Assembly (NCBI GenBank): GCA_002796835.1
Contig: LUGL01000048.1
Coordinates: 12,118 to 51,911, forward strand
Origin: Elainella saxicola E1
GTDB lineage: Bacteria; Cyanobacteriota; Cyanobacteriia; Elainellales; Elainellaceae
DNA: 39,794 bases
Direction of reading: 5' to 3'
The stretch's first letter is position 1, and each line of letters begins with the position of its first letter. The notes beneath the pieces are model-generated. The model had not been told where the DNA came from, did no database searches, and was given only the letters and a program-made list of their open reading frames with translations. Both the position numbers and the translations under genes were made by a program. Below, piece by piece: positions 1 to 39,794 of this stretch.

Positions 1-1
1 A

Positions 2-829
2 AAAATTGCGGATGCGGCCCGTCGGCGTTTGGACGATGCGCGGCACGCTGGCTGCATTCAGATAAATCGTGCCCTCGGCATCCTGGACGAGCCTGTTTCG
101 TAGCCGATCCTGCCGATGGCGTAAGTTATGGTGCATATGGCCAAATGCAACCAACGGGATCCGTTTGCCGATCGATCGCGTTTGTTCGATCGCTGCCGTC
201 AGATCTGGATCGCCATAGTCACCCCCGATCGGATTCCAGTCTTTGCCGCAAGGATCTTCAGCTCGATCGCCCAACCCTTTAGGACCAGAATGGCCAATAA
301 AAATCACCGTCTCGAAAGCAGCGGTTTCTGCTGCCGCCACAATTCGATCGGTAGAATCCGCAAAACTATTGACGCCAAAGCGCTGTTGATAAAAGCTGCG
401 GTTTTTCCAGGTGGAGCCACCCCAGCTAAAAGGCCGTCCGCCCACAACCGTGAGGCCAAACTGCGGAAAATCGAGCTTACCGAACCCGACATGGGTTTCC
501 CCTAACAGATCCAGCTGTTGCTGAACGCGATCGGTTCGGTCTAATCCACGCAGTCCCCTTCCCCAGGCCGTTGCAGTAAACCAGGCATCATGATTACCAA
601 GAATGACCGCTTTCGGCAGATCGAGTTGGGCAACGGCTCGAACCACATCAACTGCCTCGTTGCCGAAGTCCCCCACCAGCAACACCAAGTCTACGCCCAG
701 ATGCTTAAGAATCTGTCCATCGTCCACATCCCACAAGTCATGTACATCTCCAACAACGGCGATCGTACAAGTTTCAGAGACAGGCGATGACTGCACGGAT
801 AGCTTTTCTGGCTGTTTTTCCCACTGCAT
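2..829 (-). CDS. Metallophosphoesterase, TIGR04168-like, C-terminus cut by window edge
   Basis: This calcineurin-like phosphoesterase runs leftward off the window, so only its first 276 codons are visible. The binuclear-metal motifs are present in order: GDVHD near residue 27, GDFGNE near 53, GNHD near 78, then GHSG and GHMHH in the second half. This spacing matches the cyanobacterial/plastid family annotated as TIGR04168, whose substrate is not established. I chose the ATG at 829; an in-frame GTG at 844 is possible, and a TAA lies just upstream of that. No signal peptide is seen, so it is probably cytoplasmic. The nearest upstream gene on the same strand is about 190 bases away, so it is probably transcribed alone. 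The metallophosphoesterase fold is certain; the exact subfamily is from memory of the family. Confidence 0.85.
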   Translation of the reverse strand, partial: MQWEKQPEKLSVQSSPVSETCTIAVVGDVHDLWDVDDGQILKHLGVDLVLLVGDFGNEAVDVVRAVAQLDLPKAVILGNHDAWFTATAWGRGLRGLDRTDRVQQQLDLLGETHVGFGKLDFPQFGLTVVGGRPFSWGGSTWKNRSFYQQRFGVNSFADSTDRIVAAAETAAFETVIFIGHSGPKGLGDRAEDPCGKDWNPIGGDYGDPDLTAAIEQTRSIGKRIPLVAFGHMHHNLRHRQDRLRNRLVQDAEGTIYLNAASVPRIVQTPTGRIRNF

Positions 830-1024
830 CGTATTTTGTTCCACAGCTTACTTGACTTTACCCAACCTCTTTCTAGCATAGGTAGAGACAGGAGTTTGCA
901 GGGCGAAAAGGTCGATAGCAGCAGCAAAATCTTTCGTTAGCGATAGGGCTAGCAACAGAATCTGCAATACTTTTTCTGCTGCCCTCAGCCGATCACTTCG
1001 ATCATTTTCAATAATATAAATACA

Positions 1025-1531
1025 TCAATTATCCGTTTTTTCGATCTCAGGACGAATGTCGTTAAGGTCAATATAACGATCGGTCACATTTCGCAATTCT
1101 CGGGCAATCATCCCCTCTGTTGAAACAACAGTAATGTGAGTATTCTTCGAGCGTAATAGTTCGATCGCCCGCTCAAAATCGCCATCTCCACTAAATAGAA
1201 TCACCCGATCGTACTGATCGACAGTATTAAACATATCGACTACGATTTCGATATCCAAATTTGCCTTCTGAGAAATCCGGCCTGAGTTATCGTCATAGTA
1301 CTCTTTGAGAATTTTAGTTCGGACGGTATAACCCAAGCTAATTAAGGCGTCTCGGAATCCTCGTTGATCTTGTGGATCTTTCAGACCGGTGTACCAGAAA
1401 GCATTCATTAAGGTCACTTCCGAGTCTTTTGTGAAGTACTCCAATACACGTCTTGGATCAAAAAACCAACCATTTTTTTGCTGAGCGTAGAACATATTGT
1501 TCCCGTCCACAAAAATCGAAAGACGGTTCAT
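1025..1531 (-). CDS. NYN domain protein, LabA/DUF88 family
   Basis: This 168-residue protein consists almost entirely of an NYN (PIN-like) domain. Acidic residues expected to bind the catalytic metal are visible: D9 in FVDGNN, D93 and D99 in LDIEIVVDM, and D116/D118 in SGDGDF. NYN domains are predicted or proven RNases. The cyanobacterial member LabA influences negative feedback on circadian clock output through KaiC. Similarity here is to the LabA-like group as a whole, and I cannot say it is the clock protein itself. Size is normal for the group. No partner gene is adjacent: 683 bases without a convincing gene lie on its upstream side. The ATG at 1531 begins MNRLSIFVDGNN, which is the typical family N-terminus. 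Confidence 0.85.
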   Translation of the reverse strand: MNRLSIFVDGNNMFYAQQKNGWFFDPRRVLEYFTKDSEVTLMNAFWYTGLKDPQDQRGFRDALISLGYTVRTKILKEYYDDNSGRISQKANLDIEIVVDMFNTVDQYDRVILFSGDGDFERAIELLRSKNTHITVVSTEGMIARELRNVTDRYIDLNDIRPEIEKTDN

Positions 1532-2214
1532 AGCAATAACACCAAAAGATTTAGATGTAAAATTTAGCCGTAAGTTTGACTTAACGATTTACTCACTCAA
1601 TTGTTTTAGAAGAGTCCCTAAACGGGCTAGATGAATATTTCAGAACGAACTTAGTTTACAATCCAGCCATTTTAACTTAGGGAATCACAAACCAACCAAA
1701 AGAGGGATTTTGACATATCAATTATTCTGATGATTTCTGTCACTCTAACCATCAGACCCAAACGAATTTATTGCATTGAAAATCGGTGCGGCAGTGAATT
1801 CATTAAGTTCAAAAAATATCGCAAGAATCGACTCACGCTCTGATTTTTTAGCTCAGAAGCTTGACTTACTAGATTTTTTTTAGTGCTGACAGTTTGATAT
1901 ATCTTTTCTAGGTGTCCCATAGGTGGCAATATGTAAAAAAATAGAAACACAATTTAGAAATTTTCCAGACTCATGCCCGACACTCGCTCCAATGCTCTAC
2001 AAGATTATTCTGAATATTATAGAATTATAAACTTCATCGGGCAGTCTGCATAAATTGCCCCCGGCAATCGTCAGGATCGCCTAATCTATTGCCCTGCTTG
2101 CCAGCAGTCGAGCATTTCATAAACTGGTTTTTCTCCCATGAAATCCCTTGAGAGAGGGGGATAAAAAGAGTTGAGCCGATCATTTTTGATGCCTAAAGAT
2201 TGCTCACTCAAAAA
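1532..2214. other. Long AT-rich intergenic stretch without a supported gene
   Basis: This 683-base gap separates the NYN gene from the rhodanese gene. It is visibly richer in A and T than its flanks. The only reading frame of note (1768-1950, minus, 60 codons) lacks a Shine-Dalgarno sequence and any recognisable motif. A short inverted repeat ATTGCC-CCC-GGCAAT sits near 2054-2068 but has no T-run. I see no tRNA, insertion sequence end or CRISPR repeat. It may hold the NYN promoter and a small RNA, but nothing in the sequence shows this directly. Confidence 0.5.
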
Positions 2215-3060
2215 TTATAGATAAGAGCACCAATCACTCCAACTCCCTGCATAAAGTTTGGCAGCCTGTCCCACAATAGCCAGAGACAGCAGATTCACAC
2301 AAGCTGTTACACCCGAACCGCAATAAACCACCATATCCCCAGCAGGTAAATCGGCCCAACGCTGCTGCTGCATACTTAACGGGTGCAAATAGCCCTTGGC
2401 ATCTGTGATGCCTTGCCAGGGATAGTTGACTGCGCCTGGAATATGGCCTGCGATCGGATCGATCGGCTCCTGTTCTCCGCGATAACGTTCTGCCTCCCGG
2501 GAATCGATCAGCACTAGATCGGCGGAATTGAGTTGCGACTGCAGCTGATCGCGATCTACCACCCAATCCGATCGTAAATTGGGCATAAAGTGTCCTTGCC
2601 TGGGCTGAGGCAAATCAGACGTAACGGGATAGCCTGCGGCCTGCCAACCACTCCAGCCGCCATCTAAAATTGCCACTCGATCGTGGCCGTAATAGCGCAA
2701 TAGCCACCAGAGCCGCGCCGCAAAGGCAAATTTGGAGTCATCATAGACAACCACCAGGGTTGCTTCTGGGTCGATCGGATGGGAACCAGATTGAATCCCG
2801 ATCGCAGCCAATTTCTGAGCCAATCGATCGGCGTCTGGCAGGGGATGGCGGCCTCCATGCGGTCCAACCGGACTAGACAGATCGCGATTTAAGTCAAGAT
2901 AGAAAGCACCTGGAATATGGCTTGCCTGATATTGTTGCTGTCCCAAATCGGGTTGGGTCAACGCGAAGCGACAGTCCACGACGACGACATTTACATCGGC
3001 CAGGTGCTGAGATAGCCATTCGGCAGAAACAATCCAGGGGGATTCAGACATGGGTGTCAT
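2215..3060 (-). CDS. Sulfurtransferase with two rhodanese domains (thiosulfate/3-mercaptopyruvate type)
   Basis: This 281-residue protein has an inactive N-terminal rhodanese domain (about residues 8-145, with HIPGA and ILDGGWSGW) and a catalytic C-terminal one (about 165-280). The active loop is CGSGVTAC with the persulfide-forming cysteine at C247. Members transfer sulfane sulfur from thiosulfate or 3-mercaptopyruvate to cyanide or thiols. The CG[ST]GVTA loop is shared by both substrate classes, so the donor cannot be decided. No signal peptide is present, so it should be cytoplasmic. Length agrees with SseA/RhdA proteins. It is transcribed divergently from glmU across about 160 bases. Two nearby starts exist (3060 and 3051, the first and fourth codons); I kept the first. 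Confidence 0.92.
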   Translation of the reverse strand: MTPMSESPWIVSAEWLSQHLADVNVVVVDCRFALTQPDLGQQQYQASHIPGAFYLDLNRDLSSPVGPHGGRHPLPDADRLAQKLAAIGIQSGSHPIDPEATLVVVYDDSKFAFAARLWWLLRYYGHDRVAILDGGWSGWQAAGYPVTSDLPQPRQGHFMPNLRSDWVVDRDQLQSQLNSADLVLIDSREAERYRGEQEPIDPIAGHIPGAVNYPWQGITDAKGYLHPLSMQQQRWADLPAGDMVVYCGSGVTACVNLLSLAIVGQAAKLYAGSWSDWCSYL

Positions 3061-3157
3061 GGAGATGCCTCATCACGGTCATTGATTTCTTCAAGCATAC
3101 TTATAGCAAGAAGAGGCAGAACGAAAGACAGAATTTGGATCCTGGCCATTTTACCGC

Positions 3158-3185
3158 TTAAAAAGAGGACGAGACACGCTATACT
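3158..3185 (+). promoter_or_regulatory. Candidate sigma-70 promoter for glmU
   Basis: A TATACT -10 box lies at 3180-3185 and a TTAAAA -35-like hexamer at 3158-3163, 16 bases apart. The start site would fall near 3192. That leaves a leader of about 27 bases before the ATG at 3219 and argues against the in-frame TTG at 3189. Match to consensus is five of six for the -10 and four of six for the -35. This is inference from sequence only. Confidence 0.5.
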
Positions 3186-3218
3186 CCGTTGGGAAGCAGG
3201 AAGAGGACGGAAAAACAC

Positions 3219-4583
3219 ATGGTTGCGGTGGCAATTTTGGCGGCAGGACGGGGAACTCGCATGAAGTCTCGGTTGCCTAAAGTGCTCCATCATCTGGGAG
3301 GTCGATCGCTAGTTGAGCGAGTTTTAACTTGTGCCTCGGTTGTACAGCCCAAACGGCAGCTTGTGATTGTGGGCTATGGTGGCGATTTGGTTCAGCAATC
3401 GCTTTCCCATCTGCCAAACGTGGAATTTGTGGAGCAGACTGAGCAATTGGGTACAGGGCATGCGGTACAGCAACTGATGCCCCATCTGCAAGATTTTGAA
3501 GGCAGCCTGCTGGTCTTAAATGGGGATGTGCCGCTATTGCGCCCTCAAACTCTGACGGCTCTCTTGGCAACCCATCAAACGAATGGCAACGCTGCAACGA
3601 TTTTGACGGCTCAAATGCCCGACCCTAAAGGCTATGGCCGCGTTTTTTGTGACGGTAACAATCTGGTCACCCAAATTGTTGAAGATCGAGACTGCACACC
3701 CGCCCAACGGCAGAACCGACGGGTGAATGCAGGCATCTACTGTTTTGACTGGCACCAGTTGGCCAAAGTGTTGCCCCAACTCGAAAGCAATAACGATCAG
3801 CAAGAGTATTACCTGACGGATGCCGTCAATTTTCTGTCTCCGGTAATGGCAGTAGATATCGAAGACCATCAGGAGATGTTTGGCATTAACGATCGCAAAC
3901 AGCTCGCAGATGCCTACGAGATTCTGCAAACGCGTATTAAAGATGACTGGATGCGCGCAGGCGTCACCTTGATCGATCCGACCAGCATTACGATCGATGA
4001 CACGGTGCAGTTCGGCACGGATGTGGTGATCGAACCGCAGACCCATCTGCGCGGCCAAACGGTGATCGAATCGGGCAGCCGCATTGGTCCGGGCAGCCTG
4101 GTGGAAAATAGCCAGATTGGCGAGAACGTTACGGTTCTTTACTCAGTAATCAACAACAGTGTCGTGAAGGCCAATACGCAAGTCGGTCCCTATACTCATT
4201 TGCGCAACGAGGTCGAAGTGGGGCAAAACTGCCGCATCGGGAACTTTGTAGAGCTGAAGCAAGCTCAACTGGGCGATCGCACCAATGTGGCGCATTTGTC
4301 TTACCTGGGCAATGCCACGATCGGTAAGCGGGTGAATGTAGGTGCTGGCACGATTACAGCCAATTACGACGGCGTCAAAAAGCACCACACCAAGATTGGC
4401 GATCGCACCAAAACGGGATCCAATACAGTCCTGGTTGCCCCCATTAGCGTTGGTGAAGATGTCACAATCGCCGCTGGCTCCACGGTAACCGAAGATGTGC
4501 CAAATGATTGTCTAGTGATCGCTCGATCGCGGCAGGTCGTGAAACCAGGTTGGCGACTGAAACCCGATGAACCTGCGACTTAG
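3219..4583 (+). CDS. glmU: Bifunctional GlmU: GlcNAc-1-P uridyltransferase / GlcN-1-P acetyltransferase
   Basis: GlmU makes UDP-N-acetylglucosamine, the precursor of peptidoglycan and lipopolysaccharide, in the cytoplasm. The N-terminal nucleotidyltransferase half opens with [15 protein letters not shown], the pyrophosphorylase signature, followed by the conserved QLGTGHA and LNGDVPLL. The C-terminal half is a left-handed beta-helix of hexapeptide repeats (about residues 250-440). It contains [14 protein letters not shown] and [11 protein letters not shown], typical of the acetyltransferase active site. Length from the chosen ATG is 454 residues, as expected. That ATG is preceded by GGAAGAGGA; the longer TTG start at 3189 would put ten unconserved residues in front and overlaps the predicted transcription start. 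It stands alone and is convergent with ftsI, which is also an envelope gene. Confidence 0.97.
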
Positions 4584-4659
4584 GTAAGCCCTGTCCACCC
4601 GGCCAGTTCAAGCCATCCATGCCGCATGATTTAATCCCCTATCCTGAGGTGGCTTTTGC

Positions 4660-6723
4660 CTAGGGCTGGCTTTCGGCTGGTTCTGCCCAAGGACTATCGG
4701 CCTGCACCGTCTCATCCAGATTGGGCACCGAGTCATCTTCGGCAGCAGTGGCAATGTCTTCAGTGGCTGGATCGGTTGGCGCAACTTGATCATTAAAGTC
4801 GATCGGATCACGCACCTCATCCGGATGGAGCTGGCTGATCTCCTCTTGTCCCACCTCGTCTGGTTTACTGGGAGCAAGGCGTTCGCTGGAAATCAGCGCT
4901 TCCATCACTTCCTTGACAACGGGTGCAGCCACAGTTGAACCATAGGCATCATCTCCTTTGGGTTCATCAACCACAGCCAGAATGGCATATCGCGGCGCTT
5001 CGACTGGCAAAATACCTACAAAACTGGTGATGCGGGCATTGCTATAGCCCCCATATTGGCTAGCTTTCTGGGCAGTTCCGGTTTTGCCGCCAATCCGGAA
5101 GCCTGCAATTTGGGCTGGTTTACCGGTCCCTTTCAGAACTACCTGTTCCATCATCTTGAGGACAGCTTGGCTCGTTTTAGGCGAGAAAATTTGCCTTGGT
5201 TTGGGGCGATCGGGCTGCCATTTCAACCGACCATGCCCATCCACCAGACCTTCAACCACGTGGGGTGTCACCATTTTGCCCCCATTTGCGATCATGCTAT
5301 GTAACTGGATCAGCTTAATCGGCGTCAGCGAGAACCCTTGCCCGAAGGCGGTTGTCGCAGGTTCAACCCGCACTTCCGTAAACTGTTTATAGGATTTAAT
5401 TTGTCCCGGCGACTCAAACGGCAAATCAATCCCTGTTTCTTCACCCAGCTTCAAGCGCTCTAGCCAGCCGTAATAGACGCCCGCACTCAACTGCTGCATA
5501 ACATGGACCATGCCGACGTTGCTGGAATATTCCAAAATTTCGGTGACTGTTAAGGGACCCCGACCCCCTGCAGATTCATAGTCGGAATTCTGAATCGGCC
5601 ATTCCCCAATCTGAATTGCGCCTTCATCTACAAACACATCGGTGGGCTTCACAGCACCTGACTCGATCGCGATCGCCAAATTCACAGGCTTGAAGGTAGA
5701 GCCCGGTTCATACACATCGGTGACGACCCAATCGCGTAGCGTTTCCAGGTCGGTTTGGTAATACTTATTAGAGTCAAATGTGGGGGCGGATGCCAGAGCC
5801 AGAATCGATCCATCCCGCACATCCATGACAATCACAACGCCCCGTTTTGCGCTATATTTCTCAACTTGCTTCTTCAAGGCATAGCGCGTAGCCCGCTGCA
5901 ACCGACTATCGAGGGTGAGCTTTAGCTGTTGATCATCTCGTTGCGCAAATTCTTTGGAAATCCCGATCGGCAGAATGGAACCATCGCCAGAACGGCTAAC
6001 GTACATCTCAGGCAGCGATCGAGCCAACTCTTTTTCTTGGCTATATTCCACGCCCGATTGACCTTGGCGATCAACGTTGACATAGCCCACGATGTTTGAG
6101 AACAAATCCTGTTGCGGATAGAGCCGTTCTTGCTGCTGAATCAGTTCCAGCCCGTCAAACTCCAACCGTCGAACTTGTTTGGCCGTATCTTCTGATAGGG
6201 AATCCACCAACCGAATGCCGCTGTCGGCCTGATTCAACTGTTGCAAAATTTGATCGAGGGGCTTGCCCAAAATGCGAGAGAGTGAAACGGCAACGGTTTC
6301 CTTTTGCTGTTCGAACTGAATCGGGTGAGCATAGAGGGTGTAAACCGGCTTATCAATGGCCAACACATTTCCTTCTCGGTCCACAATGGTGCGCCGGGGA
6401 ATGGCCGCGCTGATGGCAACCGTTTGCTGAGCTTTCGCGCGCTCATGCAGAATTTTCCCCTGCCAGATTTGCAGCCGGAACAAATTGAGGGCCAACCCCA
6501 GCATCCCAACCATTAAGATTGCCCAGACCAGCAACAGCCGAGGCCGAGACATCTCCGAGCGCGCAGGCAACCGCTTGCGAAACCGCCGACCCATCTCTTC
6601 TGTTGAGGCAGAGCCTGTTCCTATTGCGACATTGCGGTTAAGACCATTTGGGCGCGATCGACGCCGAGTTCGTCGAGAGGACTGGGAACGCTGCTGACGG
6701 AAAGGATGAAACGAGATAGCCAT
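4660..6723 (-). CDS. ftsI: Penicillin-binding protein FtsI/PBP3-type transpeptidase
   Basis: This is a class B penicillin-binding protein that crosslinks septal peptidoglycan from the periplasmic face. A basic cytoplasmic tail (about 1-60) leads into one membrane helix (about 62-84, LLLVWAILMVGMLGL). A dimerisation domain follows, beginning IPRRTIVDREGNVLA. The transpeptidase domain has all three motifs: S342-T-F-K345 as the acyl-ester nucleophile box, S400-S-N402, and K547-T-G549. At 687 residues it is longer than Escherichia coli FtsI because of a C-terminal tail of roughly 85 residues rich in Asp, Glu and Pro. No PASTA domain is seen. The gene just upstream (57 bases away, same strand) encodes an FtsL-like protein, supporting a division role. 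The assignment is firm; ftsI versus another class B member is inferred from domain plan and neighbour. Confidence 0.93.
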   Translation of the reverse strand: MAISFHPFRQQRSQSSRRTRRRSRPNGLNRNVAIGTGSASTEEMGRRFRKRLPARSEMSRPRLLLVWAILMVGMLGLALNLFRLQIWQGKILHERAKAQQTVAISAAIPRRTIVDREGNVLAIDKPVYTLYAHPIQFEQQKETVAVSLSRILGKPLDQILQQLNQADSGIRLVDSLSEDTAKQVRRLEFDGLELIQQQERLYPQQDLFSNIVGYVNVDRQGQSGVEYSQEKELARSLPEMYVSRSGDGSILPIGISKEFAQRDDQQLKLTLDSRLQRATRYALKKQVEKYSAKRGVVIVMDVRDGSILALASAPTFDSNKYYQTDLETLRDWVVTDVYEPGSTFKPVNLAIAIESGAVKPTDVFVDEGAIQIGEWPIQNSDYESAGGRGPLTVTEILEYSSNVGMVHVMQQLSAGVYYGWLERLKLGEETGIDLPFESPGQIKSYKQFTEVRVEPATTAFGQGFSLTPIKLIQLHSMIANGGKMVTPHVVEGLVDGHGRLKWQPDRPKPRQIFSPKTSQAVLKMMEQVVLKGTGKPAQIAGFRIGGKTGTAQKASQYGGYSNARITSFVGILPVEAPRYAILAVVDEPKGDDAYGSTVAAPVVKEVMEALISSERLAPSKPDEVGQEEISQLHPDEVRDPIDFNDQVAPTDPATEDIATAAEDDSVPNLDETVQADSPWAEPAESQP

Positions 6724-6780
6724 GGACGAACCTCAAGACAAACCGCTGCTGACGGGAAGCGAAAATGAGCCGATCTTTCT

Positions 6781-7311
6781 CTAATATCCCAGGGGTCTAT
6801 TGGGGAAAGACTTCTCTGGAGAAGGGGAAGATTTAGGTTGCACTTCCGACCGCTGAGGAGCAGGAGTCAAAAAGATAGCATTGCTGGGGTCTGGTAGCAA
6901 CAGGCCCGTTGTCGGGTTTTCGGCTTGCTCCGCCATTTGATTCTTCAGCAGCTCATTCGCAGACACCAACTGACGCTCCCGTTTTTTCAGCGCTTCCAGC
7001 GAGTCATAGGCTTTACCCCATTGTTGCTGAATGTAAACTGTCCAGCCATAGGTAGCCAGAACACCCACAATTAACAAGAGAGTGACGATCGAAGACCCCT
7101 GTTGAACCCGCAACAGCAATTTCAGCCACAGGGGCTTTGCCTTAGGTCGAAAAGAATGCACCACTCCATCAGCAGAGGCCCGAGACAAAGCAGGATCGAT
7201 CGAAGTCAGATGCACAGGTTTAGCAGATTCTGATGATCGAGTCCGACGAGTCCGACGGGAAAGTTGGGATGAAAAACGTGAATTCAAATCTCCAGATGGG
7301 GGAGCAGCCAT
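6781..7311 (-). CDS. Single-pass coiled-coil membrane protein, possible divergent FtsL
   Basis: I do not recognise a named family. From the ATG at 7311 the protein has 176 residues. A basic, Ser/Arg-rich cytoplasmic tail (about 1-60) is followed by one membrane helix (about 73-94, SSIVTLLLIVGVLATYGWTV). A short coiled-coil-like stretch comes next (about 96-130, with EALKKRERQLVSANELLKNQM) and then a Pro/Ser-rich tail. This short-tail, single-helix, leucine-zipper plan immediately before ftsI is how FtsL is arranged in many bacteria. FtsL is so variable that position and topology are the main clues. The preferred start has GAGAGG about eight bases upstream. An ATG at 7401 would add 30 residues and is possible. 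It probably shares a transcript with ftsI. Confidence 0.7.
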   Translation of the reverse strand: MAAPPSGDLNSRFSSQLSRRTRRTRSSESAKPVHLTSIDPALSRASADGVVHSFRPKAKPLWLKLLLRVQQGSSIVTLLLIVGVLATYGWTVYIQQQWGKAYDSLEALKKRERQLVSANELLKNQMAEQAENPTTGLLLPDPSNAIFLTPAPQRSEVQPKSSPSPEKSFPNRPLGY

Positions 7312-7589
7312 AGACTCATGCCTCTCGCTCAATCGATCAATTAATTTTCTATATATAAAGAATACCCATGTCGATTGGGCTGCTGGAATTTGCAGCACCA
7401 TCGCTTCCCAAGAAGTATAAGGGGGATGCGCGAAATGATCACGTCCTTTTAATCAGAATTGCAAGTTCAGAATTCAAGCTGAGAATCCAGGACTGGAATC
7501 TAATCGATTTTACTTCCCAGGCCAGTATTATCTGATCTTCTAATTCGCGTCATCATAGTAAAGATAAAGATTTAAGAAGTGAAGCCATT

Positions 7590-8750
7590 GTGACGACTCA
7601 ACGTGCGACTTTATCGGTGGATCAAATTCTCGATCGGGCACTGGATGGACAGGACATCTCGGAAGCTGAAGGGGTGGTGCTGCTACAACAAACTGAAGCC
7701 GACATTTTGGCTGCGATTCAGCAAACGGCGGATCACCTGCGGCAACGGCAAGCGGGGAACACCGTCACCTATGTCATCAATCGCAACATCAACTTTACGA
7801 ATATTTGTGAACAGCATTGCAGCTTTTGCGCCTTTCGTCGTGATGCCGATCAGGCGGGCGCTTACTGGCTAGACCAGCAGGTGATTCTCGAAAAAGCAAC
7901 CGCAGGGGTGCAGCAGGGTGCTACTGAAATTTGTATGCAGGGTGGTCTCAACCCGCAGGCCAAGCGAAATGGCAGCTCACTCGCCTTCTATCTGGAATTA
8001 GTCCAAACTTTGAAGTCAGCCTTGCCCGATCTGCATCTCCATGCATTTTCACCCCAAGAGGTTCAATTCATTGCGCGTGAAGATGGCCTGAGTTATGCCG
8101 AAGTGATCGCAGCATTTCAGACTGCCGGAGTTGGATCAATGCCGGGAACAGCGGCTGAGGTGTTGGATGATCAGGTGCGCAAAGTGCTTTGCCCAGAAAA
8201 AATTAATAGCGCGACCTGGATGGAAATTGTCAGCACAGCCCATCGGCTCGGCATGCCAACTACCAGCACGATGCTATCGGGCCATATTGAAACCCCCGTT
8301 CAGCAAATGCGACATCTGGGTTGGCTCAGAACTTTACAACAGCAAGCGATCGAACAAGATACCCCTGCTCGATTTACCGAATTTATTTTGCTGCCATTTG
8401 TTGGGCAAGAAGCACCAAAACCTTTGCGACACCGAGTTGGACGCGATCAGCCCTCGCTGACAGATGCCCTAAGGCTCATGGCGGTAGCCCGCATTTTTCT
8501 GGGCAACTGGATTGTGAATCATCAGCCAAGCTGGGTGAAGCTGGGGTTAGCTGGAGCGACTACAGCTTTGACCTGGGGTTGTAATGATATCGGCGGCACA
8601 TTAATGGAAGAGCATATCACCTCAATGGCAGGAGCCCAAGGCGGAACTTGTCGAACCGTTGAAGAGTTGCGATCGGCAATTCATACCTTAGGACGACCTG
8701 CCCTACAGCGGGATACACTCTACCAACCTCTAGAACCTGCCAGCCGATAG
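7590..8750 (+). CDS. cofH: CofH, radical SAM subunit of FO (8-hydroxy-5-deazaflavin) synthase
   Basis: CofH uses a 5'-deoxyadenosyl radical to join the side chain of tyrosine to 5-amino-6-ribitylaminouracil, giving the substrate that CofG closes to FO. The radical SAM cluster motif is C73-x3-C77-x2-C80 (CEQHCSFC). [13 protein letters not shown] and [20 protein letters not shown] are typical of the CofH/MqnC branch. Cyanobacteria generally use FO as the antenna pigment of photolyase-type enzymes rather than making coenzyme F420. The start is a GTG at 7590, since no ATG fits the frame nearby. It has 386 residues, normal for CofH. No cofG is in the window, and the neighbours are unrelated and on the opposite strand. 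Confidence 0.93.
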
Positions 8751-8767
8751 AACAAAATTTCTAGCTT

Positions 8768-8941
8768 CTAGCGAACTGCGAGTGCGAGCGCTTTGCTAAC
8801 TCGTTTTTCTTCAATTTCGTTCAAAAGGTTAGGCATCTCTTGCCAGCAATGGGGGCAGAACCAATAGATTGAACCGTGGCGAGCATGACGTAAAAGTGGT
8901 TCTGAGCAGCAAGGACAAAGATTAAGATTAAGCGTTTTCAT
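8768..8941 (-). CDS. 57-residue protein with two CxxC motifs (zinc ribbon-like)
   Basis: This short frame runs from an ATG at 8941 to a TAG at 8768-8770. It encodes two cysteine pairs: C9-P-C-C12 and C29-P-H-C32, the second within YWFCPHCWQEMP. Knuckles about 17 residues apart are typical of a zinc ribbon that binds one metal ion. A basic, helical C-terminus (about 40-57) follows. I have a general memory of similar very small cyanobacterial proteins of unknown role, but cannot name a family. It lies tail to tail with cofH, with 17 bases between the stops. The metal site is inferred from cysteine spacing. A role such as nucleic-acid or protein binding is only possible, not shown. Confidence 0.72.
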   Translation of the reverse strand: MKTLNLNLCPCCSEPLLRHARHGSIYWFCPHCWQEMPNLLNEIEEKRVSKALALAVR

Positions 8942-9286
8942 GATGATTTTGAAATCTGTTTTGAAGGTGTTTTAAATGGAACCCAAGAAATCTACTCAAC
9001 TTATAACTTGAAAGGCAACTGGTGAAGATATTGAGCTGAATAAAAGAATGACAAAATTTATGAGAGAGTTCAATCTGCACTGTTGCCTATGCCGAAAGGA
9101 ATAGAAGCAAGGAACCATCTGGGTTTAACGCAATAAGCAGGTTGGAAATTTAAATTAATTTACAAATTAGATTAAATTCGACCTGACAAATCGGAACAGT
9201 GCCTTGACCTTTGGGTGGAATAACTGGGCGTTTGGGTGGAGGAGAAAATTTTAGATTGTTTTAAGATTTATCTCTTGCAGTGTTCT
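8942..9286. other. Intergenic region with three copies of a 10-base direct repeat nearby
   Basis: No gene is supported in these 345 bases. Most of it is AT-rich, including a run of A/T tracts around 9147-9178. Two copies of TTTGGGTGGA occur at 9210-9219 and 9231-9240. A third lies at 9303-9312, inside the 3' end of the acetyltransferase gene. It should contain the promoter of the zinc-ribbon gene, but no clear -35/-10 pair stands out. Confidence 0.45.
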
Positions 9287-9736
9287 CTAGGATTCCCTTT
9301 GGTTTGGGTGGATTCGTCTCATTTCGATATGCGGAATCCCAGCCTCATAAAATTCATCACCTTGTGATTTAAATCCTAGCCTTGAATAGAAAGAAATGAC
9401 ATATCTTTGGGCATGAATTTTGCTTTCTGCAACATTTTGTTGATCTAAATAATCCATAATTGCCAGCATCATTTTCTGACCAATCCCTTGACCGCGATAA
9501 GCAGCTAAAACTGCTACTCGCTCAATTTTGGCAAGCTGATTCGTCAAAAAGCGAATACGAGCGGTGCCGATCGGCTGTTGATCCAGATAGGCGACGAGAT
9601 GTTGGGCTCGATCATCCTGTCCATCAAAGTCAAGTTCTGCTGCAACGCCTTGCTCAATTTGAAACACCGCAGCGCGCACAAATTGAATGTCAGCCATTGC
9701 GGTAGCGTAGTCTACAATTTTGAGCGTTAGATCGGC
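9287..9736 (-). CDS. GNAT family N-acetyltransferase
   Basis: This 149-residue protein has a GNAT fold of the ElaA/YjcF type. Motif A, which holds the acetyl-CoA pyrophosphate, reads VAVLAAYRGQGIGQKMM near residues 74-90. It is preceded by GTARIRFL on strand 4. The downstream HAQRYVISFYSRLGFKSQG is the usual strand 6 to helix 4 segment, with FYSRLGF lining the acetyl site. Such enzymes acetylate small amines or protein N-termini using acetyl-CoA; the acceptor cannot be predicted. I chose the ATG at 9736 over a TTG at 9748, though neither has a good Shine-Dalgarno. The 3' end overlaps the third copy of the TTTGGGTGGA repeat. It stands alone. Confidence 0.85.
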   Translation of the reverse strand, partial: ADLTLKIVDYATAMADIQFVRAAVFQIEQGVAAELDFDGQDDRAQHLVAYLDQQPIGTARIRFLTNQLAKIERVAVLAAYRGQGIGQKMMLAIMDYLDQQNVAESKIHAQRYVISFYSRLGFKSQGDEFYEAGIPHIEMRRIHPNQRES

Positions 9737-9996
9737 CATGACGAGCAAAGCAGGATTCTAAAGGATCAGCGCCATTATGCATCTCTAACTGCGATGGCTG
9801 CAATCAACTAACCTGTGGCCAGCTGAAATCGCAATATTTGATGGAATGTTATACACAATACAAAATAAATAGGATGAAGAAGACTATTGGCTAGGCTTCC
9901 ACATCCCATTCATGACAAATTGAATTGTGGTTGGTTGGATTAGTAGGAATTGGGTTGTCAGCGACTGCTGATCTCATCCAAAATTCCCGGCGATCG

Positions 9997-10533
9997 CTAA
10001 ATTTGATGATCCGCACGGCAGGTCGTCAACACTTGTTGATCCACTTCCGTTAATGTATCCAAACGATGATAACCTTCTAATCCTACCGGCAATGTTGTCT
10101 CACCCGTCGCCTGAGCAATTGAGCCTTCAGTCTGCAAAGCAACATCATAGGGATGGCGGGTTTGTTCGTAGCTGTCAATCACCGTGAGGGCTAACTTATC
10201 CGATTCTACGTTGCCATAGAAGCAATCAAAGGAAGAGCGAGGCATGTAAAAACCGCCGACCACTTTGCCTTGATTCACTTCAAAGACTAAATATTCAGAA
10301 CCAATTTGATTGGGCTCAGTTGATTGACCGTAAACGTAAACTCCATCGGTCAGGGAAACATCATTATTCGGCAAATCTGCACCAGAGAGATCCGCTGCTT
10401 TGGAACTTGCGATCGGCATCATCACCGAACCTGCAGCTAATCCAGCAGTGAGCAACAATCCGGCGATCGATTTTTCAACGGGTTTGACTAGAGAACGCCA
10501 CGGCAAAGATACACGCTTCTGAGAATTAAACAC
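9997..10533 (-). CDS. Secreted protein of unknown function
   Basis: I do not recognise the family. From the GTG at 10533 the product has 178 residues. It begins with a basic segment and a hydrophobic signal-peptide core (about 24-40, IAGLLLTAGLAAGSVMM) and a likely cleavage after a small-residue run near SKAAD. The mature part (about 130 residues) is acidic and beta-rich in appearance. It includes LTDGVYVYGQSTEPNQIG, YLVFEVNQGKVVGGFYMP and a short Cys-containing stretch, FDCFYG. GTG is preferred because a GGGGGGA lies about seven bases upstream. The TTG at 10569 lacks such a site. The pattern of a short exported domain with 'VVGGFYMPRSSF' recurs in cyanobacterial unknowns as I recall, so it is probably lineage-specific. 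No functional partner is adjacent. Confidence 0.72.
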   Translation of the reverse strand: MFNSQKRVSLPWRSLVKPVEKSIAGLLLTAGLAAGSVMMPIASSKAADLSGADLPNNDVSLTDGVYVYGQSTEPNQIGSEYLVFEVNQGKVVGGFYMPRSSFDCFYGNVESDKLALTVIDSYEQTRHPYDVALQTEGSIAQATGETTLPVGLEGYHRLDTLTEVDQQVLTTCRADHQI

Positions 10534-10979
10534 CGCAGTTTCCCCCCCTTTTTTGCTAAAAACGACCAATTAAACAAGAAAAAGACAAAAACAGAATCTA
10601 TAACTTTCACTCTACTGGAGAGATCGTTCCTGCCGATGAAGATAAGAGAAAGACTTTACACACTTGTGCAACATATCGTTGCAATGAGGTTAGATTGTCC
10701 TATCATTCATCTGGCTGAAATCAACTACAACGCCGTCCTGACTGATTCCAGAAAAGTTATTGCAATTTTTTGAGTTCCAGTGAGAAAAGTTAAGCGCCTG
10801 GTTTATCGTTTACCTTCAATTCAGCGTAGTGGAGTCAGGGGGAGGCCCACATCAACCATTCGGGTCATCCATTAGCTTCAACTTGAGGCAGATCCCAGAA
10901 AGCAGAAAAGGATTAAAGGCAGCATCACAGCCAACCCTTAATCCTCAAAGCCTAAAATTCAGAACTAGAATTGCTGCGG
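10534..10979. other. Intergenic stretch holding the PucC terminator candidate
   Basis: About 446 bases separate the secreted-protein gene from the PucC gene. Apart from the hairpin at 10910-10944, described separately, I see no gene. The frame 10829-11014 lacks a ribosome site and runs into the PucC 3' end. The promoter of the secreted-protein gene should lie near 10560-10680, but no clear -35/-10 pair was found there. Confidence 0.45.
10900..10944 (-). terminator. Probable rho-independent terminator after the PucC gene
   Basis: On the minus strand, GGATTAAGG (10944-10936) can pair with CCTTTAATCC (10919-10910) with one bulged base and a loop of about 16 bases. TTTTCTG follows directly. It lies about 36 bases past the PucC stop codon. 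The T-run is short, so efficiency is uncertain. Confidence 0.5.
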
Positions 10980-12425
10980 CTAATCCAACTCACCCTCCAT
11001 CACAGCCGCAATAGCTGCCTTCGTGTTCGATCGAAATTCACCGACATTGACTCGGCCCAGCAACCAGACTGCCGCAATCATGCCGATCGACTGCAGCGCA
11101 AAGACCAGGCCATAGGCCAAGATCAAATTGGTAAACAGCAGCTTACCGAGATCCAGCACTGCGCCACCCAGCACCGTGGCAATGGCCCGAGCCAGCGCCT
11201 GTGCCAGTCCCCAAGCGCCAATAAAAGTGCCTGCGGTTTCGGCTGCTGTCAGATCCAGCATTAGACTGATTGCCCCGGTTGTCGTGACGCCGGAAGCAAA
11301 GCCGAACAGCAGTAAGCCATATTGCAGCAGCTTGGGATTGGCCGTAAAGCCAGTGAGAATCACCAGAATTAGGCAGAAGGCTACCAAAATGCAGCCTAAC
11401 CGAGCCGTCTGTTTTTTGCCCAAGCGCGGCACGATCGCAAATCCGGTCAAACTAATCCCCAACAGCGTACCTGTGCCCCAAAAGGCATTCAGCTTCGTGG
11501 TATCAGAAACGCACATGCCAAAAACCTGACCGCCATAGGATTCCATCACCGCATCCTGCATAAATAGACTGATCGTCATAAACAGCAGAAATGTGAAAAA
11601 CAAACCCGTTTGCGGGGAAGCCGTCAACACTCGTAAGGCCCGACCGAGCGTAATCTGGTCTTCTCGCTCCACCAGACTCGAACGATCAGTAAATCGGGAA
11701 TATTTTTTCTCGACGCCAACGGTGGCCAAGAGCGACAGCCCCAGCACGATCGCAGGCACAATCAGAAACAGTCGATCGACCGCTGCCTTGAGCAACCCTA
11801 AATCGGTTGAGCCTAATTCCTGGCAACTGCTGCCAACGGGCTGCGGCAATAGACGCGAACTTAAAATCGCTCCTACAACGATGCCGATCATCAACATTGA
11901 CCAGACCACGCCTACCGTTTTCGATCGGTTTTCTTCATCTGTGACATCGACCAGCAGAGCAGCAAAAGGGGTTGAACCTGCACTCAAAGCAATGCCATAC
12001 AGAGCGAACACTAATCCCAGCATGCCAGTCCAACCTGTAGCTTGCAGCGTCCAGCCATTCTGGGCACTGTCGCCTAACTGCCACATTACCTGAACTGCCA
12101 GAAATGCCGCCAACGAAAACAGAACTGAGCCAATCCAGATATAGCCCGTGCGATGATAGCCACGAATTGTTTTGGCGTCGGAGAGTTGACCAAACCAGAG
12201 GCGCGCTGGGGCCACAAATTGATGCATGGCGATCGTGCCAGCGGCGATCGTGGCTGGGATGGCCAGTTCTTTGATCATGACTCGATTCAAAATCCCCAGA
12301 GTCAGGACTGACATAATTCCAAGTCCCGTCTGAAACAATCCCAGACGAAACATGGTGATGAGTTTGAGGCTAGGACGCTGCGATTGGTCTACCCTAGTCC
12401 GATTAGAAGAGTCACCGATGGCCAT
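10980..12425 (-). CDS. PucC/LhaA-family (BCD) MFS transporter
   Basis: This 481-residue polytopic protein has about twelve hydrophobic segments. The PucC-type signatures are MFRLGLFQTGLGIMSVLTLGILNRVMI near the start, then APARLWFGQLSD and DVTDEENRSKTVGVVWSM. In purple bacteria, PucC/LhaA proteins help assemble bacteriochlorophyll complexes in the membrane. The cyanobacterial homologues are thought to act in chlorophyll-protein assembly or pigment handling, with the substrate unproven. The start ATG at 12425 gives the conserved N-terminal region with a 25-residue lead. The upstream same-strand neighbour, a pentapeptide lipoprotein gene 74 bases away, has no obvious link. A hairpin about 36 bases beyond the stop probably ends the transcript. 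Confidence 0.9.
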   Translation of the reverse strand: MAIGDSSNRTRVDQSQRPSLKLITMFRLGLFQTGLGIMSVLTLGILNRVMIKELAIPATIAAGTIAMHQFVAPARLWFGQLSDAKTIRGYHRTGYIWIGSVLFSLAAFLAVQVMWQLGDSAQNGWTLQATGWTGMLGLVFALYGIALSAGSTPFAALLVDVTDEENRSKTVGVVWSMLMIGIVVGAILSSRLLPQPVGSSCQELGSTDLGLLKAAVDRLFLIVPAIVLGLSLLATVGVEKKYSRFTDRSSLVEREDQITLGRALRVLTASPQTGLFFTFLLFMTISLFMQDAVMESYGGQVFGMCVSDTTKLNAFWGTGTLLGISLTGFAIVPRLGKKQTARLGCILVAFCLILVILTGFTANPKLLQYGLLLFGFASGVTTTGAISLMLDLTAAETAGTFIGAWGLAQALARAIATVLGGAVLDLGKLLFTNLILAYGLVFALQSIGMIAAVWLLGRVNVGEFRSNTKAAIAAVMEGELD

Positions 12426-12499
12426 AGAGATGAGTTTGTAAAGGGGTTAGATTAGAAAACTAAGATTGGAAAATGTTGAATTTTAAGCTTGACTCAATT

Positions 12500-12991
12500 T
12501 CATTTCTGAATTTGCCCATCCGGCAGAATAGCTCCCTTCAGGTTTGCCCCGGTCATCTTGGCTTGATCAAGCTGAGCCGAACTTAAGTCGGCATTTTCTA
12601 AATTTGCATCGGTGAGATTGGCACCTACTAAATTGGCACCACGCAGATAGGCGTTCTGTAAATTCGCGCCTTTCAAATTGGCCTGGGTCAGGTTCGATCG
12701 GCCCAAAGCTGCACTACTCAGATTGGTCCCGCTCAAATCCGCACTGCTGAGGTTCACGCTATCCATCAGTCCGCCGCTCAGATCCGCTTGGGATAACTTC
12801 GCGCCGCTGAGATTAGCGTTGTTCAGCTCTGCCTTTTGCAACTGTGCCTGGGTGAGATCTATCCCTTGCAGATCGCAATTCGGGCATTTTTTGTCAGTCA
12901 GCAGTTTGTCTTGAGGGTTGGATTTTGCGCAGCCAATCAAGAAAAGACCGCCAATCAAGGCAGTCCCCCAAATCGATAACTGAGATTTCAT
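12500..12991 (-). CDS. Pentapeptide-repeat lipoprotein
   Basis: The 163-residue product starts with a lipoprotein signal (about 1-20, GTALIGGLFLIG) and a lipobox ending at C21, so it should be acylated and anchored in a membrane. A CPNC motif at 36-39 precedes the repeats. From about 40 to 158 nearly every fifth residue is Leu with A(D/N)Lxx spacing, the right-handed quadrilateral beta-helix of pentapeptide proteins. Roughly 23 repeats are present. Cyanobacteria carry many such proteins; most have no known role, and one has been tied to manganese uptake, so no function is assigned. The combination of lipobox, CPxC and pentapeptides recurs in cyanobacterial genomes as far as I recall. It is 74 bases upstream of the PucC gene and could be co-transcribed. 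Confidence 0.9.
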   Translation of the reverse strand: MKSQLSIWGTALIGGLFLIGCAKSNPQDKLLTDKKCPNCDLQGIDLTQAQLQKAELNNANLSGAKLSQADLSGGLMDSVNLSSADLSGTNLSSAALGRSNLTQANLKGANLQNAYLRGANLVGANLTDANLENADLSSAQLDQAKMTGANLKGAILPDGQIQK

Positions 12992-13137
12992 GGTGCTTTT
13001 TGCAGATTACTTTCACCATTTTGCAGCAGCAGAACCCAAACTGAACAGTGATTTTCAGCAATTAGCGCCGTTTTGCTGCTGCTCATCTCTTAGTAGAATT
13101 TAGCAATAGTGCAATGTCCAACTGCGAAGATTGGTTA

Positions 13138-13157
13138 GGGCACAGCGTACCGTGCCC
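13138..13157. repeat. Short perfect inverted repeat downstream of gdhA
   Basis: GGGCAC-AGCGTACC-GTGCCC forms a six-base-pair stem with an eight-base loop. It lies about 43 bases beyond the gdhA stop codon. Neither side has a T-run, so it is not a convincing terminator. It resembles the dispersed GGGCAC/GTGCCC hairpins common in cyanobacterial spacers. Confidence 0.45.
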
Positions 13158-13199
13158 GTACAGAAGATTGAATTTCGCCAGTTATTTCATTTCCAGTCC

Positions 13200-14483
13200 T
13201 TAGCTGGTGTAATCATCTCGGGTGCCTTTTGCTTCGATCGCATCTGCCAACCGTTTGAGAGCATGAACATAGGCAGCCGTACGCATTGAACAAGAGAGTT
13301 CATGGGCGGTGACCCAAATTAGCTCCGTTTCGTGCGTCATTTTTGCTTGCAGCCGCTGATTTACTTCCTCCAAGCTCCAGTAATAGCCACTGCGGTTTTG
13401 CACCCATTCGAAATAGCTGACGGTCACTCCACCCGCATTCACTAAAATGTCAGGAAAGACCTGAATTCCTTTTGCTTCCAAAATCTGATCGGCGGCTGAA
13501 GTAATGGGTCCATTGGCCACCTCAAAAATAAACCGAGCCTTGATGCGATCGGCATTTTCAACCGTGATCTGATTTTCCAGAGCTGCCGGAACCAGAATAT
13601 CCACATCCAGCTCCAGCAATTCAGAATTAGTCAGGGTTTGATGATCGATCTGGCTACAAACCGTGCCTTCACAATAAACCGCCTTAATCCCCTTTGTGGA
13701 TTGTTTTAAACGAGAGAGGCTAGGAATATCCAAACCTGCTTCAGCATAAACGCCACCCTGGGAGTCGCTGACGGCCACAACTTTATATCCAGCTCTAAAC
13801 AACAATTCTGCAATCACCGAACCTGCATTGCCAAAGCCTTGAACTGCGACCGTTGTGTCTTGGGGACGGCGATCGTACTTCGGCATCAGGGTTTGAATGC
13901 TAAAGAAGGCTCCCATGGCAGTAGCGGTTTCCCGACCCAGACTGCCACCCATGGTGATCGGCTTTCCAGTTACGACCCCAGGGGTAATCTGCCGCCGAAT
14001 CGTGCTGTATTGGTCCATCATCCAGCCCATGATCATGGGATTGGTGTAGACATCGGGCGCAGGAATATCAATATCCGGACCAATAAAATCGGCAATCAAG
14101 TCAATATATCCCCGGCTCAACCGCTCCAGCTCAAATTTCGAGAGTTCCTTCGGGTTCAGCGTAATGCCGCCTTTTGCCCCGCCAAAGGGGATGTTTAAAG
14201 CTGCACATTTAAATGTCATCCAAAATGCCAGAGATTGGACCTCATCCAGCGTCACATTGGGATGGAACCGAATCCCCCCTTTGGTCGGCCCACGGCTATC
14301 GTCATAACGAACTCGATATCCCTGAAAAACCCGCAGCGATCCATTATCCATGCGGACTGGCACGGAAACTGTCAAACTTGCTTTTGGATATTTCAAGCGT
14401 TCGATCGCATCTTCGTGGATTGTGACATATTGTAAAGCTTTGTCCAGTCTTTGATTGGCATCCGACAAAAGTGTGGCTGTCAT
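13200..14483 (-). CDS. gdhA: Glutamate dehydrogenase (Glu/Leu/Phe/Val dehydrogenase family)
   Basis: This enzyme interconverts 2-oxoglutarate plus ammonium and glutamate with NAD(P)H, in the cytoplasm. The 427-residue length is that of small hexameric GDH. The substrate half contains K68 (GPTKGGIRFHP), K92 and the catalytic K104 in the signature ALNIPFGGAKGGI. The Rossmann half has GFGNAGS, followed by ADQILEAKGIQVFPDILVN and NAGGVTVSYFEW near the end. In cyanobacteria GDH is secondary to the glutamine synthetase/GOGAT route for ammonium assimilation. A perfect NtcA-type site lies 72 bases upstream, and a stem-loop abuts the Shine-Dalgarno GGGAGGA. Both suggest nitrogen-responsive control. 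Cofactor preference cannot be read with certainty. Paralogues such as leucine dehydrogenase are less likely given the length. Confidence 0.93.
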   Translation of the reverse strand: MTATLLSDANQRLDKALQYVTIHEDAIERLKYPKASLTVSVPVRMDNGSLRVFQGYRVRYDDSRGPTKGGIRFHPNVTLDEVQSLAFWMTFKCAALNIPFGGAKGGITLNPKELSKFELERLSRGYIDLIADFIGPDIDIPAPDVYTNPMIMGWMMDQYSTIRRQITPGVVTGKPITMGGSLGRETATAMGAFFSIQTLMPKYDRRPQDTTVAVQGFGNAGSVIAELLFRAGYKVVAVSDSQGGVYAEAGLDIPSLSRLKQSTKGIKAVYCEGTVCSQIDHQTLTNSELLELDVDILVPAALENQITVENADRIKARFIFEVANGPITSAADQILEAKGIQVFPDILVNAGGVTVSYFEWVQNRSGYYWSLEEVNQRLQAKMTHETELIWVTAHELSCSMRTAAYVHALKRLADAIEAKGTRDDYTS

Positions 14484-14502
14484 AGGTTAAATTTCCTCCC
14501 GA

Positions 14503-14530
14503 CCAGACCTGAGTGAAGAGAATGGTCTGG
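14503..14530 (-). promoter_or_regulatory. Leader stem-loop next to the gdhA ribosome-binding site
   Basis: On the gdhA strand, CCAGACC and GGTCTGG form a perfect seven-base-pair stem with a 14-base loop. The stem ends two bases before GGGAGGA, the likely Shine-Dalgarno. This placement could affect translation or stabilise the mRNA. The same palindrome could instead be a protein operator in the DNA. Both options are inference. Confidence 0.45.
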
Positions 14531-14554
14531 CTTTTCACTTGCCTCTATTAAACT

Positions 14555-14568
14555 GTATCAAAAGATAC
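14555..14568 (-). promoter_or_regulatory. NtcA-type binding site upstream of gdhA
   Basis: The palindrome GTA-N8-TAC is matched exactly (GTATCAAAAGATAC) and extends to TGTATC/GATACA half-sites. GTA-N8-TAC is the established NtcA consensus, the CRP-family nitrogen regulator of cyanobacteria that senses 2-oxoglutarate. It sits 72 bases before the gdhA ATG. The -10-like TTTAAT (14552-14547) follows directly. The 22-base spacing to a -10 typical of NtcA-activated promoters is therefore not obvious, and repression is possible. Confidence 0.65.
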
Positions 14569-15019
14569 AAAATTTGGCAATGTAACGTAAAAAATATAAT
14601 TATTAAACTGACTTTACAATATCTCAGGTTAAGCGTCGGTAACAATAGGGTGTAGGGTAAAGAATATGAGGGATCGCTTCACCTTCTGCTTGCTCACTTC
14701 CAGTCGCCATGACTGATGCTGGCTCTTGGAGGATCTGGTTTTTCGGGTGTTTTCCTCATTCATGAATTCAGCTTCGATCGCTTGATTCTCAAGGTCAGGG
14801 CCGTTGCTGATTTCTTGCTCAGTTCCTCCTTGCCCCAAGTATTGATGCAGCTAGGCGTTGGAGTAGGCGCACAGCGTTTACCTCAATGCCTTTCATTCAA
14901 AAGAACGTTACTAAAGACATGTGCTCGAAGTCGTGCCCTGTAGCTTATAGTCTGCATTTAACGCTTTTTGCTTGGGATTGAGTTTTGTCGATTCACCTCT
15001 CACCGCTCCTCTATCGTCC
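14569..15019. other. Divergent spacer between gdhA and the ATPase gene
   Basis: About 450 bases without a supported gene lie between the NtcA site and the ATPase start. Frames at 14629-14838 (minus) and 14716-14943 (plus) overlap each other. Neither has a ribosome site or known motif. An AT-rich segment around 14577-14606 could hold upstream promoter elements of gdhA. No clear promoter for the ATPase gene was found. Confidence 0.4.
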
Positions 15020-17878
15020 ATGACCCCCAATTTGCAACCCAATCTGGCTACCCTTTGGCATACGTCTGACGCTCATCGCGCCTTGGAGTTATTGCAGAGC
15101 GATCGACAAGTCGGGCTGACTTCATCCCAAGTCAAAGAACGTCAGCAGCAGTATGGTTTGAATGAGCTGCAAGAGACAGGAGGCCGCAGCACTTGGGCGA
15201 TCTTGTTCGATCAGTTCAAGAACGTCATGCTGGTGATGCTGATTGCGGTAGCAATTATTTCAGGCGTGCTGGACTTTCTGGACTGGCGAGCGGGTGAACT
15301 TGCTGCCGGGGATGTGCCGTTTAAAGATACGGTGGCGATTTTGGCGATCGTCATACTTAACGGCATTTTAGGTTACGTTCAAGAAAGTCGGGCTGAGAAA
15401 GCGCTTGCAGCACTCAAATCCCTCGCGTCTCCCCGTGTCCGTGTCTTGCGAGAAGGCAGGGTCAGTGAAATTAACGCGCAGGAGCTCGTGCCGGGAGATG
15501 TGATGTTTTTAGAGGCCGGGGTGCAGATTGCTGCCGATGGCCGGTTACTGGAAGCAGTCAATTTACAAGTGCGAGAAGCGGCACTGACGGGTGAAGCTCA
15601 TGCCGTTACTAAACAAATGGAGCAGCCCCTTGCAGAAGATACTTCTGTGGGCGATCGCACCAACATGGTGTTTCAAGGCACAGAAGTCGTGCAGGGACGG
15701 GGCACAGTCCTGGTTACCAACACAGGCATGCAGACCGAATTGGGCAAAATTGCCTCGCTCTTACAAGAGGTAGAAACCGAGCCAACCCCACTGCAACAAC
15801 GCATGGATCATCTCAGCCAAGTGCTGGTTTATGGCTCCCTGGTGCTGGTGGCGATCGTGGTGATTGGTGGCCTGATCCTGTCAGGATTAGAAAGTTTACG
15901 AGAACTGCTGGAAGTGTCGCTGAGTATGGCGGTTGCCGTTGTGCCAGAAGGCTTGCCTGCTGTTATTACCGTGACTTTGGCGCTTGGCACTCAACGCATG
16001 GTGCGACGACGTGCCCTGATCCGCCGCCTACCCGCCGTAGAAACCCTGGGTTCTGTCACGACGATCTGCTCAGACAAAACAGGCACCTTGACTCAAAACA
16101 AAATGGTGGTGCAATCGCTCCATCCCGGCTTTACCAGCATCCACGTTACCGGGGATGGCTATGTGCCAGAAGGAGATTTTCTCCATGCAGAAAGTCATGT
16201 CCCGATCGCCAACGATCATCCCGATCTGCAAGCGCTGCTGCTGGCCAGCGTGCTCTGCAATGATGCGGCACTGCAAAAAGAGCATGGAGAATGGGCGATT
16301 TGGGGCGATCCAACCGAAGGGGCACTCTTGGTGGTGGGCGCAAAAGCTGGGATCGATCGCAACCAGTGGTCCTATCGGCTCTCGCGAATTCATGAGATTC
16401 CTTTTTCGTCTGAGCGCAAACGCATGAGCGTGGTTGTGAGCCGCAGCGCTACTACAAATGGCAAAGAACCACATGAATTCAGCGAGGCCGATCTGCCTTT
16501 TGCTAGCTGTGTCACTCCCTGGTTGCTCTGCTGCAAAGGCTCACCCGAATTAGTGCTAGAGCATTGCACAGAGATACAAAATCAAGGCCGAGTTCAATCA
16601 CTGCATCCAGACCATCGCAGTCAGATTTTGACTCAAAACAATTTGTTGGCCGGTCGTGGCTTACGAGTCTTGGGATTAGCCTATAAATCCCTGTCCTCTG
16701 CCCCAAATTCAGAATCAGCAGAAACGCCCGAGCAGCAAATGGTTTGGCTGGGTCTGGTGAGTATGCTGGATGCACCGCGTCCGGAAGTGCGTGAGGCCGT
16801 AGCGCGATGTCGATCGGCAGGAATTCGACCCGTGATGATTACAGGCGATCACCAACTCACGGCTCAAGCGATCGCTGAAGATTTGGGGATTGCCAGTGCT
16901 GGAGATGAAGTATTAACGGGCCGCGAGCTGGAAAAGCTGAGTCTGGAAGAATTGCAAACCCATGTCGATCGCGTTAGCATTTATGCTCGCGTTGCCCCAG
17001 AACATAAATTACGGATCGTGCAGGCATTACAACGGCAAAACAAGATTGTGGCGATGACGGGGGATGGCGTGAATGATGCCCCTGCCTTGAAACAGGCCGA
17101 TATTGGTATCGCCATGGGCATTACGGGTACAGATGTCAGTAAAGAAGCCAGCGATATGGTGTTGCTGGATGACAACTTTGCCACGATCGTCTCGGCAGTC
17201 GAAGAAGGACGGGTGGTTTACACCAACATTCGACGGTTTATCAAATATATTTTGGGTTCTAACATTGGGGAAGTATTAACCATTGCCGCTTCACCAATAC
17301 TGATCAGCTCCGCAGGCGTCCCGCTTACCCCTTTACAAATTCTCTGGATGAATCTGGTCACCGATGGACTACCGGCCCTAGCCCTTGCGGTTGAACCGGG
17401 CGAACCGAACGTGATGAAACGGCCCCCCCATGACCCCAGTGAAAGTATCTTCGCGCGCGGTTTGGGTTGGTATATGATCCGCATTGGTATTGTATTGGCC
17501 ACAATTACGATCGCCCTGATGGTTTGGAGTTATCCATACACGCAGCAAAGCGGCGACCCAGAACGCTGGAAGACGATGATTTTTACAACACTCTGTTTGG
17601 CACAAATGGGACATGCGATGGCGATCCGTTCCAATTCCCGTCTCACGATCGAACTCAATCCATTCTCCAACCCATTCTTGTTAATGGCCGTGAGTCTGAC
17701 GACCGTCCTACAGCTCATGTTGATTTATGTGCCGCCCTTACGGGAGTTTTTTGGCACCCATTTTCTCAACGCAACGGAACTGGGCGTTTGTTTAGGCACC
17801 AGCATGCTGATGTTCGTCTGGGTCGAATTCGAAAAATTCTTCTATCGCCTGTATCAGCGCCGTCGTGCTCGTCCATAA
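15020..17878 (+). CDS. P-type cation-transporting ATPase (P2A/Ca2+-like)
   Basis: This 952-residue P-type ATPase pumps cations across a membrane using an aspartyl-phosphate intermediate. In order it has an N-terminal cation-ATPase domain, TM1-2, an actuator domain, and the TM4 signature [20 protein letters not shown]. The phosphorylation loop is SDKTGTLTQ with D352, followed by a nucleotide domain and the hinge [13 protein letters not shown] near 680. Six C-terminal helices end the protein. The actuator loop reads TGEA at about 190-193 instead of the commoner TGES. PEGLP in TM4 points to the Ca2+/Mn2+ or Na+/H+ groups; the ion is not decided. I chose the ATG at 15020; a TTG 48 bases earlier is possible, and neither has a strong Shine-Dalgarno. 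recF begins 11 bases after its stop. Confidence 0.93.
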
Positions 17879-17889
17879 ACTAAGGTTTC

Positions 17890-19059
17890 ATGTATCTTAA
17901 GTCTCTTCACCTGAAGCAATTCCGCAACTATGCCAATCAACAGGTGGAGTTCTCAGCCCCTAAAACCATTCTGGTGGGGGATAATGCTCAGGGCAAATCC
18001 AATCTGCTAGAAGCCGTTGAATTGCTGGCAACTTTGCGATCGCACCGGGCTTTGCGCGATCGAGAGCTGGTGTTAGAAGGTGAGCCAATTGGCCAAATTA
18101 GCGCTGTGCTGGAACGTAATAGTTCACCCGTGGATTTGAATCTGCTTTTGCGCAGCAATGGCCGTCGCACCGTCAGTTTGAATGGGGAAACCTTACGGCG
18201 ACAGCTCGATTTTCTGGGCGTAATGAATGCGGTACAGTTCTCCAGCCTCGATCTAGAACTGGTGCGGGGTAGTCCGGGAGAGCGGCGCGATTGGCTGGAT
18301 ACCTTGCTGACTCAACTCGAACCTGTCTATGCCTACATTTTGCAGCAGTACAATACAGTGCTGCGACAACGCAATGCCCTACTGAAACAGCAATTGAAAC
18401 GGCAGGAAGAGGTGCCCTTGAACTTGTTTCCTAGCTCGTCTCCTGACTCTCCCCAAGCATTGCCTGCCGATCAAACCCAGCTAGCCCTTTGGGATGCCCA
18501 ACTGGCCGCGATCGGATCGCGCGTGATTCGACGACGGGCTAGGGTGATCGAGCGGTTGGCTCCTTTGGCCCAGTCCTGGCATCAGTCGATCAGCAACAGT
18601 ACGGAGATTCTGGAAGTGCGCTATGCCCCAAATGTGACGATCGAGTCGGATGATCCGAATGCCATTCAGGCCGCCTTTCTGGAAAAATTACAGCGCCGAG
18701 CCGTCGCAGAACAGCACCAGGGAACCACGCTGGTCGGACCACACCGCGATGAAGTGGAATTTGTGATTAACCAAACAGCAGCGCGGCAATATGGCTCTCA
18801 GGGACAGCAGCGCACTTTAGTATTAGCCCTCAAGCTGGCAGAATTAAAGTTGATTGAAACGGTGATTGGCGAACCGCCTTTGCTGCTTTTAGACGATGTC
18901 TTAGCAGAACTCGATCTGAATCGGCAAAATAAGTTGCTAGAAACGATCCAAGATCATTTTCAAACGCTGATTACCACCACTCATTTGGGATCCTTTGATG
19001 CTCAGTGGCTGAAATCCTCCCAAATTCTCACCGTCAAAGCCGGACGCATTCAGAATTAA
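17890..19059 (+). CDS. recF: DNA replication and repair protein RecF
   Basis: RecF is an SMC-like ATPase that recognises single-strand gaps and helps load RecA with RecO and RecR. The Walker A motif GDNAQGKSN (residues 30-38, K36) follows the family opening LKQFRNY. The signature motif is SQGQQRTLVLALKLAE and the Walker B is PLLLLDDVLAELD. The protein has 389 residues, close to the usual 360-400. The ATG at 17890 has AAGG about five bases upstream. It is not beside dnaA-dnaN-gyrB, its classic position in many bacteria. Here it lies 11 bases behind a cation ATPase gene and 17 bases ahead of exbD, so the three may share a transcript. Confidence 0.96.
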   Translation: MYLKSLHLKQFRNYANQQVEFSAPKTILVGDNAQGKSNLLEAVELLATLRSHRALRDRELVLEGEPIGQISAVLERNSSPVDLNLLLRSNGRRTVSLNGETLRRQLDFLGVMNAVQFSSLDLELVRGSPGERRDWLDTLLTQLEPVYAYILQQYNTVLRQRNALLKQQLKRQEEVPLNLFPSSSPDSPQALPADQTQLALWDAQLAAIGSRVIRRRARVIERLAPLAQSWHQSISNSTEILEVRYAPNVTIESDDPNAIQAAFLEKLQRRAVAEQHQGTTLVGPHRDEVEFVINQTAARQYGSQGQQRTLVLALKLAELKLIETVIGEPPLLLLDDVLAELDLNRQNKLLETIQDHFQTLITTTHLGSFDAQWLKSSQILTVKAGRIQN

Positions 19060-19076
19060 CGACTTAGGACGACCCC

Positions 19077-19511
19077 ATGCGATTTAAGAAGAATCGATCG
19101 AATGAGGAAGTGCCAGACATCAATCTGGTGCCCATGATGGACGTGTTGATGACGGTGCTGACTTTTTTCATCATTATCTCCATGACCTTAACGGGTCAGC
19201 AGATCGCCAACGTCACAATTCCCAAAACGAATGGGGCTGGTCTATCGTCTAAACCTGAAGAAAAACCCTCTCTGGCAGTCGGTCTCACGGATAAGAACCA
19301 AATTGTGCTGACTGACAAGCCCGTCAACGTAGACCAGCTTGCTGAAGCCATGCAGCAGTTTTACAAGCAGCATCCGGACGGCATTGTGTTGCTGAAGGCC
19401 GATCGCAATCTGGACTATAGTAAGGTCCTGGCGCTATTGAAAACCATGCGCGATGTTGGCGGCGATCGGGTGTCTTTGGCGATCGAGCAAAGTAAGAATA
19501 CAGCAGATTAA
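19077..19511 (+). CDS. exbD: ExbD/TolR-family biopolymer transport protein
   Basis: The 144-residue product has a short cytoplasmic lead and one membrane helix (about 20-38, MMDVLMTVLTFFIIISM). The conserved proton-pathway aspartate is D22 in INLVPMMDVLM. A periplasmic domain follows. ExbD or TolR works with an ExbB/TolQ ring and a TonB-like or TolA partner to pass proton-motive force to the outer membrane. No exbB or tonB gene is in the window, so its partner must be encoded elsewhere. It follows recF by 17 bases and probably shares its transcript. ExbD versus TolR cannot be separated from this sequence. Confidence 0.9.
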   Translation: MRFKKNRSNEEVPDINLVPMMDVLMTVLTFFIIISMTLTGQQIANVTIPKTNGAGLSSKPEEKPSLAVGLTDKNQIVLTDKPVNVDQLAEAMQQFYKQHPDGIVLLKADRNLDYSKVLALLKTMRDVGGDRVSLAIEQSKNTAD

Positions 19512-19685
19512 CCTTGGCATCACCTGAATCCACCTCCAATATTCCTCTAACTATCCTTCTCTCTTGATCTCGATCTACTCCTTTGGATAGTAGCAAAGTG
19601 TATTTTTTCAGGTGTTGGTCAGCATTGGCGGTCCAGTTCTATGAGATGGAAGAGGGAATGAGGTCATGATGCTTAGATTTTGTGA

Positions 19686-20504
19686 TCAGAGGGGAGCAGC
19701 AGTCGGTAAGCGGGTGTGAATATTAAAGCGGCAGCCCGCAGAAAGGATATGTAGTTTGACGTTAAAAACCGACATGGCTTCATCTTCCCAGGCAATATCG
19801 CCGTTGTGATAGGTAATGCCAGACTCATCGACGATCGTCACGGCACCTTCTCCTAACACCTCAAACTCTTCGCCTTCAATCACCAGTGCTGTATTCTCAT
19901 CAACCCCGACACCAATCGTTGCGGGCTGGAGCAAAATAGCCGTCACCAGCCGTCCTAATCTGCCCCGCTGGGCAAAATGCTGATCGACCAGAATGCCGGA
20001 AACAAACCCCATGCCGGTTCCCAACGTGACCGAATCTTGGCGCGGACTGGTTTCCGACTCACCTCGCACAATCATCACATCCGGCATAATCGCAGCCCCT
20101 GCACTGGTCCCCGCAATCACGGCTCCTTCTTGATGACGTTTGCGAATGGCATCTTCCAAAATCGTGTCTTTGATGCGTTCCACAATGCGAGCCTGATCAC
20201 CACCCGTGAAAAAAATGCCCGTAGCCTGACCGATCGCCCGCACCGCATCAATATGGTTGGCATCAGCCTGCTCGCGCGTATCCACTACCCAGACGATCGC
20301 AGCCCCTAAGCGCTCAAAAATCTCAATGTAAGTCTCTCCTGCTTCTTCCGGTTCACTGGTTCCGGCGGTCAACACCACAATGCGGGCTTCTGTGCCACCC
20401 GATAGTCGAATAAATCGCCGCAAAATTTGACAATCTCCCTGCCGATCCTCCGCCCCCCCAATAATCACAAGTGCTCCTTTAGGCTGTAGCGGCAATTCCG
20501 TCAT
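19686..20504 (-). CDS. cphB: Cyanophycinase
   Basis: Cyanophycinase cuts the storage polymer cyanophycin (multi-L-arginyl-poly-L-aspartate) into beta-Asp-Arg dipeptides. It is a serine peptidase of the S51 family. The nucleophile is S134 within AGTSAGA, and the fold-opening glycine stretch is VIIGGAEDR. At 272 residues it matches the cytoplasmic cyanobacterial type; no signal peptide is seen. The FFTGGDQ and GRLGRLVTAIL segments are also typical of the family. cphB often precedes cphA, the polymer synthetase. Here the downstream neighbour is exbD on the opposite strand, so no cphA is adjacent. The ATG at 20504 gives the expected N-terminus. Confidence 0.94.
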   Translation of the reverse strand: MTELPLQPKGALVIIGGAEDRQGDCQILRRFIRLSGGTEARIVVLTAGTSEPEEAGETYIEIFERLGAAIVWVVDTREQADANHIDAVRAIGQATGIFFTGGDQARIVERIKDTILEDAIRKRHQEGAVIAGTSAGAAIMPDVMIVRGESETSPRQDSVTLGTGMGFVSGILVDQHFAQRGRLGRLVTAILLQPATIGVGVDENTALVIEGEEFEVLGEGAVTIVDESGITYHNGDIAWEDEAMSVFNVKLHILSAGCRFNIHTRLPTAAPL

Positions 20505-20720
20505 GGTGGGTTTTGGTTGAGGACTCTTTAGATTCTAAGATGCCAGGAATTCAGGCTGGACATCGTAGCCATTGATAGAAAAGCCCTGATAGAAAAGTAC
20601 AACTGTTCGATGTGAGGTCAGCCGATGTAAGGTAAGGAAAGGAAAGCAGCAACTCAACAAAGTCTGTTCGAACAATTTCTGTTCGGCTAATCGTCCCCTA
20701 TCCCCCCTCCACTCCTCATC

Positions 20721-21914
20721 ATGCTTGACCTGATCAAACTGGCTCGCCAAATGCAGGGCATCGGTCAACACCTGACCCAAGAGGCGATCGCCACACGTCA
20801 GCGACTAGAGCTGGCCCAGCGCATTTTAGCTCAAGCCACCGATCGGCAATCGGAACTATTGATGCAGCAGCAGATGTGGCGCGATCGCCTAGGATTCACC
20901 GCTGCTGAACCGATCGAACCGCTGGATACGCAAATTGATCTGATCGCGGCTCCGGCAACACACACCGTTTTGGCCACAGACGGATCGCAAATTGCGCCCA
21001 GCCATCACGAAATTGCCTATTGCTACTTGATTAACGTGGGACGGGTGGTGCTGCACTATGGCCAGAATCGGCATCCTTTATTAGATAGTTTGCCGGAAGT
21101 GTTTTATCGAGCAGATGATCTCTACATTTCGCGGCAGTGGGGCATTCGCACCGAAGAATGGATGGGCTACCGTCGCACCATTTCGGAGGCAACCGTTCTG
21201 GCCGAGATGGGAGCCGAGATCCAAGCCGAACGGGGCAAATCTAGCGCCATTCCGACGATCGCCATGGTGGATGGTTCGCTGATTCACTGGTTTTTAGAGC
21301 CATTGCCAATCGAAGCACGCGATCGCATTTTGCCACCCATTCTGGCAGCCTGGGAGAAGCTACGAACCCTGAGAATTCCGCTAGTGGGCTATTTGAGTGC
21401 AGCTCGCAGCGGCGAAGCAATGAACTTTTTGCGGCTGCAAAGCTGTCCCTATCTAGCACCCGACTGTCAGACCCACTGTTCCGGACAAACCGACCAAGCT
21501 CCCTGTCAGGTATTTTCACCCCTGCGAGATACAGCCCTGTGGGGACTGGTGCTGGAACCTGGTCAGCGGGGAGCCCTGTGGCGCAGTTCGGCTAAAATTT
21601 TGGACTGCTATGGCAATCACCGTATTTACTTCTGCTATGTGCACATGGGATCTGAAATTGCTCGCGTCGAATTTCCGGCCTGGGTGGCAGAAGATGCAGA
21701 CCTGCTGCAAACGGCGTTGAGTTTAACGTTGACGCAGGTACAAAAGGGTTATGGCTATCCGGTAACGCTAGCTGAGGCACATAATCAGGCGGTGGTGCGG
21801 GGAGGCGATCGGGCTAGATTCTTTGCCTTGCTAGAGCAGCAGATGATCCGGGCCGGACTGCAAAATATTGGCACATCTTATAAAGAGGCACGCAAACGGG
21901 GCAGCATTGCTTAA
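20721..21914 (+). CDS. NurA domain protein (DNA repair nuclease family) with a Cys-rich insertion
   Basis: NurA is a 5'-3' nuclease first described in archaeal double-strand-break resection, where it works with the HerA helicase. The RNase H-like core here has D87 in ATDGSQ and D184 in MVDGSLIHW as likely metal ligands. Near the C-terminus is the conserved YPVTLAEAHNQAVV. The first 60 residues look helical. Between the two catalytic halves is a four-cysteine segment, C242-x6-C249-x3-C253-x8-C262, which could bind zinc or an iron-sulfur cluster. At 397 residues the length is typical of bacterial NurA proteins. No HerA gene is in the window. It is transcribed divergently from cphB, and the next gene downstream is a DUF3318 gene about 160 bases away. 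Confidence 0.85.
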   Translation: MLDLIKLARQMQGIGQHLTQEAIATRQRLELAQRILAQATDRQSELLMQQQMWRDRLGFTAAEPIEPLDTQIDLIAAPATHTVLATDGSQIAPSHHEIAYCYLINVGRVVLHYGQNRHPLLDSLPEVFYRADDLYISRQWGIRTEEWMGYRRTISEATVLAEMGAEIQAERGKSSAIPTIAMVDGSLIHWFLEPLPIEARDRILPPILAAWEKLRTLRIPLVGYLSAARSGEAMNFLRLQSCPYLAPDCQTHCSGQTDQAPCQVFSPLRDTALWGLVLEPGQRGALWRSSAKILDCYGNHRIYFCYVHMGSEIARVEFPAWVAEDADLLQTALSLTLTQVQKGYGYPVTLAEAHNQAVVRGGDRARFFALLEQQMIRAGLQNIGTSYKEARKRGSIA

Positions 21915-21990
21915 CAGAACAGAAGCGGATTCCAGGTTCGATCGCTGCACTCTAAAATTCAGCGGCTAAGATAGGGAAATAGGATGAGTT

Positions 21991-22018
21991 TTGAATGTGA
22001 GCCGATCCTCGCTATACT
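21991..22018 (+). promoter_or_regulatory. Candidate promoter for the DUF3318 gene
   Basis: TTGAAT (21991-21996) and TATACT (22013-22018) are separated by 16 bases. Transcription would start near 22025 and give a leader of about 50 bases before the ATG at 22075. The match to sigma-70 consensus is good, but it is unsupported beyond sequence. Confidence 0.5.
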
Positions 22019-22074
22019 CCTTAAAACCAGCCTTGCTGTCTTTAACTGATTTTTGAGACTGTAGGTAAGAATCC

Positions 22075-22713
22075 ATGACCTCATACGCCACTACTGCTCG
22101 TGCTGACCTAAGTGAACTGCGGCGCTTGAAGAGTCTGCTCCCGCCAGAACTGAAAAGCTGGGTGACGATCGAAGCCTCAACTGCCGTCAATCCCCCTTTG
22201 ATTACCTCTGAGGAAATTGGCCGCGATGAGGTGGAGATTCAGGTTGACCTGGCCAAGTGGGACCAGTTGGCGCTCGATCAGCGAAATTTGCTGTTCTGGC
22301 ATGAGGTGGGCCGCATTCAAAATGATACGATTCCTCGCGATGGCTGGGAAATGGCAGCTCTGGCGATCGGTCTGGGTGGCGCAGTCGGTGAGCTATGGGT
22401 GCAGGATGGTCTGCTGCTGATTCTGGCTTTGGTGCTGTGCAGCGTCTCTGGCTGGCGACTCTATCAGCGCAATAATCCTGAAAAAACCCTGTATGAGGCG
22501 ATCGATGCAGATGAAAAGGCGATCGCGCTGGCAACCCGCTTTGGCTACACGCTGCCCAATGCCTATAAGAGCCTGGGAAGTGCACTGAAGGTGCTGATTG
22601 AACAGTCTCCTAAGAAAAAGCAGCGTCGCCGCTATGAGTCCCGCCTGGATGCCCTGAAGAAGAGTGCTGCTAAAGCAAAAGAGCAAATTAAGGCCAATCG
22701 GCTCGAACTTTAG
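22075..22713 (+). CDS. DUF3318 membrane protein of unknown function
   Basis: This 212-residue protein matches the cyanobacteria-restricted DUF3318 family, for which no function is known. The N-terminal half contains the characteristic LRRLKSLLPPELKSWV and LLFWHEVGRIQNDTIPRDGWE. The HE pair in LFWHEVG looks superficially like a metalloprotease core but lacks the second histidine of HExxH. A hydrophobic region (about 92-125) holds one or two membrane passes. The C-terminal 50 residues are Lys/Arg-rich and probably cytoplasmic, with a coiled-coil look. The promoter at 21991-22018 drives it. menC begins 36 bases downstream, so the two may be co-transcribed. Confidence 0.85.
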   Translation: MTSYATTARADLSELRRLKSLLPPELKSWVTIEASTAVNPPLITSEEIGRDEVEIQVDLAKWDQLALDQRNLLFWHEVGRIQNDTIPRDGWEMAALAIGLGGAVGELWVQDGLLLILALVLCSVSGWRLYQRNNPEKTLYEAIDADEKAIALATRFGYTLPNAYKSLGSALKVLIEQSPKKKQRRRYESRLDALKKSAAKAKEQIKANRLEL

Positions 22714-22749
22714 ACAAGTTTTTTAGGCGATCACTGAACAACTCAATCC

Positions 22750-23844
22750 ATGACTAAACTGCGATTTGAGTTTCGTCCCTATGCCCGCCAATTTCAACGC
22801 CCGTTGCAGACCCATCACGGTGAGTGGTCAGTGCGACAGGGCGTTATTTTATGTCTGATGGATCCTGAAGGGCGGCAAGGCTGGGGAGAAATTGCGCCGA
22901 TCGTAGAGTTTGGCAGTGAAGATTGGGCCACGACTATGCGGTTTTGTCAGGAGTCGCCTGCTGAGGTTGATGGGGATTGGATTCAGCAAATTCCTGATTC
23001 TCTGCCAGCTTGCCAGTTTGGATTCGAGGCCGCCTGGGAGCAGTTGCAGCAAGGTTTTTCGGATGAGGAGCCAGTTGGGGATCCCCCCGCCTGCGGCACC
23101 CCCCTTGATAAGAGGGGCAGGGGAGCATCGCAATCTACCAAGCAGGAGCTAACTTTGGCCGATCGGCAGTCAATCACCCCCCTTCAAAAGGGGGGCAGGG
23201 GGGATCTCCAATCGAGCATTCTCCTACCCACAGGTGCGGCAGCATTAGAAAGTCCTTTGCTGTTTACGGCTAAACCGGGCAGCACGTTTAAGTGGAAGAT
23301 TGGGGTGGGACCGATCGAGCAAGAGCTGAATTGTCTGGAGGAATTGCTCAGCTTGTTGCCATCTCAGGCGAAATTGCGCTTGGATGCTAACGGGGGACTG
23401 GACTGGCAGCAGGCCAGTTTGTGGCTACAAGTTTGTGATGGCTATGGCATTGAATTTTTAGAACAACCCTTGCCACCTCAGCAGTTCGAACTCATGCAGA
23501 AATTGAGCCAGCGCTACATTACCCCGATCGCCCTGGATGAGTCGGTCGCTCATTTGCAGCAGCTCCGAGACTGTTACCAGGCAGGATGGCGCGGCTTGTT
23601 CGTGATTAAGGCGGCGATCGCCGGTTCTCCCCGGTTGCTGCGGCAGTTCTGTCAAACCCATCATCTGGACGTGGTTTGGTCCTCTGTATTTGAAACCAAT
23701 GTGGCGCGGCAATTCATTCAAGATTTTTTGGTTTCGTCTATGCCGGCTGCAAGGGCGATCGGTTTTGGCGTGGACCAGTGGTTCAACGATGGCTGGGAGC
23801 GTCTCTCAGCGCAGCAACTCTGGCAACGATTAGAACGGCTCTAG
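22750..23844 (+). CDS. menC: o-Succinylbenzoate synthase with an in-frame repeat insertion
   Basis: MenC dehydrates SHCHC to o-succinylbenzoate in the phylloquinone pathway, which supplies the photosystem I quinone. It is an enolase-superfamily enzyme. The catalytic lysine pair is K181-x-K183 in TFKWKIG. Metal ligands follow in RLDANGG, EFLEQP and ALDESV, and the second base lysine is in FVIKAA. The protein is 364 residues, roughly 40 more than I expect for the family. The excess corresponds to residues 110-156, encoded by a GC-rich palindromic repeat described separately. All catalytic residues lie outside it, so the enzyme may still work. The 3' end overlaps tsaC by 15 bases on the other strand. 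Confidence 0.92.
   Translation: MTKLRFEFRPYARQFQRPLQTHHGEWSVRQGVILCLMDPEGRQGWGEIAPIVEFGSEDWATTMRFCQESPAEVDGDWIQQIPDSLPACQFGFEAAWEQLQQGFSDEEPVGDPPACGTPLDKRGRGASQSTKQELTLADRQSITPLQKGGRGDLQSSILLPTGAAALESPLLFTAKPGSTFKWKIGVGPIEQELNCLEELLSLLPSQAKLRLDANGGLDWQQASLWLQVCDGYGIEFLEQPLPPQQFELMQKLSQRYITPIALDESVAHLQQLRDCYQAGWRGLFVIKAAIAGSPRLLRQFCQTHHLDVVWSSVFETNVARQFIQDFLVSSMPAARAIGFGVDQWFNDGWERLSAQQLWQRLERL
23077..23212. repeat. Palindromic GC-rich repeat element inside menC, two direct copies
   Basis: The first copy core is 23097-23126 and the second is 23175-23206; both start CACCCCCCTT and have a GGGGCAGGGG-type right arm. The second forms a perfect eight-base-pair hairpin, CCCCCCTT-CAA-AAGGGGGG. The whole element begins at GGGGATCCCCCC (23077-23088) and ends near GGGGGGATC, so its outer ends are inverted. 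The copies are 78 bases apart and are read in the same frame, as TPLDKRGRG and TPLQKGGRG. The sequence resembles the CCCCCTT/AAGGGGG dispersed repeats of cyanobacterial spacers. No transposase is present. Confidence 0.8.
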
Positions 23845-24450
23845 CACAACTTCGCCCTGCCGCAGAATTTCCCAGCCTTGCCCAGTCCACTTCACGACAG
23901 TAGAGGGTTTACCGGAACCCGGCATCGATGGTCCAGTTGTCTGACTTTCGAGACTTTTCAGGGCGGCAGGGGACAGGGTGTAAACCTCAGGAAAGGCTGC
24001 GTCGATGGTGTCCATGTTGAGCAGCGGCGGTTCCCCCGATCGATTCACGCTCGTCGTCGCCAGAGGTCGAGTTAGCCGCAAAATTTGACGGGCGATCGGA
24101 TGTTTGGGAACGCGAATGCCAATCGTGGTTGGATCGGTTGGATTCATCGCTTTGGGTAGCCGATCATTAGCAGGCAAAACTAAGGTGATTGCTCCAGGGA
24201 AATAGCGATCGGCCATTTCTTCCCAGGCCACCTGTTCAGCATCGCTGCCCTGGACATAGTCCCATAGATCAATCACGTCAGCAGCCATCAAAATCAGCGG
24301 TTTGGTTTCGCTGCGTTGTTTCGCTGCATAAATCAGGCCAGCTCGATCGGGCCGAGAAGCCAGTGCCGGGACCGTATCGGTCGGAAAGCTGATCAGAGAT
24401 TCGCCCGACACTGCTGCCTGGACGAGTTCACTGAGCGTCACTTGAGGCAT
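23830..24450 (-). CDS. tsaC: L-threonylcarbamoyladenylate synthase (Sua5/YrdC/TsaC)
   Basis: TsaC makes threonylcarbamoyl-AMP from threonine, bicarbonate and ATP, the first step of the t6A37 modification of ANN-decoding tRNAs. The YrdC domain is recognised by SFPTDTVPALA, AAKQRSETKPLILM (the K-x-R nucleotide-binding stretch), FPGAITLVLP and TTIGIRVPKHP, followed by TTSVNRSGEPPL. At 206 residues it is a short TsaC type, without the extra Sua5 domain. It lies 42 bases behind prmC on the same strand, the common prmC-tsaC arrangement, and both products act in translation. Its last 15 bases overlap the end of menC. Confidence 0.93.
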   Translation of the reverse strand: MPQVTLSELVQAAVSGESLISFPTDTVPALASRPDRAGLIYAAKQRSETKPLILMAADVIDLWDYVQGSDAEQVAWEEMADRYFPGAITLVLPANDRLPKAMNPTDPTTIGIRVPKHPIARQILRLTRPLATTSVNRSGEPPLLNMDTIDAAFPEVYTLSPAALKSLESQTTGPSMPGSGKPSTVVKWTGQGWEILRQGEVVLEPF

Positions 24451-24492
24451 AGGTATGAAGGTAAAGTTCAGTCACCATCTAGGTTCCAGCAT

Positions 24493-25434
24493 TTAGCGAC
24501 GATAGGCAAGCACAAATCGATTGATCCCTGCCAGATCGGGATGGACCTGGATGTTGTGGTAGCTGCCCTGGGCTTCCAGTAAGGCAGTGACGGCAGCAGA
24601 TTGTCCAGCCATCATTTCGATCAGCCAAATGCCGCCCGATCGCAAGAAATCTGGAGCCTGATCTACCAAATACCGAATGCAGCCCAATCCATCCCGTCCC
24701 CCATCCAAGGCTAAACGGGGTTCATGATTCACGACTTCGGGTTGCAGTTCAGCAAGGGTGGCCGTTGGAATATAGGGTGGATTGGACACCATACCGCTTA
24801 ACTCTCCCTTGAGATGCTGAAGTGGTTCAAACCAGAAGCCTGCATAGAACTGAATTCGATCGGCCAATCCGATCTGCTTAGCATTGTGGACCGCAACTTG
24901 CACAGCGGCTTCACTGCGATCGACGGCATGAATCTGGGCCTGGGGAAAAGCATCTGCTAAACCAATCGCGATCGCGCCACTGCCTGTTCCCAGATCAGCC
25001 CATTGCTCTGGCTGAAGGTTGTGTGCATCCAGGTGTCCATCCAGATGTGCATCCAGAGGAGCAGCCTGAACGGCAGCAATTGCCAGATCAATAATCAGCT
25101 CAGTTTCCGGACGGGGAATCAAGACGGCTGGAGTGACAGATAGGGAATATTGCCGCCAGGGTGCAGAGCCCGCAAGATATTGCACCGGAATTCGCTGTTG
25201 CACTCGTCGTTGCCATTGGGCTTCCAAATCGTCCAGGGAGCAGGCCAGCATCAGTGGCCTATCAATAGCAGACAAACCAAGACGCAATGTTAATCGATCG
25301 ACCCCTGCCACCTCCTGGAGCAGCCAGTCGATTTCGGCGATTGGAATATCGGCTGCTTTGGCCTGAATCTGCGCTTGCTGTCGCCAATGCCAGAGATCCT
25401 GCCTTGAAACAACATAGGAGGAAGAAGAAACCAT
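24493..25434 (-). CDS. prmC: Peptide chain release factor N5-glutamine methyltransferase PrmC
   Basis: PrmC methylates the glutamine of the GGQ motif in release factors, using S-adenosylmethionine. From the ATG at 25434 it has 313 residues. The N-terminal helical domain is followed by IPRPETE (106-112), the SAM loop ADLGTGSGAIAIGLA and the substrate motif NPPY (218-221). A longer frame opening at 25500 exists but adds 22 unconserved residues and overlaps the divergent kinase start. GGAGGAAGAAGAAACC just upstream of the chosen ATG supports it. A short LDAHLDGHLDAH stretch before the SAM loop comes from a tandem DNA repeat. It heads the prmC-tsaC pair. Confidence 0.94.
   Translation of the reverse strand: MVSSSSYVVSRQDLWHWRQQAQIQAKAADIPIAEIDWLLQEVAGVDRLTLRLGLSAIDRPLMLACSLDDLEAQWQRRVQQRIPVQYLAGSAPWRQYSLSVTPAVLIPRPETELIIDLAIAAVQAAPLDAHLDGHLDAHNLQPEQWADLGTGSGAIAIGLADAFPQAQIHAVDRSEAAVQVAVHNAKQIGLADRIQFYAGFWFEPLQHLKGELSGMVSNPPYIPTATLAELQPEVVNHEPRLALDGGRDGLGCIRYLVDQAPDFLRSGGIWLIEMMAGQSAAVTALLEAQGSYHNIQVHPDLAGINRFVLAYRR
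25021..25056. repeat. Three tandem 12-base repeats inside prmC
   Basis: Three 12-base units ending in CATCCAG follow one another (25021-25032, 25033-25044, 25045-25056) with two or three differences between units. They encode the LDAHLDGHLDAH segment between the N-terminal domain and the SAM-binding loop. Because the unit is four codons, gain or loss of copies keeps the frame. Confidence 0.8.
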
Positions 25435-25499
25435 GTGCAAAAATATCTTAGTCCTGATAACTGCCGAAACCCCTATTCTGACTGATTTCTCACCCAGCA

Positions 25500-28400
25500 A
25501 TGAAGCGATTTCCCTGGCTGCCCTGGCTACTGGTTTTCCCTAAAAAATTACCGCTCCGCTTCGTGCTGGTTGCTCCCTTCATCCTACAAACGATCGGCAC
25601 TGTCATTTTGGTAGCCTATATTTCTCACCGAAGTGGACAAAAAGCCTTAGAAGAGATGGTGCATCATTTGATGGGAGAATTGAGCACTTCCATTGAACAG
25701 AGTTTGCACCATTACCTGCACTATCCTGCTGAAATTAACACAATTAACGCGGCAGCAATTCAGAATGGAACGCTGAACTGGCAGGATTTTCCTGATTTAG
25801 AAAAACACTTTGTTCAGCAGATTCGCATTTTCCCAGAAATTGGCAGTATTGCGATCGCAACTCAATCACAGCAGTTTTTGTCGGTTGGACGATCGAACAA
25901 GACCCAGCAGCTTTTGATCCATCTGCAGGATGCATCCACGCAGGGACAGCTTCAACATTACCAGCTCGATCTCAACAGCCAGCGAACCCAGCGACTGAAA
26001 AGCAAAACAGGGGTGATGTTGCCTCAAGATCTGGTTCAACAATCCCAACAGTTGACTCAGGAACAATCTAAAACACAATCGCACCAGCCTCATTGGCAGT
26101 TAGGGGTTGCTCCAACTTCAGCCCAAGCTCCGCCTCAACTGATGGTGACTCACTGGATGCCGTTCTATAACGCTGCCGATCGCTTCCAGGGCATGGTCAG
26201 CACAAGCCAATTTATCACCTCAATCGGGCAATTGCTGCAAGATTTCCGCTTTAGCAAAACCGGGCAGGCGTTTATTCTGGATCGGGAGGGGCGATTAATC
26301 GCAACCTCAACCGGAGAAGTCCCGTTTCAGTCATCAGCTCCTTCGACCTCTCACCCAATTGATGCCGCGCAATTGCAACTCAAGGCGATCGACAGCACCC
26401 ATCCGTTGACGCGAGCCGTTGCCCAGTTTCTAGATAGGCCGAAACTATCCACTACATCACACCTCCAGGGCATTTTGGTCTGGAAGCAGGCACGATATTT
26501 TGTTCAGGCTTTGCCATTGTCAAATCCTGCGGAATTAGACTGGCGCATTGTGATCGTGTTGCCCGAATCTGATTTCACGCTGGAGCTACAGCGCAGTAAA
26601 GCCATCACGATCTTGCTCTCTGGTCTGACGCTGTTATTGTCGATCGTTCTGGGCATCTTCATGGCTCGTTGGGTAACCCGACCTTTAAGAGAATTGCAGG
26701 CTGTGACAAAACAGGTTGCCGCTGGAGATTTAACTACGGTTGGGTTAAAGGCATGGATCGATCGCCATCGCCAGGATGAATTGGGGGAATTTGCCCAATC
26801 GTTTGAGCAAATGGTTTTGAAGTTGCAGAACACTTTTAGCGGCATGCGATCGCTGAATCAATCTTTGGCAGCGAGCGGTAGCCAGATGAAGCAAATTCTA
26901 GAAACCATGCCAATTGGTGTTTCCGTACATTATCCCGATGGTTCACTGGCTTATATCAACCGGACTGGCAAGCAGCTTTTACAGCGGGATTTACCTGTAG
27001 GCAGTGACGTTGAAACCTGGCTCAATGCTTGTCAGTTCTATCGCAACGGGACAAACGAACGCTATCCATTAGAAGAACTGCCGGTGATGCGGGCTTTAAG
27101 AGGGGAGATGACCAGGGTAGATGACCTGGAGATCCAGCAGGACCAAACGACAATAATCCTGGAAGTGTATGCCACACCGTTGTTGGATCAGCGAGGCCAT
27201 GTAATTGCGTCTATCAATGCTTTTTGCGATATTACGCAACGTCGCACCACTGAACAGATTTTGTTGGATTATCACCGCAGGTTAGAAGCAGAGGTCATAG
27301 AACGTACAAAAGCTTTGCAGCACAGCGAGGAACAATTTCGCCGATCGTTCAATGATGCAGGCATTGGCATGGCCATTCTGACAATGGACGGTTATTTTTT
27401 GCAGGTGAATCGCGCCCTTTGTGAAATCTTGGGGTACACCGAATCGGAACTGCTCGCTTGCTCATTCGAGATGCTGATCCATCCTGTCGATCGCGTTGCC
27501 ACAGCCAATGTCAATTTTTTCAGCAACTTGGCGGCGGGCCATCAAACTTTTTCCACCGAAAAGCGCTTCTTGCATCGCCAAGGACAGACTGTTTGGGGGC
27601 TGATCAATATCTCGTTGTTGTCGGATGCTGAGGGTCAGCCACTTTATTACATTTCTCAAATTCAAGACATTAGCGCCCGTAAGCAAACAGAGGCTGCATT
27701 GAAACAAAGTGAGGAACGTAATCGAGCAATTCTCTCTACTATTCCCGATTTAATTGCGCTCGTCAGTATCAATGGCGTCTATTTAGATGTCATCAAACAA
27801 AACATGTTTCCGGAATCCTTACGCAACGCAAACACCTTAGCGGGTAAGTCCATTGCAGAAAATCTTCCTCCTGAGGTAGCCAGCAAAAAGCTACAAATGA
27901 TTCGTCAAGCTGTGGCAACAGGTGAAGTGCAAACCTATGAACAGCAAATTCAAATGGCTGATCATATTCAATATGAAGAAATTCGGATTTTGCCCTATGG
28001 AGAGGCGATCGCGCTGGTGATGATTCGGGATATTACCGATCGCAAACAGGCCGAGTTGGAATTACAGCAGGCAAAAGACGCCGCTGAGGCCGCAAACCGG
28101 GCCAAAAGCACATTCTTAGCCAATATGAGCCATGAGTTAAGAACGCCACTCAGCGCAATCCTAGGCTATACTCAGCTGCTCATCGATGATTCCAACCTAA
28201 CAGCATCGCAGCAGGCCCAGCTCGATATCGTCAATCGGAATGGAGAATACTTACTTCAGTTAATTAATGATGTTTTGTCTATTTCCAAGATTGAAGCAGG
28301 TTGTGTCACCTTAGAAGAGCAAGATTTTGATCTTTATGCACTTCTCGATGCGCTGAGAGAAACCTTCCAATTGCGCTCTGAATCGAAAGGTTTAAAGTTC

Positions 28401-29615
28401 ATCTGTGGCTACTCTGAAGATGTGCCCAAATATATTCGAGGCGATCAGCAAAAATTGCGGCAGATTATTATCAATCTCCTGGACAACGCGATCAAGTTTA
28501 CCGCTCAAGGCACGGTATCTCTTACGGCTAATACCATCCCATGGCAGTCTAAGACGAGCAATTCTGATGGCAAAACGAAGACTAGCTTGCACACTGGCTT
28601 GCAAATCTGGGTGCGTGATACAGGAGTGGGAATTGCGGCTGAAGATTTGGAGAGCATTTTTGATGTTTTTGTCCAGTCTAGTGCAGGACGACAATCGCAA
28701 CAGGGTACTGGATTGGGATTACCGATCAGCCGCCGATTCGCCCATCTCATGGGAGGTGACCTATCGGTGCAGAGCCACTTGGGACAAGGCACCCAATTTT
28801 GTCTCGATTTGCCGCTTCATCCAGGAATCAGTCATGTAGCCATTCATCAGAGGAAAGAGCAAATGACCTATCGAGTGGTTGGGTTAGCCCCAGGTCAGCC
28901 GACTTATCGCATCTTAGTTGTGGATGACACCGAGACCAATCGTCGATTGATGCTGCGATGGCTGCAAATCGCTGGCTTCGAAGTTCGGGAGGCACACAAT
29001 GGCCAGGAAGCGATCGAACAATGGCTCAAGTTTCAGCCTCATTTAATTTGGATGGATATGCGAATGCCGGTGATGGATGGATTTGAAGCAGTGCAACAAA
29101 TTCGTCAGCAGGCTGCCACTCAAGCAGCTCAGTCGCTTGGAGAGGGAGAGGGAGGCCAATCTGGTCCAGCCTTGCCAAAAATTATCGCTTTAACGGCAGC
29201 CACCTTTGAAGAAGATCAGCAGCGAGTGGTGGAAATAGGTTGCGATGACTTTGTGGCAAAACCCTGCCTGGAAGCAACCATCTTGGAGAAAATTACGCAG
29301 CATTTAGGCGTGAAATATCTTTATGCTGAAAAAGAAGCTCAATTACAGCAGCCCCCAAAAACAACCGTAGTCCGATCGACAGGCCTGTCCCAACGCTCGT
29401 TAACCGAGGCGCTCCATCGGATGCCATCTGAGTGGATTGCTCGTCTTAATCATGCTGCTCGCAGTGCAAATGAACGCCTGATGTTGGAGCTGCTAGAAGC
29501 ACTGCCCCCCTCGGAAGCACCTCTCAAAACGGCGATCGTTCAACTGATTGAGAACTTCCAACTCGACCAGCTCATCCAATTCACGCAAAAACGTGAGGAT
29601 ATGCCTTCTCCATAA
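25500..29615 (+). CDS. Hybrid sensor histidine kinase (periplasmic sensor, HAMP, three PAS, HisKA, HATPase, receiver)
   Basis: A large 1371-residue membrane sensor. TM1 is about 20-42. A periplasmic region of about 320 residues follows that looks like a Cache domain (KTGQAFILDREGRLIAT). TM2 is about 368-388, then HAMP (WVTRPLRELQAVTKQVAAGDL). PAS-like blocks start near 462, 609 and 737. The kinase core has H878 in ANMSHELRTPL, the N box LLDNAIKFTAQG, the G1 box DTGVGI and the G2 box GTGLGLPIS. A receiver (about 1136-1265) has D1186 in IWMDMRMPVMDG. A helical tail of about 100 residues ends it, as in many cyanobacterial hybrids. The ligand is not predictable. The next gene, 29 bases on, is a receiver-ATPase protein, so they likely form one pathway. 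The divergent prmC lies 65 bases away. Confidence 0.93.
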   Translation: MKRFPWLPWLLVFPKKLPLRFVLVAPFILQTIGTVILVAYISHRSGQKALEEMVHHLMGELSTSIEQSLHHYLHYPAEINTINAAAIQNGTLNWQDFPDLEKHFVQQIRIFPEIGSIAIATQSQQFLSVGRSNKTQQLLIHLQDASTQGQLQHYQLDLNSQRTQRLKSKTGVMLPQDLVQQSQQLTQEQSKTQSHQPHWQLGVAPTSAQAPPQLMVTHWMPFYNAADRFQGMVSTSQFITSIGQLLQDFRFSKTGQAFILDREGRLIATSTGEVPFQSSAPSTSHPIDAAQLQLKAIDSTHPLTRAVAQFLDRPKLSTTSHLQGILVWKQARYFVQALPLSNPAELDWRIVIVLPESDFTLELQRSKAITILLSGLTLLLSIVLGIFMARWVTRPLRELQAVTKQVAAGDLTTVGLKAWIDRHRQDELGEFAQSFEQMVLKLQNTFSGMRSLNQSLAASGSQMKQILETMPIGVSVHYPDGSLAYINRTGKQLLQRDLPVGSDVETWLNACQFYRNGTNERYPLEELPVMRALRGEMTRVDDLEIQQDQTTIILEVYATPLLDQRGHVIASINAFCDITQRRTTEQILLDYHRRLEAEVIERTKALQHSEEQFRRSFNDAGIGMAILTMDGYFLQVNRALCEILGYTESELLACSFEMLIHPVDRVATANVNFFSNLAAGHQTFSTEKRFLHRQGQTVWGLINISLLSDAEGQPLYYISQIQDISARKQTEAALKQSEERNRAILSTIPDLIALVSINGVYLDVIKQNMFPESLRNANTLAGKSIAENLPPEVASKKLQMIRQAVATGEVQTYEQQIQMADHIQYEEIRILPYGEAIALVMIRDITDRKQAELELQQAKDAAEAANRAKSTFLANMSHELRTPLSAILGYTQLLIDDSNLTASQQAQLDIVNRNGEYLLQLINDVLSISKIEAGCVTLEEQDFDLYALLDALRETFQLRSESKGLKFICGYSEDVPKYIRGDQQKLRQIIINLLDNAIKFTAQGTVSLTANTIPWQSKTSNSDGKTKTSLHTGLQIWVRDTGVGIAAEDLESIFDVFVQSSAGRQSQQGTGLGLPISRRFAHLMGGDLSVQSHLGQGTQFCLDLPLHPGISHVAIHQRKEQMTYRVVGLAPGQPTYRILVVDDTETNRRLMLRWLQIAGFEVREAHNGQEAIEQWLKFQPHLIWMDMRMPVMDGFEAVQQIRQQAATQAAQSLGEGEGGQSGPALPKIIALTAATFEEDQQRVVEIGCDDFVAKPCLEATILEKITQHLGVKYLYAEKEAQLQQPPKTTVVRSTGLSQRSLTEALHRMPSEWIARLNHAARSANERLMLELLEALPPSEAPLKTAIVQLIENFQLDQLIQFTQKREDMPSP

Positions 29616-29644
29616 ATCCCTGATCCATTCCACTGTGAACCCTC

Positions 29645-30913
29645 ATGAAGGTCAACAAACTGCAAAGAACCACTGGCGATATTTTAATTGTTGACGACAC
29701 TCCCGATAATTTGCGGCTGTTGTCAGACTTGCTGACCAAAGCAGGATATACCGTTCGGCGGGTGATTAACGGAGAACTGGGGTTAGAAGCAGCCCAGCTC
29801 GATCCCCCTGATCTCATTCTGTTAGATATTCGCATGCCGGGATTGAATGGCTATAAAGTTTGCGATCAGCTGAAATCGAGCGATCGGACGGCCCAGATTC
29901 CGGTCATTTTCCTCAGCGCAATGGACGAAGAGCTAGATAAAGTCATGGCATTTGAAGCAGGTGGTGTGGATTACATCACGAAACCGTTTCAGGTCGTCGA
30001 GGTGCTGGCTCGAATTGAAACCCATTTGCAGGTCAGTCGATTGCGGCAAATGCTCCAGCAGCAAAATGTCCAACTTCAGCAAGAGATTACTCAGCGAACC
30101 TCGGCTGAAATAGCATTTGAAACGCTGAATCAGGGTTTGGAGTCCCAAGTTCAGGAACGCACGATCGACCTTCAGGCCCAGAATCAGCAGTTACTCCAAC
30201 AAAAAACGGAATTACAGCAACAACTCGACCGATCACAGCACCTCAATGCTTCGCAGTTTGATTTGATCAAAACCATGGTGCAAAAATTGGAGATTGCCCT
30301 GACTGATATTTCAATGGCGCTATCGGTGCTCACACCCAATTTGCCACCAACTAAAAAATCCGCTTTAGAAAAAATCGTTAGTGCGACAGCTTTGGTGGAA
30401 GGACTGATGCAGCAAGGCTCTACCCTGATCGAAACCCAGGTTCAGCCAGCTTCAGCGACTCGAACCATCAATCTCACCGAATTTTGCCAAAATTTTGTGG
30501 CGCAATGGCAGTTACCGCAAACCCCGCGCTATCAACTGTCCTTTATTAAATGGGGGTCATATCCAAGCGAAATTGCCTTAAGTGAATCTCTGCTGCGGCA
30601 AACCTTAACCCATTTGCTTGACAATGCAGTGCGCTATTCGCCTCAAGGTGGCACAATCCTATTTCAATTGATCTACGAACCCACACAAATCTTGATCCAA
30701 ATTCGGGATGAGGGAATTGGGATTCCCAGCGTTGACCTCAACCGCGTGTTCGATCGCTTTTATCGGGCGAGTAATGTCAGTAATTCTGGCTCAGGGGTAG
30801 GACTCACCTTGGTAAAACAGGCGATCGAACTTCAGGGCGGCAGGGTTGAAATCAGTAGCGAAGTGGGCCGAGGCACAACCGTCACCCTCGCTCTGCCCTA
30901 TACTAGCTGCTAA
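29645..30913 (+). CDS. Receiver-coiled-coil-HATPase protein lacking the phospho-acceptor histidine
   Basis: The 422-residue soluble protein has an N-terminal receiver domain with D17/D18 (VDD), D61 in LLDIRMP and K113 in ITKPF. A glutamine-rich coiled coil (about 130-200) leads to a dimerisation-like helix. Aligned with ordinary histidine kinases, the H-box position reads MVQKLEIALTDI, so Q213 stands where His is expected. The ATPase domain is intact: N box LLDNAVRYSP (N327), G1 DEGIGIP (355-361), F box RVFDRFYR and G2 GSGVGL. It could be an ATP-binding scaffold, a phosphatase or a receiver-gated regulator of another kinase. Other members of this class keep the His. It directly follows the hybrid kinase gene, its probable partner. 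Confidence 0.85.
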   Translation: MKVNKLQRTTGDILIVDDTPDNLRLLSDLLTKAGYTVRRVINGELGLEAAQLDPPDLILLDIRMPGLNGYKVCDQLKSSDRTAQIPVIFLSAMDEELDKVMAFEAGGVDYITKPFQVVEVLARIETHLQVSRLRQMLQQQNVQLQQEITQRTSAEIAFETLNQGLESQVQERTIDLQAQNQQLLQQKTELQQQLDRSQHLNASQFDLIKTMVQKLEIALTDISMALSVLTPNLPPTKKSALEKIVSATALVEGLMQQGSTLIETQVQPASATRTINLTEFCQNFVAQWQLPQTPRYQLSFIKWGSYPSEIALSESLLRQTLTHLLDNAVRYSPQGGTILFQLIYEPTQILIQIRDEGIGIPSVDLNRVFDRFYRASNVSNSGSGVGLTLVKQAIELQGGRVEISSEVGRGTTVTLALPYTSC

Positions 30914-31080
30914 ATTCTCCGGCTAAATGCAATCGCTGCAGCAGGAGGCTGCTACAATCGAGCGTTTGGAAAGGGCTGAAATAATATCAGACCGAATCCA
31001 GGAATTTATCTATTTTCAATATTGAAAAACTAAATTCTAAAGCTACAAGAGTTTGACTAGCATGAGAAAGGAAAGCTAGA

Positions 31081-31308
31081 TTGCATATTGTCATGCTATT
31101 TCAAAAATGGTTTGCCATCATTTTAATCGGGACTCTTGTTTTAGTCACTGGATGCAACGGGAATAGTGAATCTACTCCTCCTGAGAATAATCAAGAGGAT
31201 AATCAGATAAATAATGACGGAAATGATGGAACAGACGATTCCAATCAGGATGAAGATGAAGATAATAACGAAGATGATGAAGCTGAGAACGATCAGGATT
31301 CTGATTAA
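31081..31308 (+). CDS. Very acidic small lipoprotein
   Basis: I do not recognise a family. The 75-residue product has a signal sequence (about 8-24, QKWFAIILIGTLVLVTG) and a lipobox ending at C25, so acylation is likely. The remaining 50 residues are Asn/Asp/Glu/Gln-rich: 21 acidic residues and no Lys or Arg, in a low-complexity run. Such tails can bind divalent cations or stay disordered. The TTG start at 31081 has AAGGAAAG about six to eight bases upstream. An ATG at 31093 is possible but is too far from that site. It is monocistronic, followed by the hairpin at 31350-31377. Function is unknown. Confidence 0.65.
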   Translation: MHIVMLFQKWFAIILIGTLVLVTGCNGNSESTPPENNQEDNQINNDGNDGTDDSNQDEDEDNNEDDEAENDQDSD

Positions 31309-31349
31309 TTCTGGCTTCAGCTAAGCAGTTGATTCCGCAATAAAAAATT

Positions 31350-31377
31350 AAGTCCTGGCTGAAAAGTCAGGACTTTT
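31350..31377. terminator. Bidirectional rho-independent terminator
   Basis: AAGTCCTG (31350-31357) pairs with CAGGACTT (31368-31375) around a 10-base loop and is followed by TT on the plus strand. On the minus strand the stem is followed by AATTTTTTAT. It therefore separates the acidic lipoprotein gene (plus) from the HLIP gene (minus). The minus-strand T-run is the better one. Confidence 0.7.
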
Positions 31378-31442
31378 CCTACTTCAATTTCAATCAGACT
31401 CTTTGACACAACAGACAACTCAATCACTAACAATCAGAACCA

Positions 31443-31655
31443 TTATTGCAGTTGCGAGAGTAGTCCAATTAAGCCATGTCCTGTCAAAGCTTCCAGGATG
31501 AGCATCGAAACAAAACCCAACATTGCTAGACGGCCATTCACTTTCTCTGCGTAGGACGTAAACCCAGTTTGCTGAGCTTCCATGACGTAGACTCTGGGTT
31601 CAATCGCATAGTTGTTAAGCCGACCTTGCTCTTCTGTTACTAAACCGCTTCTCAT
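31443..31655 (-). CDS. High-light-inducible chlorophyll-binding protein (HLIP/SCP)
   Basis: This 70-residue member of the light-harvesting-like family carries one thylakoid membrane helix (about 42-60) with the Chl-binding motif AEKVNGRLAMLGF. The E and R form the interhelix ion pair, and N ligates chlorophyll. HLIPs dimerise, bind chlorophyll and beta-carotene, and quench excitation. They protect photosystem II assembly and chlorophyll synthesis enzymes under high light. The N-terminal 30 residues (MRSGLVTEEQGRLNNYAIEP) resemble the extension of HliC/HliD-type proteins. The ATG at 31655 has AAGGTGGG seven bases upstream. It stands alone and ends at the shared terminator. Confidence 0.94.
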   Translation of the reverse strand: MRSGLVTEEQGRLNNYAIEPRVYVMEAQQTGFTSYAEKVNGRLAMLGFVSMLILEALTGHGLIGLLSQLQ

Positions 31656-31868
31656 AATCCCACCTTAAAAACCGTTGTTTTCTGTAAACTTATATTAAGA
31701 ATATTAACGCAGATTTTACATAATTGCAAGCCTGCTTAGCTTCAATCGTCCAATGGGAAATTCGAGTTGGTAAAATCCGCAGCCATAAAACAAACAGCCA
31801 CACCGGCAAATCGGCATGACTGTCAGCAATTACTAGATGGTAAATAGAAAAATTATTCCTGGAAAACT

Positions 31869-32432
31869 TTAGACGACAGGTTTCACTGCATTCACCGCAA
31901 ACCCATTTTTGGTCAGTTCCTGATTACGAGCCAGCGTATTTTCAACTCGATCGACAAACATGACCCCGTTCAGGTGATCGATCTCATGCTGGATTACCCG
32001 CGCTAGCAGCCCTTCTGCTTTAATTTTTTGCGGTCTGCCTTGTTCGTCTTTAAAGCTGACCTCGATTTCTTCAGGCCGGGTCACGTCGAGGAACACCTGC
32101 GGAATGCTGAGACATCCTTCCTGGATCACGCAAGTTTTCTGGCTGACTTTTGTCACAACCGGATTAATCAACACCAGTGGCGGCACATCTGGCTTATCCA
32201 ATTCGCAGTCCACCACAATGATTTGTTTGTTGATGCCCACTTGAGGCGCTGCTAAACCAATGCCATCTTCGCTATACATGGTTTGCAACATCTGCTTCGC
32301 CAGCAGCCGCACCTCATCATCAATTTTGGTCACCCGTTTAGCGGGCTGTCTTAGTACGCGATCGCCCAAATAATGCAAATCTAGCGGTGCTTTTTCCAGT
32401 TTCTTCTTTTCAACTAAAATTTGAGCCGTCAT
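31869..32432 (-). CDS. def: Peptide deformylase
   Basis: Def removes the N-formyl group from new proteins, using Fe2+ or another divalent metal. All three class signatures are present. Motif 1 is GIGLAAPQVG (57-66). Motif 2 is EGCLSIP with the metal ligand C107. Motif 3 is QHEIDHLNG with H149, E150 and H153. At 187 residues it is of normal bacterial length. The first about 15 residues (MTAQILVEKKKLEKA) are variable, as in other cyanobacterial copies. It is divergent from ftsX, with about 260 bases between them, and no fmt gene is adjacent. The call is firm. Confidence 0.97.
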   Translation of the reverse strand: MTAQILVEKKKLEKAPLDLHYLGDRVLRQPAKRVTKIDDEVRLLAKQMLQTMYSEDGIGLAAPQVGINKQIIVVDCELDKPDVPPLVLINPVVTKVSQKTCVIQEGCLSIPQVFLDVTRPEEIEVSFKDEQGRPQKIKAEGLLARVIQHEIDHLNGVMFVDRVENTLARNQELTKNGFAVNAVKPVV

Positions 32433-32695
32433 GACCTCAGTGACCCGCCGAGAATTATAGAGTTCTGTTGAATTTTATGTCTTTCTCCATCATAGTGAAT
32501 CATGCCCGCTCTGGTCATTAGTAAAGCTGGATCGAAAGATTTGTCAGTCAGGGATGCAAGCTCCAAAGAGCAGACTATAATTCACGCAGATTTCAGAGAA
32601 ATGCAGAGTTTCCCATCAGTACAGCTTCATCAGTACAGGCTCACCAAGAGCAGGTGCAATGAGCTGGGTAGAACGACAAATAAGGATATCTGAGT

Positions 32696-33607
32696 GTGTC
32701 TAGCGTAATCCAAATTTTGACCCGATCGGACTATCTCTTGCGCGAAACCTTGCTGGGGCTAAAGCGCGGGGGATGGATGAACTGGGCCGCCGTGAGTACG
32801 GTGACTGTTTTATTGTTCCTATTTGGCATGAGCATTCAGGCCTCGTGGCAACTCGATGGCTTGCTCGATCAGTTTGGTAGTCAGCTAGAGGTTTCGGTTT
32901 ATCTGGATACCGGTATTCAAGCTGCCGATTTACAGGCTACCGTGGCCGCCATGCCGGAAGTGGCAGATGTTGCGACGGTCACGAAGGAAAAAGCCTGGTC
33001 AGCTCTGCTGCAAGATATGGGAGCTGCCAACATTCAAGGGGCAACTGAGCAACTCAACGGTAATCCCCTGGTGGATGAGTTAAAGGTTAAAGCCAAAAGC
33101 CCTGAAGTGGTGCCGGTTCTGGCCCAAAAGCTGAAAAAACTCGCTGGGGTGGATGCGGTGCAGTATGTCGATGAAGCCGTTCAACGGATCAATCAACTGA
33201 ATCAGGGCTTAAATTGGCTGAGCTTAGGCATCATCTCTATGCTGTCTTTAACTGCGATCGCCGTCATCACCACAACGATCCGCTTGATTGTCATGGCTCG
33301 TCGCCGCGAGATTGAAGTGATGCAGTTGGTTGGTGCAACAACAACCTGGATTTATTTGCCCTTCATTTTGCAAGGGTTAGTTCTGGGCATTGTGGGAGCA
33401 TTGATTGCCTGGGGCCTCATTGCTGGCGTCCAGGAGTTTTTGGCAAGCTTATTGAGCCAGCAATCAGAATTCATTCAGTTCCTAACGAACCACTTGAAGC
33501 TGACAACGCAGCAAGCCATTCTATTACCCTTGTCTTTGCTGGGTTTGGGCTGTTCAGTGGGTCTGCTAGGCAGCCTGTTTGCCGTGCGCCGATTTGCCGT
33601 GAAATAG
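32696..33607 (+). CDS. ftsX: Cell division protein FtsX (permease-like)
   Basis: FtsX is the membrane partner of the ATPase FtsE and controls peptidoglycan hydrolases at the septum. The 303-residue protein has TM1 (about 25-45, WAAVSTVTVLLFLFGMSIQ) and then a periplasmic domain of about 110 residues with LEVSVYLDTG and the conserved pattern of FtsX extracellular domains. Three further helices lie in the second half, with ARRREIEVMQLVGAT in the loop after TM2. The start is the GTG at 32696, with AAGGAT about nine bases upstream. ftsE, usually next to ftsX, is not in this window. Confidence 0.92.
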   Translation: MSSVIQILTRSDYLLRETLLGLKRGGWMNWAAVSTVTVLLFLFGMSIQASWQLDGLLDQFGSQLEVSVYLDTGIQAADLQATVAAMPEVADVATVTKEKAWSALLQDMGAANIQGATEQLNGNPLVDELKVKAKSPEVVPVLAQKLKKLAGVDAVQYVDEAVQRINQLNQGLNWLSLGIISMLSLTAIAVITTTIRLIVMARRREIEVMQLVGATTTWIYLPFILQGLVLGIVGALIAWGLIAGVQEFLASLLSQQSEFIQFLTNHLKLTTQQAILLPLSLLGLGCSVGLLGSLFAVRRFAVK

Positions 33608-33660
33608 ATTTTCGGAAGTGGGGGCTGCCAGAAGTGGGGCTAGTAGATGCGGATTAACCC

Positions 33661-34293
33661 TCAATTTCCCTCAATGAACGAGCACGATCGCTGAATCGCC
33701 TGCCAGAGCACCTCCTCATATTCCGCTTGCGAGACCAGCTGCGCTCCAAATCGCTCCAGGTGAGGATTCGTCATCTGGGCATCAAACAAAAGAAATTTTC
33801 GAGATCTCAGCCACTCTACCAGCTTCACCATTGCCACCTTAGAGCCTTCAGGAATGTGGTAGAACATCGACTCCCCAATAAAAGCGCCACCGATCGCAAT
33901 ACCCAGAATGCCGCCTGCCAGCCGATCGCCTTGCCAAGTTTCAAAGCTATGGGCCCAACCTGCCTGATGCAGCTCCCAATAAATTTCCTTCAGCTCCGCA
34001 GAAATCCAGGTGGTTTCGCGATCGGCACAACCCTGAATTACTCCTCGAAAGTCCTGATTAATGGCAGTTCGAAAGCGATTTTGGTTCAGAACTCGCTGCA
34101 GCGATCGAGGATAACGGAAGCGATCGTCGAGGGGAATGAGCGCCCGTTCGCGGCTGGAATACCAGGCTAGCCCTGGGTTGGCCTCATTTTCCATCAAGAA
34201 GTAGCCCTGGGCATAACCTTGAATAATTGCTGCAATATCGTACTGGCGAATGGTCACAGATGGGGGTGCTTGCTCTATGCTGAAAATAACCAT
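33661..34293 (-). CDS. aat: Leucyl/phenylalanyl-tRNA--protein transferase
   Basis: Aat attaches leucine or phenylalanine to N-terminal Arg or Lys of proteins, marking them for ClpS/ClpAP degradation (bacterial N-degron pathway). The 210-residue protein shows the family signatures [29 protein letters not shown] split over two blocks, [20 protein letters not shown] and [15 protein letters not shown]. The [10 protein letters not shown] region forms the amino-acid pocket. Length is normal. It starts at an ATG at 34293, 40 bases from the divergent small gene at 34334. It is convergent with ftsX. Confidence 0.95.
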
Positions 34294-34333
34294 AGCAATA
34301 ATTCCTTACCGCAGTTGATTTTTGCTAGAGCCT

Positions 34334-34663
34334 ATGGCTGAACCTATTCCAGCAATTACCTTACCTCCCGCGACCCAACCTCAACAGGAAGGACAATGGC
34401 TTGCAGCTTCACTCCATCGCTGGCTTGATCAAGAATTTATTCCAGAGGCGATCAACCAAACCATTGCCGAACGGGCAGCACAAGTGTTTGTACGGCAACG
34501 TATGGAAGGAGAAAACGATCTGGGGTCTTTAGTCATTGCCATCCTGACCGAGATGCAGGGATTTGATTTTTCCAAAAGTTTTTTTAGCGAATTTGCGGTT
34601 GCTAATGCAGTCAGCGATCTCCTGCTCGATAGTTTGGGAATCGATCGCTGTTGCGGACAGTAG
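34334..34663 (+). CDS. Small helical protein of unknown function
   Basis: I do not recognise a family. From the ATG at 34334 the 109-residue product has an unstructured Pro-rich lead (about 1-20). A helix-like region follows with LAASLHRWLDQEFIPEAINQTIAERAAQVFVRQRMEGEND split over two helices. A hydrophobic-patch segment comes after that (GSLVIAILTEMQGFDFSKSFFSEFAV), then SDLLLDSLGI and a CC pair near the end. No signal peptide or membrane helix is evident. A TTG at 34322 could extend it by four residues. It is conserved-looking by codon use, but I can give no function. It is divergent from aat and about 140 bases ahead of a response regulator gene. Confidence 0.68.
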   Translation: MAEPIPAITLPPATQPQQEGQWLAASLHRWLDQEFIPEAINQTIAERAAQVFVRQRMEGENDLGSLVIAILTEMQGFDFSKSFFSEFAVANAVSDLLLDSLGIDRCCGQ

Positions 34664-34800
34664 GCGGACAATTAGAATTTTTAATTTCAACAGATTTCAA
34701 CTCAATAAAAATAGTTAAGAAAATTGCCAGATTCTTCTGATAGCGGATTCTCTGCCTTCTGCTAGGATGAGCAAGGAGCGCTGAATTAAAAATTAAACTC

Positions 34801-35562
34801 ATGTCACTCACAATAACGCCAGAGACCACGAGGTTCCAGCAGGAGGTCAAACTGGGGCGGGTCTTGATTGTTGAGGATGAAGAGCTGATTCGTGAAACGC
34901 TGGCATTAGCGTTGACGGAAGAAGGTTATGAAGTTATCACAGCGGAAGATGGTCGTAAAGGATTAGAACTCCTCTCTAAATCCCATACCTCCAGCCATCC
35001 CAGCGCACCCATTTTTGATTTGATCATTTTGGACCTGATGCTGCCCTACATTAATGGGTTGGATCTGTGTCGATTAACGCGCCATGAAGGAAGCAGCGTT
35101 CCGATTCTCATGTTGAGTGCGAAGGGAACCGAAACCGATCGTGTCGTTGGTTTAGAAGTGGGTGCGGATGACTATTTGACCAAACCCTTTGGCATGCGGG
35201 AGCTGATTGCCCGCTGTCGAGCTTTACTGCGGCGTCACCATCGATCGCAGCAACAAACTCAAGAAGCGGCGTTGCGTTTTCATGAAATTGTCCTCTATCC
35301 GCAGGAATGCCGCGTGACAATTCGGGGCGAAGAGGTAAATTTATCTCCTAAAGAATTCCGAATTCTAGAGCTATTTATGTCCCATCCTCGTCGAGTTTGG
35401 TCCCGTGAACAGCTGATTGAGCGAATTTGGGGGCCTGATTTCATGGGAGATAGTAAAACGGTGGATGTTCACATTCGCTGGCTGCGCGAAAAGCTAGAGC
35501 TGGATCCCAGCCGTCCTGAATATTTGCTGACCGTACGGGGCTTTGGCTATCGATTTGGTTAA
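34801..35562 (+). CDS. OmpR/PhoB-type response regulator, SphR-like
   Basis: The 253-residue protein has a receiver domain (about 18-140, phosphorylated Asp D78 in IILDLMLP, K128 in YLTKPF) and a winged-helix DNA-binding domain (about 155-253). The latter ends RGFGYRFG, with KTVDVHIRWLREKLE as the recognition helix region. It is of the OmpR/PhoB class and binds DNA as a phosphorylated dimer at direct repeats. The next gene, about 105 bases downstream, is a PhoR/SphS-like kinase, so the pair most resembles SphS-SphR, the cyanobacterial phosphate-starvation system. I see no Pho-box repeats in the window, so this name stays tentative. Confidence 0.9.
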   Translation: MSLTITPETTRFQQEVKLGRVLIVEDEELIRETLALALTEEGYEVITAEDGRKGLELLSKSHTSSHPSAPIFDLIILDLMLPYINGLDLCRLTRHEGSSVPILMLSAKGTETDRVVGLEVGADDYLTKPFGMRELIARCRALLRRHHRSQQQTQEAALRFHEIVLYPQECRVTIRGEEVNLSPKEFRILELFMSHPRRVWSREQLIERIWGPDFMGDSKTVDVHIRWLREKLELDPSRPEYLLTVRGFGYRFG

Positions 35563-35667
35563 GCCGCTGGTAAATCTTTGCCGGTAAATCTTTAATAAAT
35601 GTTACGCTTGGTGGTCAGGCTAGATTTTTTGCTGGCCTGCTCTTGAAGTAACAGCCGTTGTTCAACC

Positions 35668-37020
35668 GTGGCAATCCTGGATTTTCTAGTTGGCTTATCG
35701 ATCGGGGTGGCACTGCTCATTTGGCAGCGCTTCCAAGCCGACGCTCGGTTGAAGAAGATCTTGCGAAAAGTCCAGGCTGAAGCCGCTGACTCCCCGTTTT
35801 CTCTTACCTCACAGCTTTCGTTTGCAATCTCTCAGCAACGTCAAACTCAGCAGCAGCTTGAACAACAGCTGGAAACCCTGCGGCATATTCTAGGGACTGC
35901 GCCGATCGGCTATCTCCAGGTCGATGATGAAAACCGATTGCTTTGGTGCAACCAACAGGCCCAGCTCATTTTGGGAATTGCAGAAGAGGCAAATGCGTCT
36001 AAGCCTCGCTTATTGCTGGAATGGGTCCGCTCTTACGAACTGGATGATTTAATCGAACAAACGCGAAATGCCAGACAACAGTGCCGTAGCCGCTGGACCT
36101 TCTACCCAACCAGCGCTGATCCGACCGATCTCTCTCAACAGCCTGCCCTGACGCTGCAAGGCTATGGCCTGCCGTTACTAGATAACCACATTGGCATTTT
36201 TCTGGAGAATCAGCAGGAATTGGTGGCCTTAATGCAGCAGCGCGATCGCTGGACTTCTGATTTGGCCCATGAACTGAAAACGCCGCTCACTTCAATTCGG
36301 CTGATCGCTGAAACCTTGCAAACTCGGTTAGAACCGAATCTGCAGACCTGGATCGATCGGCTGATTAATGAAACCATTCGCCTGAGCGATCTGGTGCAAG
36401 ACCTGTTGACACTGAGCCAGATGGAGCGTGATTCATTTCGCGATTTGCAGCTTAAGCCAACCGATCTGGTTCACCTTATCCAGTCTGTTTGGAACAGTCT
36501 GGAACCTCTGGCTCGCCGCAAACAGGTTTATTTAGACTACCAGGGACCAGAGGAGTTCATTCTGCAACTCGACGAATCTCGAATTCATCGCCTGTTAATC
36601 AACTTGCTTGATAATGCGATCAAATACAGCCCGATCGATCATGCCATTCGGTTGCAGCTCAGTCTGGAGTCAGAATCGTCTCATCTTCCCGCTGGGCGAT
36701 CGGCCTGCCTGGAAGTGATTGACTTTGGTCCAGGTTTTCCAGAAAAAGCTCTGCCCCATGTGTTTGAGCGCTTCTTCCGAGCGGATCCTTCCCGAGCAAG
36801 GCAGGCTTCCCCAGATGATTTAGCCACTGAAGCAGAGATGCCCCAAAGAACCTTACAGATGAATTATGGTGCCCCTCTAGTCAATGGCTATGCGCCTAGC
36901 GGCAACGGTCTTGGCTTAGCGATCGTCCGGCAAATTGTGGAAGCGCATCGGGGATCGGTGAGTGCCAGCAATCATCCTGATACGGGTGGGGCTTGGCTGC
37001 AAGTCCGTTTACCAGTTTGA
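35668..37020 (+). CDS. PAS sensor histidine kinase, SphS/PhoR-like
   Basis: The 450-residue kinase begins with a hydrophobic segment (about 1-20, ILDFLVGLSIGVALLIW) that may anchor or dock it. A PAS-like domain comes next (about 72-165) with TAPIGYLQVDDENRLLWCN. The kinase core has H201 in LAHELKTPLTSI, the N box LLDNAIKYSP and the G2 box GNGLGLAIV. Its ATP lid is unusually long: about 48 residues separate the F box (FERFFRADP) from GNGLGL, roughly 30 more than usual. SphS of Synechocystis also has an N-terminal hydrophobic region and PAS. The start is a GTG at 35668; an in-frame stop (TGA) about 25 bases upstream leaves no earlier option. Its partner regulator gene is just upstream. Confidence 0.87.
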   Translation: MAILDFLVGLSIGVALLIWQRFQADARLKKILRKVQAEAADSPFSLTSQLSFAISQQRQTQQQLEQQLETLRHILGTAPIGYLQVDDENRLLWCNQQAQLILGIAEEANASKPRLLLEWVRSYELDDLIEQTRNARQQCRSRWTFYPTSADPTDLSQQPALTLQGYGLPLLDNHIGIFLENQQELVALMQQRDRWTSDLAHELKTPLTSIRLIAETLQTRLEPNLQTWIDRLINETIRLSDLVQDLLTLSQMERDSFRDLQLKPTDLVHLIQSVWNSLEPLARRKQVYLDYQGPEEFILQLDESRIHRLLINLLDNAIKYSPIDHAIRLQLSLESESSHLPAGRSACLEVIDFGPGFPEKALPHVFERFFRADPSRARQASPDDLATEAEMPQRTLQMNYGAPLVNGYAPSGNGLGLAIVRQIVEAHRGSVSASNHPDTGGAWLQVRLPV

Positions 37021-37273
37021 CTGCAAAACATAGGAGTGACGTGATGACGTGAACAACCTGCTTTTATGACCCACTTTTGTGACCATAAGAAGTGATGCAA
37101 TTCTTGCAATAATTGGACAGAAGCAATCCCACCAGGAACTTTTTGCCCACATTGGGCATCGTCAAATGAGATCGGCAGGGGACATGGGATTGGCAGCATG
37201 ACGAACAGCCGTACTCTAAACTTCGGCATGATGAACGTTTGATTAGACTGCGCTTAAGGCTTGATCGGTTGCT

Positions 37274-38035
37274 ATGGCTGAACGACTGCAAAAAATCTTG
37301 TCCCAATGGGGCGTTGCCTCTCGTCGTCATGCAGAGCAGATGATTCGAGAAGGTCGGGTGCGGCTCAACGGTGCGATCGTTCAATTGGGGGAAACTGCCG
37401 ATCCAGCCACAGATTTAATCGAAGTGGATGGTCATCTTCTTCAGTTGCAAAACCGACCTGCATCAGCTTATTTATTGCTGCATAAGCCTGCTGGAGTAGT
37501 TTCAACTTGCCAGGATCCCCAAGCAAGGCAGACCGTTTTGGATTTATTACCGGATGATTTACAGGGAATGGGTCTGCATCCGGTTGGCCGTCTGGATACA
37601 GCCTCAACTGGAGCCTTGCTGCTAACCAATGACGGAGCTGTGACGGCCTGTTTAACCCATCCTCGCCATTCAGTTTCCAAAACTTATCGCGTTTGGGTCG
37701 AGGGGCGTCCGGCAAAGGCAGTGTTACAGGATTGGCGGCAGGGGGTAGTTTTAGATAATCGACTCACCCGTCCAGCAGAGGTGCGGGTCTTAAATGCCGA
37801 TCGCCCGACTACTACATTGCTAGAAATTGTGTTGCGAGAAGGCAGAAATCGCCAAATTCGTCGAGTCGCAGAGCAGCTGGGTCATCCGGTCATTAAACTG
37901 CATCGAGTGGCGATCGGTCCAATTCAATTGGGTTCCCTGGAACGAGGAAGGTATCGGAAGTTAAATTCTGCTGAGATTGAGTTTCTGCAACAGCAGGTGC
38001 AGCAATCTCATCTTCCAGTCTTGCCCCAAGTCTAG
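37274..38035 (+). CDS. rluB: rRNA pseudouridine synthase, RluB/RsuA family
   Basis: The enzyme isomerises uridine to pseudouridine in ribosomal RNA. An S4 RNA-binding domain forms the first 60 residues (MAERLQKILSQWGVASRRHAE). The catalytic domain has D108 in GRLDTASTGALLLTND. REGRNRQIRRV is the typical motif III. The 253-residue length is that of RsuA/RluB/RluE/RluF. RluB (23S U2605) is the most likely choice by the N-terminal S4 opening, but RluE-type is not excluded. It is followed 31 bases later by a rodZ-like gene and may share a transcript. Confidence 0.88.
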   Translation: MAERLQKILSQWGVASRRHAEQMIREGRVRLNGAIVQLGETADPATDLIEVDGHLLQLQNRPASAYLLLHKPAGVVSTCQDPQARQTVLDLLPDDLQGMGLHPVGRLDTASTGALLLTNDGAVTACLTHPRHSVSKTYRVWVEGRPAKAVLQDWRQGVVLDNRLTRPAEVRVLNADRPTTTLLEIVLREGRNRQIRRVAEQLGHPVIKLHRVAIGPIQLGSLERGRYRKLNSAEIEFLQQQVQQSHLPVLPQV

Positions 38036-38066
38036 TTTGAGATGTTTTTCTTGATAAAAATGGTGG

Positions 38067-38957
38067 ATGAGTGAGATGAAAACCATGGCTAGAGAGACGA
38101 GCCTTTTACAGCAAGAACAGGTAGAGCGACTGATGCAAATCGGTGCCTATCTCCGACATATGCGAGAAGAACAGGGTTTTTCTCAAGAAGAAGTTGCGGC
38201 TCGTACGCTCATTCAAGCCCGTCTCTTGAAAGCGATCGAAGAGGGCAAGCTGCATCAGTTGCCTGAACCCGTTTATGTGCAGGGATTTATTCGTCGCTAT
38301 GCAGATGCGCTGGGGTTAGATGGCTCCGAATTCGCCGAAGCCTTTCCTGCCGAGAAGAGTTTGCATCTAGAGTCTTCCTGGAAAGACTCACCAGCCGCTC
38401 AGCTCCGGCCCTTGCATCTCTACATCGCCTATATTGCGCTGATTGTGGCATCGGTGAGTTTGCTGTCCTACATTGTTGGACGATCGGCAACGCCTAATGC
38501 CACGAGTGTTCAGCCCAGTCCCGTTAGCCCGACTTCAACCGTTACCCCGCAAACTGCAACCAAGCCAACCAACCGCAGCCCAGTCCCAGCTTCAGCAACC
38601 GCCCAAAGTTTGGCCACCCGTCCTTCGCCGACCCGTTCACCCAGATCTGATAAACCTGTGCAGGTCGATGTCCAGTTAACGGCACAGTCTTGGATGGAGG
38701 TCGAAGTGGATGGAGAAGTGAAGCTAGCCGAAGTTTTGGCAGAAGGAACCGAACGGACCTGGACTGCCGATCGCCAAATTCGCGTCCGCTCAGGCAATGC
38801 AGGTGGCGTCAAAATTGCCCACAACGGCGGCAAACTGGAGCCAATGGGTGCCCCAGGTGCAGTGGAAGAAAAAACCTATTCAGCTTCAGATTCTGCAAAC
38901 GCTTCAGATTCTGCAAGCCCGTCGGATTCCCAGACGGCAACTCCAGCAGCAGAATAA
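38067..38957 (+). CDS. rodZ: RodZ-like helix-turn-helix membrane protein
   Basis: RodZ links MreB to the cell envelope and affects cell shape. The 296-residue protein has an N-terminal HTH_25 domain (about 22-90) with AYLRHMREEQGFSQEEVA and LPEPVYVQGFIRRYADALGL, the strongest identifiers. One membrane helix (about 117-137, LYIAYIALIVASVSLLSYIVG) follows, then a Pro/Ser/Thr linker (about 140-195) and a DUF4115-type domain (about 200-275). The last 20 residues are SASD-type repeats from a small tandem DNA repeat. Several ATG codons are close together (38067, 38076, 38085); I took the first. mreB is not in the window. It may be co-transcribed with the pseudouridine synthase gene. Confidence 0.87.
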   Translation: MSEMKTMARETSLLQQEQVERLMQIGAYLRHMREEQGFSQEEVAARTLIQARLLKAIEEGKLHQLPEPVYVQGFIRRYADALGLDGSEFAEAFPAEKSLHLESSWKDSPAAQLRPLHLYIAYIALIVASVSLLSYIVGRSATPNATSVQPSPVSPTSTVTPQTATKPTNRSPVPASATAQSLATRPSPTRSPRSDKPVQVDVQLTAQSWMEVEVDGEVKLAEVLAEGTERTWTADRQIRVRSGNAGGVKIAHNGGKLEPMGAPGAVEEKTYSASDSANASDSASPSDSQTATPAAE

Positions 38958-39022
38958 TGGGGTTGCAGCGTGATTTTTACTGAAGTCTCTTGTTTTTTTG
39001 GGGCTTCTCACCCAGAATGACA

Positions 39023-39076
39023 ATCAGGCTTGATTAGCATCAGGCTTGTAGTGGCAATTTTATTTGCCATTGCGAT
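39023..39076. repeat. Short direct and inverted repeats between rodZ and the secreted-protein gene
   Basis: ATCAGGCTTG occurs twice, at 39023-39032 and 39039-39048. About ten bases later TGGCAA-TTTTAT-TTGCCA forms a six-base-pair hairpin near 39052-39069. No T-run follows, so a terminator for rodZ is not clear. This may be part of the long leader or promoter region of the downstream gene. Confidence 0.4.
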
Positions 39077-39225
39077 CGTAATCTGTAAATTCACGGTGGT
39101 TCGCCTTCTTGACCATTGACTAGCTTACGAGTGAAGTCAATTCTGGTTCGAGATGATCCTCAGCACTTTTAACTCAATCACAGGTTGCTCGGTTTAAACG
39201 ATTACTTTTTGGAGGAATTTAACCA

Positions 39226-39606
39226 ATGCGCTCTAGAATGCATTTAGGTCTGGTAATGGTCGGAGCTGGTGCGATCGCTCTAGCATCTACGCTTGCTTTA
39301 CCTGCCATGGCGCAATCTGGCGGAACGCCGATCACAGATGAATATGGCGCTACGGGAACTTCACCCAATGCCTCTGCTTGGCTAGAAGCCATCAATGAGC
39401 AGTATATGACGATCACAGATACCCCAATTACCGATGCTCAAGGAACCGATATTCCGGTCTGGGCAGAAGCAATCCGGGGTGAATATGGCATTACTTCAGA
39501 TGGAACCCCCGTAACCGACGAGTTTGGTGCCACTGGAAGCAGCCCTGATTCTGCGACCTGGTATGAGCGGATGAAAGAGCAGTATGGGATCGGCACTGCT
39601 GGCTAA
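39226..39606 (+). CDS. Secreted protein made of three tandem 30-residue repeats
   Basis: I do not recognise a family. The 126-residue product has a clear signal peptide: basic MRSRMH, a hydrophobic core (about 7-27) and AMA-Q cleavage after A29. The mature part is three related blocks: 32-64, 65-91 and 92-126. Each begins TP(I/V)TD and ends with W-x-E and then a Y-G/M-I-T-type tail, for example GTPITDEYGATG, DTPITDAQGTDI and DGTPVTDEFGATG. The middle block is about six residues shorter. GGAGGA sits nine bases before the ATG. A hairpin at 39646-39672 follows. The composition suggests a small periplasmic or outer-surface protein; function is unknown. Confidence 0.82.
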   Translation: MRSRMHLGLVMVGAGAIALASTLALPAMAQSGGTPITDEYGATGTSPNASAWLEAINEQYMTITDTPITDAQGTDIPVWAEAIRGEYGITSDGTPVTDEFGATGSSPDSATWYERMKEQYGIGTAG

Positions 39607-39645
39607 GCTGCAGCTGAGTATTCCCTCTGAATCACATTGATAGTG

Positions 39646-39672
39646 GGTGGGCTCTGCCCACCTTACTTTTTT
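39646..39672 (+). terminator. Rho-independent terminator after the three-repeat secreted protein
   Basis: GGTGGGC (39646-39652) and GCCCACC (39656-39662) form a perfect seven-base-pair stem with a three-base loop. TTACTTTTTT follows. It is 40 bases past the stop codon. The hairpin also resembles dispersed GGTGGGC/GCCCACC repeats of cyanobacteria, so it may be one of those serving as terminator. Confidence 0.75.
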
Positions 39673-39794
39673 GCAGATTTTCAGCGATGGCAAGCAGGGG
39701 AGACCTCTCCCTCTGGTTTCTGTCCCGGCATAAATCATGCTCAATTCAGCCAGACCCAACGGTTTTTGCAGAAGTTAGCACGGTAAGATCGAAA

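Follow-up and report, generated by a model that had tools for sequence, protein, structure and literature searches.

The window analysed here, a stretch of 39,794 nucleotides from the cyanobacterium Elainella saxicola E1, contains a gene for a hybrid sensor histidine kinase followed, after a gap of 29 nt, by an uninterrupted open reading frame whose 422-aa product has the order REC, long helix, DHp, CA. The features of the two genes are the following.

25500–29615, + strand: partner hybrid sensor histidine kinase, 1371 aa (Pfam and motifs)
29645–30913, + strand: putative pseudo-histidine kinase gene, REC-coil-DHp-CA, 422 aa (ORF, Pfam, His-less clade of ten)
29681–30016, + strand: receiver domain, aa 13–124 (Pfam PF00072, E = 2.5e-27, and conserved residues)
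29825–29827, + strand: codon of receiver D61 (alignment; K113 and S91 are also kept)
29993–30238, + strand: putative long signalling helix, running from the final helix of the receiver up to the DHp, aa 117–198 (AlphaFold2 helix 117–232 and spacing)
30239–30448, + strand: degenerate DHp hairpin, aa 199–268, with limits of our choice (no HisKA match; alignments; helices 117–232 and 235–264)
30281–30283, + strand: codon of Q213, at the place of the phospho-acceptor His (alignments)
30584–30904, + strand: ATP-binding (CA) domain, aa 314–420 (Pfam PF02518, HATPase_c, E = 1.9e-26)
30623–30625, 30707–30727 and 30788–30805, + strand: CA motifs N327, DEGIGIP and GSGVGL (N327 and D355/G357–P361 invariant in the eight CA-bearing clade members)

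In Pfam, the partner kinase has a HAMP domain, PAS domains, a HisKA domain with its His, HATPase_c, and a C-terminal Response_reg domain, plus a weak Cache match below the cut-off. Its motifs SHELRTPL and INLLDNAIKF and its receiver Asp are intact. Past the receiver, its last ~60 aa look helical (MPSEWIARLNHAARSANE...LIENFQLDQLIQFTQ); this segment is found again in the partners of other loci and has no Pfam match, and at a guess, it may be a degenerate HPt-like domain. No RNA element was found within the window at Rfam gathering thresholds. On the − strand at 31443–31655 there is a 70-aa ORF with a chlorophyll a/b-binding match above cut-off (PF00504, 26.3 bits, cut-off 22.3), presumably a high-light-inducible protein.

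A first-pass annotation of this DNA, made from the sequence alone, had placed a Gln at the phospho-acceptor position of the 422-aa protein, with the receiver Asp61 and all ATP-binding motifs intact, directly behind a hybrid sensor kinase gene. The 29-nt gap and the Pfam domains of the upstream gene agree with this, and so do most of the motifs identified by alignment (D61, S91, K113, Q213, N327, D355EGIGIP, and G382SGVGL). K113 and position 213 lie exactly 100 residues apart, a spacing shared by 9 of 29 His-bearing relatives (93 or 107 in 5 more), and this supports the placing of Q213 in the column of the phospho-His. The rest of the H box is eroded, with Lys214 at H+1, Ile217 at H+4, and Ala218 at H+5, where Pro is usual. 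A profile search, suggested along with the first annotation, gives no Pfam match to HisKA at E ≤ 1 in the 422-aa protein; among relatives scanned, L053 and L059 of the same clade (see following) have no match either, and L062, the sole His-bearing one scanned, matches at E = 7.4e-10. The description of the ATP-binding motifs needs one correction: N327, DEGIGIP, and GSGVGL are there, but His323 takes the place of the Asn that opens the N box (NLLxNA).

The domain order is that of the receiver-controlled histidine kinases (Rec-HK) of the LvrB type, with a receiver bearing the phospho-acceptor Asp, a CA domain with N, G1, and G2 boxes (the first N-box Asn excepted), and, as judged from the AlphaFold2 model and the 100-residue spacer, a long helix joining REC and DHp. 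What the protein lacks is a DHp with a phospho-acceptor His, having Q213 and no HisKA match instead. It does not belong to the DivL family proper, having a receiver in place of PAS and Gln in place of Tyr, and a named NCBIfam equivalog was rejected, because all 25 listed of the 156 models matching at E ≤ 0.01 fall far below their cut-offs. It conforms to the notion of a pseudo-histidine kinase, that is, a DHp-CA derived from histidine kinases and without phospho-acceptor His across orthologs: the His is absent in all ten members of the clade and the CA is kept in eight. From these residues, no autokinase activity is predicted for the 422-aa protein, and the sequence evidence agrees with the earlier view of a receiver-controlled ATP-binding protein that is incapable of the usual autophosphorylation.

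Relatives were collected in a class-wide search of 388 genomes taken from a larger group (E ≤ 1e-62, four candidates scored per genome), which gave 39 places in 35 genomes; the alignment set comprises all of these and L097, a REC-kinase of the window's own genome. Because of the four candidates per genome and the sampling of 388 genomes from a larger group, further REC-kinases and clade members may exist. One member, L106, was recovered by this search alone, as it falls below the cut-offs of the other genome searches. The ten clade members found all belong to one cyanobacterial family and occur in at least 10 of the 36 genomes sampled from the window's order. None has His at the phospho-site, which is Gln in the window protein, L054, L055, L056, L064, and L106, Ala in L053, Arg in L057 and L058, and Pro in L059 (helix lengths differ in L059, L064, and L106, and their alignment is insecure in detail). 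Among the 30 other REC-kinases of the alignment, 29 keep the His, and the exception is L070, a member of another family with Arg. It is the absence of His that is conserved in the clade and not the Gln. Nothing special attaches to Gln, and a conserved Gln with a role of its own is ruled out, because Ala, Arg, and Pro occur at the same site in orthologs. A strain-specific mutation, which would have left His in the orthologs, and a sequencing error are also ruled out, because the loss is clade-wide and the nine other members found are equally without His.

Other REC-kinases of the window's genome mostly retain the residue. With L097 included, His is found in seven of the eight paralogs examined; seven of these lie outside the alignment set and are not in the count of His-bearing relatives (six have His, one Arg). 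The Arg-bearing one (L098:3462–4874, − strand, contig C25 of G000) is a REC-kinase of 471 aa (receiver 6–124, HisKA, HATPase_c) with the motif SRELRAPI, where Arg stands for the phospho-His, and its gene adjoins that of a His-bearing REC-kinase.

The CA domain shows a mixed pattern of loss and conservation. None of the eight CA-bearing clade members retains the first N-box Asn, which 27 of the 29 His-bearing relatives keep (L060 and L112 lack it), and L053, L055, L056, L057, and L059 show erosion of the G2 or F box. Other positions, including N327, A328, S332, P333, G335, G336, D355, G357–P361, and G384, are invariant in the eight. The domain is absent from L064 (275 aa), a tree neighbor of the window protein, and from L106 (239 aa), which groups beside L058, so that by the tree the two CA losses are independent. 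When the window CA was compared by tblastn with the 18-kb stretch around L064, the partner kinase was the sole match; for L106 (15-kb stretch), a single match was significant, again in the partner, and the rest had E > 1. The ATP-binding part is thus dispensable at least in these two proteins. In L059 it is the DHp that is shortened. Outside the clade, the His-bearing REC-kinase at L115:5729–6790 has a frame that stops inside the CA (354 aa), possibly an early stage of a similar decay.

The phylogenetic tree on all columns, built before L106 was included, groups the nine His-less proteins in one clade (96/90), with the His-bearing L060 next (94/89). Without the DHp columns (REC and CA, L064 being dropped for lack of CA), eight stay together (95/90), and a tree of only REC and coil unites all ten (97/87), with L060 as their sister (97/92). 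The Arg-bearing L070 is apart from the clade in all three trees, which makes a second loss of His likely; counting L070, the residue has then likely been lost twice. A single origin including L070 is disfavored by the three trees, although one clade including it is not rejected by the AU test (p = 0.161). The sister L060 keeps the His but already has Gly at the first N-box Asn, so the loss of this Asn may have preceded that of the His. Taken as a whole, the clade presents a series of forms from an active Rec-HK sister to a receiver without kinase domain, which is useful for understanding the origin of new response regulators.

The domains of the clade evolve at very different rates. In the eight CA-bearing members, mean identity is 75% for REC, 51% for the coil, 21.5% for DHp, and 52% for the CA core, and the corresponding values in seven His-bearing sisters are 61, 55, 42, and 55%. 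In nine clade members, 57 of 117 positions are invariant in REC and only 1 of 70 in DHp. Relative to REC, the tree length is 2.5 for CA and 5.9 for DHp in the clade, versus 1.2 and 1.95 in the sisters. The CA/REC contrast (2.5 vs 1.2) could be read as strong relaxation of the CA, and this was dropped as the main reading once the partner kinase served as the clock: the contrast owes more to a slow receiver than to a fast CA. With seven His-less and four His-bearing operons of similar divergence in the core of the partner kinase (56 vs 55% identity), the identities are 75 vs 61% for REC, 21 vs 37% for DHp, and 53 vs 53% for CA. The intervals of these differences are +6 to +23 points for REC, −12 to +11 for the coil, −25 to −8 for DHp, and −8 to +9 for CA, in a bootstrap that resamples columns and not operons, the small number of the latter (7 vs 4) lying outside its intervals. 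Measured by tree length against the partner core, the CA is slightly faster in the clade (3.0/3.23) than in the matched operons (1.76/2.28), though the mean identities are equal. A wider set of nine His-bearing operons, mixing subfamilies at 50–62% partner identity, gives 74 vs 59 for REC, 22 vs 27 for DHp, and 52 vs 38 for CA; for DHp, only the matched set shows a clear contrast. Compared with active relatives, then, the CA appears at most slightly relaxed, the receiver more constrained, and the DHp less so.

The register of the long helix is one element that has been kept. In seven of the ten clade members, and also in L070, the phospho-position comes exactly 100 residues after K113; the exceptions in the clade are L059 (101, broken DHp) and the two proteins without CA, L064 (116) and L106 (69). 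The His-bearing relatives that differ from 100 have 93 (four), 107 (one), or other lengths ranging from 54 to 110 (15). Downstream, the lengths from position 213 to N327 vary within the clade (114, 122, 117, 117, 117, 116, 116, and 84), which indicates that indels are tolerated there. This association, seen in ten proteins, suggests that, where the CA is kept, selection still maintains a mechanical connection between receiver and DHp-CA.

An AlphaFold2 model from a 19-sequence alignment (mean pLDDT 86.4, pTM 0.47) retains the hairpin and the CA fold, with a helix at 117–232, a turn, a helix at 235–264, and then the CA. Block means of pLDDT are 68–80 in 201–260, 49 in 261–270, and 58 in the ATP-lid region (371–380). 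The best six Foldseek hits of the model are LvrB chains (8vc9, E = 3e-23 to 1.3e-21, 18–20% identity), and DivL (4q20) ranks 31. With TM scores of 0.32–0.38 and an rmsd of about 32, the domains match those of LvrB but their arrangement does not.

The first annotation had also linked the protein to the neighboring kinase, and this link proves to be strong. A hybrid kinase lies directly upstream in nine of the ten clade loci (the window, L075, L076, L077, L079, L080, L081, L082, and L106), where the second gene, taken from its first possible start codon, starts at −8 to +32 nt relative to where the last sense codon of the partner ends. All nine partner kinases keep the His in their H box. The exception is L056: in the surrounding 19-kb stretch (L078), neither a match to the partner nor, in a pattern search, a kinase H box was found in any ORF. 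The arrangement extends beyond the clade, as a hybrid kinase is also directly ahead of several His-bearing relatives (L083, L085, L087, L090, L091, L115, and L116).

A hybrid kinase and a REC-DHp-CA partner encoded in one operon are known from the LvrA/LvrB system of Leptospira (PMC5863495, PMC13269768). LvrA is reported to phosphorylate LvrB at the receiver Asp in vitro, and the autokinase activity of LvrB rises with LvrA in a D56-dependent manner (PMC5863495); receiver phosphorylation is described as bringing the helices into a coiled coil and freeing a CA domain (PMC13269768). The coupling of receiver to kinase core by a helix would be shared, judging here from sequence and model. The difference is that LvrB is an active kinase with a phospho-acceptor His161, whereas the window protein and its clade are without such a His. 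The soluble REC-kinase ExsG is also similar, in that receiver phosphorylation controls (in ExsG, inhibits) the kinase core, but it autophosphorylates on His and has an HWE-type core (PMC3899027). Closer at hand, the 29 His-bearing REC-kinases of cyanobacteria (L060–L063, L065–L069, L071–L074, L097, L107–L121) have the same domain order and, according to the genome searches (in which L097 was not rated), are 36–45% identical to the window protein; they differ by their His and, in 27 of them, by the first N-box Asn.

His-less HisKA domains are rare, with 722 counted among 76,471 (0.9%) in a recent survey (PMC12632262). The recurring example of a pseudo-histidine kinase in the literature found is DivL of Caulobacter, a His-less histidine kinase described as working by binding a response regulator, with a weak affinity for TNP-ATP (57 uM) and a dispensable CA (PMC4211667). 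As in the clade, the phospho-His of DivL is replaced across orthologs (by Tyr, and by Ala in one species) with the histidine kinase boxes otherwise kept, and DHp-CA is missing from some orthologs (PMC4211667). Unlike the window protein, DivL is described with N-terminal PAS domains and no receiver, and with conservation persisting in a patch close to its Tyr (PMC4211667); in the present clade, no part is less conserved than the DHp. By analogy, the 422-aa protein may play its two-component role by binding, in the manner of DivL. No paper on a His-less Rec-HK clade is among the matches listed from the open-licence literature (titles and abstract openings). His-less HisKA domains being known, what would be new here is a pseudo-histidine kinase derived from the Rec-HK of an LvrA/LvrB-like dyad.

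The reading that we favor, with some reserve, is that the second member of such a dyad has turned into a pseudo-histidine kinase that would be phosphorylated by its partner and act by conformation or binding. It draws on the His-less clade, the eroded H box and first N-box Asn, the tight receiver, the retained CA residues, the helix length preserved in seven of ten members, and the partner linkage, and it makes the 422-aa protein probably a regulator now rather than a kinase. The His would have been lost once, in the ancestor of the clade. As in LvrA/LvrB, the partner hybrid kinase would phosphorylate D61, the receivers would re-pair, and the long helices would zip into a coiled coil similar to that described for LvrB, moving the DHp and CA domains. 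Because there is no His, this movement cannot end in autophosphorylation, and the output is most likely binding: a changed dimer shape, perhaps with a changed nucleotide state, would be recognized by a protein that binds it, for example the hybrid kinase itself or some other regulator. A more specific version, put forward tentatively, is a receiver-gated pseudokinase of Rec-HK descent in which D61 phosphorylation acts through the fixed-register helix on an ATP-dependent conformational output of the CA, read by binding and not by phosphotransfer, and of which the cyanobacteria would show successive steps of dismantling (loss of the first N-box Asn, followed by the His, the H box, and finally the CA). 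Several observations run against the favored reading: L056 has no adjoining partner, the CA is lost in two members and the first N-box Asn in all eight that have a CA, the G2 or F boxes are eroded in some, and the CA evolves about twice as fast relative to REC as in His-bearing sisters (2.5 vs 1.2), the matched comparison being one of 7 vs 4 operons. A pseudokinase that carries a receiver and is encoded next to its likely activating kinase is a favorable case, because input and partner are both known candidates and the function is directly testable.

The leading alternative is that the kinase module is simply in decay and that the receiver is the working part, as a phosphate acceptor or a single-domain-like response regulator of the hybrid kinase, with DHp-CA as baggage. 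The two independent losses of CA, a DHp saturated with change, the missing first N-box Asn, the many invariant receiver positions, and the CA/REC ratio all point in this direction. Yet the CA remains in open frame in eight of ten members with invariant N and G1 residues, it is as conserved as in active relatives at matched partner divergence, and the helix length is exact in the seven members with full DHp and CA, so that decay is a serious but less probable account. The same unrelaxed CA, together with the pairing in an operon, could indicate that it still uses ATP, but in trans, so as to phosphorylate the His of a heterodimer mate (the partner or another kinase), as pseudokinase/active kinase heterodimers have been reported for ChrS/HrrS (PMC9491836). 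This is improbable given the loss of the first N-box Asn in eight of eight members and the extent of DHp divergence, which would make it doubtful that the protein can pack against the partner in a heterodimer.

Two further readings concern the DHp itself and are more remote. The phosphatase motif of HisKA proteins has E/D at H+1 and T/N at H+4, and the Lys214 and Ile217 found at these places in the window protein make a phosphatase role unlikely; of the roles first suggested for the protein toward the neighboring kinase, those of regulator or scaffold stand. The idea of a dedicated phosphatase, acting on the receiver of the partner or on another regulator, is not without arguments: the His is reported to contribute to HisKA phosphatase activity without being essential (PMC12632262), and Thr or Asn is found at H+4 in L054, L055, L056, L057, and L058, and in the insecurely aligned L059. 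However, H+4 is Glu in L053 and L064, whereas a phosphatase function common to the clade should have preserved this position, and such a function is very improbable. Even less is to be expected from another helix residue having taken over as phospho-acceptor. L053 does have a His three residues past the canonical place, but it is unshared, and in neither the DHp nor the preceding coil do the ten have a His column in common; H127, present in nine of them, sits at the receiver end and is also found in many His-bearing relatives.

The neighborhood of the dyad includes one more recurring gene. The window ORF at 17890–19056 has relatives at L080:7050–8180 (79% identical), L106:5492–6622 (78%), and L087:2871–4025 (65%). 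In L080 and L106 the relative immediately follows the dyad, and in L087 it immediately precedes the kinase, whereas in the window the ORF is ~6 kb off.
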